DNA of 64,000 nt from Planctomycetia bacterium (lineage in GTDB: Bacteria > Planctomycetota > Phycisphaerae > UBA1845 > UTPLA1), in assembly GCA_015200345.1 (NCBI GenBank), contig CP054187.1, positions 728,470 to 792,469 of the forward strand, written 5' to 3'. Every line of letters starts with the position of its first letter. The first letter of the stretch is position 1. Shown piece by piece: positions 1-64,000 of this stretch. Made by a program: the position numbers and the translations under genes. The notes beneath the pieces were generated by a model. The model saw nothing but the letters and a program-made list of their open reading frames with translations, had not been told where the DNA came from and made no database searches.

Positions 1-2
1 CG

Positions 3-617
3 GCCGAGCGGGACCACTTGCTCGAGCGGTTTCCCGGAATCCCGCGTGAAAAGTTTCTCGTGGTGCTCAACGGCGTCGATCCTCCGGCGATGCAGGCGAG
101 CGGCGCGGGCGGGTATTACCTGTGTGCCGGAACGATCGGCCCGCGAAAGAACCAGCTCAACCTGGTTCGCGCGTTTCGCCGGCTGGATCGCGAGCGGCTG
201 CTCATCGTCGGCAACGCGGCGCACGGCTGCGAGCGCTATCTGAAAGCCGTTGTTCGCGCCGCGCCGCCGAACGTCGAGTTTCGCAGCGCCGTGCCGCACG
301 CAGGAATGACCGCGCTGCTGGCGGAGGCGAAGGTTCTGGTGCAGCCGTCGTACATCGAGACGCCGGGGTTGAGCGCGCTGGAGGCGGCGGCGATGGGCGT
401 GCCGATCGTGGTGAGCAACGTGCCGCCGGTGTACGCGTACTTCGGCGATCTGGGGTTCTATTGTGATCCGGACGATCCGGATTCGATTGTAGACGCGTGC
501 CGCGAAGCGGGCAGGGCGGGCTTGCGGGACGGCAGCGGGTTTGCCGAGCAGCACGACTGGCGTCGGGTGCTCGCGCCGATGATCAAATGTGTGGAGGCGT
601 CAGTTCGTTCCGGTTGA
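3..617 (+). CDS. Glycosyltransferase family 4 (GT-B), C-terminal part, cut by window edge
   Basis: This is the C-terminal Rossmann half of a retaining GT-B sugar transferase, the nucleotide-sugar-binding half. The frame is open to the left edge, so the true start lies outside the window; a TTG at 18 is only an internal codon. The visible protein has the family's entry strand (VVLNGVD), the loop GTIGPRKNQ and the acidic pair E-x7-E in ETPGLSALEAAAMG, followed by GVPIVVSN. The last 35 bases overlap the 3' end of the epimerase gene on the other strand. Acceptor and donor cannot be read from sequence. Its place beside nucleotide-sugar genes suggests assembly of a surface glycan. The family is confident, the specificity unknown. 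Confidence 0.85.
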   Translation, partial: AERDHLLERFPGIPREKFLVVLNGVDPPAMQASGAGGYYLCAGTIGPRKNQLNLVRAFRRLDRERLLIVGNAAHGCERYLKAVVRAAPPNVEFRSAVPHAGMTALLAEAKVLVQPSYIETPGLSALEAAAMGVPIVVSNVPPVYAYFGDLGFYCDPDDPDSIVDACREAGRAGLRDGSGFAEQHDWRRVLAPMIKCVEASVRSG

Positions 618-1689
618 TTTTCCCGGCGATGCGCTCCGCAGCCTTGCCGTCGGCGAATTCTGTTTCGATGCAAAAATGCCTCTCACGCAGCGCCGCGAGG
701 CGCAGCTCGGTGAGGATGCGCTGCGTGTGCGCGCCCGTGAGAACATTCCAACCGCACTGTACCGTTTCGACCCATTCGGTTTCGTCGCGCAGCGTGATGC
801 ACGGCACCTTGAAAAAGCATGCTTCCTTCTGGATGCCGCCGCTATCGGTGAGGACAACCCGGGCCGCGCGTTGAAGCGCGATGCAGTCAAGGTAACCGAG
901 CGGCTCGGTGAGGAGGAGGTGTTTCGCGGCGGCGAGGCGCGGGGCGAGGCCGGCCTGATCCAGCCGCGCGCGGGTGCGCGGATGAAGCGGCAGGACAACC
1001 GGCTCGCCCTGCTCAATCAATGCATCGAAAATCGCACCGAGTCTGGCGGGGTCATCCGTGTTCGACGCCCGGTGGATCGTGCAGAACAGAAACTGTTTCG
1101 CCGTGACGCCGAAACGCGCGAGAATCGCCGGCGTGAGTCCGCCGTGATCGAGTTTCAAGGCGGCTTCCTTCGCCACGTCGAACATCACGTCGCCGACGCA
1201 ATGCAGACCGAACGTGATTCCCTCGGCACGCAGATTGTTCATCGCCGCCATGGTGGGGCAGAACAGCAGCGTCGAGACGCGATCGGTCAGGATGCGATTG
1301 ATTTCCTCCGGCATGGCGCGGTTGAAGCTGCGCAGGCCTGCCTCGACGTGAGCGATCGGGATGTTCAGCTTGGCGGCGGCCATCGCACCGGCCAGCGTCG
1401 AATTGGTGTCACCGAAGACAACCACAATCTCCGGCCTCACGTCGAGCATGATTTTCTCAAGCCCCGCGAGCATCCGCGCGGTCTGCTCGGCGTGCGAGGC
1501 GGAGCCGACTTCCATTTCGTGATCGGGCCGGGGGATGTCCAGCCCCTCGAAGAACACCTGCGACATCTCGTAATCGTAGTGCTGGCCGGTGTGGACGAGG
1601 ATTTCGGTATGGCGAAACCGCAGGGCGCGCGAGAGCGGCGCGGCCTTGATGAACTGCGGACGCGCTCCGACGACGGTAAGAATTTTCAT
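583..1689 (-). CDS. wecB: Non-hydrolysing UDP-N-acetylglucosamine 2-epimerase (WecB/WbpI type)
   Basis: Cytoplasmic enzyme of the WecB fold, interconverting UDP-GlcNAc-type and UDP-ManNAc-type sugars at C2. The 368-residue protein opens with [20 protein letters not shown], the family's N-terminus. It keeps GDTNSTLA (Asp94), HVEAGLRS (His114, Glu116) and PEEINR (Glu128/129), which match the acidic and His residues of this fold, and a later TIHRASN. I chose the ATG at 1689 because a 34-residue upstream extension is Arg-rich, unlike the family, and because this ATG overlaps the upstream gene's TGA as ATGA. The upstream partner is a WbpB-WbpD-like fusion, so the real substrate may be UDP-GlcNAc3NAcA (WbpI role) rather than UDP-GlcNAc. 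That assignment is inference. Confidence 0.88.
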
Positions 1690-3314
1690 TTCGGCTCCAC
1701 CGGCGCGAGGCGTTTCTTGACGAGGCGATAGACGCGCCGGCATTTCTTGCAAACGCGGCGCGCAGCCGCCTTCGGCAGCGACTCGCCACACTCGCAGACC
1801 CAGCCGATTTGCTTTGCGGGGACGCCGGCCACCATGGCGTAATCGGGTACGTCTTTCGTCACTACCGCGCCGGCGGCGATGAACGCGTGACGGCCGATCG
1901 TGACGGGGCAGACAAGCGTTGCGTTGGCGCCGATGCTGGCGCCGTGCCGGACGAGTGTTTTCTGATACAGGTGCGAGGCGCGCTGGGGGTACTTGCTTCG
2001 CGGGCGAACGATGTTGGTGAACACCATCGACGGGCCGCAGAAGACGTAGTCCTCCAGCTCGACGCCCTCATAGATGGAAACGTTGTTTTGTATTTTGCAG
2101 TGATCGCCGATTCGGACATTCGGCCCGACGTTGACATTCTGCCCGATGGAGACGCCGCGGCCGATGGTCGCGCCGCTTTGAACATGCGAGAAATGCCAGA
2201 TTTTTGTTCCCACGCCGAGCGTAACGCCGTCGTCGATGATGCTGGAGGGATGGACGTAATACGACGCGCTCGCATCACTCGTCGCGGCCGCCTGATGAAC
2301 CGCATCGGGGGCCATGATCGGGCGTGATGACGACGGAACCGGCGCGGCCTCCAGGCGCTGCGTCGCGCGTTCGAGGATATCGAGCACTTCCACGGCTGAT
2401 GCGCCGTTGGCGATATCGATGGCGCTTCCGTTCGCATGGCGCGGGTCAATCTGTTCGAGAAAATATTTCAATTCGCGCGTCAGCGGCATCTCGGCGGGGT
2501 AGTCCAGCCGCTCGGCGTCGGCGTCGCGGATGCGCAATTCGCCGGCGACGCGATCAACGCCCTTCCGGAAAAAGAGCACCTCGCGGTCCGTCGCGTGATC
2601 TTCAAATGTCAACATGCCCTTGTCACCGATGACAACCAGCCGCTGCTCCTTGAACGGATGCAACCAACTGACGAAAATGTGGCCGACGATGTTGCCAGGC
2701 CAGACGAGGGTCGTCATCGTCGTGTCGTGGATGCCCGGGGTGACAAAAACGCCGCCGTGTGAATCAACCTGAAGCGGCGGCTTGCCTACAAGGTATTGAA
2801 ACACCGAAATGTCGTGCGGTGCGAAGCTCCAGAGGATGTTCTCCTCGGTGCGAACCGTGCCGAGATTCAGACGGTGGCTGTAGAGGTATTGCAGGCGGCC
2901 GATCGTGCCAGCCGAAATGACCTGTTTGATTCGCTCAATGGCGGGGTGAAAGAGCAGGACGTGACCAACCATGAGCCGGACGCGGGCTTGGTCTGCGAGT
3001 CGCACGAGTTCGCGAGCTTCGTCGGCGCGGAGCGTAAGCGGTTTCTCAACGAGAAGATGTTTGCGCGCGGCGATGATCTGCCGGGCGAGGTCAAAGTGCG
3101 TCTCGGCCGGCGTGGCGACGATGAACGCGTCGAAGGGTTGTTGGAGCGCGGCGGCGAGATTGTTGAACAATTCAACGCCCGGCCACGCTTGCGCGGCCGC
3201 CTGCTGTGCGAGCGGCGACGAATCGACGATGCCGCCCAATGCGCCCAGCTCGTGCAACGTGCGAATGTGATTTCGACCCCATCGGCCCGCGCCGACGACG
3301 CATACGTTGGGCAT
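1686..3314 (-). CDS. Fusion of Gfo/Idh/MocA sugar dehydrogenase and left-handed beta-helix N-acetyltransferase with C-terminal zinc ribbon
   Basis: A 542-residue two-enzyme chain. Residues 1-320 are an NAD(P)-dependent oxidoreductase: [11 protein letters not shown] at 6-16, EKP at 90-92 and PHD at 166-168. Residues 350-500 are a hexapeptide-repeat acetyltransferase ([19 protein letters not shown] and repeating I/V-G-x4 turns) like WbpD/WlbB. The last 40 residues carry Cys507, Cys509, Cys522 and Cys525, a probable zinc ribbon. In the Pseudomonas and Bordetella O-antigen pathways the separate enzymes WbpB/WlbA and WbpD/WlbB oxidise C3 and then acetylate the 3-amino group of a UDP-GlcNAc uronate. 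The intervening aminotransferase step (WbpE) is not in this window. The 4-base overlap with the following 2-epimerase supports one pathway. The domains are secure; the substrate is inferred. Confidence 0.85.
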
Positions 3315-3356
3315 GGTGCGCGTCCCTGTGATGCTGTATCCAAGGGTCGAATCTAC

Positions 3357-3405
3357 GGTTGCAATGCGAACGCGTCAAAGGTCGCATGGTTGCAACCGAT
3401 TGCAC
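3357..3405. promoter_or_regulatory. Divergent promoter region with spaced TTGCAA motifs
   Basis: The 110 bases between the divergent fusion gene and hddC must hold both promoters. TTGCAA occurs at 3359-3364 and 3390-3395, 31 bases apart (about three helical turns). The second copy lies inside a perfect 10-base palindrome, GGTTGCAACC at 3388-3397, and a degenerate copy TTGCAC follows at 3400-3405. This looks like an operator, but no regulator is known and no clear -10/-35 pair was assigned. Confidence 0.3.
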
Positions 3406-3424
3406 GCTCGGCGACGATTCTTGA

Positions 3425-4189
3425 ATGGAAGCCATCATTCTCGCAGGCGGGATCGGCAGTCGGCTGCAATCGGTCGTGGCGGAGGTTCCCAAGCCGATGG
3501 CGGATATCGCCGGCCGGCCGTTCCTGGAGTATCAGTTGGACTATCTCGCGTGGCATGGCGTGCCGCGCGTGGTGCTGGCGGTGAGCCACCTGCACGAGAA
3601 GATCAGCAGTCACTTCGGCGCGGCGTATGGAAGAGTGGAACTGGCGTACAGCATCGAGCGCGAGCGGCTCGGCACCGGCGGCGGCGTAATGCTGGCGATG
3701 GCGCAGGTCGACGGCGACGATTTTCTCGTACTCAACGGCGATTCGTTTTTTGACGCACCGTTGGCGGAGCTATTGCAGCGGCACCACGGATGTGAATCGC
3801 CGGTGCCGCGCGATTCAAGCGCTGCAACGGATCGCAGCCACACCGCCCCCCATGATCTGACCATCGCGTTGAAGCGCGTGCCGGATTGCAGTCGATTCGG
3901 CAGCGTTGAGACGGATGCAAGCGGTCGAATCATCTGTTGGCGCGAAAAAGGAATCGCCGGCCCGGGCGCGATCAATGCGGGGGTGTACGTCGTGCGCCGG
4001 GCGTTCATGGAGAGCCTGCCGCAGGCCGGCGCGTTCAGCCTCGAGCGCGACGTGATGGAGCGGGAGTTCTCGGCGCGGCGATTCTTGGCGGTCGAGAGCG
4101 ACGGCTATTTCATCGACATCGGCGTGCCGGAGGAATACGCCCGAGCGCAGACGGAGCTGCCTCGCGTCGCGGCGAAATACCGGCGGTAG
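3425..4189 (+). CDS. hddC: Sugar-1-phosphate nucleotidyltransferase, HddC-like (D-glycero-alpha-D-manno-heptose-1-P guanylyltransferase)
   Basis: Cytoplasmic nucleotidyltransferase that would join GMP to heptose-1-phosphate, the last step to GDP-D-glycero-alpha-D-manno-heptose. The signature AIILAGGIGSRLQSVV with VPKPMADIAGRPF is at the N-terminus (3-35), LGTGGGVM lies near residue 80, NGDSFFD holds the metal-binding Asp, and INAGVYVVRR follows later. The length is 254 residues, a little above the roughly 230 of the family. A polar stretch near residues 120-140 (SPVPRDSSAATDRS) accounts for the excess. GmhA, GmhB and an HddA-type kinase in the same window support the heptose call over mannose-1-P guanylyltransferase. 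An ATG start at 3425 fits the family exactly. Confidence 0.78.
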   Translation: MEAIILAGGIGSRLQSVVAEVPKPMADIAGRPFLEYQLDYLAWHGVPRVVLAVSHLHEKISSHFGAAYGRVELAYSIERERLGTGGGVMLAMAQVDGDDFLVLNGDSFFDAPLAELLQRHHGCESPVPRDSSAATDRSHTAPHDLTIALKRVPDCSRFGSVETDASGRIICWREKGIAGPGAINAGVYVVRRAFMESLPQAGAFSLERDVMEREFSARRFLAVESDGYFIDIGVPEEYARAQTELPRVAAKYRR

Positions 4190-4222
4190 TTGAAAAGCAA
4201 CGGAAAAAGCCGTTACATATCG

Positions 4223-4244
4223 CCCCGGCGTGATGGAGCCGGGG
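4223..4244. repeat. Short hairpin between hddC and wzm
   Basis: Arms CCCCGGC (4223-4229) and GCCGGGG (4238-4244) are perfectly complementary around an 8-base loop. No T-run follows, so it is at best a weak pause or mRNA-stability element in the 84-base gap between the two genes. Confidence 0.3.
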
Positions 4245-4273
4245 TCGATGCGGGCCAAGTCGAGGCGTGGTGA

Positions 4274-5098
4274 ATGCGTTACGCGACCGAGTTTGGGAAG
4301 TTCCTGTCTGACACGTGGCGCAGCCGCTGGCTGCTCTATGAACTGACCAAAAACGATTTTCGCGGGCGGTATCTGGGCAGCGCGCTGGGCATCGTCTGGG
4401 CGCTGGTGCAGCCGATCGTGACGCTGCTGATCATGTGGTTCGTGTTCGCGGTGATTTTTCCCTCGTCGACGCAAACCAACGGTCGCCCGTTCGTGCTGTG
4501 GCTCATGGCGGGAATGATCCCGTGGTATTTCATCAGCGAGAGCCTGTCGGGCGGGACGAACTCCGTTGTGGAGAAGAGTTTCCTCGTCAGCAAGGTCGCT
4601 TTCCGCGTCAGCATATTGCCTATTGTAAAAATAGCATCGGCGATGGTCATTCACCTGTTCTTCTTCGCCATCATGGTGGCTGTGCTGATCGCCTATGGGC
4701 ACCCGCCGGATCGCTATTACCTCCAGATCCCCTACTTCTGGTTCGCCACCGTCATTTTTCTGCTGGGCGTGTCGTGGATCACGGCCGCCATGACCGTGTT
4801 CTTCCGCGACGTGTCCTACGCCATCAGCGTCATGCTCCAGTTTCTGTTCTGGCTGACGCCGATCTTCTGGTCACCCGAGTTGATCGTGGAACGCGGGCAT
4901 CCGCGCATCCTGCTGCTGCTGAAACTCAACCCGCTGCACTATCTCGTCGAGGGTTTTCGCGGCTGCGTCATCTATGAACGCTGGTTCTGGGAGCCGTACA
5001 AGAGCATGATTTACTTCTGGATTGTGACGGCGCTGCTCTTCGTGGGCGGCGCGGTCATCTTCCGGCGATTGCGACCGCACTTTGGTGATTTGTTGTAA
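4274..5098 (+). CDS. wzm: ABC-2 type polysaccharide export permease (Wzm)
   Basis: Inner-membrane permease of an ABC-2 polysaccharide/polyol-phosphate exporter. The 274-residue chain has a cytoplasmic amphipathic start (LTKNDFRGRYLGSALGIVW), typical of this family, and about six membrane segments: IVTLLIMWFVFAVIF near 40, VLWLMAGMIPWYFI near 75, AMVIHLFFFAIMVAVLI near 120, WFATVIFLLGVSWI near 160, ISVMLQFLFWLTPIFW near 180, and IYFWIVTALLFVGGAVIF near 245. It pairs with the ATPase at 5826, separated only by a methyltransferase gene. Together they would move a completed, lipid-linked glycan across the inner membrane. Its TAA is followed at once by the next gene's ribosome-binding region. Confidence 0.92.
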   Translation: MRYATEFGKFLSDTWRSRWLLYELTKNDFRGRYLGSALGIVWALVQPIVTLLIMWFVFAVIFPSSTQTNGRPFVLWLMAGMIPWYFISESLSGGTNSVVEKSFLVSKVAFRVSILPIVKIASAMVIHLFFFAIMVAVLIAYGHPPDRYYLQIPYFWFATVIFLLGVSWITAAMTVFFRDVSYAISVMLQFLFWLTPIFWSPELIVERGHPRILLLLKLNPLHYLVEGFRGCVIYERWFWEPYKSMIYFWIVTALLFVGGAVIFRRLRPHFGDLL

Positions 5099-5110
5099 TT
5101 GAGGAACGGC

Positions 5111-5818
5111 ATGTACGTTTACGCGCGGGTATCGGAAATCGACCAGTGGATTCTCTCCGGCGTCTGGAAAGCCGGATGGGAGGATCAGTACGGCTGGGAG
5201 TATCCGTGGACGTACCAGAAGGTGCTGGAATACGCGACGCCGGGGGCGCGGGTGCTGGATGTCGGCGCGGGCACGGGGCAGATGGCGCAAAAGCTCTTCG
5301 ACGATGGGCCGAAGCTCGAAGTGCACATGATCGACACGAAAGAGGCGTTTGAGACGTCCGGCGCGTTCAAACCGCAGCTCGTCTACCACGAGGGGCTGGT
5401 CGGCATCGGTCACGCGCTCACGCCGCAGTATTTCGACCTTGTGTACAGCGTCTCGGTGCTGGAGCACATTTATGAAGCCGGCGGCGAAGCAGGGATGATG
5501 AGCGCGCTGGAAGACATGAAGAACCTGCTGCGCCCCGGCGGCGTGATGATTCACACGATGGATCTCGTCTTGGATCCGGAGGTCTATCGGCGCTGGATGG
5601 GTTTTTCCATCGAGCGGTTCATCACTGCGACCGGCATGGAAATATTGCCGAAGTACCTCGGCCCCGCGCCGACGCGCGAGGCGATGCTGCTGGACCCGGA
5701 CCTGTACGTCGTCAGCCCCGAGCGGGCGCACGCGATGCGCTGGTGCGGCCGCAACGTGGGGCTGGGTTATTTCCGCCTCACCGGGATCGGTTTCATCCTG
5801 CGCAAGCCGGAGGCGTAG
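5111..5818 (+). CDS. SAM-dependent methyltransferase, possible glycan chain-end modifier
   Basis: Class I (Rossmann) methyltransferase of 235 residues. The SAM-binding motif I is VLDVGAGTGQMAQ near residue 50, followed by an acidic strand end (VHMIDTKEAF), then YSVSVLEHIYE and LLRPGGVMIHTMD, the usual motifs II-III. A TTG at 5099 directly abuts the previous stop, but the ATG at 5111 has a GAGG at 5101-5104 and is preferred. It lies between the Wzm and Wzt genes with gaps under 13 bases. In ABC-exported O antigens such as E. coli O8/O9a, terminal methylation stops chain growth and is recognised by the Wzt tail. That role here is inference from position; the substrate is not visible. Confidence 0.82.
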   Translation: MYVYARVSEIDQWILSGVWKAGWEDQYGWEYPWTYQKVLEYATPGARVLDVGAGTGQMAQKLFDDGPKLEVHMIDTKEAFETSGAFKPQLVYHEGLVGIGHALTPQYFDLVYSVSVLEHIYEAGGEAGMMSALEDMKNLLRPGGVMIHTMDLVLDPEVYRRWMGFSIERFITATGMEILPKYLGPAPTREAMLLDPDLYVVSPERAHAMRWCGRNVGLGYFRLTGIGFILRKPEA

Positions 5819-5825
5819 AGACGCG

Positions 5826-7313
5826 ATGACCGCTGCCATGCCCACCGCCGAAGCAGTCCCCGCACCGTCCCCCGCCGTCGAGCCGCCGGTGATCGCAGTC
5901 AATGAATTGACAAAAGTCTATAAACTGTACGACCGCCCCACCGACCGCGTGCGCGAGGCCTTGAGCTTCGTCCGGCGGAGCTACCACACGGCGTTCAAGG
6001 CGGTCGACGGCGTGACGTTCGACGTGCGACGCGGCGAAGTCGTGGCCATCTTCGGCCACAACGGCAGCGGCAAGAGCACGCTGCTGAAACTCATCTCCGG
6101 CGTGCTGACGCCGACCAGCGGCACGCTCCAGGTGCGTGGGCGCATCTCGGCCCTGCTCGAACTGGGCGCGGGCTTCAATCCCGAACTAACCGGGCTCCAG
6201 AATGTTTATCTTTACGGTTCGATGATCGGCTACTCCCGCCCGCAGATGGAAAGCCGCCTTGATCAGATTCTCTCTTTTGCCGACATTGGCGATTTCATCA
6301 ACCGCCCGGTGAAACTCTATTCCAGCGGCATGTTCTGCCGTCTCGCGTTCTCGACTTACATCCACGTCGATCCCGACGTACTGCTCGTAGACGAGGTGCT
6401 GGCCGTCGGCGACATTCGCTTTCAACTCAAGTGCCGCGACAAGCTGATGCAGCTCCGCGAGAGCGGCACGACCATCCTCTACGTCTCGCATTCCAACCCC
6501 GGTTTCGGCGACTGGGCGATCATCATGGATCACGGTCGCATCGTGGAACGCGGTCCGCTGGCGAACGTCTGGGCGACTTACCATCGCCTGATGACCGACC
6601 GCGACAACGCCCCGGCGGGTTCCGGCCGATCCAACAATGCGGAGGCATCAACTTCCGGCGCGGCCGGCGTGAAGACCGCCACGGTGCGAACGGACATCGT
6701 TACGTCCGAGGGCTTTGTGCGCGACGCCGAGGAGGCGAAGCGCTCCATCGCATACAACGAATCGAAGGAGTTTCTCGATCGCGTGGATTCAATTCGCTTT
6801 GGCACCGGCGAGGCGCGATTTGTGAACACCGAATTGCTCGACGACAACGACCAGCGCGTCACAACCGGCTCATGGGGCCAGCGGCTGCGCTATCGACTGC
6901 ACATCCGCGTCGACAAGGACGTGCCGTTCCTGTCGGCCGGCTTCATGATTCGCAACGCCCTGGGGCATCATCTGCTGGGCGATGAGACGTGGTCGCAGCG
7001 CGTGCCGCTCGTGGACCTGCACGCCGGGGATCGGGTCGTGCTGGAGTTCGCGTTCCACCTGAACCTGGCGGCGGGTGAATACACCATCACGCCGGGATCG
7101 AGCTATCGCAACGTGGAGATGCCCGGCGAGGTGGCGTATTACGACTGGATCGATCACTGCGACACGATCGCGGTGACGCGGCATGGCCGACCGTTCCACG
7201 CGTGGTATTATGTTCCGACGCAGATCACCGGGCGGATCGACCGCGCGAGCGGCATCGCCCCGGAAAATGTGCAGGCGTCGGTTGAGAAATATGTGGCAAT
7301 CTCGAAGTATTAA
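5826..7313 (+). CDS. wzt: ABC transporter ATP-binding protein with C-terminal carbohydrate-binding domain (Wzt)
   Basis: Cytoplasmic ATPase energising the Wzm permease. Walker A is GHNGSGKST at 77-85, the signature YSSGM at 165-169 and Walker B VLLVDE at 185-190, in the order and spacing of polysaccharide ABC proteins. The chain is 495 residues, far longer than a bare ATPase (about 250). Residues 320-480 form an extra beta-rich domain (FGTGEARFVNTELLDDND onwards), as in Wzt proteins that bind the modified end of the glycan before export. An Ala/Ser/Gly-rich linker (about 260-290) separates the halves. Eight bases separate it from the methyltransferase. Family and role are strong; the ligand of the tail is unknown. 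Confidence 0.93.
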   Translation: MTAAMPTAEAVPAPSPAVEPPVIAVNELTKVYKLYDRPTDRVREALSFVRRSYHTAFKAVDGVTFDVRRGEVVAIFGHNGSGKSTLLKLISGVLTPTSGTLQVRGRISALLELGAGFNPELTGLQNVYLYGSMIGYSRPQMESRLDQILSFADIGDFINRPVKLYSSGMFCRLAFSTYIHVDPDVLLVDEVLAVGDIRFQLKCRDKLMQLRESGTTILYVSHSNPGFGDWAIIMDHGRIVERGPLANVWATYHRLMTDRDNAPAGSGRSNNAEASTSGAAGVKTATVRTDIVTSEGFVRDAEEAKRSIAYNESKEFLDRVDSIRFGTGEARFVNTELLDDNDQRVTTGSWGQRLRYRLHIRVDKDVPFLSAGFMIRNALGHHLLGDETWSQRVPLVDLHAGDRVVLEFAFHLNLAAGEYTITPGSSYRNVEMPGEVAYYDWIDHCDTIAVTRHGRPFHAWYYVPTQITGRIDRASGIAPENVQASVEKYVAISKY

Positions 7314-7364
7314 CGGAGTGAGCTGGAGTTTCGCGGCGTGCGGCTTGAGCCACGGCAGCACAAC

Positions 7365-7940
7365 ATGGACGACTTGATTTCAAAACTAATCGCCGAACAT
7401 CGCGCCGCCCTGGACCGCATGGACGCCGCGCGGCGGGGCGAGCTGCGCGACGCGGCGAAGCTGCTCATCGACTGCTTCAAGGCCGGCGGTGCAGTCTACA
7501 TCTGCGGCAACGGTGGTTCGGCGGCCGACGCGCAGCACATCGCCGGGGAACTGACCGGCCGATACCTTCGAGAGCGCAAAGCCCTGAACTGCATCGCCCT
7601 GACGGTGAACACGAGCAATCTCACGGCCATCGGGAACGATTACGACTTCGAGCGCGTGTTCGCGCGGCAGGTTGAGGCGCACGGCCGCCGCGGCGACGTG
7701 CTCTGGGCAATCAGCACGAGCGGCCAAAGCGCGAACGTGCTGCGTGCGATTGAAGCGGCAAAGACGCAGGGCATGAACGTGCTGGGGTTCGCCGGCGCGT
7801 CCGGCGGATCGATGGCCGCGCTTTGCGACGTCTGTTATCGCGCGCCGTGCGAAACGACCTACGGGATCCAGCAGTTGCACGAGTTGGGCTATCACATCGT
7901 GTGCGATCTGGTCGAGCGTGCAATCGCGGATGGTAAGTAA
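7365..7940 (+). CDS. gmhA: Sedoheptulose-7-phosphate isomerase (GmhA)
   Basis: SIS-fold isomerase converting sedoheptulose 7-phosphate to D-glycero-D-manno-heptose 7-phosphate, the committed step of nucleotide-heptose synthesis. The hallmark CGNGGSAADAQHIAGEL begins near residue 45. NDYDFERVF and ISTSGQSANVLRAIEAAK form the phosphate-binding SIS loops, and QQLHELGYHIVCDLVE is the C-terminal helix with the conserved Gln/His pair. The 191-residue length matches the family. A GTG at 7338 would add nine residues (RLEPRQHN), but the ATG at 7365 aligns with the normal start. It is followed two bases later by gmhB, so the pair is co-translated. Confidence 0.93.
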   Translation: MDDLISKLIAEHRAALDRMDAARRGELRDAAKLLIDCFKAGGAVYICGNGGSAADAQHIAGELTGRYLRERKALNCIALTVNTSNLTAIGNDYDFERVFARQVEAHGRRGDVLWAISTSGQSANVLRAIEAAKTQGMNVLGFAGASGGSMAALCDVCYRAPCETTYGIQQLHELGYHIVCDLVERAIADGK

Positions 7941-7942
7941 CC

Positions 7943-8503
7943 ATGCCGGCCCGCGCCGTATTTCTCGATCGTGACAAGACGCTCATTGACGATCCGGGCT
8001 ACCTCGATCATCCCGACGGCGTGCGATTGCTGCCCGGCGTCGCCGAAGGCCTGCGCCGATTGAAGGAGGCCGGCTATCGGCTCGTGGTCGTGACGAATCA
8101 GTCCGCGATCGCGCGCGGGAAAGTCACGATCGACCGGCTGGAGACCATTCATGCGGAGCTTCGGCGGCAGCTCACCGCCGCCGGCGTCGAACTCGACGCA
8201 ATCTACTACTGCCCGTATCACCCCGACGGAACCGTGCCGCCCTATAACCGCGAGCACGAGGAGCGCAAACCCGCGCCGGGAATGCTGCTGCGCGCCGCAC
8301 GAGAAATGGACCTCAACCTTTCCAAGTCCTGGATGGTGGGCGATCGGCTACGCGACATTCAGGCCGGCCGCCGCGCGGGGTGCAAGACGGTGCTCGTGCG
8401 CTCGGATTCGACCGAGCCGGCCAAGGAATTTGTCGGCGACGCGGAGCCCAATTTCGAGACTGACGGCCTGCTCGCCGCCGCGGAGATGATTCTGCACACA
8501 TAG
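7943..8503 (+). CDS. gmhB: D-glycero-D-manno-heptose-1,7-bisphosphate 7-phosphatase (GmhB, HAD family)
   Basis: HAD-type phosphatase removing the 7-phosphate from heptose 1,7-bisphosphate. Motif I is FLDRDKT at 7-13 (both catalytic Asp kept; Lys where Gly is usual), motif II VVVTNQS near 50 and motif III KSWMVGDRLRDIQAG near 130. Family members usually hold a zinc ion with C-x-H plus a later C-x-C. Here the first half is present (YYCPYHPDG), but the second reads REHEERKP with no cysteine, so the zinc site looks altered. The length of 186 residues is normal. The gene sits directly after gmhA. The alternative histidinol-phosphatase activity of this subfamily is less likely given the heptose neighbours. 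Confidence 0.88.
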   Translation: MPARAVFLDRDKTLIDDPGYLDHPDGVRLLPGVAEGLRRLKEAGYRLVVVTNQSAIARGKVTIDRLETIHAELRRQLTAAGVELDAIYYCPYHPDGTVPPYNREHEERKPAPGMLLRAAREMDLNLSKSWMVGDRLRDIQAGRRAGCKTVLVRSDSTEPAKEFVGDAEPNFETDGLLAAAEMILHT

Positions 8504-8520
8504 TCGCCCCCTTGTCCGAG

Positions 8521-8540
8521 CCGGGCCACTTATGGCCCGG
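8521..8540. repeat. Perfect 8-bp hairpin after gmhB
   Basis: Arms CCGGGCCA (8521-8528) and TGGCCCGG (8533-8540) enclose the loop CTTA. It lies 18 bases after the gmhB stop, in a 212-base gap before the next gene. There is no T-tract, so it may slow or weakly terminate transcription rather than act as a classical terminator. Nothing else was recognised in this gap. Confidence 0.4.
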
Positions 8541-8715
8541 AATCACCGCCGCATCCCCGCGGCGCCCGCGATGGCCAGGGCAGCGAATTGCAGGCAGGTG
8601 GCAAACGGTTAGAATACCGCCCTGAAGCGGTCGGTCGCCTTCACGGACGATGGCAGCCGGACCGCGTGCAGGCAGGCCTCGCGTGCATGGCGCGGCGCGC
8701 GCGGCGGAAGAATTC

Positions 8716-9519
8716 ATGGAAGCATCCCAAGCGGTTATTCCCAACGAAATCGAACGCGGCCGATCCGGCCCGCCCGTCCTGTCGATCATCATCCCCGTGT
8801 TCAACGAGGTGAATACGGTCCGGCAGGTGATCGAGAAGGTGCGCGCGGTGCCCTTTCCCGATCCATTCGAGATTCTCGTCGTGAACGACGGCTCAACCGA
8901 CGGCAGCGAGCAGGTGCTGCGTGAACTGCCGGCGTGGGAAGACGTGCGCGTGCTGCACCACGCGCGCAACGCAGGTAAGGGCGCGGCGGTGCAGACCGCC
9001 CTGCGCGAGATTCGCGGGCAGTACGTGGTCATTCAGGACGCCGACCTGGAGCTGAACCCGCACGATATGCTGCCGCTGTACGAGAAAGTGCGCGGCGGCG
9101 CGCCCGTCTGTTACGGCTCCCGCTTTATGGGGGACAATCGCCGTCTGCACGGTCGCTCGACTTACTGGGCCAATCGCATGTTGAACATGACCTGCAACCT
9201 GGTCAACGGCATTCGCCTGACGGACATGAACACGTGCTACAAGATGATGCGGGCCGATGTGGCGCGGCGGTTGCATCTCCAGAGCCGCGGCTTCGCGATG
9301 GAGCCGGAGATCACCACCAAGCTCGCGCGGCTCAAAGTTCCGATCGAAGAGCTGCCCATCAGCTACATCCCGCGTGAAAAATCCGAAGGCAAGAAGATTC
9401 GCGCGATGGACTTCTTCCGCTATCTCCGCGCGATGGGTCGATACCGGTTCTCCAGCTTTGACACGGGATCGGCCGATGTCCAGCCGCCCGCACAAGGCTC
9501 CTCTTCTCACCCAGCATGA
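8716..9519 (+). CDS. Glycosyltransferase family 2, dolichyl/polyprenyl-phosphate mannosyltransferase-like
   Basis: Inverting GT-A enzyme of 267 residues resembling DPM1-type transferases that load a sugar on a polyprenyl phosphate. LSIIIPVFNEVNTV begins near residue 20, VVNDGSTDGSEQ near 55, and the metal-binding DAD in VIQDADLELNP near 110. GRSTYWANRMLNMTCNLV and TDMNTCYKMMRADV are typical of the DPM1/ArnC group. No C-terminal membrane pair is present. The ATG at 8716 is preceded by CGGAAG, and the upstream in-frame extension is Arg/Ala-rich and unlikely. It ends in an ATGA overlap with a membrane GT-C gene, the usual partner that consumes polyprenyl-phosphate sugars. Confidence 0.88.
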   Translation: MEASQAVIPNEIERGRSGPPVLSIIIPVFNEVNTVRQVIEKVRAVPFPDPFEILVVNDGSTDGSEQVLRELPAWEDVRVLHHARNAGKGAAVQTALREIRGQYVVIQDADLELNPHDMLPLYEKVRGGAPVCYGSRFMGDNRRLHGRSTYWANRMLNMTCNLVNGIRLTDMNTCYKMMRADVARRLHLQSRGFAMEPEITTKLARLKVPIEELPISYIPREKSEGKKIRAMDFFRYLRAMGRYRFSSFDTGSADVQPPAQGSSSHPA

Positions 9520-11816
9520 CCCAATACCTGACAAGCTTTCTGGGGTTCTGCTCGCTTGTTCAATTGTGTGTCCTGCCAGGCTACCTGGTTTGTCGCATCC
9601 TCCAACTGCGCGGCCGGCTCGAAACGCTGCTTTTCAGCTTTGCGCTTAGCCTGCTCATTAATCATGCGCTGGTGGTCGGGCTGGTGGTCGCCGGCGCGTA
9701 TCGCCCGAGCGTTCTGTACGGCATTCTCGTGGGTGAGTTGACGCTCCTTGCGGCACTGGTCATTGCGCAGCGACGAGCGACGCCAAACGCCGATTCGTGT
9801 TCGTCCGATTCGCAACGGCCGGCGTTCGACTCGCCGCCGTTCTCGTTCTTCAAGCACACAGCCTGGATCACTATCGCCGTCTATATCTGGCTGGCCTGGC
9901 AGAACGTCGGCACGGTGTTCATGACCTGGGACGCGGTTGGCTCTTGGAACCCCTGGGGCGTCTGGTGGGCCAAGGGCAGCATCCCGCGCATCTGGGGCAC
10001 GTATCCGCAACTCATCCCGACGAGTTATTCACTCACCTACGTGTTCATGGGCAACACCCAGGTGCAATTCTTCGCCAAGGGAATGCTCGGTCTGTTCCCG
10101 CTTGGCACGCTGCTGGCCATTTATGAACTGGGGCGGCGGCAACGCAGCGCCGGCATCCTGGCCGGCGTGACGCTTGCGGGCGTGCTGATGTACTTCGTCA
10201 ACGTCGCCAAGCTGGAGAACATGATGTTCTCCGGCTATGCCGACGTGCCGGTGTCGTTCTTCGTGACGATGGCGTTTTATTGCGTGATCCGCGCGGGCGA
10301 AGAAGCCCAGCGCGAACGCTGCATCGGGCGCGGCGCGATGCAACTGATCTGGCTCGGCGCGATGATGTGCGTCGCGGCGTGTGTGACCAAGCAAACCGGC
10401 ATGTACATGGCCGCCGTGTACCCGGTGCTGCTCTGGGGGCTGGTCCTTCGACCCGCGGGCGTGTCGATTCCGGAATCCGTCCGGCGGCTGTCAACGGCGT
10501 GCATGGTGATGGTCGCGCTCGCGGCACCGTGGTACGTGTATCAACGCCACATGATCGCCACTGGTCAGGCCCAGGACAACTGGGATGAGCTATTCACGAA
10601 CCTGCACAAAGACCCGACGTATGCCGGCCGATTGCGGCACGGCATTCGCATGCTTCGCGGCGCGTTGCCATTCAACGACGCGCTCGGATGCCTCGCGGTG
10701 TTGCACGTCATTTCCATCATTCGCCGGAACACGCGATGGTTGTATCTGCTCGTCATCGCGCCGCTGACGGTGATTTGGGCCGTTGGATTCAGCTATAGCC
10801 TGCGAAATCTCGTGCTCGTGGTGCCGCTGATGGGGCTGTCAGCGGGTGTGGGGTTGGTGGAATTGCTCGGCGCGGCGGGGTGGTTGGCGGCGCGGCTGGC
10901 GGGTGCGGAACTGAATTGGGGCGGGGGTACCGTCATTCCGCTAAACGGCAAGCCGATTCCGATGGCTGCGGATTCGGGACCTGCGTGGGCGCGAGCGGGT
11001 GTGAAAATCGCGCTGTTGGTGATCGTCGTGGCAAGTTTCTCGCTACCGCGCGATAGGCTCCTGGAACGTCAGACAACGCTTCAACGGGAAGTCGGCGATC
11101 CATCGCTAAACAAGGTCCTTTACGAGTATCACGAGACTCGGCCGCTGCGAGGGCTGATCTCCACGCACTACGCCGCGTTGAACTATCTGCCGGGCTTTGA
11201 AAGCCGCGCGATCGGCCTCCCGATGGGCAGCTTCGAGACGTACGAAAAGCACCGGACCCGGCAGGACGTACATTACATCCTGATTCCTTCGTGGCTCGAC
11301 CCGTCCTACAACCCGAAGATCGTCGAGGACGTTCGTCGCCGGATTGAGTCGAAAGAGTACAAGTGTATTTATGACAAGAACGCCTGGCTGTACGTCCGCA
11401 AGATGACGCCGACCGACTGGGAACTGGACGACGCGCTCACCCAGGCCGAGGCGCACGTCGCGGCCGAGCGGTTCGATGAGGTCGTCAGCGCCCTGTCCGG
11501 CAAGCCCCTGGCGGAGGCGGAATCCCCCGGCCGAGCCTACTACCTGCTCGCCTACGGCATGCACCACGGCTGGGATCGGTCGCGCGCCGGGCGCGAGCCG
11601 CCGACTGCCGCAGTGGATTACTACGCGCGCGCCATCGAACTGGGGATGCATGAGTTCTGGCCTCGGTATCAGCGCGGATTGCTGCTCGCGATGCTGGGTC
11701 GGCGTGAGGAAGCGATCCGTGACTTGGCTCGAGCCGTGGAGATCAATCCCCATCATGAGGGCGCGCGCGGCGCGCTGGCCGAGGTGCAGGCAGCGACCAG
11801 CAGAAAAGGAGTCTGA
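9516..11816 (+). CDS. Polytopic GT-C-like membrane glycosyltransferase with C-terminal TPR tail
   Basis: A 766-residue inner-membrane protein. Residues 1-480 contain about 10-12 hydrophobic segments. An extracytoplasmic loop holds FMTWDAVGSWNPWG; an acidic residue after the first membrane block is typical of GT-C transferases that use polyprenyl-phosphate sugars. From about residue 620 the chain is soluble and repeat-like (AEAHVAAERFDEVVSAL, then AVDYYARAIELGMHEFWP and AIRDLARAVEINPHHEGA), which reads as tetratricopeptide helices. It overlaps the preceding DPM1-like gene by ATGA, so the GT2 enzyme likely makes its donor. Polymerase or ligase activity cannot be excluded. Specific function unknown. 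Confidence 0.75.
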   Translation: MTQYLTSFLGFCSLVQLCVLPGYLVCRILQLRGRLETLLFSFALSLLINHALVVGLVVAGAYRPSVLYGILVGELTLLAALVIAQRRATPNADSCSSDSQRPAFDSPPFSFFKHTAWITIAVYIWLAWQNVGTVFMTWDAVGSWNPWGVWWAKGSIPRIWGTYPQLIPTSYSLTYVFMGNTQVQFFAKGMLGLFPLGTLLAIYELGRRQRSAGILAGVTLAGVLMYFVNVAKLENMMFSGYADVPVSFFVTMAFYCVIRAGEEAQRERCIGRGAMQLIWLGAMMCVAACVTKQTGMYMAAVYPVLLWGLVLRPAGVSIPESVRRLSTACMVMVALAAPWYVYQRHMIATGQAQDNWDELFTNLHKDPTYAGRLRHGIRMLRGALPFNDALGCLAVLHVISIIRRNTRWLYLLVIAPLTVIWAVGFSYSLRNLVLVVPLMGLSAGVGLVELLGAAGWLAARLAGAELNWGGGTVIPLNGKPIPMAADSGPAWARAGVKIALLVIVVASFSLPRDRLLERQTTLQREVGDPSLNKVLYEYHETRPLRGLISTHYAALNYLPGFESRAIGLPMGSFETYEKHRTRQDVHYILIPSWLDPSYNPKIVEDVRRRIESKEYKCIYDKNAWLYVRKMTPTDWELDDALTQAEAHVAAERFDEVVSALSGKPLAEAESPGRAYYLLAYGMHHGWDRSRAGREPPTAAVDYYARAIELGMHEFWPRYQRGLLLAMLGRREEAIRDLARAVEINPHHEGARGALAEVQAATSRKGV

Positions 11817-11820
11817 CGCC

Positions 11821-12621
11821 ATGGGCCGGTCTACCGACAGCCCGCACGGCGTTACGAATTCGATTGCGTCCCATTCCGCAGTCCCTCAACGGCGCGTGTC
11901 GCTCTTCGTCCCGTGCTACGTCGATCAGTTGTTCCCGCGCGTCGCGCAATCGACCGTCCTGCTGCTGGAGCGCCTCGGCGTCGCGTGCGAATACGACGAG
12001 CGGCAGACCTGCTGCGGCCAGCCCGCTTTCAACAGCGGCTACGCCGACGCTGCGCGGCGCGTGGCGGAGCATTTCGTCAGCATTTTTTCCGGCTGTGAGA
12101 CAATCGTCGCGCCGGGCGGATCATGCGTGAGCATGGTTCGCAACCACTTCGCGCACGTTCTGGGGCGCGAAGAGCCGGTCACCCTGCGCGTGCGCGAGCT
12201 GTGCGAGTATCTTGTCAACGAGCTGGGTGCCCCGGATGTCGGCGCGAGCCTGCCTGGACGCGCGGCGCTGCACATGCCCTGCCACATGCTGCGCGATCTG
12301 GACGGCGCCAGCCCCGTGCGCGAAATTTTGTCCCGCGTGCGTGGATTGGAGATCGTCGATCTCCCGTGCGATACCTGGTGCTGCGGCTTCGGCGGAACGT
12401 TCAGCGTGAAGTACCCGGAGCTGTCGACGGCCATGTCCGAAACAAAACTACAACAGATGCGCGACGCCGGCGTGGATTACCTGATCTCCCCGGAATCGAG
12501 CTGCCTGATGCAGTTGGCAGGGGTGTTGCAGCGGTCGCAGGATCCAGCGCATCCGAGAGTTTCCCAGCGGGCCATCCGGCCGCTGCATGTGGCGGAAGTG
12601 CTGGCGGGTACGATCTCATGA
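11821..12621 (+). CDS. lutA: Lactate utilisation protein A (LutA/YkgE), CCG-domain iron-sulfur oxidoreductase subunit
   Basis: Cytoplasmic subunit of the LutABC complex that oxidises L-lactate to pyruvate. The 266-residue protein has the paired cysteine-rich domains of this family: TCCGQPAFNSGY near 60 with APGGSCVSMVR near 95, and MPCHMLRDL near 155 with TWCCGFGGTFSVKYPE near 185. The ATG at 11821 lies four bases after the previous stop and 10 bases after AAAAGGAG (11803-11810), so it is translated together with the glycosyltransferase gene. About 25 N-terminal residues before RRVSLFVPCYVDQLFP are extra compared with typical family members. The ATGA overlap with lutB confirms the operon. Confidence 0.93.
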   Translation: MGRSTDSPHGVTNSIASHSAVPQRRVSLFVPCYVDQLFPRVAQSTVLLLERLGVACEYDERQTCCGQPAFNSGYADAARRVAEHFVSIFSGCETIVAPGGSCVSMVRNHFAHVLGREEPVTLRVRELCEYLVNELGAPDVGASLPGRAALHMPCHMLRDLDGASPVREILSRVRGLEIVDLPCDTWCCGFGGTFSVKYPELSTAMSETKLQQMRDAGVDYLISPESSCLMQLAGVLQRSQDPAHPRVSQRAIRPLHVAEVLAGTIS

Positions 12622-14027
12622 ATCACGCCGGTTTCGAAGCCACAAGCCGTGAGAAAGCCGCCGACCGCCGCCTGGCGATGCAGTTGCACGTCTCGACGGG
12701 CAATTCGCTGGCGAAGACGGCGGCGCTCATCGAGCAAACGCCGAATTGGCAGGCGTTACGCGCCCATGCGCGGCAGATCAAACTCCACACCCTTTCGCAC
12801 CTGGATGAGTACGTGCAGCGGTTCGCGGCCGCCGCCGAGCGAAACGGCGCGACGGTGTCGTGGGCGGCGTCCGGCGACGACGCGTGCGCTCAAACGCTGG
12901 CGATTGCACGGCAGCACGGTGTGCAGCGCATCACCAAGGCCAAGTCGATGACCAGCGAGGAGATTGGTCTGAACGAAGCGCTGGAGACGGGCGGGCTGGA
13001 ACCGATCGAGACGGACTTCGGTGAGATGATCTGCCAGCTTGCCCACGTCGCACCGAGCCATGTAACCGCGCCGATCATCGAATGGTCCATCGAAGAAGTC
13101 GCGCGGTTGCTGGCGCGCGTGGGTTATGTCGACGCGATTCCCCCCGAATTGCAGCCGAGCGGCGGCGCTCCTGATCGATCGGCGCGGTTGTCGGCGGCTG
13201 CGCGCCTTGTCGCCGCAGCGCGCGTTCGCCTGCGCGAGAAGTTCATGACCGCCGGCATGGGCATCAGCGGCGCGAACTTCGCCGTGGCCGATGCCGGCGC
13301 GCTCGTGCTCGTGGAGAACGAAGCCAACATTCGCCTGACGACGACGCTGCCGGGCGTTCACGTGGCCGTCGTCGGAATCGACAAGCTGATCCCGCGCATG
13401 CGCGACCTCGGCACGTTTCTGACGCTGCTGCCGATCGCCGCGACGGGTCAACGACAAACGTCTTATGTGACCCTCTTGCGCCGGCCGCTGGGCCGCCTGC
13501 ACATCATTCTGCTCGACAACGGCCGCCTGAACGTGCTGGCCGATGCGCAGCACGTTGACCTGCTCTCGTGCATCCGATGCGGCGCGTGCATGAACGCCTG
13601 CCCGGTGTATCGCCACGTGTCGGGCCACGGGTACGAGGCGGTCTATCCCGGACCGATTGGCGCGGTCTTGATGCCGCACCTGCAACCGCGCGGCGCGTAC
13701 GACGAGTTGCCCTTCGCCAGCAGCCTGTGTGGCGCCTGCACCGAAATCTGCCCCGTGGCGATTCCGCTGCACGAGCGACTGCTCGAATGGCGCGAGCGGG
13801 TCGTCGGCCGCGGCGAGCGATCGCGACTGGAGGCCGCCGCCTTCGCCGGTTGGACGTGGCTGATGACCCATCCGATGGTCTATCGCGCGGGGCGCCCTCC
13901 GGCAGCGTGGATGAACGCGATGGCTGGCTGGTTTGCCCCGGTGAGGCAGTGGGAGCAGTCGCGCGATTTGCCGCGCATCGCGGACGAGTCCTTCGCGCAA
14001 TGGTGGAGGAAGCACCGTGAAGCCTGA
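12618..14027 (+). CDS. lutB: Lactate utilisation protein B (LutB), 4Fe-4S subunit
   Basis: Iron-sulfur subunit of lactate oxidation. It is 469 residues long, as usual for LutB. An N-terminal LUD domain (about 60-300; SMTSEEIGLNEAL, GISGANFAVADAGALVLVEN) is followed by two ferredoxin-like cluster motifs: SCIRCGACMNACPVY near 318 and SLCGACTEICPVAIPLHE near 370. A Trp-rich C-terminal tail ends in WWRKHREA. The ATG overlaps the lutA stop (ATGA at 12618). A GGAGGA at 14004-14009, inside its 3' end, serves lutC. The order A-B-C matches B. subtilis lutABC and E. coli ykgEFG. Confidence 0.95.
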   Translation: MNHAGFEATSREKAADRRLAMQLHVSTGNSLAKTAALIEQTPNWQALRAHARQIKLHTLSHLDEYVQRFAAAAERNGATVSWAASGDDACAQTLAIARQHGVQRITKAKSMTSEEIGLNEALETGGLEPIETDFGEMICQLAHVAPSHVTAPIIEWSIEEVARLLARVGYVDAIPPELQPSGGAPDRSARLSAAARLVAAARVRLREKFMTAGMGISGANFAVADAGALVLVENEANIRLTTTLPGVHVAVVGIDKLIPRMRDLGTFLTLLPIAATGQRQTSYVTLLRRPLGRLHIILLDNGRLNVLADAQHVDLLSCIRCGACMNACPVYRHVSGHGYEAVYPGPIGAVLMPHLQPRGAYDELPFASSLCGACTEICPVAIPLHERLLEWRERVVGRGERSRLEAAAFAGWTWLMTHPMVYRAGRPPAAWMNAMAGWFAPVRQWEQSRDLPRIADESFAQWWRKHREA

Positions 14028-14664
14028 CGGTGGATTGCGTACGGCGGTAAATCAAATCGCGCGGATCACGGCGCGCATGGCGCGCGTGCCGCACCCCGGC
14101 GACGGCCCGCACAGAGATGTTGCGAGTGCGCCGGCAGAACTGGCGGCGCGATTCGCCGAGCGACTCGATTTCCTGCGCGCGCCCGGCGATGACGAACCCT
14201 CGGTCATCCGCGTCGCAACAACGCAGGACGCCATCGCATCCCTGGCTCGGTTGTGCGAACCGTTGCCGCGCCAAGAGATTCGACTGCCGGAGGATGCGGA
14301 TGCTTCGCCGCGCGACTGGAAACTGGGAATCACGCCTGCGTGGGCGCTGGTCGCCGACACCGGATCAGTCGTGGTGGAGATTCCAAATGCAGCCGCCGCC
14401 TTCGCGTCGCTACTGGTGGAGCAGCACTGTGTTGTGGCCGGCGTCGATCAACTGGTTCCCGATCTCGCGGAGTTGTACCGGAGGCTGGACCCGACGACCA
14501 CTGACGTGCCGGCACGGAATCTCGTGTGCATCACTGGTTGCAGCCGCACCGCGGACATCGAAAAGCTATTGGTCGTACCGGCGCACGGCCCGCGGCAGGT
14601 GCGCGTGGTGCTGTGCGATGAACCGGTAAACTGGCCAATCCTCCGCAATGCGATTGCCCCGTAA
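14017..14664 (+). CDS. lutC: Lactate utilisation protein C (LutC), LUD domain
   Basis: Third subunit of the lactate-oxidising complex: 215 residues, slightly short of the usual 230-240. The LUD-domain core is visible at ITPAWALVADTGSVVVEI (about 105-122), QHCVVAGVDQLVPDLAELY and VCITGCSRTADIEKLLV (about 165-185), with HGPRQVRVVLCD closing the domain. The start is a GTG at 14017, eight bases after the GGAGGA at 14004-14009, overlapping lutB by 11 bases. After it comes a 160-base gap in which no terminator or gene was recognised, and then polysaccharide genes resume on the same strand. Confidence 0.92.
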   Translation: MKPDGGLRTAVNQIARITARMARVPHPGDGPHRDVASAPAELAARFAERLDFLRAPGDDEPSVIRVATTQDAIASLARLCEPLPRQEIRLPEDADASPRDWKLGITPAWALVADTGSVVVEIPNAAAAFASLLVEQHCVVAGVDQLVPDLAELYRRLDPTTTDVPARNLVCITGCSRTADIEKLLVVPAHGPRQVRVVLCDEPVNWPILRNAIAP

Positions 14665-14825
14665 GAGCCGATGGCGCGCGTCTCGGACCCGCTGTAGCGG
14701 ACAATAGCCGGACCGATGGTCATCGCGTACAATACCGGTGTGCGTTCGACTCGCGCAGACCGCAGCCTCGCCGGAACGGACTGTGGCGCTGGACGTCGCC
14801 CTCGCCCGGATGATCGCACCGATTG

Positions 14826-15665
14826 ATGACCCCTTTGCGCATTTCCATCGTCACGCCCTGCCTGAATGACGCGCGATATATCGAAGAATGTCTGCACTCG
14901 ATTCACGTTCAGGGCTATCCGAACCTTGAACACATCGTCATCGACGGCGGCTCGACCGACGGCAGCGTGGAAATCATCCGCCGGTATGCCGACCGGCTCG
15001 CGTATTGGATCAGCGAACCGGACGCAGGCCACGCCGACGCGCTGCACAAGGGCCTGGCCCGCGCGACCGGCGACGTGGTCACGTGGGTCTGCTCCAACGA
15101 TCTGTTGCTCTCCGGCGCGCTGGAAAACGTCGCCGGGTTTTTCGCGGCGCACCCGGACTGCGAATGGGCCGTGGGGAATGGGCTGCTGATCGACGAGACC
15201 TCGCGGGTGACGGAGCGCGTCTGGGCAGTGCCGTTCACGGTGCGCAGCATTCAACTGTGGCAACTATGGGGCACCTGCCAGCCGGCGACGTTCATGCGGC
15301 GCCGGGCGCTGGAGCGCGTCGGCGGGATTGATCGCACCTTGAACGTCTGCGTGGACACGGACCTGTTCCTGCGCCTGGCGAAACTGGAAGTGCCCCTGCG
15401 GATTCCGCACTTCCTCGCCGCGTTAAGAATTCATTCAGACAGCCAATCGCAGCGCCATGCCGCGCGCGTACGCGAGACCGATGAGCGCATCAAGTCCGCG
15501 TCCGGCCGGCCGGTGTGGCCCGCGCAGTTGATGAAACTGGCCTATCGCTTCTACCATTGGCGCTATCGCGGCGTGCAGGTGTTGAATGAAACGCTGCGAC
15601 GGCACAAGGCATACACCCTCGGCGCGTCCGTGTGGTCATCGCCGACGGAACAAGGGAGTCACTGA
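14826..15665 (+). CDS. Glycosyltransferase family 2
   Basis: GT-A fold sugar transferase of 279 residues, cytoplasmic face. LRISIVTPCLNDARYIEECL opens the domain, IDGGSTDGSVEIIR follows near 40, and CSND near 90 stands where the DXD metal site normally is. WGTCQPATFMRRRALERVGG and CVDTDLFLRL (about 155-185) are typical of the second half of this subfamily. A TTG at 14823 adds one residue; the adjacent ATG at 14826 is taken. It is followed three bases later by a short-chain dehydrogenase gene, so the two are co-expressed. Donor and acceptor unknown. Confidence 0.87.
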   Translation: MTPLRISIVTPCLNDARYIEECLHSIHVQGYPNLEHIVIDGGSTDGSVEIIRRYADRLAYWISEPDAGHADALHKGLARATGDVVTWVCSNDLLLSGALENVAGFFAAHPDCEWAVGNGLLIDETSRVTERVWAVPFTVRSIQLWQLWGTCQPATFMRRRALERVGGIDRTLNVCVDTDLFLRLAKLEVPLRIPHFLAALRIHSDSQSQRHAARVRETDERIKSASGRPVWPAQLMKLAYRFYHWRYRGVQVLNETLRRHKAYTLGASVWSSPTEQGSH

Positions 15666-16604
<939 letters not shown>

Positions 16605-16640
16605 CAGGCAATCGCGCGGTTTTCTGCGCAGCAAGGAGCC

Positions 16641-18587
16641 ATGGCACAACGGCGATTCATTCTGATCGATCATTCCATTCGCGGCTTCGGCGGTCATCAT
16701 TACGAGTACGCCGTGCACGTGCTTGCCGCCGCGCGCGACGCGGGGTTTGAAACGATCCTCGCCGTGAATCGCGCTTTCACCGCCGACAGCGGACACGTTG
16801 AACCGTGGAAGATTGTACCGGTCTATGAGCACGGATTCTGGCGAAACATCGCCTCGCCGCCCAAGCACGCGATCCACAAGGACGGCTGGCGCCGCCGCTA
16901 CTTCGAATGGAAGTTGCGCTTCAAACACGGCAAGTACGGCCAGATGCTGGCCATGATCCCGCTCTATCGGCAGTACTACACGCCCAGGACGATCCAGGCA
17001 GAAGCAAAGAGCAAACTCCAGCTCGTTTTCATGTTGCTCGGGCTGCTCCTTATCAAGTGGCCTTACAACGTGCTGGCGTCGACGGTGTATCTGCTCCGCG
17101 TCATCCTGGACCCGTTTGAGGAGTACTTGAAGCGCATTGGCGCAGCGATCTGGCACCTGATTCAGATGATCTTCTACCCGGTGCGCATTGTGCGGCATCT
17201 CAACCTGTTTGAACGCATCGCAAAACGGTCGTCAACCGCCTCGGAATTCTCACGCGACACCGCCGATCTCTTTCGCCGGATCGGCTTTCAAAAAGGCGAC
17301 GTCGTCTTCATCCCCACCTTGTCGGATCACGACCTAAGCAGCTTGCAGAGCTTTCTGGCCAGTGAACCCGCCGCGCATCAGGCGAGCTGGCACCTGCTCT
17401 TCCGCCGGGATCTGCTGACGACTGACGACCGCAAGGCCGGCGCAACGTTGCCGTCGAACCCATCAGCGGTTCAAACCTTCCAGCGATTCCATCAGGCGGC
17501 GAACGGCACCGACGTGCGGTTCTACACCGACACCGACCGGCTCACGCACGAGTACAACGCGATGGGCACTTCGCGCTTCCGAACGCTGCCGATCCCGATC
17601 AATCCGCGCTTGACGGAGCAACTGAACCGCCACGGCGCTGCGCGGCCGCTCCGCATCGTCTACTGCGGCGATGCGCGGATGGAAAAAGGCTATCATCTTC
17701 TGCCGGATCTCGTACGCGACCTGCACCGCAACGGCCACGCCGACGACGTGGTTTTTCGCATCCAGAGCAACTTTGCCCATGCGCGACCGCAGGATGGAAC
17801 GATCGAGCATCTCGCGCGGACCGAATTGCAGTTGTATCCCGCACGGCGCGTCGAAGTGATTCCGACGCCGCTGAACTCCGAGCAGTATCACGAACTGGTG
17901 GCTTCCGCGGACATCCTGCTCGTCTTGTACGACGCCGACAATTACTACGCGCGAAGCTCGGGCGTACTCGTGGAGGCGCTGGCGGCCGGCATTCCCGTTC
18001 TGACGCCGGCTGCGTCGTGGATGGGGCAACAAATCGCCGAGGCGACCTACGACTACTTGTCTGACCGGATTCGCCAGTCGAAACTCGTCGCGCGCGAGCA
18101 GTTGGGCAATGCGACACCGGGGGGCATGACGATCAAAAAGCCCTGGGATGCCACTGGAGTCTTTATTCGACTTCGACCGCCCACCGACGAATCACCGCAG
18201 GTCATTCTGGACATCGAGCAGCGCCGCAGCGGCGCGACGCGAGTCGTCGCTTCGAGCATGCTGCATCGCGTCGCGGGCCGAGCCGATTGCCTCGCATTAT
18301 TCCGCCTCGATGCCGCCTCGGATGAGATTCAGTTGCGCCTCACCACGGCGGATCGACAAACCGAGCTTCCCATGCGCGGACTGGAGCTGGCTTTCACAAG
18401 CGATTCACCGGAGTCCCTCCACGGCGACGCCGCCGGGCGGACCTACCTGCCCGGGGAATCGATCTCCGATCATTTGAAACACCTGGTCGAGCACTACGAG
18501 CATTACCGGGATACCGCTCAGTCCTTTGCTCGAATCTGGAACGCCCGGCATTCGGCCGCGCGACTCGTGCAGGAGCTGGTGTCATGA
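16641..18587 (+). CDS. Large GT-B-like glycosyltransferase with inserted hydrophobic hairpin and extra C-terminal domain
   Basis: A 648-residue protein. Residues 1-60 start like a GT-B N-domain (RFILIDHSIRGFGGHHYEYA). A strongly hydrophobic stretch follows at about 125-156 (LVFMLLGLLLIKWPYNVLA onwards), with a second at about 166-180. This may anchor the protein in the inner membrane or be a re-entrant hairpin. The C-domain of a GT4 enzyme follows: RIVYCGDARMEKGYHLLPDL near 337 and SSGVLVEALAAGIPVLTPA near 440 with the Glu of the family. Residues 500-648 do not look like a glycosyltransferase. It ends in an ATGA overlap with another glycosyltransferase gene. Substrate unknown. Confidence 0.7.
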   Translation: MAQRRFILIDHSIRGFGGHHYEYAVHVLAAARDAGFETILAVNRAFTADSGHVEPWKIVPVYEHGFWRNIASPPKHAIHKDGWRRRYFEWKLRFKHGKYGQMLAMIPLYRQYYTPRTIQAEAKSKLQLVFMLLGLLLIKWPYNVLASTVYLLRVILDPFEEYLKRIGAAIWHLIQMIFYPVRIVRHLNLFERIAKRSSTASEFSRDTADLFRRIGFQKGDVVFIPTLSDHDLSSLQSFLASEPAAHQASWHLLFRRDLLTTDDRKAGATLPSNPSAVQTFQRFHQAANGTDVRFYTDTDRLTHEYNAMGTSRFRTLPIPINPRLTEQLNRHGAARPLRIVYCGDARMEKGYHLLPDLVRDLHRNGHADDVVFRIQSNFAHARPQDGTIEHLARTELQLYPARRVEVIPTPLNSEQYHELVASADILLVLYDADNYYARSSGVLVEALAAGIPVLTPAASWMGQQIAEATYDYLSDRIRQSKLVAREQLGNATPGGMTIKKPWDATGVFIRLRPPTDESPQVILDIEQRRSGATRVVASSMLHRVAGRADCLALFRLDAASDEIQLRLTTADRQTELPMRGLELAFTSDSPESLHGDAAGRTYLPGESISDHLKHLVEHYEHYRDTAQSFARIWNARHSAARLVQELVS

Positions 18588-19702
18588 AAGTGGCCTGCCT
18601 CTCCAACATCAGCATCGGCTACGGCACGCCGCAGATTGTGTACCTCACGCAATCGCTGGCCCGATACGCGGGTGACGCCCGACCCCTTCTGATCGAGAAC
18701 GATCAGCCCGAGCGCCCGGCGCGCCACGGCCAGTACCCGGACCTCGACATTCGTCGCGTGCCTTCGCCGCACCATCCCTACTCTCGCCTCGGCGCGGTGC
18801 GCTATCTCAACACGGCCAGCGAGATGCTCGACGCGCATCAGCCGGATATCCTGATCCTGCCCAGTACGTACTGCCTGCCCGCGCTGTGGTTGATGAAGCA
18901 CCGGCCGCGTTTCGTCATTTACTACGTACTCGAAATGCCCGATGCGTTCGGTTTCACGCGCGACGAGTTCCGATTGAACCTCTACTCGACGGACCGGATC
19001 GACCTCGCCATCTATCCCGAGCCGAACCGCGCGAAGATTCACATCGACACATTCGGCTTGCATCACGTGCCCGGACTGATCCTGTTCAACGCTCCCCCGC
19101 GAGACGATCTGCTACCGCTGCCATCTTCCGAACGCAACGGACGACTGCTTTATCAGGGGACGATTCACGAAAAACTCACGCGTGGCGACTTCTTTCTCGA
19201 CGACGTCGTACAGGGATTGCCCATCGATCTTTACGGCATCGTTGACAGCCGCGACGACACGTTCCGCGACGGCATCATCAAGGGCCGTAAAGGCGTGCGC
19301 TACAAGGGATATGTCGACAACGTCGCGCTCCGCGCGCTGCGAAGGCATTACGCATTCAGCATTGTCTACTGGAACCCGATCAACGACAACCAGAAGTTCG
19401 CCTGTCCCAATAAGTTCTTTGAGTCCATCGCCGACGGGGTGCCGCCGATCAGCGCGCCGCATCCGCAATGCCGGATGCTGACGGAGCAATATCAGCTCGG
19501 TCTGGTCATGGACGACTGGTCGCAGGAGAGTTTCACCCGCTCGCTCGAACAGGCCGTGGAGCTGATCGGCACGCCGCGTTACGAGCGGATGGTACGCAAT
19601 TGCCGCGAGGCGTTTGAACGCGAGTTGAACTGGGACACGCAATTTGAAAAGGTCGCGCGGATGCTGGATCGAATGCAGGAACGCAAACAAGGCGTTGCTT
19701 AA
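18584..19702 (+). CDS. Glycosyltransferase (GT-B, family 1/4-like)
   Basis: A 372-residue GT-B-like protein starting MKVACLSNISIGYGTPQIVY, a typical first beta strand with a Gly-rich loop. The N-domain includes PDILILPSTYCLPALWLM, and the C-domain starts near residue 185 (NGRLLYQGTIHEKLTRGDFF). The conserved region corresponding to the donor site is FACPNKFFESIADGVPPIS near 275, where KFFE-x-IADGVP matches the K-x2-E-x2-A-x-G pattern of the family. It overlaps the preceding 648-residue gene by ATGA. The two may work as consecutive transferases. Donor and acceptor are not identifiable. Confidence 0.75.
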   Translation: MKVACLSNISIGYGTPQIVYLTQSLARYAGDARPLLIENDQPERPARHGQYPDLDIRRVPSPHHPYSRLGAVRYLNTASEMLDAHQPDILILPSTYCLPALWLMKHRPRFVIYYVLEMPDAFGFTRDEFRLNLYSTDRIDLAIYPEPNRAKIHIDTFGLHHVPGLILFNAPPRDDLLPLPSSERNGRLLYQGTIHEKLTRGDFFLDDVVQGLPIDLYGIVDSRDDTFRDGIIKGRKGVRYKGYVDNVALRALRRHYAFSIVYWNPINDNQKFACPNKFFESIADGVPPISAPHPQCRMLTEQYQLGLVMDDWSQESFTRSLEQAVELIGTPRYERMVRNCREAFERELNWDTQFEKVARMLDRMQERKQGVA

Positions 19703-19723
19703 ACCGTACGGCAAGGGAGCTTC

Positions 19724-20686
19724 GTGGGAGAATTCAACGTCAACAAGGTTCTGGTCACCGGCGCGAGCGGCTTTCTCGGCCGGCACCTCATGCCCGTGCT
19801 GCGTGCGCGCTACGGCGACCGCGCCGTCATCGGCGTCAGCAGCCGTGATTACGACCTGATGAATCCGGCCGCCTGTCGCGAGATGTTCGAGACACACCGA
19901 CCCGATGTCTTCGTCCACCTCGCGGCTTATTCCGGCGGCATCGGCGCAAATCGCACCTACCCGGCCGACTTTTACTTTCGCAACACGATCCTGACCGCTC
20001 ATGGGTTTCAATACGCGGCGGAGTTCAACGTCAAAAAGATGGTTTACCCCATGGGCGGCTGCTCGTACCCCGCCACGGCGCGCAGCCCCATCGACGAAGC
20101 GCAGATGTGGGAGGGTTATCCGCAGGCTGAAAGCGCCGGCTACTCCGCCGCCAAGAAAATGGGCCTCGTCGCGAGCCAGTCCTATCGCCAGCAATACGGA
20201 TTGAAGACATCAGTAGTAATACCGGGCAACCTGTACGGCGAGTATGACAACTTCTCCCGGCTCGACTCGCACGTCGTGCCGGCCATGCTGCGACGCTACT
20301 ACGAAGCGAAACTGGACGGCGCGCCGAAGGTCGTCATGTGGGGCAGCGGTCGGCCCACGCGGGACTTTGTCTACGCCGCCGACGTGGCCGCGGTGTTCCC
20401 TTTCTTCATCGAGGAATACGACTCAACCGAACCGGTCAACATCTCCAGCGGCACGACAACGTCGATCCGCGAACTGGCGGAGACGATCCGCACGATCACC
20501 GGCTACGACGGCCAGATCGAATGGGACATGACCAAACCCGACGGCCAGATGTTCAAGATTTTTGACGTGAGCCGATTGCACGGGCTGGGGCTGACGTGCG
20601 CGACGCCATTGGTCGAAGGCCTCCGCCGCACGTTTGCCTGGTTCAGTCGGCACTACGCGGATCAGTCCGATGGCATTCGACTCTGA
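19724..20686 (+). CDS. GDP-L-fucose synthase-like SDR epimerase/reductase
   Basis: Extended short-chain dehydrogenase of 320 residues. The NADP motif is TGASGFLG near 11-18. HLAAYSGGIGANRTYPADF near 65-85 is the fingerprint of GDP-fucose synthase-type 3,5-epimerase/4-reductases. GGCSYP, the catalytic YSAAKKMG and GNLYGEYDNF follow in the family order. The GTG start at 19724 comes four bases after AAGGGAG. No GDP-mannose 4,6-dehydratase was found in the window. With GDP-heptose made here, an alternative is a reductase forming GDP-6-deoxy-heptose, as in Yersinia and Campylobacter heptose pathways; that is inference. Confidence 0.8.
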   Translation: MGEFNVNKVLVTGASGFLGRHLMPVLRARYGDRAVIGVSSRDYDLMNPAACREMFETHRPDVFVHLAAYSGGIGANRTYPADFYFRNTILTAHGFQYAAEFNVKKMVYPMGGCSYPATARSPIDEAQMWEGYPQAESAGYSAAKKMGLVASQSYRQQYGLKTSVVIPGNLYGEYDNFSRLDSHVVPAMLRRYYEAKLDGAPKVVMWGSGRPTRDFVYAADVAAVFPFFIEEYDSTEPVNISSGTTTSIRELAETIRTITGYDGQIEWDMTKPDGQMFKIFDVSRLHGLGLTCATPLVEGLRRTFAWFSRHYADQSDGIRL

Positions 20687-20712
20687 CGAGGCGCTCTCCT
20701 TTTTTTCGCGCG

Positions 20713-21510
20713 ATGAGTGATTCAAGAATGATCGTATTCGTCCTGGGCGGCAGAGGTTTCGTCGGCAGCGCCTTCGTGCGATGGCTCACCGCGCGCGACA
20801 TCGCGTGCGAGATCGTGTCGCGCGACAACTGGGACGCCTTCGCCGGCCGACGTTGTGACGTGCTGATCAACGCCGCCGGCAACTCTAAGAAGTTTCTCTC
20901 TGACCGTGATCCGGCGGCCGATTTCGACGCAACCGTGCGCGCGACCTTCGACTCACTGCACCGATTCAAGTTCGACCGTTATGTGCTGTGCTCCTCCTGC
21001 GACGTGTACGACGACTACGCCGATCCAGGCCGCACGCGCGAGGACGCCCCCATCGATCCCATGCGGCAAAGCCGCTATGGCTTTCACAAACAACTCGCCG
21101 AGCACCTCGTGCGATACGAAGCGAACCAACCGCTGATCATTCGTTTCGGCGGATTCGTCGGACCCGGTCTCAAGAAGAACCCCATCTTCGATATCCTGCG
21201 CGGCGGGCCGCTCTGGCTCCACCCTGACAGCCGGCTGCAATATCTTCACACCGACGAAGCCGCCAGAATTGTCTGGCAACTGGTCGAATCCGGTCGCTGG
21301 GGCGAGACGGTCAACGTCTGCGGAGACGGCGTCGTGCGACTCGCGGATGTCATCGCGCGCGTCGGCCAACCCGTGACCGTGCAGCCCGACAGCCCGACCG
21401 TGCATTACGAAATCAACATCGACAAGCTGCGCGGCTGGATGCCCGTGCCGCGTTCGGAACAGGCCGTCTTCGCCTTTGTCGACGCCGAAAAGCAACCGCC
21501 TCGCGGGTGA
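20713..21510 (+). CDS. NAD-dependent epimerase/dehydratase family protein
   Basis: Rossmann-fold SDR of about 265 residues. The dinucleotide motif is FVLGGRGFVGSAFVRW near 8-23. INAAGNSKKF follows near 60, the expected Ser is in CSSCDVYDD near 95, and the Tyr/Lys pair is in SRYGFHKQLAEHLV near 120. It is shorter than typical extended SDRs (about 300-340), with a compact substrate domain. The start is the ATG at 20713 or, equally possible, the ATG at 20728 directly before the first beta strand. It lies between the fucose-synthase-like gene and hddA, so a sugar-nucleotide substrate is likely. The reaction is unknown. Confidence 0.75.
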   Translation: MSDSRMIVFVLGGRGFVGSAFVRWLTARDIACEIVSRDNWDAFAGRRCDVLINAAGNSKKFLSDRDPAADFDATVRATFDSLHRFKFDRYVLCSSCDVYDDYADPGRTREDAPIDPMRQSRYGFHKQLAEHLVRYEANQPLIIRFGGFVGPGLKKNPIFDILRGGPLWLHPDSRLQYLHTDEAARIVWQLVESGRWGETVNVCGDGVVRLADVIARVGQPVTVQPDSPTVHYEINIDKLRGWMPVPRSEQAVFAFVDAEKQPPRG

Positions 21511-21545
21511 CCGAATCGGCCGTATAATCCGGCCCGGGGTGACGC

Positions 21546-22529
21546 ATGATACTCTGCAAGACGCCGCTTCGCGTGAGCTTCCTCGGAGGCGGCACGGATT
21601 TCCCTGAATACTATCGCGCGAACGGTGGCGGCGCGGTCCTCGGCACCGCGATCGACAAGTTCCTCTACCACTCGGTCATGCCGTTTCACTCGCGGCTGTT
21701 CGATTATTCGGTGCGCATCGCCTACCGCCGCGTCGAATGCGTTCAAAGCGTCGATCACATCGAACACGCTCCCTTCCGCGAAGTGCTGCGGCACGTCGGC
21801 ATCCGTCGCGACGTGGAAATCAGCGTCACATCGGACCTGCCGTCGTTCTCCGGACTCGGCTCATCGTCCAGCTTTGTCGTCGGCCTGCTGAACGCGCTGC
21901 ATGCCTTCGGCGGCAGAGCCGTCACCAAGCTGGACCTCGCGCAGCAGGCGATCCGAATCGAACGCGAAACGCTGCGCGAAGCCGTCGGCTGTCAGGACCA
22001 GGTCTTCGCCGCGTTCGGCGGGTGCAATCTCGTCGAGTTCACCGCGACGGACGACATCCTCGTTCACCGCATTCCCCTCAAGCGGGCACAGCTCGAAGAA
22101 CTCGAGTCGATGCTGCTGATGTTTTACACCGGCATCGGACGCAAGGCCGTCGATCTGGAGGCGAAGAAAATCAGCAACATCGCAAAATTGACCGATCATC
22201 TGCGCGAAATGCGCCGGCTCGTGGATGAAGGCTATCGCGTCCTGACTGGCGGCGCGCCGCTCTCCGCGCTGGGCGGCCTGCTGGATCAAGCCTGGCGACT
22301 CAAAAAACAACTGGAGTCCGGCGTCAGCAACAGCGCGATCGACGGCATGTACGCCGCCGGTATGGAGGCCGGCGCCCTCGGCGGAAAAATCCTCGGCGCG
22401 GGCGGTGGCGGTTTCATGCTCTTCTGTGTCCCGCAGGAGCGACAGGCGGCCGTGCGCGCGGCCCTTGCGGCGCACTATGAGATTCCCATCGCCTTGAACG
22501 CCCCGGGCAGCCAGATCGTTCACGCGTGA
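21546..22529 (+). CDS. hddA: D-glycero-alpha-D-manno-heptose-7-phosphate 1-kinase (HddA-like GHMP kinase)
   Basis: GHMP-family kinase that would phosphorylate C1 of heptose-7-phosphate in the alpha configuration, giving the GDP rather than the ADP branch. The N-terminus CKTPLRVSFLGGGTDFPEYY and the ATP loop LPSFSGLGSSSSFVVGLLNA (about 100-119) are hallmarks. VGCQDQVFAAFGG near 150 and the third motif KILGAGGGGFMLF near 285 complete the fold. The length of 327 residues is normal. gmhA, gmhB and hddC complete the pathway in the same window. A fucose or other hexose kinase of this subfamily remains possible. It overlaps the next gene by GTGA. Confidence 0.82.
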   Translation: MILCKTPLRVSFLGGGTDFPEYYRANGGGAVLGTAIDKFLYHSVMPFHSRLFDYSVRIAYRRVECVQSVDHIEHAPFREVLRHVGIRRDVEISVTSDLPSFSGLGSSSSFVVGLLNALHAFGGRAVTKLDLAQQAIRIERETLREAVGCQDQVFAAFGGCNLVEFTATDDILVHRIPLKRAQLEELESMLLMFYTGIGRKAVDLEAKKISNIAKLTDHLREMRRLVDEGYRVLTGGAPLSALGGLLDQAWRLKKQLESGVSNSAIDGMYAAGMEAGALGGKILGAGGGGFMLFCVPQERQAAVRAALAAHYEIPIALNAPGSQIVHA

Positions 22530-23683
22530 CGCATTCGGTTGACAAGTCGACTGGCATCATCGTCTCGCTCGCGGCGGTCGCGTGGGACTTTCCGCTCGTC
22601 GGCCGCACCCGCATGTTGCATGAAGCATGGCATCGTGCCGGACGCGAATCCATCTTTGTCGAGGCGCCGCATTCCTGGCGCGCCGCGATCCGACGCGCGC
22701 TGCGCGGTCCACCGCCCGCGCCAATTCCCGTCATCCGGCCCCGGCCTACCTGGCCCGCGCGGTTCTGGCATCAGCTCGGCGAGCCGCGCGTGCGCCGCGC
22801 GCTGCGACGCCGCGCTGATTCACTTCGACACCGGCTCGGTTCGCGGCTCGATTGGTCGCGCGCCACCGTCATCGTCGTCACGCCAGCTTGGCTGCCCTGG
22901 CTGGACGCCTTGCCCTTTGGCCGCGTTATTTATGACTGCATCGACGACCTCGCCGTCCACGCGCCGCACCCCGGACTGCGCCGAATGATCGAAGCATGGG
23001 AACGCGAATTGATCGTCCGTGCAGATGCCGCCGTCGTGACAGCTACGTCGCTGGGCGATCGGCTGCGAACCCAACGGCCGGACCTGCGCATCGAACTCAT
23101 TCAAAACGCAGCGGACGTCGAGCGATTCCAGCGCCTCGCGGCTTCATCCCCGCGCCCCGCCGATTTGCCAACCGGTCGACCGATCCTCGGCTTTGTTGGA
23201 GCGCTTTTCGAATGGATCGACTTCGATCTGATCGAGCAAACCGCGCGGCGCGCGAGAGGCTGGCAGCTCGTCCTCATCGGACCAACCGATTCACCTGCGC
23301 GCCTGCGAGCGTTGCAAGAACTGCCCAACGTTACGTGGCTCGGTCCGCGCGACCCGCGCGAGGTGCCGGCCTACGTCGCAGCGTTCGACGCATGCTGGGC
23401 GCCGTTCCGGCCGATCGCCGTCTCGATGGCGGCCAATCCCGTCAAGCTTTACGAATACCTCGCGCTGGGCAAGCCAACCTTGACGACGGCCGTCGCTGAC
23501 ATGGCCCGTTTTGGCGAAACCATCGGTGTCGTCCACAATGTGGACGACGTAATGGAAGCCTTGCGCAGAGTTGACACCGAGTCGGCCGACTCAACCGAGA
23601 AGCGTCGACGTTTCGCCGCAGACAACGACTGGAATGCCCGGGCAGGTCAATACGCTTGTTTCATTGAGGCTTTGTCACGATGA
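22526..23683 (+). CDS. Glycosyltransferase (GT-B family 1/4-like)
   Basis: A 385-residue GT-B protein. The N-domain contains WDFPLVGRTRMLHEAWHRAG (about 19-38) and VIYDCIDDLAVHAPHPGLR (about 135-153), a Cys-Asp-Asp pattern often seen in exopolysaccharide glycosyltransferases. VVTATSLGDRLRTQRPDLRI leads to the linker NAADVERF. The C-domain has LGFVGALFEWIDFDLIEQ near 215 and the donor-site strand NPVKLYEYLALGKPTLTT near 305 (Glu followed by Ala-x-Gly). The GTG start at 22526 overlaps the hddA stop, and its own stop overlaps the UbiA gene by ATGA. Last glycosyltransferase of the locus. Substrate unknown. Confidence 0.82.
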   Translation: MTHSVDKSTGIIVSLAAVAWDFPLVGRTRMLHEAWHRAGRESIFVEAPHSWRAAIRRALRGPPPAPIPVIRPRPTWPARFWHQLGEPRVRRALRRRADSLRHRLGSRLDWSRATVIVVTPAWLPWLDALPFGRVIYDCIDDLAVHAPHPGLRRMIEAWERELIVRADAAVVTATSLGDRLRTQRPDLRIELIQNAADVERFQRLAASSPRPADLPTGRPILGFVGALFEWIDFDLIEQTARRARGWQLVLIGPTDSPARLRALQELPNVTWLGPRDPREVPAYVAAFDACWAPFRPIAVSMAANPVKLYEYLALGKPTLTTAVADMARFGETIGVVHNVDDVMEALRRVDTESADSTEKRRRFAADNDWNARAGQYACFIEALSR

Positions 23684-24588
23684 GCGTTGTGCGAAATTTG
23701 CAAACCTGGGGCGAGATGGTGAAGTTCTCGCACTCCGTCTTCGCGCTGCCGTTTGCGCTGGTCGCCACCGTCATGGCAGGCCGAAACCTCCCTGCGGGTC
23801 ACGCCTCGGCGGGCCAGTTCGCGCTGATCATTCTCTGCATGGTCGCGGCGCGAAGCTTCGCCATGACCTTCAATCGCATCGCCGATGCCGACTTCGACGC
23901 GCGCAACCCGCGCACCGCCTCGCGCCCGATCCCCACCGGCCGCATCTCGCGCCGCAGCGCGTGGATATTCCTCATCGCCTTCGCCTTGCTCTTTACCGCC
24001 GGCTGTTACGGCTTCCTGCACTCCTTCGGCAACCGCTGGCCGCTGATTCTCTCCCTCCCCACCCTCGCCGCGCTGGCGGGCTACTCCTACGCCAAGCGAT
24101 TCACGCCGCTGGCACATTTCATCCTCGGAATGGCCATCTCCTTCGCCCCGGTTGCCGCCTGGATCGCCATTCACCCCGCCTCCCTCGGAAGCGGGCCGCC
24201 CTTTCTGCTCATGGCCGCCGTCATGAGCTGGATCACCGGCTTCGACATCATCTACGCTTGTCAGGATATTGACATCGACCGGCGCGAGCAGTTGAACTCC
24301 ATCCCCGCCGCGCTCGGCATCGGCCCCGCCCTGCTCGTCTCGCGAGGCTGTCACGTCATGTGCATCGCCATGCTTGTCGGGTTCGGTCTCGTCTGCCACC
24401 TCGGCTGGATCTACTGGTCCGGCCTGGGCATCACCGCCGTCTTGCTCGCCGCCGAGCAGGCCGTCGTCCGCCCCAATGACCTCTCCCGAGTCAACCTCGC
24501 ATTCTTCACACTCAACGGCTGCGTCAGCCTGCTCTTCGCCGCTGCGGCGATCACCGACATCCTCCTGACCACCCGTGCGACCGCCTGA
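23680..24588 (+). CDS. UbiA-family polyprenyltransferase (4-hydroxybenzoate/MqnP-like)
   Basis: Intramembrane prenyltransferase of 302 residues with about eight membrane helices. The first Asp-rich site is N65-x3-D69-x3-D73 (NRIADADFDARN) and the second is D196-x3-D200 (QDIDIDRRE); both bind the Mg-diphosphate of the prenyl donor. The N-terminus (MVKFSHSVFALPFALVATVM) is the one seen in 4-hydroxybenzoate-type enzymes of quinone synthesis, including MqnP of the futalosine menaquinone route. Quinone synthesis is therefore the first guess. The ATGA overlap with a glycosyltransferase also allows a lipid-carrier role. It ends the polysaccharide run. No terminator is visible after it. Confidence 0.85.
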   Translation: MSVVRNLQTWGEMVKFSHSVFALPFALVATVMAGRNLPAGHASAGQFALIILCMVAARSFAMTFNRIADADFDARNPRTASRPIPTGRISRRSAWIFLIAFALLFTAGCYGFLHSFGNRWPLILSLPTLAALAGYSYAKRFTPLAHFILGMAISFAPVAAWIAIHPASLGSGPPFLLMAAVMSWITGFDIIYACQDIDIDRREQLNSIPAALGIGPALLVSRGCHVMCIAMLVGFGLVCHLGWIYWSGLGITAVLLAAEQAVVRPNDLSRVNLAFFTLNGCVSLLFAAAAITDILLTTRATA

Positions 24589-24685
24589 AGCCCGCCATTA
24601 ATCCGCCCCGCACGGGTGCCCCGTTCTTAGCGCATCGATGGGTAGGGTCGCGATGATGGGCCGGCAATTCCAGTTCTAGTTGTAG

Positions 24686-24702
24686 GGTGGGCACTGCCCA
24701 CC
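24686..24702. repeat. Perfect palindromic element GGTGGGCACTGCCCACC
   Basis: Arms GGTGGGCA (24686-24693) and TGCCCACC (24695-24702) around a single C, preceded by TGTAGG. It lies in the 450-base gap between the UbiA gene and the broken PEP-CTERM gene, 62 bases before the heptamer array. It looks like a dispersed intergenic repeat rather than a terminator, since no T-run follows. Copy number cannot be seen from one window. Confidence 0.45.
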
Positions 24703-24763
24703 GTTCAAGTTTATGGTGCGTCGAGTCGCAAATCCGCCGCGGCGGGGACGCCGGCCGCTACGG

Positions 24764-24882
24764 CTGACCACCGGCGACTGACCACTGCCTTCTGGCTCTC
24801 GGCTCATGGCACACGGCTCACAACTTCTGCCTGGCTAAAGGCTAACGGCTACTAGCTAATGGCTGATGGCAAATAGCTAAAA
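24764..24882. repeat. Heptanucleotide tandem repeat array, 17 units
   Basis: The 119 bases divide into 17 successive 7-base units in one unbroken register, with the unit drifting along the array. It starts CTGACCA, CCGGCGA, CTGACCA, CTGCCTT, then CTGGCTC, TCGGCTC, ATGGCAC, ACGGCTC. After two divergent units it ends GCTAAAG, GCTAACG, GCTACTA, GCTAATG, GCTGATG, GCAAATA, GCTAAAA. The last seven units are the cleanest (consensus GCTAATG). No ORF uses it. The period resembles the short tandemly repeated heptamers known from cyanobacterial genomes. The rest of the 24589-25040 gap holds only the palindrome at 24686 and the promoter at 24952. Confidence 0.75.
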
Positions 24883-24951
24883 ACCCCAGGAACAGCTAGA
24901 ACTGGTTACAAAACTCCCCCCAAAATCGCTTGACGCGCCACGCATATTCTT

Positions 24952-24981
24952 TTGACACGCCCTCGGCACCTGTGTTACACT
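24952..24981 (+). promoter_or_regulatory. Sigma70-like promoter for the broken PEP-CTERM gene
   Basis: A perfect -35 TTGACA (24952-24957) is followed, 18 bases on, by TACACT (24976-24981) as a -10. The ATG of the PEP-CTERM gene lies 59 bases downstream, with GAGG at 25027-25030 as its ribosome site. Spacing is within the normal 16-19 range. This is the best-looking promoter I found in the window. Confidence 0.5.
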
Positions 24982-25040
24982 GCCGTCATCGCGGATCTGA
25001 CCTTCCCCCTGCCTTTAGTCCACCTTGAGGAAACAAGGTC

Positions 25041-25855
25041 ATGTGTATACGTGAGTCATTGTGGCCGGGCGCTTGCCGTCGTAATTGTTTATCAGTTGTT
25101 TTCGCACAGTTTCTATTGATGATCGGTTCTACATCATTTGCGATTGCGCAAATGAATGCATGGCACACGGCCGCGCCGCTCACATCAAATGCTTATGTCG
25201 ATTCCAACGCTTCTCCCCCCATGGTATATTCGGGCCACTAAACTTGAGGTGCAATGGTGCCGCGGGCTCTTGTTCTTGGCTCATAACGACTCGCTTGAGA
25301 ATAGTCAACGGAACAGCAATTCGCTATGACTTATGGCTGCGGGATGCAGAGGGCTCTGCAACCAGCTTAACTATCAGTCAAACATCAATCGCCGGATCGC
25401 CATTCTCGATCCCTCTTATCCTCACCGAGAACAACTCGGGGGGCTTCCTCTTGAGGATTCACGCAGAATCGTCGGCACAGGTTCCCGCAAACGAGAACGT
25501 TGGGCACTTCATGCACAGTTTCGTTTTGACCCAAACTATCGCGCAGACGAGCGGGACACAAAACATCATCGCCGCGTCTTATTATGGCTTCGAAGGAACC
25601 GGGCCGCTCACAGACCCCGGCTATGGCACACGATTCGCGTCGGTTGACAACAACCAACTGATTAGACATGTCTTCCTGTATCAAGAGTGGAACAATCCCG
25701 TCATTCGAATCACGAACACCCCCGAACCCACCACGGCCGCGATGCTCCTCGCCCTGGCGCTGCTGCTGCGACGGCGGCGCGTGAACCAACCCGCGAATCA
25801 CGCCGTAAATCCGCCCTGCCACGGCAGTTGCCAGAAGGCGCCGTCCGGCATATAG
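25041..25855 (+). pseudogene. PEP-CTERM sorting-domain protein, frameshifted
   Basis: Two overlapping reading frames together make one secreted protein. Frame A (25041-25241) has a ribosome site, an ATG and a signal peptide (SVVFAQFLLMIGSTSFAIAQ), then stops. Frame B carries the rest: TISQTSIAGSPFSIPLILTE, a conserved-looking body, and the tail NTPEPTTAAMLLALALLLRR, a PEP-CTERM sorting signal. The join needs a net loss of one base (or gain of two) near 25215-25241, close to a run of six C at 25215-25220. Past the Arg cluster the frame runs 24 residues further than normal, so the 3' end may also be decayed. GC is visibly lower than in the neighbours. It is either a pseudogene or an assembly error. 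Confidence 0.65.
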
Positions 25856-25865
25856 TGGCCGGGCT

Positions 25866-26360
25866 ATGAAGCAGGGAATTCACAGGCTTTGGATTCTCCT
25901 CCTGACCGTCCTGCCGTGGGCCGGCGTCTCGGCCGGTCCGGCGCTGGCGGCGGTGCAGGCCGATCTCGCGCGCGAGGCGGACCGCGCCGCGGCGGAGCAG
26001 GCTGCACGTCGGACTGCCGAGGCATCCTCGAACCGATTGCCATTCTCGTCCGGTGAGGAAGTTCTGTTTGGGAGGACGCATTCACCCGCGAAGGACGCGG
26101 CCGACAACAACGCTCCCGATTCGCATCGAACCACGGGCGAAGGTCGGTTCGTTTCCGCGCCGTCGGCCATCAAGCCCGGCGACAGCGATTCGAACGCCGG
26201 CATCGATCTGGCGCTGGCCGGCGGCGCTTCGGAATGCGATTCACTTGTGAAACTTGAGCGCGGCAACCTGTCCGCCGGCGCGCTGGTCGTCGCGGCGCTG
26301 CACTATCCCATCTATCAGGCGCAAGCGCCACCGCACGCGCCGGCCCTCTTGCAGGGCTGA
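25866..26360 (+). CDS. Hypothetical secreted protein with signal peptide
   Basis: A 164-residue protein that I do not recognise. Residues 1-28 form a clear Sec signal peptide (IHRLWILLLTVLPWAGVSAG, with Ala-x-Ala sites at the end). An Ala/Arg/Glu-rich helix at about 29-53 (AVQADLAREADRAAAEQAAR) could be a short coiled coil. The remainder is polar and low in predicted structure, with one Cys (in SECDSLVKL) and a slightly hydrophobic segment GNLSAGALVVAALHYPIY. The ATG at 25866 lies 10 bases after the stop of the broken PEP-CTERM frame. No typical ribosome site is visible. Coding status is plausible from the signal peptide and uninterrupted frame, but not certain. Confidence 0.55.
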   Translation: MKQGIHRLWILLLTVLPWAGVSAGPALAAVQADLAREADRAAAEQAARRTAEASSNRLPFSSGEEVLFGRTHSPAKDAADNNAPDSHRTTGEGRFVSAPSAIKPGDSDSNAGIDLALAGGASECDSLVKLERGNLSAGALVVAALHYPIYQAQAPPHAPALLQG

Positions 26361-26376
26361 TCGACCACGGCGGCGT

Positions 26377-26402
26377 ACTGCCCTTGGTTTGAATCGGGCA
26401 GT
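26377..26402. repeat. Hairpin downstream of the hypothetical secreted protein
   Basis: Arms ACTGCCC (26377-26383) and GGGCAGT (26396-26402) enclose a 12-base loop, 16 bases after the stop at 26360. No T-run follows. The 218-base gap before secDF otherwise shows nothing recognisable. Confidence 0.3.
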
Positions 26403-26577
26403 CGCCCAGTGGAACGTTCTAACGGACTCAACGGGCGCCGCCGATTCGGCAGCGTCGACTCCTTCTTTCGAAATCTGAAAACCAAACTGACTCCTGCCGC
26501 CTCCGTGTCGCATTGAACCGCACGGCGAGAACGAGCAACGAGTCATTCAAACGAGGCTGAAAACAAGGCGGAATCTC

Positions 26578-29500
26578 ATGAACGAACGTGACATGTGGTG
26601 GAAGATCGTGGTGGTCGGATGTCTGTGCGCCCTGGGCTTTGCCAGCATCTGGCCGTTCGAGCAGAAAATGAAAATGGGCATCGACCTGTACGGCGGCTAC
26701 AGCCTGCTGTACGAGATCGACGACACGGGCGTGGCGCCCGACGCGCGGCGCGAGTTGTCGGAGAAAGTCATGCGCGTCTTGCGCGAGCGCATCGACCCGC
26801 AGGGCGTGTTTAACCTCGTCTGGCGACCGGTCGGTCACAATCGGCTGGAGATTCAAATGCCGCGGCCCAGCGAGGACGTGCGCAAGGCCCGCCACGATTT
26901 CGAGGAGTTGCAGGAGCAGATTCAGGCGACAGCCCTGCGCCGCACCGACGTGCTCCGCGCGCTGGAGAAGCCCGCGGCCGACCGCCCGGCGCTGCTGGAA
27001 AAACTCGCGCGTGGTTTGGAAATTCGTAAACCGCTGATCGCCGCGTGCGCCACCGCCTACGACGCGTGGCAAACCATGAAGCGCGATTATGCAAAGCGCG
27101 AGGCCGAGGCGACAAGGGACAACCTCACGCGCGAACAGGTCATGGAAGCCGTGAAGAAGCCCGCGAACGAACGCAGCGCCGCGCTGGACGCCCTGGTCCG
27201 GGGTCTGCCGCAGCGCAAGGCGCTCCTCGAAACAGCCGCCAAGGCGTGGGAGGAATTTGACCAGGCCAAGTCCGCCGCCGGCGCGACGCCCCCCGTCGAA
27301 AAGACCGCCGAGCTGAACGCGAAGGAGACGGCCTTCCTCGACGCGGTGGCGAAGGTGATGGAGCTGAACGTCGATCCGAACAAGTTCGAGGACGGGCCGA
27401 CGATCGACAAGGTGCTGAAGCTGGAGATGGAGTTCGACGCCGCGCTGGCCGCTCTGATGGCCACGAACCTCGACATTGGTCGCTTGCAGACGGTGCTTGA
27501 TTCCAAACCCGGATCGAAGATTCGCGCCGAAGCGATGGCGCGGCTCACCCTGGACTATCCGCACATGACGGCCCAGATCGAAGGGCTGGTCAAGGCCAAC
27601 GATCGCCTGAACACCAAGCGCAAGGGCGAAGGCCGGCTCGAAGATCCGGCCGATTTGCAGCGCATGCTCAAGGGCGCGGGCGTACTGGAGTTTCGCATCC
27701 TCGCGGCGGCCGACCCGCAGGACCCGCAGAAATTCGAGCCGTATCGCGAGTCGCTGCGGACGCGCGGGCCGCGCCGCGCGCCCGGCGAGGAGAACTACCA
27801 GTGGTTCGAGATTCAGGACCCGGTGGATTTTCTGAATATCAAGGACCGGATCAAGTTCGAACAGGAGTTCGAGCAGGTCAAGAACAACTACGGCGTGATC
27901 GTCGAGCGCTTCGGCGACAAGTATTACGTCCTGTCCCACATCACACCCGACCAATCCATGACGCACCGGGTCGGTGAGTCGCAATGGGCACTCACCGCGG
28001 CCCGCTTTACGCGCGATGATTTCAACCGTCCCGCCATCGGCTTCGAGCTGAACGAAGTTGGTGGTGACAAATTCGCCACACTCACGCGCATCAACAAGGG
28101 CCGCCAGCTTGCCATCTTCATCGACGACCAGTGCGTCTCCCACGCGACGATCGAAGCGGTGATTCGCACCAGCGGCATCATCCGCGGCAACTTCACGCCG
28201 CAGGAAGTGCAGGAGATGGTCCGCAAGCTCGATGCGGGCAGCCTCCCGCGCAAGCTCAAAGACCCGCCGATCTCCGTCCGTGCCATTGGCCCGTCACTTG
28301 GCGAAGCCAATCGTGCCGCCGGCCTCACGGCCGCGAAATGGGGCCTGATGGCCGTGGTCGTGTTCATGCTGGTCTACTACCGCTATGCGGGATCCGTGGC
28401 CCTCGTCGCCGTGGGAATGAACCTGCTGTTTACCTTGGCCGTCATGGCCATCATGGGCGCGACGCTCACCCTGCCCGGCATCGCCGGCCTCGTGCTCGCC
28501 CTGGGCATGTCCGTCGACGCCAACGTGCTGATCAACGAGCGCATCCGCGAGGAGCTTGAAAAAGGCACCGCCATGCGCATGGCCATCCGCCTCGGTTACG
28601 AGCGGGCCTTCAGCGCGATTCTCGACTCGAACCTTACCACGCTGCTCACCTGTCTCATTCTCTATGTGCTGGGCAGCGAAGAGATCAAGGGCTTCGGTCT
28701 CACGCTGGGCATCGGCGTGTTCATCAACCTGTTCACGGCTTACTTCGTCACCAAGATGTTCTTCGAGACCATGGTGATGCCGGTCATCCCGCGCGAAGTG
28801 ACCCGGCTTCCGGGCCTCTTCGCAGCCGCCATCGCCGGCTTCGGCGGGCTGCTCTACGGCGCGGGTCATCTGTGGAATGCCCCCGAGCTGCGCGATCAAT
28901 CGGTGCTGATGGGCTTCGGCAAAGCCGTGGCCTGGATGGCGCCGGGCGTGCTGCTGATCCTCGTGCTGATGTTCATCATGCGAGGCATTCACAATTCGTT
29001 CCAGAGCGGCGGACGTCCGAGGCTCCCGATGATGAACCTCATCGGCGTGCCGCGCATCAACTGGATCGGCCTGAAACCGGTGTTCTTCACGGCGTCGATC
29101 CTGATCACCATCGTCGGCCTGGGAGCGTTCTTCTCGCTTGGAGCCGATCGACTCTACGACATCGAGTTCCTCGGCGGAACGGCGGCGCAGATTGATCTGG
29201 TCAAGCCTGGCTCCCTCGATCAAACCGAGATCGCCAAGCGGCTGGAGCAATCGGCCGAGAAACTTCGCGGGTTCGCCGGTGCGATGGACAAGGCGACGGT
29301 CACGGCGGCCGGTGCGGATACGTTCACGGTGAACTGCCCCGGTGTGCCGGCGTTCCGGCTTGAGCCGGTCATCCGCGACGTGATGAAGGAGCAGCTAAGC
29401 GAAGTCGGACCGATTGCCTACAGCGATCCGGGGTCCGAATCGGTGAGCATCCGCACGCGAAGCGAGGCGAAGGTCGACGAGGCCGGCATGAAGGCGTTTG

Positions 29501-30741
29501 TCGTTGCGATGGCGGACCGCCTGCGGCGCAGCGCCGATTCGATCGGCCGGGCACAAGTGCAGAGCGTGCAGTCGGCCGAGCCGGGCGCGCCGCGCGGCGC
29601 GTCGTTTGAGATTGTGACGCTGGAGACGAACAAGGAACTGGTCGTCGGGGCGATCCTCGATTACATGAAGGACGACTTGAGCGTTCAGCAGGCCCTGACG
29701 TTCAACCTGATGGAGGACAAGTCATCGGGCAACGTGCCCTACTTCGCGGTGCGAAGCGAAAATGTGCGCGAGCTGAACCTGCCGATCGCGCCGGAAGAGG
29801 CGACGGAGATCGACCTGACCGGCTGGCGCGGCGGCGTGGCGATGATCCTCGACAAGGTCTCACCACCCCAGAAACTGGAGTCCCTTCAGAATCGTTTGCG
29901 TGCCATGCGGCTGCAACCGGGGTTTGAGTCGCACGGCTGGCGGCAATCGGCCGTGTTCGGATTGAAATCGGCGCCGGGGAGCGGCGACGCCTACGAGCGC
30001 GTCATGGTCGTCGTGGCCGATGAGAATTACCCCCTGCTCGATGAACAGGGCGGCCTGTCGTCGGCATGGGTGACCGATCTGGCCGAGCAGGAAGTGAAAC
30101 TGATTCAGGACGCCTTGCAACGGCAAACGTCGCTAAGCCAGATCACGCAGTTCGACAAGCAGGTGTCGGGCGAGGCGCAAACAGACGCCTACATCGCCAT
30201 CGCGTTGAGCTGGTTGATCATCATCCTTTACGTTTGGTTCCGATTCGGAAACGTGCGCTGGGGCATGGCGGCGGTCGTGGCGCTGATCCACGACATCTGC
30301 GTGGCCCTGGGCTTCATCGGGCTGGCGCACTACGCCGCCGCGACGCCCATCGGGCGGGCGCTCATGCTGGAGCCGTTCCGCATCGACCTGGCGATGGTGG
30401 CCGCCGTGATGACCATCATCGGGTACTCGGTTAACGACACGATCGTCATCTTCGACCGCATCCGCGAGAACCGCGGTCGGCTGAAGGACGTCACGCCGGA
30501 TCTGGTGAATACGGCCATCAGCCAAACCCTGGGACGCACCCTCTTGACCGGAACGACGACCTTTGCGACGATCCTGATCATGTACATCTTCGGCGGACCG
30601 GGGATTCATGGCTTCAACTACGCCATGTTCATCGGTATCCTGACCGGAACGTACAGTTCGTTCGGCGTTGCGAGCCAGTTGCTCGTCAAACGCGGGCGCA
30701 GCAGCACGGACGTTTCAGCGTTGCGACCGGCAACGGCGTAG
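26578..30741 (+). CDS. secDF: Protein translocase SecDF, single-chain fusion
   Basis: Inner-membrane proton-driven helper of the Sec translocon, with SecD and SecF in one 1387-residue chain. SecD starts with a membrane helix (9-26) and MGIDLYGGYSLLY (33-45), and its membrane block contains GMSVDANVLINERIREEL. SecF begins near 822 (GVPRINWIGLKPVFF) and has DIEFLGGTAAQIDL and GYSVNDTIVIFDRIREN. The chain is much longer than E. coli SecD plus SecF (about 940). One excess lies between RLEIQMPRPSED (89-100) and QRMLKGAGVLEFRI (361-374), a helical insertion of about 255 residues with internal repeats. Another is an enlarged periplasmic domain in SecF (about 960-1205). The ATG at 26578 fits the first helix. 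Tandem hairpins follow its TAG. Confidence 0.95.
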   Translation: MNERDMWWKIVVVGCLCALGFASIWPFEQKMKMGIDLYGGYSLLYEIDDTGVAPDARRELSEKVMRVLRERIDPQGVFNLVWRPVGHNRLEIQMPRPSEDVRKARHDFEELQEQIQATALRRTDVLRALEKPAADRPALLEKLARGLEIRKPLIAACATAYDAWQTMKRDYAKREAEATRDNLTREQVMEAVKKPANERSAALDALVRGLPQRKALLETAAKAWEEFDQAKSAAGATPPVEKTAELNAKETAFLDAVAKVMELNVDPNKFEDGPTIDKVLKLEMEFDAALAALMATNLDIGRLQTVLDSKPGSKIRAEAMARLTLDYPHMTAQIEGLVKANDRLNTKRKGEGRLEDPADLQRMLKGAGVLEFRILAAADPQDPQKFEPYRESLRTRGPRRAPGEENYQWFEIQDPVDFLNIKDRIKFEQEFEQVKNNYGVIVERFGDKYYVLSHITPDQSMTHRVGESQWALTAARFTRDDFNRPAIGFELNEVGGDKFATLTRINKGRQLAIFIDDQCVSHATIEAVIRTSGIIRGNFTPQEVQEMVRKLDAGSLPRKLKDPPISVRAIGPSLGEANRAAGLTAAKWGLMAVVVFMLVYYRYAGSVALVAVGMNLLFTLAVMAIMGATLTLPGIAGLVLALGMSVDANVLINERIREELEKGTAMRMAIRLGYERAFSAILDSNLTTLLTCLILYVLGSEEIKGFGLTLGIGVFINLFTAYFVTKMFFETMVMPVIPREVTRLPGLFAAAIAGFGGLLYGAGHLWNAPELRDQSVLMGFGKAVAWMAPGVLLILVLMFIMRGIHNSFQSGGRPRLPMMNLIGVPRINWIGLKPVFFTASILITIVGLGAFFSLGADRLYDIEFLGGTAAQIDLVKPGSLDQTEIAKRLEQSAEKLRGFAGAMDKATVTAAGADTFTVNCPGVPAFRLEPVIRDVMKEQLSEVGPIAYSDPGSESVSIRTRSEAKVDEAGMKAFVVAMADRLRRSADSIGRAQVQSVQSAEPGAPRGASFEIVTLETNKELVVGAILDYMKDDLSVQQALTFNLMEDKSSGNVPYFAVRSENVRELNLPIAPEEATEIDLTGWRGGVAMILDKVSPPQKLESLQNRLRAMRLQPGFESHGWRQSAVFGLKSAPGSGDAYERVMVVVADENYPLLDEQGGLSSAWVTDLAEQEVKLIQDALQRQTSLSQITQFDKQVSGEAQTDAYIAIALSWLIIILYVWFRFGNVRWGMAAVVALIHDICVALGFIGLAHYAAATPIGRALMLEPFRIDLAMVAAVMTIIGYSVNDTIVIFDRIRENRGRLKDVTPDLVNTAISQTLGRTLLTGTTTFATILIMYIFGGPGIHGFNYAMFIGILTGTYSSFGVASQLLVKRGRSSTDVSALRPATA

Positions 30742-30774
30742 TGCCGGGACGGCTCGCCCGACGAGATATTCAAA

Positions 30775-30838
30775 CCCGGCGGGTTTGCCGCCGGGGCGGC
30801 AGGGCGCGGTCGACGGGTCTTCGCGGACCCGTCGACCG
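30775..30838 (+). other. Two tandem hairpins between secDF and the LysM gene
   Basis: Hairpin 1 has arms CCCGGCGG (30775-30782) and CCGCCGGG (30788-30795), loop GTTTG, with an overlapping alternative AAACCC/GGGTTT at 30772-30786. Hairpin 2 has perfect 13-base arms, CGGTCGACGGGTC (30807-30819) and GACCCGTCGACCG (30826-30838), loop TTCGCG. Hairpin 2 ends 19 bases before the LysM ATG, just before GGAGGATC. No T-run follows, so a leader structure or RNA-stability element fits better than a classical terminator. Confidence 0.6.
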
Positions 30839-30857
30839 GGTATCACGGAGGATCATC

Positions 30858-32066
30858 ATGAGCACCGAAGCACGGATTGGGGTGGTGGCCGGCCTGTTCA
30901 TCGTCGTCGTGACGAGCGTCTATTTCTTCTACGGCCAGTCCTCCAAGATGGACGACCTGCTGGTCACGTCCACCGGGGCCAAGGTCGCGCCGCCCAAGAT
31001 TCCCGCCGCGGGCGATTCCCCCAAGCCTGCTGCCCCAGCGACCACGCCGCCGACCGCCCTGGCGAATCAGCAGACTCCGGCCGCGCCGCCGACCGGCGCT
31101 GCCGCCTTGCCGACGGCTCGCGATCATTCGATTCCGACCGTCGGCACGGAGCGTGTGGCGTCCGCGACTAATCCATTGAATGCGCCTGGGAGCACGCCGA
31201 GCGGTGTATCGAAACCGGCGGCAAACGACACCGGTCCGACCTTCGGTTTGGCGCGCGGTGCACCGCCGCGGATCGGCGGTGAGACGCCCGCGCCCGCCGC
31301 CGCCACAGGTGACGATCTCGCTCCCACCACGTGGGATCATCTGTCCCAATCGAAGGATAAGTCCGCCGAACGCATCGCGCCGGGTGGCAATTCCAGCCCA
31401 GCTTCCGAGGATTTGCCCGCGCTCGCGGTCGGTGGACCCGATCGCCGGCCCGACGCAAAACCGCTTTCCGCGGCCGGCCCCGATCAGACCCCGCCCCGCG
31501 ACGCGGCCCATTCGCGTGCCGCCGACGCGCGACCCGCCGGAAAATCCACAAATGTCGATATAAAACCCGGCTCCGCGCCGTCAGCCTGGCCCAAGCAGCA
31601 CAAAATCGTCTCCGGCGACACGCTCATCGGGCTGGCCTTTGCCTATTACGAGGACACATCCCGCGTGGATGCCATCCTCGCCGCCAACCCGCAGATCAAG
31701 AACCCTCGCGGCCTGAAGATCGGACAGGTCGTGACGATCCCCGCGCCAAGCGGCGAGCAAGCGCCACCGATTCGGACCGCCGCAGCGCCGCGCAGCGAAT
31801 CGTCCGGACTCGTCACCCTGACCGGGCGAACGGCCACGCCGCATGAATCCGCCAAGACGGATTCGCCCGCCAAACCGGCCGCCGTCCGCACTTACATCGT
31901 GCTCGAAGGCGACACGTTCTACTCCATCGCCGCGAAGTTGTACGGCGACGGCAACAAGTGGCGAACGCTCTACGATGCTAATAAGTCAACCGTCAAGAAT
32001 GACCCGAAACGCCTCCGCACTGGGATGACTCTGACGGTCCCGGCGCCCGACGCTCAACGACCCTGA
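30858..32066 (+). CDS. Membrane-anchored protein with two C-terminal LysM domains
   Basis: A 402-residue envelope protein. Residues 6-24 form an N-terminal membrane anchor (GVVAGLFIVVVTSVYFF). A long Pro/Ala/Thr-rich disordered linker spans about 30-240. Two LysM modules follow, at about 247-295 (HKIVSGDTLIGLAFAYYEDT, ending QVVTIPAP) and 344-397 (YIVLEGDTFYSIAAKLYGDG, ending LTVPAP). LysM binds peptidoglycan or chitin-like N-acetylglucosamine chains, so the protein probably tethers the inner membrane to the wall. The ATG at 30858 has GGAGG at 30847-30851; an upstream frame extension to 30741 runs through the hairpins and is not credible. Its 3' end overlaps the next, opposite-strand gene by 13 bases. 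Confidence 0.82.
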   Translation: MSTEARIGVVAGLFIVVVTSVYFFYGQSSKMDDLLVTSTGAKVAPPKIPAAGDSPKPAAPATTPPTALANQQTPAAPPTGAAALPTARDHSIPTVGTERVASATNPLNAPGSTPSGVSKPAANDTGPTFGLARGAPPRIGGETPAPAAATGDDLAPTTWDHLSQSKDKSAERIAPGGNSSPASEDLPALAVGGPDRRPDAKPLSAAGPDQTPPRDAAHSRAADARPAGKSTNVDIKPGSAPSAWPKQHKIVSGDTLIGLAFAYYEDTSRVDAILAANPQIKNPRGLKIGQVVTIPAPSGEQAPPIRTAAAPRSESSGLVTLTGRTATPHESAKTDSPAKPAAVRTYIVLEGDTFYSIAAKLYGDGNKWRTLYDANKSTVKNDPKRLRTGMTLTVPAPDAQRP

Positions 32067-33466
32067 ACCCGACGTCGCGATAGCATCCACACCAGCAGCC
32101 CCGCGTTGACCAGCGCGAAGAACTCCCCGGTGCGCAGACCAAACCACGGACCGCTCGCCATGCGCCGCGACCATTCCGTGTACCACCCATCCGCTGGACC
32201 CGCCCACACCCAGCATTGATTCACCGTCACGCTCAACGCCAGCAGCCCCGCGCCGATCGCCCACGCTGCCGTCGGCCGCGCCGCCCAGAGCCACAGCGCC
32301 ACGGCCGGGAAGAGGTACCGTTCGTGCATTTGCGTGGCGAGGACAAAGAACGCAAGCGGCAGGACGCACGCGGCCCAGTCGGTCCAATGCTCGAACGATT
32401 CGATGCCTTGGAGCGCCCGACGGGCACGGGAAAGCACATACACCCACACGCCCAGCACGGCGATCAGTCCAAGCGCACGCGGCGTCAGGCCTGCCAGCCA
32501 CGCCGCGTCGTCCCGGGCATACACGCGAGCCAGTTGTGCCAGATCGGGCGCATCGAGCGGTCGTTGCAGGAACCACGCCGAAAACCCGTTGAGATGCGTG
32601 AAGGGATAAAACGTCGCCGCGCCAACCAATGCATCCCAGACGCCATCAAGGCGACTGCGAACCGGCCAAAGCAGTGCCACCGCGACCACAAACGATGCCG
32701 AAATGGCTCGCGCGATGGCCTGCCGATCGGTTCGCACAACGCGTACCAGCGCGACGAGCCAGATCGGCGCGATCATGGCGGCCTGCGGCTTGGTCAGAAC
32801 CGCGGCGACCGCCATCGCCGCCATCCAGCCGATTCGCCCGCGCCGCGCCGCCTCCAGCGATGCCACCAGGATCAGCGACAGGATGCCGTCCATCTGCCCC
32901 CAGGCGGCGCTGTTGTGCCACACACACGGCAGCAATGCATACGCCGCGCCGGCCGAAGCCGCCCACGCGCCGCCCACGCGCCCCCACAGCAGGCTCACGA
33001 GCAGCATCGCCAGCGCCGCGTCGGCCAGCACCGACGGCAGCTTAAAGAAGAAATACGCCTGCCGGGCCTCGGGCGTGCCGTACGATAATCCGACTTCGCC
33101 GAATGTCTGAATAGACAGGCGGGACTCCGGCGTGGCAAACAAATCATGCACCCGGGCCACGCCCTTCAACAAATACAAGTACCCCGGCGGATAGTTCGAG
33201 ATCCGCCGTCCGTCGGGTCGCTGGTCATACAAGGCCGCCGTGCCCAGCGCCGCGCCGCGATCGGCCCACATCACGAACTGCATCAAATCGCCGCCGAAGC
33301 CCGGCTGCGTCATCAGCGGCAGGCGGATCGCCAGCGCCGCCGCGAAGGCCGCGGCCATCGCCGATCGCGTCCAGCCGTCCGTTCGCATGCCCGATGCACC
33401 CGAGTTCGAACCGCCCGCCCTCTTGGAATCGGCCGTCACGGCTTCGCTCGTTGTGTCCATGTCCAT
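32054..33466 (-). CDS. Polytopic membrane protein, GT-C mannosyltransferase-like
   Basis: A 470-residue inner-membrane protein with about ten hydrophobic segments. Features of GT-C polyprenyl-sugar transferases are visible. An acidic loop follows the first membrane helix (PGFGGDLMQFVMWADRGAAL), then YPPGYLYLLK near 92, WGQMDGILSLILVASL near 190, a lysine-bearing loop AAVLTKPQAAMIAPIWLVAL, and MHERYLFPAVALWLWAARPT near 385. The N-terminal 35 residues are polar. The ATG at 33466 lies inside the 3' end of the upstream YkgJ-type gene (31-base overlap), so the two are translated together. Its own stop overlaps the LysM gene on the other strand by 13 bases. Sugar and acceptor unknown. Confidence 0.75.
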   Translation of the reverse strand: MDMDTTSEAVTADSKRAGGSNSGASGMRTDGWTRSAMAAAFAAALAIRLPLMTQPGFGGDLMQFVMWADRGAALGTAALYDQRPDGRRISNYPPGYLYLLKGVARVHDLFATPESRLSIQTFGEVGLSYGTPEARQAYFFFKLPSVLADAALAMLLVSLLWGRVGGAWAASAGAAYALLPCVWHNSAAWGQMDGILSLILVASLEAARRGRIGWMAAMAVAAVLTKPQAAMIAPIWLVALVRVVRTDRQAIARAISASFVVAVALLWPVRSRLDGVWDALVGAATFYPFTHLNGFSAWFLQRPLDAPDLAQLARVYARDDAAWLAGLTPRALGLIAVLGVWVYVLSRARRALQGIESFEHWTDWAACVLPLAFFVLATQMHERYLFPAVALWLWAARPTAAWAIGAGLLALSVTVNQCWVWAGPADGWYTEWSRRMASGPWFGLRTGEFFALVNAGLLVWMLSRRRVQGR

Positions 33467-34752
33467 TTCCGAAGCAGACGCAAGACGCCCCCCTCACGAG
33501 ATAGATACATCAGTCTTAACTTTGCCGCACGCGAACCCAGTTCCGGCAGGCGACCGGCCGCACGATCCACGACACCGATCGCGCGCACAAAATCCTCCGC
33601 CTCGCACGACGATCGCCCTGCCGACGCCGCGAAGTATCGCCCCAGCCATCCTGCTACCGCAACGCTCAACCACAACGCCGCGACCCCGTCCAGCATCGGC
33701 CACCCGTAATATCCATGGCCGAACGCCCCACGACTGACAAGCCGTTGCCGGACATAACGCGTGGCGAGCTCCTCGCACTCCGCAGATTGGCTCGCGCCGG
33801 CGGCAGCCACCGCCTCGACCTCCGCATGCGTCACACGCCGCCCCCCCCGCACGACCCCTCCCAGTACCTCGTTGCACCCCTCCAAGTCCCGGACAAACCG
33901 CCTCGCGCGCCGGAGTTGATTCAGCCGAAATCGCCACGCCTTCCATCCACTCGTCCGCGCCTGGTGCAAGTCGAGATGTTCGCAATGTGCGAAGATCGCC
34001 TGGCGGAACAGCGCCGTCTGCCGGGCCGTCGGCTCGGCTGTCTCGTGAGACGGCGCGGCCCCTTCATCGTCCGTTTGTCCCGACGCAAGCAATCGCACCA
34101 ACTCCACAAAACGCTCCTCGCGCACCGCATCAAGCCGCGCCGCTCGCAACGCGCTTACAAGCTGCCACGTATCCGTCAGTCGTCGCTCCAGTGGGATATC
34201 CCGATCCGCCAGCCGTGAATCCAGCACATCGATCAGCGCTGCCGCTTCCAGCTCGCTCGCCGCTCGGTCCGGACGCAGATACCACCGATCCGATCCGCCC
34301 GTCAGCAACTCCGGTTCAGTTGCTTCCAACGCGCCCGCTAACTGCGCGATCTCCACGCGGTGGCGCGCCAGCGGCCGGCCTGCATTGCGCGCCACCGACG
34401 GACAATCAAATCGAATCGGCGCACGCACGCGCCCGTCCTGTTTCTCAAGTGAGAACGGATACATGCGACAAGCAAGAGGCTTGGCGTCGGCCCCATGCTC
34501 GACATGGATGCGGCACCGCCCGTCACCTTGAAGAAAAACACACCCGCCGTCAGGACGATGGTTCAACACTCGCTCGCCGCGCAGGATGACGTACGGCTCG
34601 ATCCCCAGCTTGGCACGCCATGACTGCTGATCGATCCGATCGCAATCAACCGGCGTGAGATGTACCACCAGTTCCCGGCAGCAGTTCGTGCAACCGTGGC
34701 AGTCGAACTTCTGCCCTGCGGCGTCCGTAATCAGCACCGTCAGCTTCGTCAT
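33436..34752 (-). CDS. YkgJ-family cysteine-cluster protein
   Basis: A 438-residue protein whose N-terminus has the zinc/iron-chelating cluster C18-x2-C21-x2-C24-C25 (DCHGCTNCC). Further cysteines follow in GGCVFLQGDGRCRIH and PLACRMYPFSLEK, the C-x5-CRxYPF pattern of the YkgJ family. That domain ends near residue 125. The remaining 300 residues are helical and Arg/Ala-rich with no family I recognise; a mildly hydrophobic stretch (LDGVAALWLSVAVAGWLG) lies near 365. Family members are annotated as metal-binding but lack a firm biochemical role. The ATG start at 34752 is unambiguous, and a 288-base divergent promoter region separates it from murC. It probably shares a transcript with the membrane protein gene downstream. 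Confidence 0.8.
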   Translation of the reverse strand: MTKLTVLITDAAGQKFDCHGCTNCCRELVVHLTPVDCDRIDQQSWRAKLGIEPYVILRGERVLNHRPDGGCVFLQGDGRCRIHVEHGADAKPLACRMYPFSLEKQDGRVRAPIRFDCPSVARNAGRPLARHRVEIAQLAGALEATEPELLTGGSDRWYLRPDRAASELEAAALIDVLDSRLADRDIPLERRLTDTWQLVSALRAARLDAVREERFVELVRLLASGQTDDEGAAPSHETAEPTARQTALFRQAIFAHCEHLDLHQARTSGWKAWRFRLNQLRRARRFVRDLEGCNEVLGGVVRGGRRVTHAEVEAVAAAGASQSAECEELATRYVRQRLVSRGAFGHGYYGWPMLDGVAALWLSVAVAGWLGRYFAASAGRSSCEAEDFVRAIGVVDRAAGRLPELGSRAAKLRLMYLSREGGVLRLLRKWTWTQRAKP

Positions 34753-35040
34753 GGCCGGCGGATTCTACGCGGTTCCGGACCGGCGCGAGGGTCCATTGCG
34801 GTGTAGAAACAGGGCCGAATTACCCGATACTACTGAATCCGGCCGATTTTGCGCGTCGGTTTGGCTTGCGGTTTCCGCCACGCGGCGAGTACCATTCCCC
34901 GCGACGCAGATCCGGGGCGCGGGCGGGGGCCTGTCGGGGTCGGGTCGTTCGCTGGGAGGCGGGGAGACATGCGAACGGAACTCACCGGCCGTCGCGCTGG
35001 ACCCGCACGCTTGCAGGCTTCACACGGAGGTGAGCCGTTC

Positions 35041-36525
35041 ATGTCCAGAATCATTCCCAAACAGGCAACATCCACTGCGCTGGGGACCGCGCATCCACCA
35101 GTAGATGCGCGAAGGTTTCGCACCGACCTGTCCCAGCACTGGAGCAGCCCCTACGCGGCGCGACGCATCCATCTGATCGGCATTGGCGGCAGCGGGATGC
35201 GCGGCCTCGCCGGGGTCTTGCTTCGCTGCGGCGCGAAGGTCAGCGGGTCGGACCGCACAGGGTTTTCCTCCCAGTCACGGCTGGAAGAACTGGGCGCGAC
35301 GATCAGCATTGGCCAGGCGCCGATCAACGTGCCCACGGATTGCGATATTGTCGTGTACTCCGCGGCGATCAACGAAGACAACCCGGAGTTGCTCGAGGCC
35401 CGGCGGCGAAACATTCCGCTGCGCAAATATGCCGAAATGCTCGGCGAGGTCATGCGGCTGCGCACCGGCGTCGCCATCTCCGGCACGCACGGCAAGAGCA
35501 CGACGACGGCGCTGACGACCTACCTCCTCCGCCAGGCGCGGCTTGATCCGACGTTTGTCGTCGGGGCCGAGGTGAAACAGCTTGAATCCAGCTCCGGCGT
35601 CGGCGACGGGCCGCACTTCGTTGTCGAGGCCTGCGAGTTCGATCGCTCATTCCTCAATCTCGCGCCAAAAATCGCCGCCATCCTCAACATCGAGGAGGAC
35701 CATCTCGACTGCTTCCCGAATCTCGATGCCATCATTGAGGCGTTCAAGGCCTTCGCCTCGCTCGTACCGGAAGACGGCGTGATTCTCGCGAACGGCGAAG
35801 ACCGCGCGGTCGCCAAGGCCGTCGAATCCACCCGCGCCCCGATAGAGACATTCGGCTTTTCCGAAGCCTGTACCTGGCGCGCCGTCAACATCGGCCAGAC
35901 CCGCGGCCATTATCGATTCGACATTCGCCGCGACGGCCGATTTCTGCTGCACGCCCAACTGGATCGACTGCCCGGCCGGCACCAGATCGGCAACGCCCTC
36001 GTTGCCACGGCCCTTGCCACGCACGCCGGCGTCACCCCCGCGGCCATCGCCGATGCCCTGATGTCCTTTGCCGGGGCCGATCGGCGGCTGACCCATCGCG
36101 GCGAGGTCTCCGGCATTCTTCTGCTCGACGATTACGGTCACCATCCGACGGAGATTCAAGTCACGCTCCGCGCGGTCAAGGAGCAATGGCCCGATCGGAA
36201 ACTCTGGCTGGTCTTCCAGCCGCATCAGCACTCGCGAACCCGATTCCTGCTCAACGATTTCGCGCGGAGCTTCGCCCTGGCGGATCACTTGCTCGTGCCG
36301 GATATTTACTTCGTGCGCGACAGCGCCGCCGAGCGCGACGCCATTTGCAGCGCCGACCTCGTGGCGCGCGTCAGTGCCTGTGGGCAGGACGCGAAATACC
36401 TGCCCAGCCACGCTGAAATCGTGGAACACATTGTCACTCACGCCGTCGCCGGGGACATCGTCCTGACCATGGGCGCCGGCGATGTCTGGAAGATCGCCGA
36501 TGACCTTGTTCGCCGACTTGGCTGA
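35041..36525 (+). CDS. murC: UDP-N-acetylmuramate--L-alanine ligase (MurC)
   Basis: Cytoplasmic Mur ligase adding L-Ala to UDP-MurNAc, the first amino-acid step of peptidoglycan precursor synthesis. IHLIGIGGSGMRGLAGVLL near 42 is the N-terminal UDP-binding domain, SGTHGKSTTTALTTYLL near 148 the ATP loop, and EACEFDRSFLNL and LNIEEDHLDCF the central catalytic motifs. DDYGHHPTEIQVTLRAVKE and FQPHQHSRTRFL are in the C-domain. The length of 494 residues is normal. The ATG at 35041 is chosen over longer frames because GGAGGTGAG lies just upstream (35026-35034). The first 36 residues are extra and polar. murB starts inside its 3' end. Confidence 0.96.
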   Translation: MSRIIPKQATSTALGTAHPPVDARRFRTDLSQHWSSPYAARRIHLIGIGGSGMRGLAGVLLRCGAKVSGSDRTGFSSQSRLEELGATISIGQAPINVPTDCDIVVYSAAINEDNPELLEARRRNIPLRKYAEMLGEVMRLRTGVAISGTHGKSTTTALTTYLLRQARLDPTFVVGAEVKQLESSSGVGDGPHFVVEACEFDRSFLNLAPKIAAILNIEEDHLDCFPNLDAIIEAFKAFASLVPEDGVILANGEDRAVAKAVESTRAPIETFGFSEACTWRAVNIGQTRGHYRFDIRRDGRFLLHAQLDRLPGRHQIGNALVATALATHAGVTPAAIADALMSFAGADRRLTHRGEVSGILLLDDYGHHPTEIQVTLRAVKEQWPDRKLWLVFQPHQHSRTRFLLNDFARSFALADHLLVPDIYFVRDSAAERDAICSADLVARVSACGQDAKYLPSHAEIVEHIVTHAVAGDIVLTMGAGDVWKIADDLVRRLG

Positions 36526-37465
36526 CATCTGCCGGCGCGACGAGCCGCTGGCCCCGCGCACCTGGTTCCGCATCGGCGGCCCGGCCGAGTACTTTCTCCT
36601 GCCGCGCACCGACGCGCAACTCGCGGCGATCATCCGAAGATGTCACGAATCGGGCACGCCACTGCGATTCCTCGGACTCGGCGCGAACGTGCTCGTCAGC
36701 GATCGCGGCGTCCGCGGCGCCGTCGTTCATCTTGGCGACGCGCACTTCAGCGCAATGGATTTTGACGCAGACGCGGCGATCGTCGGCGCCGGCGCCGACA
36801 TGACCAGGCTCGTCCTCGCCACCGTGCGTGGCGGCCTGGCGGGACTGGAACAACTCGCCGGCATCCCCGGCTCCGTCGGCGGTGGCATCGCCATGAACTG
36901 CGGCGGCCGATACGGCGATATCTCGTCGGCGGTTCAATCCGTCACCGTCATCACGCCCCGCGGCGAGATCGTCGAGCGGTCGGCCTCGGAACTCGATTTC
37001 AGCTATCGCCATAGCGCGCTGGGGGACGACTGCGTGGTCCGCGTTCGCTTTGCCCTTCGGCGCGAGGATCCGGCCGAGCTGAACCGCCGCTTCCGCGAAA
37101 TCTGGGATTACAAGAAGGCGACCCAGCCTCCGTTGGGCGACGCCAGCGTCGGCTGCATCTTCCGAAACCCGCCGGGCCAGTCAGCCGGGCTGCTGATCGA
37201 CCGAGCGGGCCTCAAGGGCACGCGGATCGGCACCGCCTACGTCTCCGACCGCCATGCAAACTTCATTCTCTCCCGGTCTGGCGGGCGGGCGGCCGACGTG
37301 CTGGCCCTGATCGGCCAAATTCGCCGACGGGTTCGCGACCATGCGGGGATCATCCTGCAACCCGAAGTACGCATTTGGGCCGATGAAGAAGAGTACGAAC
37401 AAGCCGATTGGAACAAGGCGGACCGGCCCGCCGCGCTGGCGCCCGCGCCGGCTGCCAACGCCTGA
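36500..37465 (+). CDS. murB: UDP-N-acetylenolpyruvoylglucosamine reductase (MurB)
   Basis: FAD-dependent reductase forming UDP-MurNAc from the enolpyruvyl intermediate. PRTWFRIGGPAEYFLLP near 20, LGLGANVLVSD (FAD-binding) near 60, LEQLAGIPGSVGGGIAMNCG near 115, FSYRHSAL near 165 and the catalytic region GDASVGCIFRNPPGQSAGLL near 210 (with a Ser-x-Gly-Cys) are all in family order. HANFILSRSGG and EVRIW close the fold. The start is ambiguous. The ATG at 36500 has GGAAG seven bases before it; an ATG at 36482 would add six residues. Either way it overlaps murC. Length 321 residues. The C-terminal 20 residues are an Ala/Pro tail. Confidence 0.95.
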   Translation: MTLFADLADICRRDEPLAPRTWFRIGGPAEYFLLPRTDAQLAAIIRRCHESGTPLRFLGLGANVLVSDRGVRGAVVHLGDAHFSAMDFDADAAIVGAGADMTRLVLATVRGGLAGLEQLAGIPGSVGGGIAMNCGGRYGDISSAVQSVTVITPRGEIVERSASELDFSYRHSALGDDCVVRVRFALRREDPAELNRRFREIWDYKKATQPPLGDASVGCIFRNPPGQSAGLLIDRAGLKGTRIGTAYVSDRHANFILSRSGGRAADVLALIGQIRRRVRDHAGIILQPEVRIWADEEEYEQADWNKADRPAALAPAPAANA

Positions 37466-37510
37466 CCGCGAAAACGCCGTTGGACGATGCACGACAAGGA
37501 GGTTAGCCCC

Positions 37511-38491
37511 GTGGCCATGACGCACACCCGGTTTGATGTGGAGCGGATCACCCGCGCCGCATCCCGGCAGAAACTCGCGATCACCGTGCTTTCCGGCGGT
37601 CCGTCGGGCGAGCGCGAAATCAGCCTGCAAAGCGGGCAGGCCGTCGCCGCCGCCCTGCAATCGCAGGGGCACAACGTTCACGTCGAAGACATCAGCGCCG
37701 ACAACCTCGGCGCGCTGGCCCGCGCGGTGGATTGCGTGTTTGTCGCGCTGCACGGCACGTTTGGCGAAGACGGGCAAGTGCAGGAGATTCTCGAGCGACG
37801 CAACATCGCCTACACCGGCTCCGGCCCTGCCGCGTGCGCGCTGGCGATGGACAAGGCCGCGGCCAAGGAAGCTTTCAAGGGAGCCGGCGTACCGACCCCC
37901 CGCTATGCCGTGGCGACCGCGGCCAACTTGCGCGAGGCGCTGGCCGCATGGAGCCTGCCGGTCGTCGTCAAGCCCGTCAAAGAAGGCAGCAGTCTGCATT
38001 GCTACATCGTGCGCGAGTTCGATCAGCTTCGCCCCGCGGCGCAGCGTGTGATCGACGCTTACGGCAGCGCGCTCATTGAAGAGTTCATCCCCGGCAAAGA
38101 GATCACGGTCGGCATTCTGGGCGATCGCACCCTGCCGCCAATCGAAATTCGCACCAGGCGCGAGTTCTACGATTACAAGGCGAAATACCTCGACGACGAC
38201 ACGCAGTACCTGTTCGATATCGATCTGCCGCCGGCGCTCCTGCAACAGATTGCCGACCAGAGCCTCGCGGCGCATCACGCCCTGGGCTGTCGCGACTTCT
38301 CCCGGCTGGACTGGCGCGTCGATCCGTCGAGCGGCAAGGCGTTCTTGCTTGAGGCCAACGTCGTGCCCGGCCTGACCAACCATTCGCTCGTGCCCAAGGC
38401 CGCGTCGCAGGTCGGCATCACGATGGCCCAACTGTGCCAGTTCCTGATCGATTCGGCGATCAAGCGGCGTTTTGCCAAGCCGAATGGATGA
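37511..38491 (+). CDS. ddl: D-alanine--D-alanine ligase (Ddl)
   Basis: ATP-grasp ligase making the D-Ala-D-Ala dipeptide for the peptidoglycan stem. SGGPSGEREISLQSG near 28-42 is the family's opening, and VFVALHGTFGEDGQVQEILE lies near 75. TGSGPAACALAMDKAAAKEA and PVVVKPVKEGSSLHCYIV form the ATP site. EFIPGKEITVGIL and LLEANVVPGLTNHSLVPKAA carry the metal ligands (Glu, Asn). The start is taken as the GTG at 37511, eight bases after AAGGAGG (37496-37502), giving 326 residues; an ATG at 37517 is possible, and the ATG at 37487 lies upstream of the ribosome site. In the murC-murB-ddl order it belongs to the division and cell-wall cluster. Confidence 0.95.
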   Translation: MAMTHTRFDVERITRAASRQKLAITVLSGGPSGEREISLQSGQAVAAALQSQGHNVHVEDISADNLGALARAVDCVFVALHGTFGEDGQVQEILERRNIAYTGSGPAACALAMDKAAAKEAFKGAGVPTPRYAVATAANLREALAAWSLPVVVKPVKEGSSLHCYIVREFDQLRPAAQRVIDAYGSALIEEFIPGKEITVGILGDRTLPPIEIRTRREFYDYKAKYLDDDTQYLFDIDLPPALLQQIADQSLAAHHALGCRDFSRLDWRVDPSSGKAFLLEANVVPGLTNHSLVPKAASQVGITMAQLCQFLIDSAIKRRFAKPNG

Positions 38492-38577
38492 AGACCTGGC
38501 GTCCGACCCGATCAATCTGCGGTGTTTGGCTCAAAACCGACGGTTCAAGGCTGATGGCATAGTTCAAGGCGAGCAAC

Positions 38578-39570
38578 GTGGCCCCGCGAAAAGCAAAAAA
38601 GGAATCGTTTCTTCATCGCCTTGGCGCGGCCGTCGGTGAATGGCTGCTGCCTGCCGGCGGCCCTGCCGAGCGCCCGTGGCTTCGATACTCGGTGCGGGTC
38701 GCGACCGTGCTGGCGATCATCTTCGCCACGGGGTGGGGCTTCGCGAAAATGGAGCAGCGCGTGGTGTCGCTGGAGCGCTACCAGCAGCCACTCTATCTTG
38801 AGTGGGAGCTGCTGCCCGACTGGCTCCAACTGCCAGACAATCGACACATCCTCGATGCACTCGCACGAAGCGTCGACCTGGGCGAATGCGATCGCCAGCT
38901 CGACAGCGAACTGGCGTCGCGCATCGGCACAGCCCTGGCCCGGCCGTCCGTCGGCTGGGTGCGTGAAGTCGAGCGGGTGCGTGTGCGCAGCGACGGCATC
39001 GTCACGGTGCGCTGCCAGTTCCGCCGCCCGGCCGCATGGGTGCGTTACGGCAAATCGTGCTACCTCGTGGATGAACATCGCGTCCGTCTGCCGGGGCGCT
39101 ACCAGTTCAACGACAGCAAGGGCAGCGGGTTGATCACCGTGCTGGGCACGCGAACCCCGCCGCCCGCCGTCGGACACGTCTGGGATGCCGCGGATCTTTC
39201 GGCCGGGGTCTTGTTGGTTGAATTGCTCAAGGATCGACCGTTTCGCCACCAGGTGACGGCGGTTTACGTTGATAACTACAACGGTCGAGAAGATGCGGCG
39301 AAGCCGTACATCGAGCTGGCAACGGATCGCAAAGACTCACGGGTCTGGTGGGGCCGTCCGCCGAATGAGGAATTCGGCCGCGAACCGACGGCGACGCAGA
39401 AGATCACGCTGCTGGAATCGCTCTATCGCCAGTGGGGCCGCATCGACATGAACCGGCCTTATGTAAGCGTTACAACCTGGCCCGACCGCGTCGCCATGCC
39501 CAAGCCCATGTCCGCGATTGACACGTCGGAGCCTGCCCGTCATCCGGGGATTCGCCTGTTGCGCGGGTAA
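38578..39570 (+). CDS. ftsQ: FtsQ/DivIB-like bitopic membrane protein
   Basis: A 330-residue protein with the layout of FtsQ: a basic cytoplasmic start (PRKAKKESFLHRL), one membrane helix at about 38-57 (VRVATVLAIIFATGWGFA), then a periplasmic domain to the end. Its position right after ddl is exactly where ftsQ sits in many dcw clusters. The periplasmic part contains WVREVERVRVRSDGIVTVRC, followed by RPAAWVRYGKSCYLVDEHRV. This resembles the end of a POTRA domain and the start of the beta domain (substrate strand with VDxxG-like turns). Overall similarity to FtsQ cannot be measured here. The GTG start at 38578 is the only one upstream of the helix. No ftsA or ftsZ follows. Confidence 0.6.
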   Translation: MAPRKAKKESFLHRLGAAVGEWLLPAGGPAERPWLRYSVRVATVLAIIFATGWGFAKMEQRVVSLERYQQPLYLEWELLPDWLQLPDNRHILDALARSVDLGECDRQLDSELASRIGTALARPSVGWVREVERVRVRSDGIVTVRCQFRRPAAWVRYGKSCYLVDEHRVRLPGRYQFNDSKGSGLITVLGTRTPPPAVGHVWDAADLSAGVLLVELLKDRPFRHQVTAVYVDNYNGREDAAKPYIELATDRKDSRVWWGRPPNEEFGREPTATQKITLLESLYRQWGRIDMNRPYVSVTTWPDRVAMPKPMSAIDTSEPARHPGIRLLRG

Positions 39571-39693
39571 GCCGGTGCGACCGAAATGCGTGACAAATCG
39601 CCGCGTTTCCCGTTCTCCGAGGTTGGTGGATGACGGGATTCACCGTATCCTGTGATGGACCGGAGCCGTGGCGCCGGCGCGAGAAATCGGAAC

Positions 39694-40563
39694 ATGACGC
39701 TTGACCAACCCATCGCATCCATCGCCCTGACCGATCCGACTTGGTTGAAGACCTTTCAGGAACTGCTGAAGTATTATCTGCCGCCGTTTGATCAGAACTC
39801 CCCCGCGCTGAACGTCGGCAGTCTCGTGGCCATTGTGACTGGCGTCTTTCTGACGTTTCGCTGCGCGCGGTACGAACGCGGCGTGGTCTGTGTTTTCGCC
39901 CTGTTTGCCGGGTCGTGGGCCGGGTACCGCGTCTCGCTGCTCGCCAACACGCCCGGTCCGATCTCCGCGGCCCTCGGCGCCGTCGTCCTGGCGGCCATCG
40001 CCTACCGAACGTATCGCTGGTGGCTGGCGGCCGGCTCGGTACTTGTGTTGTTCTCGATTGCCACGATGTTTCAACTGGGCCGCGGCGATCTGCAACGCTA
40101 TCTCCCCGCGGCCGGCGAAAGCCGGTCAGCTCCGACAAACAGCGTGCAGCTAAGCTCGCCCGAGGATCAGGAGCGCAACCTGTACCCTGCGGCACAGGAT
40201 CAACTGGCGAAGATCAAAGAGCGCGTCTGGGCGGAATTGAGCAATCTCGGCCCGCGAGGCTGGCTGCTGCCGGCCTTGGCGGCGATGGTCGGCGGAATCC
40301 TGGCCTTCTGGGCGCTGAAGACCTTCGCCGTCATCTGGATCGGCCTGGTGGGGGCCGCGATGGCCGTGATTGGTTTATCTACATTTGTCGGAGCACACTG
40401 GCCCGCGGTGCGCGATAACTTCATCAACCAGCCGCAGATCGTCGCCTACTCCGTCATGGGCCTGTGGCTGCTCGGTCTTGTGCTACAGGCGAAAGAGGCT
40501 CGTTTCCCCAAGCGAAAGCCCGCGTCCGGCGGCGGCGAGAAGCCCGCGCCGCGACCCGCCTAG
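39694..40563 (+). CDS. Hypothetical integral membrane protein
   Basis: A 289-residue protein of unknown function with about six membrane segments: LNVGSLVAIVTGVFLTF near 40, GVVCVFALFAGSWAG near 65, AALGAVVLAAIAYRTYRWW near 90, AAGSVLVLFSIATMF near 112, LPALAAMVGGILAFWAL near 190, and LKTFAVIWIGLVGAAMAVIG near 205 with a last one near 245. A polar loop at about 135-180 (GESRSAPTNSVQLSSPEDQE) separates two groups of three. The ATG at 39694 is preferred; starts at 39652/39655 would add a polar Arg-rich leader. The C-terminus is basic and Pro-rich. It follows the FtsQ-like gene on the same strand and ends 26 bases from the convergent dnaE stop. Confidence 0.65.
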   Translation: MTLDQPIASIALTDPTWLKTFQELLKYYLPPFDQNSPALNVGSLVAIVTGVFLTFRCARYERGVVCVFALFAGSWAGYRVSLLANTPGPISAALGAVVLAAIAYRTYRWWLAAGSVLVLFSIATMFQLGRGDLQRYLPAAGESRSAPTNSVQLSSPEDQERNLYPAAQDQLAKIKERVWAELSNLGPRGWLLPALAAMVGGILAFWALKTFAVIWIGLVGAAMAVIGLSTFVGAHWPAVRDNFINQPQIVAYSVMGLWLLGLVLQAKEARFPKRKPASGGGEKPAPRPA

Positions 40564-40589
40564 CACGCCGGGCCGCACGTCCCTTTCGA

Positions 40590-43500
40590 TCAGGCCTCCA
40601 GCGCCGCCTCATCATCAATCGGTTCGGGGAGGTCTGGGCTGTCCACGCCTGATGCACTGCGCGCCGCGGGAGCCGACGAACGTGATGCCTCGCGGTGTCG
40701 ACGGCCCAGCACATCCACCACGCCGCCGGTCAGCGATTCCACGGCCGAGACGAACGCCGACGTCGGCAGCACCGACATGTCCGCGCCGCAGCGCACCATC
40801 GCGGTCATCGACGAGGAAGATCGCACCTCAAGGAACAGCGGCACCGGACCGCGGTGCTTTCGACACGCGTCACGCAGCTGTCCCAGCAGCGACCGATCCT
40901 CCGCTCGACTCCCCAGCCGCACAATCACCGACTCGGCCAGGCGATGCGGCGCCTCGTCCAGCGAGAGCACTTCCATCACTTTCACGTTGGGCGTCTCACG
41001 GCGCTTGTCGATCCGGCCGCGCAGAAAGACCAGTTTGTCCGGCGCGATCAGATCGCGATGACGTTCCAGCTCGTCGCCATAGACAATTGCCTCGATTGAA
41101 CCGCTTAGGTCCTCGAATGCCAGCACCGCCAGCTTCGATCCGGCGTTGCGCCCGTTGCGTGTCACCGTGAACCGCAGGCGGCTGATCATCCCCCCCAGCA
41201 CGACCTCCGCGCCGTCCTGCATGCCGGGGATGTGCGCGATGTCCGCCGTCGAAAAACTGCGCAAGTCCGCCGCGCGCTGCGCCAGCGGATGGCTCGTCAC
41301 GTAAAAGCCCAGCACGCTCTTCTCGTGCGCGAGCATCTCCGCCTCGGACCACTCCGCGGTCGACAGCGCCGGTCGCGGCGCGGTGGATGACGAATCCGCC
41401 GTGAACGATCCAAACATGGTCATCTGACCGCTGGCGCGATCGCGCTGTGCCTCGGCGCCAACCTGCATGGCTTTGTCAAGCGATTCGATCAGCGCCTTGC
41501 GCATCGCGCCGGTCGTGTCAAACGATCCGGCCTTGATCAGCGCCTCGATCACGCCGCGATTGACGCACGTCAGATCCACGCGCTCGCAGAAGTCATAAAT
41601 GCTCTCAAATCGCCCGCCCTTCTCCCGCGCGTCCACAACCGCCTGCACAGCCTTCACGCCGACGCCCTTGATCGCCGCCAGCCCGAATCGCAGGCACGCG
41701 CCGCTGCCCGCCGCACCCGGCAGCGGGGTGAAATCCGCGTTGCTGCTGTTGATGTCCGGCGGCTTCACGTCGATCCCCAAGCGCCGACACTCGTCGATGT
41801 ACTCCACCACTTTGTCGGTGTCGCCCATTTCGTACGTCAGCAGCGCCGCCATGAACTCCAGCGGATAGTACGTCTTCACATACGCCGTCTGGAACGCCAC
41901 CAGCGCGTAGCCCGTCGAGTGCGCCTTGTTGAAGGCATACTCGCCGAACGGCAGAATGTCGTTGAAAATCCTCTCGGCGGCCTGGCGCGGCACGCCGTGC
42001 GCCACCGCACCGGCTATGAACGGCTCGCGCTCGGCTTCGATCATCGCCGTCTTTTTCTTGCTGATCGCCTTGGCGAGTCGAAACGCGCGTTTACGCTCGA
42101 TCTGGCCGAGCTGGTTCACCAATCGCGCGACCTGCTCCTGGTACACGATGATGCCGTAGGTCTCGGCCAGCACCTCGTCCATGATCGGGTGCGGGCTGGA
42201 CCAGCGCTCGCCGTGCTTGCGCGAAATGTATTGCTCGATGTATTTCATCGGACCGGGGCGATAGAGCGCGTTGGCGGCGATGAGATCCTCAATGCGATTG
42301 GGCCGCATCTTCATCAGCACGTCGCGCATGCCGCCGGATTCAAACTGAAACACGCCGCGCGTGTGACCCTGCGCGAACAACTCATAGACCCGCGCATCCT
42401 TCAAATTCAGATTGCCCAAGTCAATCGTCACGCCGTGATTCTGCTGCACGAGCTTGCACGCCAGCGTCAACACGCTCAACGTCCGCAGACCGAGGAAGTC
42501 CATCTTCAACAGGCCCACGGCCTCGACCGTCGGCCCCTCGAACTGCGTCATGACTGCGTCGGTCTTGGTGTCCTTGTACAACGGCAGCAACCGATCCAGC
42601 GGCTCGTCGGCGATGACCACGCCGGCCGCATGGACCGACGGATGCCGCGCGAGGCCCTCAATTCGCCGGCCGATGTCAATCACCTTGCGCAGGGTCGGGT
42701 CGGAATCGTACAGCTTGCGCAGCTCCGGCTCCTGTTTCAGGGCCTTGTCGAGCGTCATTTTCAACTCTTCGGGCACGAGCTTGGCGACGCGGTCGGCCTC
42801 GGACAGCGGCACGCCCAAAACACGGCAGACGTCGCGAATCGCCGCGCGGGCCTTGAGCGTGCCGAAGGTGATGATCTGCGCGACGTGGCCGTACTTCTCG
42901 CGGACGTACCGAATGACTTCGTCACGTCCATCCTGACAGATGTCAATATCTATGTCGGGCATCTCGTCGCGGTCCGGATCCATGAACCGTTCGAAGTACA
43001 AACCGTAGCGCAACGGATCGGGCTGCGACAGATAGAGGCAGTACGCGACGACCGACGAGCAGCCGCTGCCGCGCGCTCCGCACGGGATGCCCCGGCCGCG
43101 CGCGTAATGCACGAAATCCCAGCAGATCAGAAAGTAGCTGGAGAACCCCTTGCTCTGAATGACGTTCAACTCATAGTCGATTCGCTCGCGCAGCTCGTCG
43201 CCGATCTCACCATAGCGCTCGGCCGCCCCTTCGTAGACGTGGCGGCGCAAGCAGGCCTCCGGCGATTCGCCGTCGGGCGGACGATAGACCGGCGTGTGCC
43301 GCGTCTTGAAATCCAGTTCCACGTTGCATCGTTCGGCGATCGCGACCGTGTTCGACATCGCCTCCGGCAAGCTCGGAAACAGCGCTGCCATGTCCGCCGG
43401 CGACTTCAGGAAAAACTGGTCCGACGGGAACTTGAACCGATCGGTGTCGGCCTGAAGCGCCCGCGTCGCGATGCAGCAAAGCACGTCGTGCGCCTCGACG

Positions 43501-44192
43501 TCCTCGTGCCGCAGGTAATGCACGTCGTTGGTGACGATCAGCCCCACGCCCTTGCGATTCGCGAGGTCGATCAACTCGGGGTTAATCAACCGCTGGTCGT
43601 CAATGCCGTGATCCTGCAACTCTATAAAAAATCGATCCGGCCCGAAGACCCGGAGATACCAATCGGCGATCTCCGCGGCCGCAGCGCGATTCCGCGCGAG
43701 GAGCGTCTGCGGAATCTCCGCCCCGAGGCAGGTGCTCGTGCAGATCAATCCCTCGCTGTGCGCTTCCAGCGTCTCGCGATCGATCCGTGGTTTGTAATAG
43801 AACCCCTCGGTGTAACCAATCGACGCCAGCCGCAGCAGGTTGCGATAACCCGTGATGTTCATCGCGAGCAGCAGGAGGTGATAATTCGGGTCGCGCCCAT
43901 CGGACGATGACTTGTCGAGTCGGCTGCCCGGCGCGATGTAGGCCTCCATGCCGAGGATGGGCTTTACGCCGGCGGCCACGGCAGTTCTGTAAAACTCCAC
44001 GACGCCGAACAGGTTGCCGTGGTCGGTGATGGCGACGGACGACATGCCGAGGCGTTTGGTCTGATCGATCAATTCATTGATGCGATTGGCGCCGTCGAGC
44101 AGGCTGTAATGCGTATGGACGTGCAGATGCGCGAACGGCACGGCGATTTGCGAAGCCGGCGCCTCGCCGGAGATGAGACCATCCGTGGACAT
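40590..44192 (-). CDS. dnaE: DNA polymerase III alpha subunit (DnaE)
   Basis: Replicative DNA polymerase catalytic subunit, 1200 residues, close to E. coli DnaE (1160). The PHP domain opens with FAHLHVHTHYSLLDGA (20-35, with His24 and His26). The polymerase palm has GCSSVVAYCL and the catalytic acidic strand PDIDIDICQDGRDEVI around residue 410. YQEQVARLVNQLGQIE and FNKAHSTGYALVAFQTAYVK lie in the thumb/fingers. A helix-hairpin-helix region (GLAAIKGVGVKAVQAVVDA) and an OB domain (VVLGGMISRLRFTVTRNG) follow, as in DnaE1. A TTG at 44228 would add 12 residues; the ATG at 44192 is preferred. fxsA lies 115 bases upstream on the same strand. Confidence 0.97.
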   Translation of the reverse strand: MSTDGLISGEAPASQIAVPFAHLHVHTHYSLLDGANRINELIDQTKRLGMSSVAITDHGNLFGVVEFYRTAVAAGVKPILGMEAYIAPGSRLDKSSSDGRDPNYHLLLLAMNITGYRNLLRLASIGYTEGFYYKPRIDRETLEAHSEGLICTSTCLGAEIPQTLLARNRAAAAEIADWYLRVFGPDRFFIELQDHGIDDQRLINPELIDLANRKGVGLIVTNDVHYLRHEDVEAHDVLCCIATRALQADTDRFKFPSDQFFLKSPADMAALFPSLPEAMSNTVAIAERCNVELDFKTRHTPVYRPPDGESPEACLRRHVYEGAAERYGEIGDELRERIDYELNVIQSKGFSSYFLICWDFVHYARGRGIPCGARGSGCSSVVAYCLYLSQPDPLRYGLYFERFMDPDRDEMPDIDIDICQDGRDEVIRYVREKYGHVAQIITFGTLKARAAIRDVCRVLGVPLSEADRVAKLVPEELKMTLDKALKQEPELRKLYDSDPTLRKVIDIGRRIEGLARHPSVHAAGVVIADEPLDRLLPLYKDTKTDAVMTQFEGPTVEAVGLLKMDFLGLRTLSVLTLACKLVQQNHGVTIDLGNLNLKDARVYELFAQGHTRGVFQFESGGMRDVLMKMRPNRIEDLIAANALYRPGPMKYIEQYISRKHGERWSSPHPIMDEVLAETYGIIVYQEQVARLVNQLGQIERKRAFRLAKAISKKKTAMIEAEREPFIAGAVAHGVPRQAAERIFNDILPFGEYAFNKAHSTGYALVAFQTAYVKTYYPLEFMAALLTYEMGDTDKVVEYIDECRRLGIDVKPPDINSSNADFTPLPGAAGSGACLRFGLAAIKGVGVKAVQAVVDAREKGGRFESIYDFCERVDLTCVNRGVIEALIKAGSFDTTGAMRKALIESLDKAMQVGAEAQRDRASGQMTMFGSFTADSSSTAPRPALSTAEWSEAEMLAHEKSVLGFYVTSHPLAQRAADLRSFSTADIAHIPGMQDGAEVVLGGMISRLRFTVTRNGRNAGSKLAVLAFEDLSGSIEAIVYGDELERHRDLIAPDKLVFLRGRIDKRRETPNVKVMEVLSLDEAPHRLAESVIVRLGSRAEDRSLLGQLRDACRKHRGPVPLFLEVRSSSSMTAMVRCGADMSVLPTSAFVSAVESLTGGVVDVLGRRHREASRSSAPAARSASGVDSPDLPEPIDDEAALEA

Positions 44193-44307
44193 GAGCGATG
44201 CGGCCTTCGAACGATTCGATCGACCCAATAACAGGCGACGCTGCGTATCCTACGCGCGGCGCGCGACGCTGCCAAGCGACGCCGCCCCGGCTGTGAAAAT
44301 ACGTTTG

Positions 44308-44820
44308 TCAATTCTTCGCGTCGTCGATCACGCGACTGGATACCACGCGCGGCGCAGCCGTCGAATCCATCTCCCGACGGCCCGAACTGCTTACCCAGGT
44401 CTGTGAAACCACTTCCTCGTCGCCTGCGCGAACCGTGTGAATCGTAACTTGACCAACGACCATGCGCCGAGTGAAATACCGCCGCAACGCGCCGCGAAAC
44501 AGCCGACGCGTCAGGGGTATCAGCAGAAAAACACCGAGCAGGTCTGTCAAAAATCCCGGGGTCACCAGCAACGCCGCCGCCAACAAGATCAGCGCCCCAT
44601 CGGCCAACTCGTCACCCGGCATCCGGCCACTTGCCAGTTCACCCTGAATCCGCGCCAGCGTTCGCAACCCCTGCCAACGGGCCAAGGTCGCCCCCACAAG
44701 CCCCGTGAGGATCACCACCCCTACGGTCAACCAGAAACCAAGCACGCCACCTATCCGGAGCAGCAATATCAGGTCCGCCAGCGGCAACCCGATGAACAGA
44801 ATTAATAACCAACCCAGCAA
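44308..44820 (-). CDS. fxsA: FxsA-family membrane protein
   Basis: Cytoplasmic-membrane protein of the FxsA family, about 170 residues. The core is typical: LLILFIGLPLADLILLLRIG, LTVGVVILTGLVGATLARWQ with the QG pair, then DGALILLAAALLVTPGFLTD and LLGVFLLIPLTRRLFRGALR. This gives four short membrane segments, with the conserved PGF(L/F)TD turn between the last two. A variable polar tail follows. E. coli FxsA affects phage T7 exclusion; its molecular role is unknown. A TTG at 44838 starts the longest frame, but a TTG at 44820 lies four bases after GGGAGGAG and sits right before the first helix, so it is preferred. Confidence 0.85.
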   Translation of the reverse strand: MLGWLLILFIGLPLADLILLLRIGGVLGFWLTVGVVILTGLVGATLARWQGLRTLARIQGELASGRMPGDELADGALILLAAALLVTPGFLTDLLGVFLLIPLTRRLFRGALRRYFTRRMVVGQVTIHTVRAGDEEVVSQTWVSSSGRREMDSTAAPRVVSSRVIDDAKN

Positions 44821-44849
44821 GTCACTCCTCCCAGCCAATGAATAATCGC

Positions 44850-44873
44850 AACATTATGTTATAAATAACGTTA
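44850..44873. promoter_or_regulatory. AT-rich island of three overlapping palindromes in the fxsA/bamA divergent region
   Basis: Within the 346 bases between fxsA (-) and bamA (+), bases 44850-44873 contain AACAT-T-ATGTT (44850-44860), GTTAT-AA-ATAAC (44858-44869) and TAACGTTA (44866-44873), each overlapping the next. The surroundings are GC-rich. The island is the likely -10 region of one or both promoters and could be an operator. The rest of the gap (44880-45166) shows nothing else I recognise; an open frame upstream of the bamA ATG is Arg/Pro-rich and judged non-coding. Confidence 0.35.
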
Positions 44874-45166
44874 CACACTATCCGCCTCGCTTGCCGCTTC
44901 ACGATCTGTGATCGGCAGCCGTGCCGGACCGCTGGAGGCTAGGTCCAACCGGCCGAGCAGGCAACCCCATTTCGCCGTCTGGCCCGTTTTGTGGCGTTCT
45001 CCCGCACGCGGATCGGCCAAGCTCGCCGACAATACTGGTACGTCACGACGACCCGTCCGGCAACATTGAAATCACCCGCAGGTTGTTTGATGCACACCAT
45101 CCGGCGGTTATATTTCGGCCACGCGGCGCAGGCTCTGTCGACGCCGCACCTTGCACAAGGGGCAGG

Positions 45167-47548
45167 ATGACGCGCCAGACACGGATGTTCAGCCAAATCC
45201 CTCCTCGCCGGGCCGTCGCTGTTTTGACGCTCGGGTTGTTCGCCCTTGTTTCCATGATGGGCCTCCTGCAAATCGGACCGCAACCATCGCCGGAGACGAT
45301 CCGCGCCGAGGGTCGCATCATCGATCGCGTCGAGTTTCAGGGACTTCGTACCGTCGACGAAGCCTACCTGCAAACCGTCATTCGCATTCAACCGGGCACG
45401 CCGTGGCGGCGCGAGGAAATCACCGCGGCCGTCGCGCGCCTCGCCGAGACTGGCAAGTTTGAAGGCAGCCCATACGCCGAGGCGCGCGAGGAAGACGGAA
45501 AGCTTGTCTGCGTGTTCGTCGTGCAGGAACGACCTTTCGTGACGGAAGTCACGATTCTGGGCAACGAAAAATTCAAGACCGACGAATTGATGAAGGACAT
45601 CGATCTGTCCGTCGGCTCGCCGATCAGCGAGTTTCTGTTGAATCAGGCCAGGCAGGCCATCGAGCGCAAGTACCGCGAGGCGGGGTATTACCACGTGGCC
45701 GTCGAGGTGGATGAGGCGGCCTTGCGCGACGAACAGCGCGTGATCATTCGCATCGCCGAGGGGCCGCGCGTCAAAGTGCGGAAGATACTTTTCGAGGGCA
45801 ACGCCAGCTTCACTCCACGCCGCCTTCGCGAGCAGATTGAAACCACGACGTACATCTGGCTGCTGCGCACCGGCGCGTTTGACGATGAGACGGCCCAGCG
45901 CGACGCCGCCGCACTGAAAAAGTTCTACGTCGACCGCGGATACTTGAACGCCCAGGTCGGGTATCGCATCGATCTGGCGCCGAATCAGAGTGATCTGACC
46001 GTCATCTTTCAAATCGATGAAGGACAGCAGCACCTGATCAAGTCGATCGAATACGTCGGCAACCATGTGTACGACAACGATCGCGTCGCCTCTATCATGT
46101 CACGCACGAACGTCGGCAGGCCGATCGACGCCGACGTTCTGAAGGAAGATCGAGAGAAACTCGTCGCCGCCTACGGGCAGGAAGGCTACATCTACGCCGA
46201 GGTGACGACGACGCACGTCTTCGATGAGGAGGACGGCTACGTCAACCTCACGATCGACGTGAAAGAGCGCGAGCAATACCGTTTCGGCCGAATCGAGATC
46301 CGCGGCAACCGCAACACGAAGGACAAAGTCATCCGCCGCGAGCTGCGATTCTTCCCCGAAGAGTTCTACAACACGACCGCCACGAAGGAGGCGGAAAATC
46401 GCCTCGTCGAATCGCGTCTCTTCAGCGAGGCGACGATCACGCCGCAGGGCGAGTTGCCCGGCGTGCGCGACGCACTCGTTGAAGTCGCCGAGGCCCAGAC
46501 GACGACCGTGCTCTTCGGCGTCGGCGTCACCAGCAACAACGGCTTGGTCGGCTCGGTCACGATTGAGAACCGCAACTTCGACCTCTTCGACTGGCCGCGC
46601 ACCGCGGGGCAGCTCTTCCGCGGACGGGCGTTCAAAGGCGCCGGGCAGACGCTTCGCCTGCAACTTGAGCCGGGCACCGAAGTCAGCCGCGGACGCATCG
46701 ATTTCCGCGAACCCTATCTGCTCGACCAGGAAATCGGCCTGGGACTGGGCGCCTACGTCTTCGAGCGCGGCCGCGAGGAGTTCGACGAGGAACGTCTGGG
46801 GTTCTACACCAGCCTGGATCGTCGCTTCCGCGAGGGCATCCTGAAAGGCTGGGCGGCCGAGACTGCGTTCCGGTTCGAGTACATTGACATCAGCAGCATC
46901 GACTGGCTGGCGGCCGACGAGATCAAGGACGACGCCGGTGACAGTTGGCTGACCTCGATCAAGCCGAGCCTCGTGCGCGACACGACCGATAGTGCCTGGC
47001 TGCCGTCACGCGGCTATCGCTTCAAGACATCCTACGAACAGGCGGGCGCGATGGGCGGCGACTACAGCTTCGGCAAGCTCATGGTCGAACACGACCACTA
47101 CTTCACGCTGCACAAGGACACGTTTGACCGCAAGCACATTCTGCATCTCGGCGCGACCGGCGGGCAGATCTTCGGCGATGCGCCGGTCTTCGAGCGGTTC
47201 TACGGCGGCGGCATCGGCTCGATCCGCGGCTTTGAGTTCCGAGGCATCAGCCCGCGCGCAGGTCTGCGAGATGACCGCATCGGTGGTGATTTCATGTTTG
47301 TCACGACGGCCGAATATTCGTTCCCCATCATGGGCAAGGTACTGCGCGGCGTGGCCTTTACCGACATGGGCACGGTCGAGGACGATTTCGGCATCTCGGA
47401 TTGGCGGGCCAGCGTGGGCATCGGCGCCCGGCTGTACATCAAGTACTTCGGGCCGATCCCGCTGGCGTTCGATCTCGCCTTCCCCGTCTCCAAGAACAGC
47501 GACGACGACACGCAGGTCTTCAGCTTCTCGTTCGGCACGACGTTCTAG
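45167..47548 (+). CDS. bamA: Outer-membrane protein assembly factor BamA
   Basis: Outer-membrane Omp85 protein that inserts beta-barrel proteins, showing that the cell is diderm. The 793-residue chain starts with a signal/anchor (AVAVLTLGLFALVSMMGLL, 15-33). POTRA repeats run from about 50 to 400 (IIDRVEFQGLRTVDEAYLQT, FVTEVTILGNEKFKTDELM, KVRKILFEGNASFTPRRLRE, LIKSIEYVGNHVYDND, YRFGRIEIRGNRNTKDKVI), so five are visible. The barrel follows, with the diagnostic loop FYGGGIGSIRGFEFRG near 680 (VRGF/Y-type motif), ending in FSFSFGTTF with the C-terminal Phe. The ATG at 45167 has GGGGCAGG just before it. The stop shares CTAG with the opposite-strand amidohydrolase. Confidence 0.95.
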   Translation: MTRQTRMFSQIPPRRAVAVLTLGLFALVSMMGLLQIGPQPSPETIRAEGRIIDRVEFQGLRTVDEAYLQTVIRIQPGTPWRREEITAAVARLAETGKFEGSPYAEAREEDGKLVCVFVVQERPFVTEVTILGNEKFKTDELMKDIDLSVGSPISEFLLNQARQAIERKYREAGYYHVAVEVDEAALRDEQRVIIRIAEGPRVKVRKILFEGNASFTPRRLREQIETTTYIWLLRTGAFDDETAQRDAAALKKFYVDRGYLNAQVGYRIDLAPNQSDLTVIFQIDEGQQHLIKSIEYVGNHVYDNDRVASIMSRTNVGRPIDADVLKEDREKLVAAYGQEGYIYAEVTTTHVFDEEDGYVNLTIDVKEREQYRFGRIEIRGNRNTKDKVIRRELRFFPEEFYNTTATKEAENRLVESRLFSEATITPQGELPGVRDALVEVAEAQTTTVLFGVGVTSNNGLVGSVTIENRNFDLFDWPRTAGQLFRGRAFKGAGQTLRLQLEPGTEVSRGRIDFREPYLLDQEIGLGLGAYVFERGREEFDEERLGFYTSLDRRFREGILKGWAAETAFRFEYIDISSIDWLAADEIKDDAGDSWLTSIKPSLVRDTTDSAWLPSRGYRFKTSYEQAGAMGGDYSFGKLMVEHDHYFTLHKDTFDRKHILHLGATGGQIFGDAPVFERFYGGGIGSIRGFEFRGISPRAGLRDDRIGGDFMFVTTAEYSFPIMGKVLRGVAFTDMGTVEDDFGISDWRASVGIGARLYIKYFGPIPLAFDLAFPVSKNSDDDTQVFSFSFGTTF

Positions 47549-48621
47549 CCGATGCGGAGAATATCCGCCGCGCGGGTGAACACGGCCTCGTCAAAGCCCA
47601 GCGCGCGTTTCAATTGCAGGTCCTGCTCAATCCACGACGGCATGCGCCGAATCTCTCCCAGCCGCCGGCTGCTCACCATCCGCGCGAAAGGCCAGCGCAT
47701 GACGGGAATCGGGAAATCGCTCCCCCACACCAGCTTCGCATGCAATTCGCGCCGCCGTGCGAATCGTCGCAGCCAGCTTGTTCGCCCGAAGGCCGCCAGC
47801 GCCGAGATATCCGCGTAGATCGGCGCGTCCCGGAATTCTCCGAGCAGCGCCTCCACGAACGCATCGCAAGCCCGGCGGCTGTGCCAGCGGAAGGACGGCG
47901 TGGCGACGTGCGCGACAATCGTCGTCGGCATGCGTCCCTCGGCTCGCAGATCGCGCAGCACGCCGAGCATCGGCAGCGCGCTTTCAAACTCCATGTGCTG
48001 GCGCGACAGCGACATCTCGCCACCGTAGTGAATCAGCATGGCGACCTTCAGCTCCGCCGCGCGGCGTAGAAACGCGATGGTTCGCTCGTCGGTCGCCGAC
48101 ATGTTCTGGTGAATCGGCAGCCATTTCACCAGCACCGTCCCGGCGCGAACGACCTCCTCCAGCGCCGCCAGCGCCCCGGGCCGATAGGGATGTATCGACG
48201 CACCAAAGAGGTACCGATCCGGCCGCGCCGCGCACATCGCCCGAACCAGCGAGTTGGACACATACAGGTCGCTGCCGTACTGCACACCCTTGTCGACCGG
48301 GCCGATCGCGCGGCCGGAGTCGTTGCGATACTCATCGAACGCAAGCAGAACAAGCCGATCGACGCCCGTCGCCTTCGAGAAGTGCTCTTGGTAGATCGCC
48401 TCGATTCGCGCGTCCAGCTCCGGACCGATCTGGAGGCGCGGGTCGATCTTCAACATGCGCTTCACGAAGAACCATGCGATGCGCTGAAGCAACCGGGGGG
48501 AGAAATAGCTGTCGTAGCCGGGGTGCGCCGCGGCGCCGTTCGATTCAAAATCGAAATGGGCGATGGCCGGATCGACGCGCCGAGCGCTGTAGCCGACATG
48601 ACAATGGACGTCAATCACCAT
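47545..48621 (-). CDS. Amidohydrolase-2 family metal-dependent hydrolase
   Basis: TIM-barrel metal hydrolase of 358 residues, probably cytoplasmic. The N-terminal metal site is VIDVHCHVG (His6, His8), the middle ligands are the His in KVAMLIHYGGEMSL near 195 and TTIVAHVATPSFRWH near 235, and the final Asp is in LVWGSDFPIPVMRWPFA near 300. These are the ligands of the amidohydrolase-2 (ACMSD/uronate-isomerase-like) group, whose members decarboxylate or hydrolyse aromatic and carboxylate compounds. The substrate is unknown. The stop codon TAG is read from the same CTAG that ends bamA. The divergent neighbour at 48682 starts 60 bases from its ATG, so the two may share a control region. Confidence 0.83.
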   Translation of the reverse strand: MVIDVHCHVGYSARRVDPAIAHFDFESNGAAAHPGYDSYFSPRLLQRIAWFFVKRMLKIDPRLQIGPELDARIEAIYQEHFSKATGVDRLVLLAFDEYRNDSGRAIGPVDKGVQYGSDLYVSNSLVRAMCAARPDRYLFGASIHPYRPGALAALEEVVRAGTVLVKWLPIHQNMSATDERTIAFLRRAAELKVAMLIHYGGEMSLSRQHMEFESALPMLGVLRDLRAEGRMPTTIVAHVATPSFRWHSRRACDAFVEALLGEFRDAPIYADISALAAFGRTSWLRRFARRRELHAKLVWGSDFPIPVMRWPFARMVSSRRLGEIRRMPSWIEQDLQLKRALGFDEAVFTRAADILRIG

Positions 48622-48681
48622 GAGCGACCCGTTGGACCGGCGGACTTTACGCAGGGCCGCCGGCGACTATAACACGGGTGC

Positions 48682-50133
48682 ATGACGCGTAAAGACTGCG
48701 ACGTCCTGATCATCGGCTCCGGGTTCGGTGGCAGCGTCTGCGCACTGCGAGCCGCGGAAGCGGGCTTGCGCGTGATCGTCCTGGAGCGCGGACCGCGTAT
48801 CACCCCGGAGTTTCTCTCGGACGTTCAGACGGGGCGCAGGCAACCACTTCGCGGTGCGGGCAGCTACGGCCCGTTTGACGTGCAGCGTCCGGCCGGCCTG
48901 ACCGCCGTGATGGGAAGCTGCGTCGGCGGCGGGTCGCACGTTTATACATCTGTAACGGTTCGCGCCCGCTCCGAGGCTTTCACCGAAGACTGGCCCACGT
49001 CGGTCTCATCGAACATGCTCGCGCGCCATTACGAACGCGCTGAAGCAATCATCGCGCCAAGTCCCATCCCGATTGATCTGCCGCGAACCGTCACGCTCGA
49101 ATCCGCGGCCACCGCGATGCATCAACGCGTGGAGCGCCTCCCGCTGGCCGTGGATTGGCCGGCCGACCCGGCGTCCTTGCGCATCCCTCCGCCGTTTGAG
49201 AGCGTGCGTGTCGAAATCGCGGCGTGGCTTCGCGGCGGGCATGGCGTGCGCCGACGATCCCTGGATCGCACATACCTCGGCAGGGCTGAACTGCGCGGCG
49301 CGGACGTTCGCCCGCTGCACGAGGCCACGGTCATCGAACCTCACCGCGGGGGTTTCGCCGTGCATGGCCACCGCCTGGCTGCCGGACCGGAGGAGCGCTT
49401 TGCCATTCGCGCGGAGCGCGTGATCCTCGCGGCCGGAGCGCTGAACACCGTGCGGCTATTGTTGTCCTGCCGTGAGGTTCATCGAACGCTGCCGGCGATC
49501 GGCCCGGCACTTGGTGATCATTTTTATACAAATGGCGACGATGGCGCCGTGCTGCTGGGCGGACGCGTCCCCGCCGAGCGCGACGCCGGACCGCTCGTCA
49601 CCGCCTGGCTGGACGGCTGGGAGCGTGACAAACGAATGCTGATGGACATCGGCCTGCTGCCGCCGCTCCCGTGGCTGGCGGCACGAGCGCTTCGCGCGTT
49701 CGCGAACAGCCCGTCACTCGACGCTACCGGTCGCAACACGTGGATCATCGGAGCAATGGGACTGGATCGCACGCCGCTGCGTCTGGCCCTGCGAAACAAG
49801 CGGTTGGTCTGCGACCGCCCCGCGACGCCGTCCTTGTTTGCTCGCCGCACACGCGATCGGCTGCAATCCCTCGCCGTTGCGCTGGGCGCGTCGCTGGTGC
49901 TGCCTCCCTCGGCCATTGCTTCGCCCGGCGCGATCACCGTCCACGCCATGGGGGGCGCGCGCATGGCCGACGACCCCGCAAGGGGTGTCACCGACGGCCT
50001 GGGGCGTGTCCACACCTATCCCGGCCTGTACGTTGCAGACGCTAGTCTGTTTAGTGGCCCCATCGGCGTAGCCCCATCGCTCACCGTCTCGGCGCTGGCC
50101 GAACACATCATGGAGCACTTGCTTCAAGCATGA
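48682..50133 (+). CDS. GMC-family FAD-dependent oxidoreductase (cholesterol-oxidase-like)
   Basis: Flavoprotein of 483 residues. The FAD motif is VLIIGSGFGGSVCALRAAEA (8-27), then VIVLERGPRI. MGSCVGGGSHVYTSVTVR near 75 corresponds to the GMC signature, FAIRAERVILAAGALNTVRL near 240 to the second FAD-contact strand. The C-terminus has GAITVHAMGGARMADDPARG (His in place) and GLYVADASLFSGPIGVAPSL. The general base His is present, but the later Asn/His partner appears as Gly-x-Ala. It could oxidise a sterol-like or long-chain alcohol; the substrate cannot be told. It overlaps the next gene by ATGA. No signal peptide is visible. Confidence 0.82.
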   Translation: MTRKDCDVLIIGSGFGGSVCALRAAEAGLRVIVLERGPRITPEFLSDVQTGRRQPLRGAGSYGPFDVQRPAGLTAVMGSCVGGGSHVYTSVTVRARSEAFTEDWPTSVSSNMLARHYERAEAIIAPSPIPIDLPRTVTLESAATAMHQRVERLPLAVDWPADPASLRIPPPFESVRVEIAAWLRGGHGVRRRSLDRTYLGRAELRGADVRPLHEATVIEPHRGGFAVHGHRLAAGPEERFAIRAERVILAAGALNTVRLLLSCREVHRTLPAIGPALGDHFYTNGDDGAVLLGGRVPAERDAGPLVTAWLDGWERDKRMLMDIGLLPPLPWLAARALRAFANSPSLDATGRNTWIIGAMGLDRTPLRLALRNKRLVCDRPATPSLFARRTRDRLQSLAVALGASLVLPPSAIASPGAITVHAMGGARMADDPARGVTDGLGRVHTYPGLYVADASLFSGPIGVAPSLTVSALAEHIMEHLLQA

Positions 50134-51266
50134 CCGCGCCGGACGACCATTTCGATTACCCGCTCTTTCAAGCATTTCCATCGCTGTTGCACGCGCTGCC
50201 TCGCGTGGCACTGGGTTCCTGGCCGACGCCCGTCACCGCATTGCCGCACTTTGCCCACTCCCACGGCCTGACCACGCTGCACGTCAAGCGTGAGGACCAG
50301 AGCCACGCGCTATGCGGCGGTAACAAGGTGCGAGGACTTGAACTGCTCCTGGCTGATGCAATAGCTCGCGGAGCAAAGACGCTCGTCACCATGGGCGCAA
50401 CCGGCAGCCACCACGTCTGCCGCACCGCCTGGCACGCGGCTAAGCTCGGTCTTCGCACCGTGGCGCTGCTCGTGCCGCAACCGAGCGCCGAGTACGCCCG
50501 GCGCAATCTGCTGTGCGCTGTGAAAGTCGGCGCGGAGTTGTTTCCCGTTTCCTACGTCGCCGTCGCGCCAGCGCTGATTCGCGAGATGCTCCGCCCGCGC
50601 AATTGGCAGGCCTCACACCCCCCCTACTTCATCCCACCAGGCGGTACCAGCCCGCGCTCCTGCATCGGCCACGTCAATGCGATGTTCGAGCTGCGCGATC
50701 AAATCAACGCTGGCATCCTGCCCGAACCGGACTGTCTATTTGCCCCATTGGGCAGCCTCGGCACGGCCGCCGGCTTGCTGCTCGGCGCGCGGCTTGCCGG
50801 GTTTAAGACGCGCGTCGTCGGGGTGGCGGTGTCGTACCGCTGGTACTGCACGGCCGGACGCTGCGTGCGGATGGCGCTGCGCTGCCTGCGGTTCATGCGT
50901 CGATTCGACTCGTCGATTCCCGAAGTCGATCTCGGCGCGGGCGATCTCGATATCGTCCACTCGGCGCTGGGCGAGGGGTACGCGCTATTCACCGAGCGAT
51001 CGATCGCGTTGGCGCGCGCGCTGCACCATCTCGACGGCATCCCGCTGGACGGAACCTACACCGCCAAGGCATTCGCGGGGATGATGGATTACATACTCGC
51101 ACATCGGCTCGCGACGCGACGGCACCTGTTCTGGCAAACGTATCAACCTCTTTCGCCTGCATTGTGCGATCAGACCGCCGTGCTGCGGTTGTCGCCCGCG
51201 CTCCGCCGATTCGTGGAAGACGCTGTGCAGCCGCTGGACGAAATGCTGTACTATCCGCGCGAGTAA
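50130..51266 (+). CDS. PLP-dependent enzyme of the D-cysteine desulfhydrase / ACC deaminase family
   Basis: Fold-type II pyridoxal-phosphate enzyme of 378 residues. The Schiff-base lysine is Lys66 in CGGNKVRGLELLLADA, the exact context of this family. LVTMGATGSHHVCRTAWHAA near 88-107 is the phosphate/substrate loop (Ser-His where ACC deaminases have Ser-Asn). LFAPLGSLGTAAGLLLGARL near 205 is the Gly-rich PLP phosphate cup. Y/G-rich substrate residues appear in GYALFTERS and DGTYTAKAFAGMMDY. It is longer than D-cysteine desulfhydrase (about 330), with an insertion at about 240-265 that is rich in Arg and Cys. It is coupled to the GMC oxidoreductase by ATGA. Substrate unknown. Confidence 0.82.
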   Translation: MTAPDDHFDYPLFQAFPSLLHALPRVALGSWPTPVTALPHFAHSHGLTTLHVKREDQSHALCGGNKVRGLELLLADAIARGAKTLVTMGATGSHHVCRTAWHAAKLGLRTVALLVPQPSAEYARRNLLCAVKVGAELFPVSYVAVAPALIREMLRPRNWQASHPPYFIPPGGTSPRSCIGHVNAMFELRDQINAGILPEPDCLFAPLGSLGTAAGLLLGARLAGFKTRVVGVAVSYRWYCTAGRCVRMALRCLRFMRRFDSSIPEVDLGAGDLDIVHSALGEGYALFTERSIALARALHHLDGIPLDGTYTAKAFAGMMDYILAHRLATRRHLFWQTYQPLSPALCDQTAVLRLSPALRRFVEDAVQPLDEMLYYPRE

Positions 51267-51271
51267 CCGCC

Positions 51272-51589
51272 ATGCCCGACGAATTCATCAGCGAGCCGAT
51301 CACGCCGGACGCGGGAACCTTCGACACCGCCGCGATGGCGACCGGCGCGCCGGGCCTGCCGACCGGCTTCACCTGGCGAGAGGAGCATCACCACATCACC
51401 GAAGTACTCTCCACGTGGAAGGTCAGCGAGGCCGAAGACCACGCACGCGGCGAATTGTATTATCGCAAGCAGTTCTGGAAGGTGCGCACCGACCGCGGGC
51501 TGGTCGCGACGGTCTACGCGGTCCGCAAGGTCAAGCGCGGCGAGTCACCCCGCAAGCGATGGTGGCTGTACACCATTCACCACGATTAG
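51272..51589 (+). CDS. Small conserved-looking hypothetical protein
   Basis: A 105-residue soluble protein that I cannot place. It has an acidic Gly/Pro-rich start (PDEFISEPITPDAG) followed by a compact, aromatic-rich domain: GFTWREEHHHITEVLSTWK, HARGELYYRKQFWKVRTDRG, then a basic end, KRWWLYTIHHD. Four Trp in about 60 residues and alternating strands suggest a small beta barrel. It begins five bases after the stop of the PLP-enzyme gene, so it is part of that operon. The ATG at 51272 is taken over a longer frame whose N-terminus is a shadow of the previous gene. Confidence 0.6.
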   Translation: MPDEFISEPITPDAGTFDTAAMATGAPGLPTGFTWREEHHHITEVLSTWKVSEAEDHARGELYYRKQFWKVRTDRGLVATVYAVRKVKRGESPRKRWWLYTIHHD

Positions 51590-51624
51590 CGTCAGCTTGC
51601 AAATCACGCGGACACGCGAACGCG

Positions 51625-51654
51625 AAAAAAGCCGACGGAATGCCATCCGCCGGC
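51625..51654 (-). terminator. Rho-independent terminator of the minus-strand PEP-CTERM gene
   Basis: Read on the minus strand, GCCGGCGGA (51654-51646), the loop TGGCAT and TCCGTCGGC (51639-51631) form a 9-base stem with one mismatch, followed directly by six T (51630-51625). It lies 74 bases past the stop of the gene that ends at 51728. Confidence 0.75.
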
Positions 51655-51727
51655 ATCGGGGGGAGGTCGTACATCTCAAAGCGCGCACTCGAGTTCCTGG
51701 CGAAATCGAGTATCTCGCAAAATCGCA

Positions 51728-52660
51728 TCATGCGCGGCGCGATCGGCGGCGAAGCAACGCCAGCGCCGGCAGCAGCAGCGCGGCCGTAGCCGGCTCGGGG
51801 ACACGAAATGCCAGATCGACAATCTTCGCGCCGGGACCCGGATTGAGAAACGCGCTGTTGATTTCCGTAAACGTCACCGGGTCGAAAGCGTGGGTCTGGT
51901 TGCTGATGCCGTCGACGACATAGATGTTGCCGTCGAACGGGCTGATCTCGATGCCGTGAACGTTGCCCCAGCCGGTACCGGCGAACTGGCCGATCAAATT
52001 ATACGACGTGTCGTAATGATAAACCTGATTGGTGCCCATGACGGTTACGAGCGGATCGCCGTTCGGCAGGAACTCGATGTCGTTGGTGCGGGCCTGGCCG
52101 CCCGGCTGCGACCACTGGTTGACCAGCGCGCCCGTGATCGCATCGACTTCTTTGACATAGCCGCTCATGAACGAGCAGATGTACAGGTTGCCGTTCGGGC
52201 CGATGCGCATGTCTGCGGGGCCGTCGACCGTGGTCACGACGCGGATGAACGCGCCGGTATTAGCGTCATATTCGCGGACATCATTTGTCGTCCAGCTCGT
52301 GATGTACACACCGCCGGTCGGAGCGTACAGGCCCGCCCATTGCGTACCGACGCCCGGGCCGCCGTTGTAGGTCTTGATGTACGCGCCGGTGACCGCGTCA
52401 TACTCATCGACGCCACCATTGAAGTGACCGACCAGCATGCGATCGCCCGCGGCATTGAGCTTCACGCCGAGCTGACCCATGCCGTTGACGGATGGAGTAA
52501 AAGGCCCGGCATAGTTCCCGGTAACCGGGTCGTATTCACCCACGACGTTGAAAATATCGCTGGAAATGAACAAGCTCGCTGAAATCGGCCCGGCCGAAAC
52601 CGGCGACGCGGCAAGCGCCACAACGCAGACAAAACCCATAAGCGAAACAAAACGAAGCAT
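51728..52660 (-). CDS. PEP-CTERM protein with beta-propeller (NHL/YVTN-like) repeats
   Basis: Secreted 310-residue protein. A signal peptide (FVSLMGFVCVVALAASPVSA, about 4-23) is followed by repeated four-strand blades of the type VGEYDPVTGNYAGPF, VDEYDAVTGAYIKTY, VREYDANTGAFIRVV and VKEVDAITGALVNQW, then YHYDTSYNLIGQF and HAFDPVTFTEINSA. These six blades suggest a six- or seven-bladed propeller. The C-terminus is VPEPATAALLLPALALLRRR, a PEP-CTERM signal that an exosortase cleaves in known systems. The ATG at 52660 follows GGGGGAGGAAGTG; a longer frame start at 52711 is rejected. Its own terminator lies at 51625. Ligand unknown. Confidence 0.88.
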   Translation of the reverse strand: MLRFVSLMGFVCVVALAASPVSAGPISASLFISSDIFNVVGEYDPVTGNYAGPFTPSVNGMGQLGVKLNAAGDRMLVGHFNGGVDEYDAVTGAYIKTYNGGPGVGTQWAGLYAPTGGVYITSWTTNDVREYDANTGAFIRVVTTVDGPADMRIGPNGNLYICSFMSGYVKEVDAITGALVNQWSQPGGQARTNDIEFLPNGDPLVTVMGTNQVYHYDTSYNLIGQFAGTGWGNVHGIEISPFDGNIYVVDGISNQTHAFDPVTFTEINSAFLNPGPGAKIVDLAFRVPEPATAALLLPALALLRRRSRRA

Positions 52661-53133
52661 CACTTCCTCCCCCGATGAGCGTCCCATGGGGTTGGACTGG
52701 ACCAGTTTCAACTTTCCCCGGAATTGCCCCCGCCATTACTTTAACCGAAATCGACGTTCGATTCCATCAATCCGGGCCGTGGAGTATTGGTAGCGATTGC
52801 GTTTCGATCCGAGCCCCGACCGTCAGGAAGCGGGTTTTGAGCGTCAGGTGATGCGAACCCGCTTGCCAACGCGCGCGGCTCTGTCCAAACGCTACCAGCA
52901 CCGGCCGTGGTCTGCCGCGATTCGCCACTCACGAACAAACTACTTATCAACGCACTAGCGCCCGGCTCGGCACCCTGCCTGCATCGCCTTATAATCCTCT
53001 GCGGCGGGCCGGACCCCTGCCCATCGAGTGAGACGGCCTCCGTCGGGCAACCGGCTGCCGCAAAACTCAAAAACCGCGGCGGGCCGGCCGAAGTGCGGCC
53101 ACTCGAGCCGCATCTGGAAGGAAAGGGCAAGCG
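52661..53133. other. Intergenic region with a long-looped inverted repeat
   Basis: The 473 bases between the divergent propeller gene and the hibernation-factor gene hold no credible ORF. Arms AAGCGGGTT (52828-52836) and AACCCGCTT (52856-52864) form a perfect 9-base inverted repeat with a 19-base loop. The short word CGTCAGG occurs both before it (52821-52827) and inside the loop (52842-52848). It looks like a dispersed intergenic repeat. The promoter of the downstream gene must lie here but was not identified. Confidence 0.4.
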
Positions 53134-53457
53134 ATGACGTTGACGATTCTCGTACGCGGCGTCGAAGGCGGCGCGAAACTGAAGGAACTGGCGGACAAGA
53201 AATTCTCGAGCGGGCTGCGGCGTTTTGAGGCTGTCATCCGCAAGGCAACCGTGAAGCTGGAAGACGAAACCGGCCCGCGCAAACAGACGGTGGACAAGGT
53301 CTGCACGGTTGAATTGAAACTGGCCCGCGGCGGCGAACTGCGCGTGCGCGAAGTGGGCGACAATTTCACAGGCGTCATCAATACGGCCCTCGACCGCATC
53401 AAGGCCGCCTTAAGCCGCTCGGTCGGGCGGATGAAGCGGGGCGTTGGAGAAGGGTAA
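53134..53457 (+). CDS. hpf: Ribosome hibernation promoting factor, short HPF/RaiA type
   Basis: Ribosome-binding protein of 107 residues that in known bacteria dimerises or silences ribosomes in stationary phase. The S30AE-family pattern is present: VRGVEGGAKLKELADKKFSS as the first helix region, ATVKLEDETGPRKQTVDKVC and TVELKLARGGELRVREVGDN as beta strands, and GVINTALDRIKAALSRSVGR as the second helix. There is no long C-terminal dimerisation domain, so it is the short type. Ribosome site AAGGAAAGG lies about 10 bases before the ATG. The first helix starts earlier than in HPF itself, so specific identity among HPF/RaiA paralogues is open. It is a single gene between two opposite-strand units. 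Confidence 0.8.
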   Translation: MTLTILVRGVEGGAKLKELADKKFSSGLRRFEAVIRKATVKLEDETGPRKQTVDKVCTVELKLARGGELRVREVGDNFTGVINTALDRIKAALSRSVGRMKRGVGEG

Positions 53458-53529
53458 AGCGCGATTGCATGGTGCAAGCGGCACGTTGGACAAAAGCACG
53501 ATCGAGGAACGCAGGCAATCAGGTCAATA

Positions 53530-55032
53530 TCAGGGCGCCGGTTGCGACGTTGCAGGCGGGCGATGGGCCTGCGTTGATCGCAGAATGAGTCCCAATCGCG
53601 TCTTAAGCTCTTCAAAGATCGCGGCGACTTTGGGGTCGCGCTCGGATCGAAGCGACTCAATCTGCTCCTTGAGCCTCTCGGTTTGTTTAGGATCCTTCTG
53701 CGCGGTCGCATCGAATTGCGTCAATTGTTTTGTTAAGTCATCGATCCGAAACTTCCTGATGCGCGTCACCGCCTCGGCCCGCTTCTTGCAATCGGCAAGA
53801 ATGCCGTAGGCGGCGTCTTTCTGATTGCCGTCGAGCGGGTCGAATCGCGTTTCGGCAGGACGGCTTGAGGGGGATGGGGTTCGCTTTCCCGCTTGTGATG
53901 GCCGTGGGTTGGAATGAAAGATAATCCAGCGTCGGACATAAGTAAGCCACAAGTCGGGATCCCATTCGACATCTTGCACGCCCAATCTGCCCGTCGCATC
54001 GGTTGCCCACCCCGGTAGGTACCGCCGATTGCGTTCGATCTCGCTTTGCCAATGCCGCAGGGGCTCCAAATCGTACTGATCCTTTTGCGCGTTGAACTCT
54101 TCTTCGCTGACAATCTTCCCACCGCCAATATAGCGCATGAATGACAGTGGCTGCTTCCCCGGGCGGGAATCAACCGCGCCGCGGACTTCGACGCCGACTG
54201 GTGCAAGCGAATCGACTCCATTGAACGCCTGGGGGTGCTCCGGCTTGTCAAACTCAACTCGAACACATGTCAAGATAAGCTTGCTTTCGCCGGTCTCTGC
54301 CTCAATCGACACCAGGTGAGGCCACCATTTGCCCTGGACAAGTCGGTACTGATTCAAGCCATGCCAGATCCGGCGGCGGCCCCCTGTCTCTGCCAGGCTG
54401 TATTGCTCGATCTCGCGTACGGCATGATCCATCGCCGGATCGATCACCCAAACGTACTCTAACGTGGGTCTATCCGGAGGATGGAAACCATGAACGACAA
54501 GTCGGCCGTCGTCTTCGACACGCTCGTCGAATCGATATTGCCCACTCGAGTAGTGTGCCAACAAGTCAGCGTCCGTTCGCAGCGACGGGCCGATGCCCGG
54601 TTCCAAGCCGATGATCAGCGGATTACAAAACCAGCCGGTCGCATGGCGTAACGGGACCCTATTGACCCATCCATGAGACCCAAGATGCTGATAGAATACT
54701 TTCTACTCGCGATCCGTTACAAAGCGAATCCCGCTCCAATCGCTCGGTGAGCCGAAACTGGGGCCGTCGGCGCGCGAAATCAGGCATTTACCGTCATCGT
54801 CGCCAAAGAAATCAATCAGCATTTCACCTTGCTTATCGATTCGCAGGTCATAGTTCCGAATGCGCGGCTTGTCGCGCGGGATGACGGTCGATTCTCGGTA
54901 AGTTGCCTTGAGCGTCTTGAACACCGATCGCGCAGTCAGCGCGCGAGCAAGTGAATCTGGGATGGCCTCATGCCGCTGGCACGAGTAAATGACCGACAGG
55001 AAGATAAAGCTTATCGTCACGGAGCAACTCAT
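53530..55032 (-). pseudogene. Lipoprotein-like gene split by one in-frame TAG
   Basis: One reading frame runs from the ATG at 55032 to the stop at 53530 (500 codons), broken only by TAG at 54703-54705. The first part (109 codons) begins with a signal sequence ending in a lipobox-like site (SVIYSC) and continues RSVFKTLKATYRESTVIPRD and YDLRIDKQGEMLIDFFGDDD. After the TAG the frame reads on protein-like (KVFYQHLGSHGWVNRVPLRH, ATGWFCNPLIIGLEPGIGPS). It then goes through IWHGLNQYRLVQGKWWPHLV to a coiled C-terminus (LTKQLTQFDATAQKDPKQTE). The best internal start is a TTG at 54606 with no ribosome site, so two separate genes are unlikely. The fold resembles periplasmic lipoprotein-carrier-like proteins only loosely. 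Function unknown. Confidence 0.6.
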
Positions 55033-55095
55033 GAGTGATCTCCGCTACGTGCCGCCGCCATGCGCGACGGTGTTGCCCGGCAGATTGGAGTCAAT

Positions 55096-55605
55096 TCACT
55101 GGAAACAATAACAGCATGGTTGCGTAGTTATCCAGTAGGCCTCTTCTTCGTCATCCGTGTAGTAGACACTCCAGCAAACCGGCAACCCGCCCCCTGCAAG
55201 GCAACCATCAAGAGGAATTGTCCCGCTGCATCGATTGTACCACCAACACTTCCCCGTGCCCCATTCAAAACAGCGGCCTGTGTTCGGGCAAGGAACCGGA
55301 CTGCTTGAGTAGTAGACCATAGGTCCATCAAGCGGCCATGTTGCATAAAAGTTGTGGTCGCAATAATCCAAGTGCGGCTGATCGGGAAGGTTGATGATGC
55401 AAGTACATTCCTCTGATTCACCCTCTGTCCGTTCAGCGCATTGAAGTCCTATGAAATTCAAGGAGACGCAAAGAGAATTCGAGCCGCACGGCTGGGGTTC
55501 GCAATCCGCATTAGCTCGCTGTGCGCTCGTGCCAGGTTCGAAGGACAAGAGAGCGATGCATGCCACGGCGATTTCAAGTGAGGTCAAGAACCGTTGATTT
55601 ACCAT
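55096..55605 (-). CDS. Cysteine-rich secreted hypothetical protein
   Basis: A 169-residue protein. Residues 1-28 are a signal peptide (FLTSLEIAVACIALLSFEPG, ending TSA-Q). The mature part, about 140 residues, carries 16 cysteines, starting CEPQPCGSNSLC and ending in QPCCYCFQ. An even number and regular spacing suggest up to eight disulfide bonds, so it should act outside the cytoplasm. Many Trp and Tyr occur in the second half (ECGTGKCWWYNRC-like region near 115-125). No family recognised. It is 63 bases upstream of the interrupted lipoprotein gene on the same strand, probably one transcript. Base composition is visibly lower in GC than in the neighbours, suggesting foreign or fast-evolving DNA. 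Confidence 0.65.
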   Translation of the reverse strand: MVNQRFLTSLEIAVACIALLSFEPGTSAQRANADCEPQPCGSNSLCVSLNFIGLQCAERTEGESEECTCIINLPDQPHLDYCDHNFYATWPLDGPMVYYSSSPVPCPNTGRCFEWGTGKCWWYNRCSGTIPLDGCLAGGGLPVCWSVYYTDDEEEAYWITTQPCCYCFQ

Positions 55606-55820
55606 TGATCATCTCATTCATGATGAGAAACCACACCGCCTCATAAGGCATACTTCTTTTTTCCTTAATGCGGTCTTACCCCCCCCCAAATCCTTGTCAA
55701 GCGATAATTGCGCGGAGCGACGATACTGGATGAAATCGAACCCTACACCCGTTCAGGTACAATCGTTATCATTAGAATACCGACACCACGAGTCGTACTT
55801 TGCTTTCAGGAGGACTATCG

Positions 55821-56660
55821 TTGACGCCATATACGGGCAAACCCGCCGAGTCGTTCGGCTTCAAGCACATCAAGTATGAGAAAGCGCGGAACCGCGCCAC
55901 GGTGACGTTTAACCGGCCTGCGGTACACAACGCCGTAAACGGGCCGATGCTCGTCGAGCTGATCGCCGCGTTTCAGGACGCCTCATGGGATGACGCCGTG
56001 CGTGTGCTCATCCTCACCGGCGCGGGCGACAAGGCATTCTGCACCGGGGCCGACGTGAAGGAGCAGGCCGAGGAGTTCATCGGCGAGCCCGGCAAATACT
56101 GGAAATGGATGGGCCTGTTCATCGAGGCGCACGAGAAGCTGCGCAACCTCGGCAAGCCGACGATCGCCCGGCTCAACGGCATGGTGGTCGGAGGCGGCAA
56201 CGAGTTCAACATGTCCTGCGACCTGGCCATCGCGGCTGATGACATCATCATCCGACAGGTCGGCGCGGCCCGCGGCAGCGTCGCGGCGGCCGGGGCGACG
56301 CAGTTTCTCCCGCTCATCGTCGGCGACCGGCGGGCGCGCGAGATTCTCTTTCTCTGCGAAGAGATTCCCGCGAAGAAGGCGCTCGAGTGGGGCCTCGTGA
56401 ATGAAGTCGTCCCGCGGGCGAAACTCGACGCGGCCGTCGATGCGATGGCGACGAAGCTCATCAACAAGCTGCCGGAGTGCATCCGCTACGCCAAGCAGCA
56501 GTTGAATTTCTGGCGCGATCTGTCGTGGCACACGACGATCGGCCACGCACGGGATTGGCTATCGATCCACAACATGGCGCCGGAAGTCGCCGAGGGGATG
56601 CGCGCGTTCGTGGAAAAGCGGCCGGTGGACTACGAGAAGGTGCGGCGCGAGATAAAATAG
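55821..56660 (+). CDS. Enoyl-CoA hydratase/isomerase family protein
   Basis: Crotonase-fold enzyme of 279 residues acting on a CoA thioester. NRPAVHNAVNGPMLVELIAA near 35 is the CoA-binding start, GDKAFCTGADVKEQAEEF near 70 the first oxyanion-hole region (Gly-Ala-Asp), and LNGMVVGGGNEFNMSCDLAI near 120 the second. LEWGLVNEVVPRAKLDAAVD is the typical late helix. A polar insertion, GEPGKYWKWMGLFIEAHEK, lies near 88-106. The reaction (hydratase, isomerase or ring hydrolase) is not decided, because catalytic Glu positions differ between subfamilies. The start is the TTG at 55821, seven bases after AGGAGG (55808-55813). The M20 peptidase gene follows 50 bases on. Confidence 0.88.
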   Translation: MTPYTGKPAESFGFKHIKYEKARNRATVTFNRPAVHNAVNGPMLVELIAAFQDASWDDAVRVLILTGAGDKAFCTGADVKEQAEEFIGEPGKYWKWMGLFIEAHEKLRNLGKPTIARLNGMVVGGGNEFNMSCDLAIAADDIIIRQVGAARGSVAAAGATQFLPLIVGDRRAREILFLCEEIPAKKALEWGLVNEVVPRAKLDAAVDAMATKLINKLPECIRYAKQQLNFWRDLSWHTTIGHARDWLSIHNMAPEVAEGMRAFVEKRPVDYEKVRREIK

Positions 56661-56710
56661 CGCTGCGGCGCGGAATCAATGGAGCGTGGATCAATTGAGG
56701 AGGGCCTCCC

Positions 56711-58096
56711 ATGGTGGCGACGGCGACGATCGAGAAGGCGTTTGCATACCTGGAGCAGAACAAGTCCCGGTTCATGGATGAGTTGTTTGACTTTCTGCGG
56801 ATCGAGAGCATCTCGGCGCAGAAGGAACACGAAGCCGACAATCGCACGTGCGCCGAGTGGGTGAAAAAACGCTTCGAGGCGGCTGGGCTGAAGGCCGACA
56901 TCGAGCCGACGGCGGGCTGGCCGGCGGTCATCGCCATGGGCGAGCAGAAGCCGGGCCGGCCGACGCTGCTGTTCTACGGGCACTACGACGTGCAGCCCGA
57001 AGGAGATTTGAATCTCTGGCACACGGGGCCGTTCAAGCCGGTCGTGAAAGACGGCATGATCGTCTGCCGCGGATCGGCCGACGACAAGGGTCAGGTCTTC
57101 TGTGCGATGCTGGCGGCCGAGGCGTGGATGAAGACAGCCGGCTCATTGCCGGTGAACGTGAAGTTCTGCGTCGAGGGCGAGGAGGAAGTCGGCTCGCCGA
57201 ATCTCGCGCCGATGATCCGCAAGAATCGTGAGCGGCTGGCGTGCGATTATGTGGTGATCCATGACACGGCGCAGGTGGGGCTGGGCAAGCCCGCGGTGAC
57301 GGCGGCGACCAAGGGACTGGTCTATAAGGAAGTCATCGTCCGCGGCCCGAAGAAGGACCTCCACAGCGGCACGTTCGGAGGCGCGGTCGCCAACCCGGCC
57401 AACGTGCTCGCGGCGCTCATCGCGTCGTTTCACGATTCAGACGGCCGCGTGAATATCCCGGGCTTCTACGACAAGGTGAAGGAGATGTCGGCCGAGGAAG
57501 TGAAGATGATGGAGGGGCTGGGCCTGAAGGAATCCGATCTGCTGGCCGATCTGGGCAGCCCGAAGACCTGGGGCGAAAAGGGCTACAGCGTGACGTACCG
57601 CCGCTGGGCAAGGCCGACGCTGGACGTGAACGGCATCTACGGCGGGTATATGAAGGAAGGCTCCAGCACGATCATCCCGTCGTTCGCCGGCGCGAAGATT
57701 TCGATGCGCCTCGTTCCCGATCAGACCGGCGCGGAGATCGACAAGCTCTTCGAGGCGACGGTGAAGGCGCGGCTGCCCGACACGGTGACCTTCGAGATCA
57801 AGACGCACGCGAACTGTGATCCGTACCTGGCGGACGTGACCTCGCCGGGGATGAAGGCCGCGCGGCAGGCGGTGGCGATGGGCTTCGGCAAGGACGCGAC
57901 GCTGATCCGCGAAGGCGGCAGCCTCCCCATTCTGCCCATGCTGAAGGAAGTGCTGGGTGCCGACAGCCTGATGATGGGTTACGCCCAGCCGAACTGCAAC
58001 GCCCATTCGCCCAACGAGTTCTTCCACGTGAGCGATTTCGAGTCCGGCATGCGCGCATCCGCCGCGTTTCTAGGCTTGATGGGCACCAGCGCGTAG
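56711..58096 (+). CDS. M20-family metallopeptidase / dipeptidase
   Basis: Two-zinc exopeptidase of 461 residues, probably a cytosolic dipeptidase of the carnosinase-like group. The metal and catalytic residues line up: H91-x-D93 (YGHYDVQPEGDLNLWHTGPF), Asp124 (RGSADDKGQVF), the Glu pair at 157-158 (FCVEGEEEVGSPNLAPMI), Asp (VVIHDTAQVGLG) near 190, and the final His in NAHSPNEFFHVSDFESGM near 435. The dimerisation lid (about 205-390) includes the His of KKDLHSGTFGGAVANPANVL. The ATG at 56711 fits the family. It is downstream of the enoyl-CoA hydratase on the same strand. The peptide substrate is not identifiable. Confidence 0.92.
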   Translation: MVATATIEKAFAYLEQNKSRFMDELFDFLRIESISAQKEHEADNRTCAEWVKKRFEAAGLKADIEPTAGWPAVIAMGEQKPGRPTLLFYGHYDVQPEGDLNLWHTGPFKPVVKDGMIVCRGSADDKGQVFCAMLAAEAWMKTAGSLPVNVKFCVEGEEEVGSPNLAPMIRKNRERLACDYVVIHDTAQVGLGKPAVTAATKGLVYKEVIVRGPKKDLHSGTFGGAVANPANVLAALIASFHDSDGRVNIPGFYDKVKEMSAEEVKMMEGLGLKESDLLADLGSPKTWGEKGYSVTYRRWARPTLDVNGIYGGYMKEGSSTIIPSFAGAKISMRLVPDQTGAEIDKLFEATVKARLPDTVTFEIKTHANCDPYLADVTSPGMKAARQAVAMGFGKDATLIREGGSLPILPMLKEVLGADSLMMGYAQPNCNAHSPNEFFHVSDFESGMRASAAFLGLMGTSA

Positions 58097-58328
58097 TTAC
58101 AGGACGAAGTCGCGCCGCATCGGCAGATTCCGCGCGACGCACGGCGTTCTCTTCTTCCTGCAAGCGATCTCATACCGACGCACCGCAAGGCCGATATGTT
58201 CATCGGCGGCGGAGCCGTTGCGCAGTTTTTCGAACGAACAGCCGGTGTCGTTTTCGGAGAATCGACATTCGGCGCGGGTCAAGAGCTTGCCGCGCGGAGC
58301 GATTTCGTGCGGCGCGAGGCGTTCTCCC

Positions 58329-59447
58329 ATGCGAAAGAATCGGGCAGCAATCGGACTCGTGGTGGTCATCGTTTCCTTGTGCGCGGCGTCCACGGCGCAC
58401 GCCCAGTTTGGGAACATTCAACGGTTTCTGTTTCGCGGAGCAGAATACATCCTTGACCGCGATTTCATCTCCAGTCCCCAGGGCGGGCCGCTCTTTGACA
58501 ACAACCTCTTTGAGCAACGCGTCGAATACAACCGCACCGGCGACGGCTACACCTACGAATCGTTCCGCTTCTTCGGTCCGGACAGCTTCGACAACCCCAA
58601 TACGCTCGACCTCGGGCCGCTAAAAATTCAACTCGGCCGCGACCCAGCCATTGTGCAATCGCCACAGCCGGTCGGCATTCACGACCGCATCGGGTACACG
58701 ACCCGGTTCATCCCCGAAGTGTTTTTCAGCTCGCAGACCGGCCAGCGTAACTTTGACATCTTCAGTGGGCAGACGTCGTTTATCCCCGTTCCGCTCAACT
58801 ACACCGTCACATTCGATACCGGCGTGCAGAACATGGAATGGACCGGCAATGCCCTGATTAACGCCGACGCCAAGATCAACGCGTTGGGCTTTTACGACTT
58901 CCAGTTGCAGTTCGTGAACGTCGGCAACTACACCGCCGACGGCATCCTGATCCACGACGAGCAGGTCACCGATTTCGACTCCGGACCGGTCAACGTCAAG
59001 GGAAACCTCTTCATGGATGCCGTGGCCTCGTTGCTCCAATTCAATGGAAACGCCGCCACGGCTGTTCCCCCGCGCATCGCTTCGGCCGCATCGGGCAAGG
59101 GGAAAACAGTTGACGAACTTATGAAACAAGTCGAAGCCGGCGAGCCGATCACGGACGAGGAATTGACCTTCCTGGTCCAACAAATGTTTGTCACGGCGTT
59201 CCGGAATGATCCCATCGGATTCATCATGAACGGCCTGCCCGAAGTCGTCCCGGGCTTTGAAGGTCTCACGCTCGGCCTGACGCCGAGCAACGATCCCGCC
59301 GCCATGGAGGCCGCCGCACAAATCAGCCAGGGCCAAGGCGGCACGACTGCCGTTCCGGAGCCGGGCGTATTGGTGCTGCTGCTCGTTTCGGCGATGGGAG
59401 CCCAGGCGTTTCGTTCGTGGCGGGTTCGCTTCAAGCCTGCACTCTAA
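58329..59447 (+). CDS. PEP-CTERM sorting-domain protein
   Basis: Secreted 372-residue protein. The signal peptide is AAIGLVVVIVSLCAASTAHA (about 6-25), followed by QFGNIQRFLFRGAEYILD. The body is beta-rich and Asn/Gly/Phe-rich (TGDGYTYESFRFFGPDSFDN, NYTVTFDTGVQNMEWTGNAL). A helical segment at about 255-285 (KGKTVDELMKQVEAGEPITD) interrupts it. The C-terminus is VPEPGVLVLLLVSAMGAQAF, then RSWRVRFK, a PEP-CTERM signal with a shorter basic end than usual. The ATG at 58329 starts the signal peptide, though only a weak GAGG precedes it; longer frames add an Arg-rich leader. A terminator lies 83 bases downstream. Function unknown. Confidence 0.8.
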   Translation: MRKNRAAIGLVVVIVSLCAASTAHAQFGNIQRFLFRGAEYILDRDFISSPQGGPLFDNNLFEQRVEYNRTGDGYTYESFRFFGPDSFDNPNTLDLGPLKIQLGRDPAIVQSPQPVGIHDRIGYTTRFIPEVFFSSQTGQRNFDIFSGQTSFIPVPLNYTVTFDTGVQNMEWTGNALINADAKINALGFYDFQLQFVNVGNYTADGILIHDEQVTDFDSGPVNVKGNLFMDAVASLLQFNGNAATAVPPRIASAASGKGKTVDELMKQVEAGEPITDEELTFLVQQMFVTAFRNDPIGFIMNGLPEVVPGFEGLTLGLTPSNDPAAMEAAAQISQGQGGTTAVPEPGVLVLLLVSAMGAQAFRSWRVRFKPAL

Positions 59448-59530
59448 CGAAGCACGTCGGAACGGCCCTCGCCGCGAACCGCAACGTACAGCAGAACCCA
59501 AGCGACCGAAAATCGAGAAGCACCACCCAG

Positions 59531-59562
59531 GCCCGCCGATGTCCGTCGACGGGCTTTTATTA
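59531..59562 (+). terminator. Rho-independent terminator after the PEP-CTERM gene
   Basis: GCCCGCCGA (59531-59539) and TCGACGGGC (59546-59554) form a 9-base stem with one mismatch around a 6-base loop, followed by TTTTATTAT (59555-59563). It ends the transcript from 58329. The rest of the 344-base gap to 59792 holds no gene or repeat that I can recognise. Confidence 0.75.
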
Positions 59563-59791
59563 TATCGGCCTGTGTGACGTGTCCCCCGGAATAACCCGGC
59601 ATTTCATCGAAGGCTGCGCATGATTTCGCCGGGCGCGGTGACGATTGAATAGACTTGGCCTCTGCGAGCGACCTAAGATAAAGAAACCTCGAGCACCGGC
59701 CTCCCGCAGCGATTGAATTCAACGCGGCCGGCTGGACGGGGGCGCGGGCCGGTGCGTCACAGCGCGGCCCGGAGGCGAGGGACTCATCGCG

Positions 59792-60919
59792 ATGGAAATC
59801 GAAGCCTATCGCGCGCGGATGCCCATCTGCCGCGAATACAACTTCATGGACCATGCGGCAGTCGGCCCCGTGTCGGGTCCGGCGGCTGACGCGATGCGCG
59901 CCTACCTTGATGAGGCGCAACACCACGCTTGGGCGCGTGGCGGAATGTTGCCCGAGACGGCTCGCGTCCGCCAGAACGCGGCCAAACTTCTGAACTGCCA
60001 TCCCGAAGAAGTCACGTTCGTCAAGAACACGTCCGAGGGCTTGGGTTACGTCGCCAACGGGCTGCAATTCTCCAAGGGCGACAACATCGTCACCACCGGA
60101 GTCGAGTTCCCCGCCAATATTTATCCGTGGATGAATCTCCGCTCACACGGCGTGCAGCTCAAGATGGTGCCGGAGGACAACGGCCGAATCCCGCTCGAAC
60201 GCCTCGTCGAGCTAATCGATGATCGCACGCGCGTGGTCACCGTATCGGCCGTGCAATATGCCAGCGGGTTCCGCACCGATCTCGCGGCCCTGGGAACGAT
60301 CTGCCAGCAGCGCGGGGTGTTGTTCTGCGTGGACGCCATTCAGGCGCTGGGTGTGCTGCCGCTCGACGTGCGCGCGATGAAGATCGACTTCTTAAGCGCC
60401 GACGGGCACAAGTGGTTGCTGGGTCCCGAGGGCGCGGGCGTATTTTACTGCCGCCACGAATTGCTGGGCCTGTTGCGGCCGTCAAGCGTCGGCTGGCTGA
60501 ACGTGCGCAACGCGACCGCCTTCAACGATTATCGTCTGGAGTTCCGCGATGACGCGCGGCGATTCGACAACGGCAGTTACAATTTCGCCGGCATCTGGGG
60601 ACTGGGGGCGTCGATCCAATGGCTGCTCGGCATTGGCATCGACAAAATCTGGCAGCGCGTCGAGATGCTGACCAATCGGCTGGCCGACGGCGTCCGCGAG
60701 AAGGGTTATCGCCTCGTCAGCTCGCGCCAAAGCGGTGAGAACAGCGGCATCGTCTGCTTTGTCTCGGCCAAGCACGATCATGCGAGAATCGTCAGCCACC
60801 TGCGGCAGGAATATCGCACGGTCATCTCCACGCGCGGCGGTCGCTTGCGCGTCAGCCCGCACTTTTACAACACCGAAGACGAAATCGACCAGTTGATCGA
60901 GCATCTCCCGGCGCACTGA
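59792..60919 (+). CDS. Class V aminotransferase-fold PLP enzyme (cysteine-desulfurase-like)
   Basis: PLP enzyme of 375 residues with the NifS/SufS-type fold. The N-terminus NFMDHAAVGPVSGPAADAMR replaces the usual YLDNAA segment. VTFVKNTSEGLGYVANGL near 74 is the PLP phosphate loop, VVTVSAVQYASGFRTDLAAL near 148 and FCVDAIQALGVLPLDVRAMK near 182 contain the cofactor Asp and Gln, and Lys207 (SADGHKWLLGPEG) is the Schiff-base lysine. No Cys is visible in the SufS active-loop context, so true desulfurase activity is doubtful. Isopenicillin-N-epimerase-like or lyase chemistry is the alternative. The ATG at 59792 has GAGGCGAGGG upstream. A cardiolipin synthase gene follows 78 bases on. Confidence 0.85.
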   Translation: MEIEAYRARMPICREYNFMDHAAVGPVSGPAADAMRAYLDEAQHHAWARGGMLPETARVRQNAAKLLNCHPEEVTFVKNTSEGLGYVANGLQFSKGDNIVTTGVEFPANIYPWMNLRSHGVQLKMVPEDNGRIPLERLVELIDDRTRVVTVSAVQYASGFRTDLAALGTICQQRGVLFCVDAIQALGVLPLDVRAMKIDFLSADGHKWLLGPEGAGVFYCRHELLGLLRPSSVGWLNVRNATAFNDYRLEFRDDARRFDNGSYNFAGIWGLGASIQWLLGIGIDKIWQRVEMLTNRLADGVREKGYRLVSSRQSGENSGIVCFVSAKHDHARIVSHLRQEYRTVISTRGGRLRVSPHFYNTEDEIDQLIEHLPAH

Positions 60920-60997
60920 CCGCCCGACGCGCCTCCGCGATATACTTCGCTGATCGGCCGCGGAACGTCCGGCCCGCGCGCCAAAACGGGATCGCCC

Positions 60998-62446
60998 ATG
61001 CCGTCGTTTGAATTCTGGACGCTCGTCTCGCTGGCGTCGTACGCCTGCGCCGTGGTCGCAATCATCGATATCCTCCTGAAGCGACGCGATCCGCGCGGCA
61101 TGATCGCCTGGATTTTCGCCCTGATCTTTCTTCCCATTGTCGGCGTTGTCCTGTACGGGCTGATCGGCTACCCGCCGCTTTATCGAAAGGTCCGTCGCCG
61201 CGAGAAACGCAAACGCATCATTGCTGCGGCGCTGGCGGCTCGCTCAAAGGCGACCGTCGCCGCGCACCCGGCCGACACCGCCCTCGCCACCGACGCCGCG
61301 CAGCGCAGCCTCATGGCCATGGCCAGCGCAATCAGCGAAACCTCCCCCACGGTCGGCAACTCCGTGGAGGTTCATCACGAGGCCGAGAAAATGTTCGCTG
61401 CCCTGTTCGCAATGATCGAGTCGGCCCGATCGCACGTTCATCTCGAGTATTACATCTACGCCGACGACGAGACGGGCCGCTCGCTCGGTGACTTGCTCGC
61501 TCGAAAGGTGCGCGAGGGAGTCGAAGTGCGCCTCCTGCTTGATGCCGTCGGCTGCTGGAAGCTCTCGCGTGCGTTCGTGCGCGATCTGCAAGCGCGCGGC
61601 GTGCGGATCGCCTTTTTCCTCCCATGGGGCCTCACGACGCGGCGGCTGAACATCAACTGCCGCAATCACCGAAAACTCGTCGTCATCGACGGCACCCGCG
61701 CCGTCATCGGCAGTCACAACATCGCTGACGAATACCGCGGGCGCAAGGCACGTTTCGGCCCCTGGCGGGACACGACCCTCTGCATCCATGGACCGGCTGC
61801 CGCCCAGTTGCAGGAAATTTTCGCCGAGGACTGGCATTTCGCCACCCGTGAAAGCCTCCTCACCGAACGCTACTTTCCTCCGCTGGAACCGGCGGGCCGA
61901 CAGGTCATGCAGATCATCCCGAGCGGTCCGGATCGCCGACCGCGCATCCTCGATCACCTGCTCTTCGCAGCCGTGTCCGATGCGCGGCACGGCGTGCTGC
62001 TGATCACGCCATACTTCGTGCCGGACAACGCCATGCTCCTCGCGCTGGAGTCAGCCGCCCTGCGCGGCGTGCGCGTGCGGCTCTTGCTCCCTTCCAAATC
62101 AGATCATTGGATGGTGCTCTGGGCCGGCCGCGCGACGTATCAGGAACTGCTCGATGCCGGCGTGGAGATTTACGAATACGACCGCGGCATGTTGCATTCC
62201 AAAGTCGTCGTCGTCGATCAGCGGTGGGCGATGGTCGGATCGGCCAACATGGACGTGCGAAGCTTTCGCATCAATTTTGAACTGACCAGCATCCTCTACG
62301 ATGCCGACGCCGCTCGGCTGCTCGAAGCCGACTTCGATGCGCTGCTCGCGTCATCCCACCGCGTCCTGCCGGGCGAAATCGCCGCCTACAGCTTCGGCCA
62401 GCAACTGGCCCTCGGTGCCGCGCGCATGGCCACGCCTATTCTGTAG
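60998..62446 (+). CDS. cls: Cardiolipin synthase (phospholipase D family)
   Basis: Inner-membrane phospholipid enzyme of 482 residues that joins two phosphatidylglycerols to form cardiolipin. Two N-terminal membrane segments (LASYACAVVAIIDILLK, 12-28, and GMIAWIFALIFLPIVGVVLY, 34-53) are followed by a basic stretch, as in bacterial Cls. The two HKD motifs are complete: H224-x-K226-x4-D231 (NHRKLVVIDGTRAVIGSHN) and H400-x-K402-x4-D407 (HSKVVVVDQRWAMVGSANMD). The GSxN residues after each are also present. The length is the family's usual 480. The minus-strand terminator at 62487 lies 40 bases beyond its stop. Confidence 0.94.
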   Translation: MPSFEFWTLVSLASYACAVVAIIDILLKRRDPRGMIAWIFALIFLPIVGVVLYGLIGYPPLYRKVRRREKRKRIIAAALAARSKATVAAHPADTALATDAAQRSLMAMASAISETSPTVGNSVEVHHEAEKMFAALFAMIESARSHVHLEYYIYADDETGRSLGDLLARKVREGVEVRLLLDAVGCWKLSRAFVRDLQARGVRIAFFLPWGLTTRRLNINCRNHRKLVVIDGTRAVIGSHNIADEYRGRKARFGPWRDTTLCIHGPAAAQLQEIFAEDWHFATRESLLTERYFPPLEPAGRQVMQIIPSGPDRRPRILDHLLFAAVSDARHGVLLITPYFVPDNAMLLALESAALRGVRVRLLLPSKSDHWMVLWAGRATYQELLDAGVEIYEYDRGMLHSKVVVVDQRWAMVGSANMDVRSFRINFELTSILYDADAARLLEADFDALLASSHRVLPGEIAAYSFGQQLALGAARMATPIL

Positions 62447-62486
62447 GCGCGCAACGCCCCGGCGCAGCGGTGCTGACTGATGGCTC

Positions 62487-62523
62487 AAAAAAAAGAGAGG
62501 GCACGCCTTGCGTGTCCTCTCTT
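62487..62523 (-). terminator. Strong rho-independent terminator of the last PEP-CTERM gene
   Basis: Arms at 62493-62506 and 62510-62523 form a 14-base stem with one G-T pair and a 3-base loop (CTT). On the minus strand the stem is followed by a run of eight T (62494-62487), so it ends the gene at 62566-63969. On the plus strand no T-run follows, so it is less likely to serve cls. Confidence 0.85.
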
Positions 62524-62565
62524 GATAAAACTCTTCTCATTTCGCCTACCAGCTCGGCGACCGAA

Positions 62566-63969
62566 TCAACGGCTCGACGACCGTCGGCGCGGGCGGAACA
62601 GCGCGAAGCCTATCGCCAGGGCCGCCAGCGTGGCCGGCTCGGGAACGGCGATTCGCAGGAAGGCATCACCCAGGGCCGTGCCTGCCCCGTTTCGCAGCGT
62701 CGCGAGGAAATACACCAGACCGCTGTCGGTCAGGTGCATGTCATTCGGCTGGAAGCTGGCCAGGAACACGTCGTCGTCAAAGAAGCCGTTGTTGTCATGG
62801 TCGATCGGATCGCCCTCGCGCATCAACACCGTCGTACCGTTATACACCATGACGGTGTCGATGTTCGGGTTGCCGATGTTGGTGTTGCCGGTGAGCAGCC
62901 AGTTGCCGAGGCGATCGCCGGTGAAGCCGCTGAAGATGTCGGCCCAGTTCTCACCGCCCGAAATGGGGTCGCCGCTCTTGGCAAGTAGCACACCGTTGCG
63001 TACGGCCCAGTCGTTGTCGGCCGGATCATCGCCGCGCGAGAACCAGTCGCCGTTGCTGACCATGCGCGTGAAGAAGATATCCGCCATGATCGGCGTGCCG
63101 GCGCCCGCAACCGGCGAACCCTCCTGAATCATGATCGTATCGTTCACGGCCAGAATCTTATCAATGGCGGTGTTGGGATTTTCGGTATCGCCTTCGGCGA
63201 ACCAGAACGCGCCGTCGGGCGTGCCGCCGGCGTCGCTCAAGTCGAAGCTGTCCCAAATCTCCAAACCGATCGGCGTAACACCCGACTGCTTGAACGCCAT
63301 GTTGTTCCGGAAGATCGCCGGGTAACGCGTGGTGTGCAGGTTCGTGATCGGCGTGTTGACGAACGAAACGCGCCCGTCGTCCAGCAGATACACCGAGTTC
63401 ATCGAGTTCCCAAAGAGTTCGTCTCCGGTGGGGTTGGCCGGAACGTCAACCAGTCCCAGGGCCGGCATGCCCTGCTGAATGACAACCGTATGCACGCCGC
63501 CGACCACTTTGATGATCTTCTCGGCGTTGCCGGCCACGCCGCCCTTGGCGCGGCAACTGAAGGCGATGTTGCCCGCGGTGTCCCATGCGGCCGGTACCGG
63601 CGAATCAAAAAAATCGTACTGCTCGCCCGGCGCGCCGCCTTGGAGCGGCTGGCCGTCCTGCGCGAACATTGTTCCGCTCAAACCAGACCCCTTGACGAGA
63701 ATCGAGTCATTTGTCGTCGCCTGCGTCGTGCGACCCTTCAGCATCCACTCCCCGCCATCGTGGCGGATCGAGAGGTCCTCCAGCGCAAGCCAATTCGTCG
63801 CCACCGGATTGCCCGCGCCGTCCAGCGCGCCGGGAACCGTCCCCGACGAATGCGTCGTGATCTCGGTATAGATGACTTCGGGGCCCACCGCCATCGCGAC
63901 CGACCCGACGAAATTCAAGACCATCGCGACGCAGGTGCCGCGAACGAAAGCTGACGAAAATCCGAACAT
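62566..63969 (-). CDS. PEP-CTERM sorting-domain protein with repeated beta units
   Basis: Secreted 467-residue protein. The signal peptide is GTCVAMVLNFVGSVAMAVGP (about 11-30). The body is Gly/Asn/Asp-rich, with recurring sentence-like units such as WLALEDLSIRHDGGEWMLKG, PAAWDTAGNIAFSCRAKGGV, NTAIDKILAVNDTIMIQEGS and NIDTVMVYNGTTVLMREGDP. An x-I/V-x-x-G-D-P/S-(I/V) motif repeats, suggesting a beta-propeller or tandem beta domain. The C-terminus VPEPATLAALAIGFALFRPR with an Arg/Ser end is a PEP-CTERM signal. The ATG at 63969 has GGAAGGAG eight to nine bases before it. Its terminator lies at 62487. Function unknown. Confidence 0.87.
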   Translation of the reverse strand: MFGFSSAFVRGTCVAMVLNFVGSVAMAVGPEVIYTEITTHSSGTVPGALDGAGNPVATNWLALEDLSIRHDGGEWMLKGRTTQATTNDSILVKGSGLSGTMFAQDGQPLQGGAPGEQYDFFDSPVPAAWDTAGNIAFSCRAKGGVAGNAEKIIKVVGGVHTVVIQQGMPALGLVDVPANPTGDELFGNSMNSVYLLDDGRVSFVNTPITNLHTTRYPAIFRNNMAFKQSGVTPIGLEIWDSFDLSDAGGTPDGAFWFAEGDTENPNTAIDKILAVNDTIMIQEGSPVAGAGTPIMADIFFTRMVSNGDWFSRGDDPADNDWAVRNGVLLAKSGDPISGGENWADIFSGFTGDRLGNWLLTGNTNIGNPNIDTVMVYNGTTVLMREGDPIDHDNNGFFDDDVFLASFQPNDMHLTDSGLVYFLATLRNGAGTALGDAFLRIAVPEPATLAALAIGFALFRPRRRSSSR

Positions 63970-64000
63970 GGAAGCTTCTCCTTCCCGTACCTGCGACGTG

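What the first reader, a model, noticed from the sequence alone, without database searches (positions are those of the whole stretch)
24764..24882. Seventeen-unit drifting heptanucleotide array
A 7-base period is kept without a register slip for 119 bases while the unit changes gradually from CTGACCA through (C)GGCTC to GCTAATG. This suggests expansion by slippage, followed by drift or successive re-seeding. It is non-coding, beside a palindromic element, and upstream of a decayed surface-protein gene. Heptamer arrays of this kind are described in cyanobacteria; I cannot tell whether this type is described in this lineage.
Basis: seen in the sequence. Interest (0 to 1): 0.55.

Follow-up and report, generated by a model that had tools for sequence, protein, structure and literature searches.

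The report
Gene-less heptamer array, S23-element type
The drifting seven-letter repeat is real, and repeats of this kind turn out, across many bacterial phyla, to sit as mirrored arms on both sides of a small gene family (S23/IVP) whose role is unknown; the copy in this window has no such gene beside it.

Summary
The array is real: lag-7 identity over 24764-24882 is 68/112, 0 of 5000 shuffles reach it. It is two abutting arrays: the GRCY core changes phase from 0 to 4 (mod 7) near 24820-24833. Block A aligns with the orthologous spacer of the sister species; block B does not. It lies upstream of a promoter shared by PEP-CTERM paralogs; seven of seven close paralogs have such arrays.

The unexpected result: in the sister species heptamer arrays bracket, as inverted arms, genes of family PF05635 (23S rRNA intervening-sequence protein, S23p/IVP). 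This is general. Of 130 PF05635 loci from many phyla, 90 have arrays on both sides; 88 of these share one period (64 heptamer, 24 octamer). Arms match each other inverted, not directly. Among 61 relatives, GGCT heptamers occur in 25 of 48 genomes with PF05635 and 0 of 13 without. The window array's best match among 119 loci is the sister species' PF05635 arm.

I read the window array as a gene-less array of this class. The link between arrays and PF05635 is shown; descent of this array from such an element, and any mechanism, are inferred.

The parts
24760..24826 (+). Heptamer block A (CTGACCA to GGCTC type), core phase 0 mod 7
   Evidence: lag-7 identity 37/60; 24770-24828 aligns with the orthologous spacer of same-genus genome G392, 74.6% over 59 nt
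24829..24882 (+). Heptamer block B (GGCTAAT type), core phase 4 mod 7
   Evidence: lag-7 identity 31/47; TRF period 7. The whole array's best match among 119 PF05635 loci is L271 of G392
24670..24683 (.). Left member of a 14-nt inverted pair; CCAGTTCTAG, the end of a MITE-like repeat seen at L041 and L035
24892..24905 (.). Right member of the inverted pair; CTAGAACTGG, MITE-like end remnant
24680..24708 (.). Short palindrome GGGTGGGCACTGCCCACC
   Evidence: a similar stretch precedes the array at L043
24733..24759 (.). GC-rich palindromic stretch, part of a dispersed repeat
   Evidence: 24717-24782 matches L041 at 73%
24952..24981 (+). Sigma70-like promoter TTGACA-18-TACACT shared by the paralogs
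   Evidence: 24946-24994 matches L037 at 92% over 49 nt; read by eye
25041..25855 (+). Frame-shifted PEP-CTERM paralog (most divergent of seven)
   Evidence: 41% identity over residues 52-241

Best explanation
The window array is a pair of gene-less heptamer arrays of the same kind as the inverted heptamer or octamer arms that bracket S23p/IVP (PF05635) genes in many bacteria. The most likely way it works: the PF05635 gene with its two arms is a small selfish element related to the 23S rRNA intervening sequences; the arms fold into a stem when transcribed, and the ring-shaped S23p protein acts on the repeated 7/8-nt units; arms grow and shrink in whole units. Solo arrays such as this one are left when the gene is lost, or are gene-less copies, and then drift and travel with neighbouring genes when those are duplicated. 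Shown: the arrays, their association with PF05635, the inverted orientation and equal period of the arms, presence/absence of the gene between two congeners, similarity of this array to the sister species' arm. Inferred: that this array descends from such an element, binding by S23p, mobility.
For: PF05635 flanks: period-7 arrays on 48 and period-8 on 22 of 100 sides, against 5 and 1 of 95 distal windows (50 of 58 hits). In 80 loci from many phyla: 90 and 38 of 159 sides against 4 and 4 of 140 distal windows; other intergenic gaps 17 and 6 of 107; UbiA flanks 0 of 34. Inverted match of own arms mean 19.2 and 19.7 against 7.8 and 7.5 for mismatched pairs; direct 7.0 and 9.9. Same period on both sides in 88 of 90. 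GGCT heptamers: 25 of 48 PF05635-positive relatives, 0 of 13 negative, Fisher 4e-4; phylum sample 55 of 199 against 21 of 193, 3.5e-5. A 400-kb sample of a PF05635-free genome has no period-7 or -8 array, against 3/0, 10/5 and 5/5 in three positive genomes. At atpA-atpG the own genome keeps a solo array whose four units equal the right arm of the PF05635 element in G392. The window array scores 25 with that element's arm, next locus 19. RNA fold of that element pairs the arms, z -2.7.
Against: The window has no PF05635 gene or inverted partner array (repeat finder 24580-25060; the only own PF05635 gene is at 3365155 and has octamer arms). 21 of 193 phylum genomes without a PF05635 hit have GGCT heptamers. 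Seven of 50 and nine of 80 PF05635 loci have no array at the threshold on either side. The atpG start itself reads GGCTAAG, so that array could be seeded by the host gene. CTGACCA-type arrays of the genus match no same-genus arm well; their best matches are loci of other genera.
Confidence: 0.5

Rival explanations
1. Ordinary heptanucleotide satellite: polymerase slippage in 7-nt steps plus point mutation in unconstrained intergenic DNA, unrelated to PF05635.
For: Whole-unit length differences; heptamers are over-represented in many bacteria (PMC4692102 passages); 42 of 193 genomes without PF05635 have one of the two heptamer patterns.
Against: Does not explain inverted, equal-period arms around one gene family, nor absence in 13 of 13 PF05635-free relatives.
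Confidence: 0.32
2. A regulatory array: repeated sites upstream of the -35 box tune a surface-protein operon family.
For: Arrays lie directly upstream of the conserved promoter in seven of seven close paralogs and in five G392 loci (four of five reach the score threshold).
Against: The same kinds of array lie at unrelated sites, such as atpA-atpG and other spacers; unit sequence and number are not conserved; here a 70-nt stretch with a MITE end separates array and -35 box.
Confidence: 0.13
3. Remnant of MITE/IS activity: the array is a filler between two MITE ends.
For: CCAGTTCTAG pair at 24670-24683 and 24892-24905; MITE or IS5-family insertions beside arrays at L035 and L041.
Against: Paralogs L033, L034, L043 have the array without that end; the MITE interior carries no heptamers.
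Confidence: 0.05

Closest known systems
23S rRNA intervening sequence with S23p ORF (Coxiella, Leptospira)
   Same: PF05635-type ORF inside inverted repeats; in Coxiella tandem heptameric repeats GACAGAT precede the ORF and vary in number between strains, and the terminal repeats form a 28-bp stem (PMC4990558, passages)
   Different: Here the genes lie outside rRNA genes, the arms are arrays whose unit differs from locus to locus, and gene-less arrays are dispersed; the window array has no gene
Cyanobacterial heptanucleotide STRRs and TAACTGA repeats of Beggiatoaceae, cyanobacteria and Bacteroidetes
   Same: Intergenic tandem heptamers at many loci (PMC4679880 abstract; PMC4692102 passages); CCACTGA here differs from TAACTGA at two positions
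   Different: Those are described as single fixed units and without a linked gene; here the unit drifts and the arrays form inverted arms of PF05635 genes
REP/BIME elements with RAYT transposases
   Same: Dispersed short repeats tied to one gene family that is itself flanked by inverted copies (recalled)
   Different: No transposase motif in PF05635; units are 7/8 nt in tandem and locus-specific
Diversity-generating retroelements (Avd)
   Same: Avd is a homologue of PF05635 in fold and sequence (PMC10053308 passages)
   Different: No reverse transcriptase or template/variable repeat was looked for here

Membership tests
Heptanucleotide tandem repeat (STRR-like) | 7-nt period above chance | tested here: met
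   68/112, 0 of 5000 shuffles
Heptanucleotide tandem repeat (STRR-like) | Same unit at many intergenic loci of the genome | tested here: met
   45 GGCTNNN x4 matches at up to 2 mismatches, 13 for reversed pattern
Heptanucleotide tandem repeat (STRR-like) | Copy number varies between strains | tested here: inconclusive
   Varies between paralogs and between two species; no strains compared
S23p/IVP element | PF05635 gene present at the locus | tested here: not met
   Only own hit is at 3365155, outside the window
S23p/IVP element | Inverted partner array | tested here: not met
   The repeat finder 24580-25060 finds only the MITE pair and a short palindrome
S23p/IVP element | Arm sequence like that of a PF05635 element of the lineage | tested here: met
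   Best of 119 loci is the same-genus L271, 25 against 19
S23p/IVP element | Excision of the transcript by RNase III | not testable with these tools
   -
MITE | Own terminal inverted repeats and target duplication around the array | tested here: inconclusive
   14-nt inverted pair at 208 nt distance, but the ends face outward compared with L041/L035
REP/RAYT | RAYT (Y1) transposase gene | not tested
   -
CRISPR | Repeats separated by unique spacers of constant length | tested here: not met
   Units abut head to tail

The most novel reading that the evidence does not exclude
PF05635 (S23p/IVP) genes with inverted heptamer or octamer arms are a widespread, unrecognised class of selfish element in bacteria, of which 23S rRNA intervening sequences are one special landing site; the ring-shaped Avd-like protein drives the copying of 7/8-nt units, perhaps with a reverse transcriptase supplied in trans, and this activity is the source of the drifting heptamer arrays scattered through planctomycete, cyanobacterial and other genomes.
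Probability: 0.22. Interest if true: 0.92.

Novelty: new variant of a known kind. Interest (0 to 1): 0.72.

Why it matters
The origin of heptamer arrays and the role of S23p/IVP proteins are both described as open in the passages read. A shared anatomy (inverted 7/8-nt arrays around the gene, in most loci tested over many phyla) ties the two questions together and makes both testable: purify the protein, offer it its own arm units, and follow array gain and loss with the gene.

Tried and rejected
Rfam: one sub-threshold match (IRES_IGF2, E 0.81), dismissed. First array detector (segment scores) was too strict: one hit in 400 kb and the window array only 16.8; replaced by a two-lag window score. 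The idea that unit divergence arose at birth was tested on one G392 array without counterpart in the own genome: adjacent-unit identity 50/79 against 0.75 expected for perfect copies drifting since the split (4-fold sites 42 of 170 differ); a second array gave 27/33; loss in the own genome cannot be excluded, so I drop it. Strict recognition of a unit by the protein: arm similarity follows protein identity mainly above 50% identity (Mantel r 0.14 below 60%, 0 of 1000 permutations), so no universal target; a weak circular consensus GAGTNNN exceeds a column-permuted null (1.61 against at most 1.33 bits). That the atpA-atpG genes of G392 and G410 are one old insertion: rejected, 25% identity. Period 8 as a pure control failed in part: 7 of 61 relatives have octamer arrays of GGCT, and octamers proved to be arms as well. 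In one search one of the 22 arrays (own_atp) is the orthologue of the arm it matched; without it 11 of 21 have a same-genus arm in the top five (null mean 3.5 of 22). Lineage: no call names it; Planctomycetota is my recollection from gene content.

Full report
What is there. The stretch 24764-24882 keeps a period of 7: 68 of 112 positions equal the base seven further on, against 27.9 +/- 4.9 in 5000 dinucleotide shuffles, none of which reaches 68; no other 119-nt stretch of the window exceeds 49. The core GACC/GGCT sits at phase 0 (mod 7) up to 24815 and at phase 4 from 24833 on, so it is two arrays: A, about 24760-24826, and B, about 24829-24882. A short MITE-like end, CCAGTTCTAG, stands inverted on either side (24670-24683 and 24892-24905). 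At two other loci of the genome, L035 and L041, the same end closes a MITE-like repeat next to an array, at L035 with an IS5-family element inserted in it.

Where it sits. Downstream lies a sigma70-like promoter (24952-24981) and a frame-shifted PEP-CTERM gene. The genome holds seven related PEP-CTERM genes and one distant one. All seven loci have a heptamer array upstream at the score used (0.57-0.70); the eighth locus was not examined. The same-genus genome G392 has at least five array-plus-promoter loci, four of which reach the score; the orthologue of the window locus (L171, next to ubiA at 92% protein identity) has a shorter array that does not. The order CTGACCA type, then GGCTAAT type, then promoter is shared by paralogs of both species, with differing unit numbers (by eye). 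The sequence change along the array is therefore inherited, not a local walk. Block A (24770-24828) aligns with the G392 spacer at 74.6% over 59 nt; block B does not align.

How common such arrays are. Exact GGCTNNN x4 occurs in 76 of 392 genomes of the phylum and 25 of 61 relatives; the period-8 version in 7 of 61. In 400-kb samples, period-7 and period-8 arrays number 3/0 (own), 10/5 (G392; one of the five is a CA repeat), 5/5 (G405) and 0/0 (G396); periods 4, 5, 10, 11, 13 give 0 or 1 each.

The link with PF05635. Comparing orthologous spacers of the two species, I found in G392 three genes of the 23S rRNA intervening-sequence protein family (PF05635; S23p, IVP) that the own genome lacks at the same places: atpA-atpG, after atpG, and a spacer at 2913 kb. 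Heptamer arrays flank them, inverted with respect to each other (for the 2913-kb gene the right array lies within the 3' part of the reading frame). At atpA-atpG the own genome has only one array, whose four GGCTAA units equal the right arm in G392. G392 may have gained the gene or the own genome lost it; PF05635 genes in that spacer in G392 and in G410 are 25% identical and so independent arrivals.

Tests of the link. PF05635 has 58 matches in 18 of 21 relatives; I examined 50 (one below the family's cut-off). Within 300 bp, 48 of 100 sides have a period-7 and 22 a period-8 array (score 0.56 or more), while periods 5, 10, 11 give 0, 0, 1; distal windows of the same loci give 5 and 1 of 95; 43 of 50 loci have an array on at least one side. 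Distal windows are mostly coding, so I also took 107 other intergenic gaps of these loci: 17 and 6 have arrays, against 2, 1, 0 at periods 5, 10, 11. Arrays are thus 3-4 times commoner beside the gene than in other gaps, and above chance in those too. Flanks of ubiA in 17 relatives: 0 of 34. The left array matches the reverse complement of its own right array (mean score 19.2 and 19.7) far better than that of other loci (7.8 and 7.5) or than itself in direct orientation (7.0 and 9.9); 34 of 50 and 62 of 80 exceed the 95th percentile of mismatched pairs. Of 90 loci with arrays on both sides, 88 have the same period on both (64 sevens, 24 eights). The left arm is G-rich on the coding strand: G exceeds C in 85 of 103.

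Genome level. Among 61 relatives GGCT heptamers occur in 25 of 48 with PF05635 and 0 of 13 without (Fisher 4e-4); with the reversed pattern added, 31 of 48 and 1 of 13. In the phylum sample 55 of 199 and 21 of 193 (3.5e-5); either pattern 99 of 199 and 42 of 193. Some of these arrays are arms themselves, and completeness and relatedness were not corrected for.

Back to the window. Scored against the arms of 119 PF05635 loci, the window array matches best L271, the atpA-atpG element of the sister species (25; next 19). Of 22 gene-less arrays of the two species, 12 have a same-genus arm among the five best (null mean 3.5, maximum 9 of 2000 draws); one of the 22 is the orthologue of the arm. CTGACCA-type arrays match L266 of another genus best. 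There is no PF05635 gene or inverted partner here.

Mechanism. Known from reading: the Coxiella intervening sequence has an S23p ORF, terminal inverted repeats forming a 28-bp stem, excision by RNase III, and tandem heptamers before the ORF whose number varies between strains (PMC4990558, abstract and passages); the Xanthomonas protein is a pentamer of four-helix bundles (same passages); Avd of diversity-generating retroelements is homologous to PF05635 (PMC10053308, passages). Sequence search finds 2gsc and 2rld as solved relatives. The G392 element folds with its arms paired (z -2.7, 1 of 100 shuffles as stable). From this I infer a small selfish element whose arms pair in the transcript and whose ring protein acts on the repeated units; solo arrays are its gene-less leftovers or copies. 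Binding, mobility and copying are not shown.

Literature. No paper in the listings describes inverted heptamer or octamer arrays around PF05635 genes outside rRNA; the library holds open-licence papers only. Of PMC4679880 I saw abstract and outline; of PMC2700814, PMC4692102, PMC6749651 and PMC4060949 passages.

Noticed in passing
L035:3283, L037, L171:1386, L201, L202, L203, L204 (start of the operon's first gene): A CT-dinucleotide tract of 8 to 25 units follows the start codon of the pectate-lyase-like gene; the frame is open over 485-587 codons at 13, 22 and 25 units and closes after 18-34 codons at 8, 11 and 15 units: a phase-variable switch by its looks.
   Followed up: partly
L305, L303, L311, L313, L302, L271 (atp operon spacers of G392, G398, G399, G410): PF05635 genes sit in ATP synthase operon spacers of several genera and families; those after atpG are 57-70% identical and three of four share GCGAATA-type arms.
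   Followed up: partly
L060:1410-1514, 16067-16176 and 12143-12230: Pairs of inverted heptamer arrays with only 22-55 nt between them and no gene; candidates for elements that lost the gene.
   Followed up: no
G420, G423, G441, G399: Octamer arrays GGCTTCGT, up to 59 matches in one genome; some lie beside PF05635 genes (for example G420:C4 and G423:C10).
   Followed up: no
L171:3945-4110: In G392 the 3' end of ubiA is repeated (94.6% over 166 nt) 3 kb downstream, after the PEP-CTERM operon.
   Followed up: no
L171:1080-1190: A palindromic MITE-like insert with AAGCTATCCC ends interrupts the heptamer array at the orthologous locus of G392.
   Followed up: no
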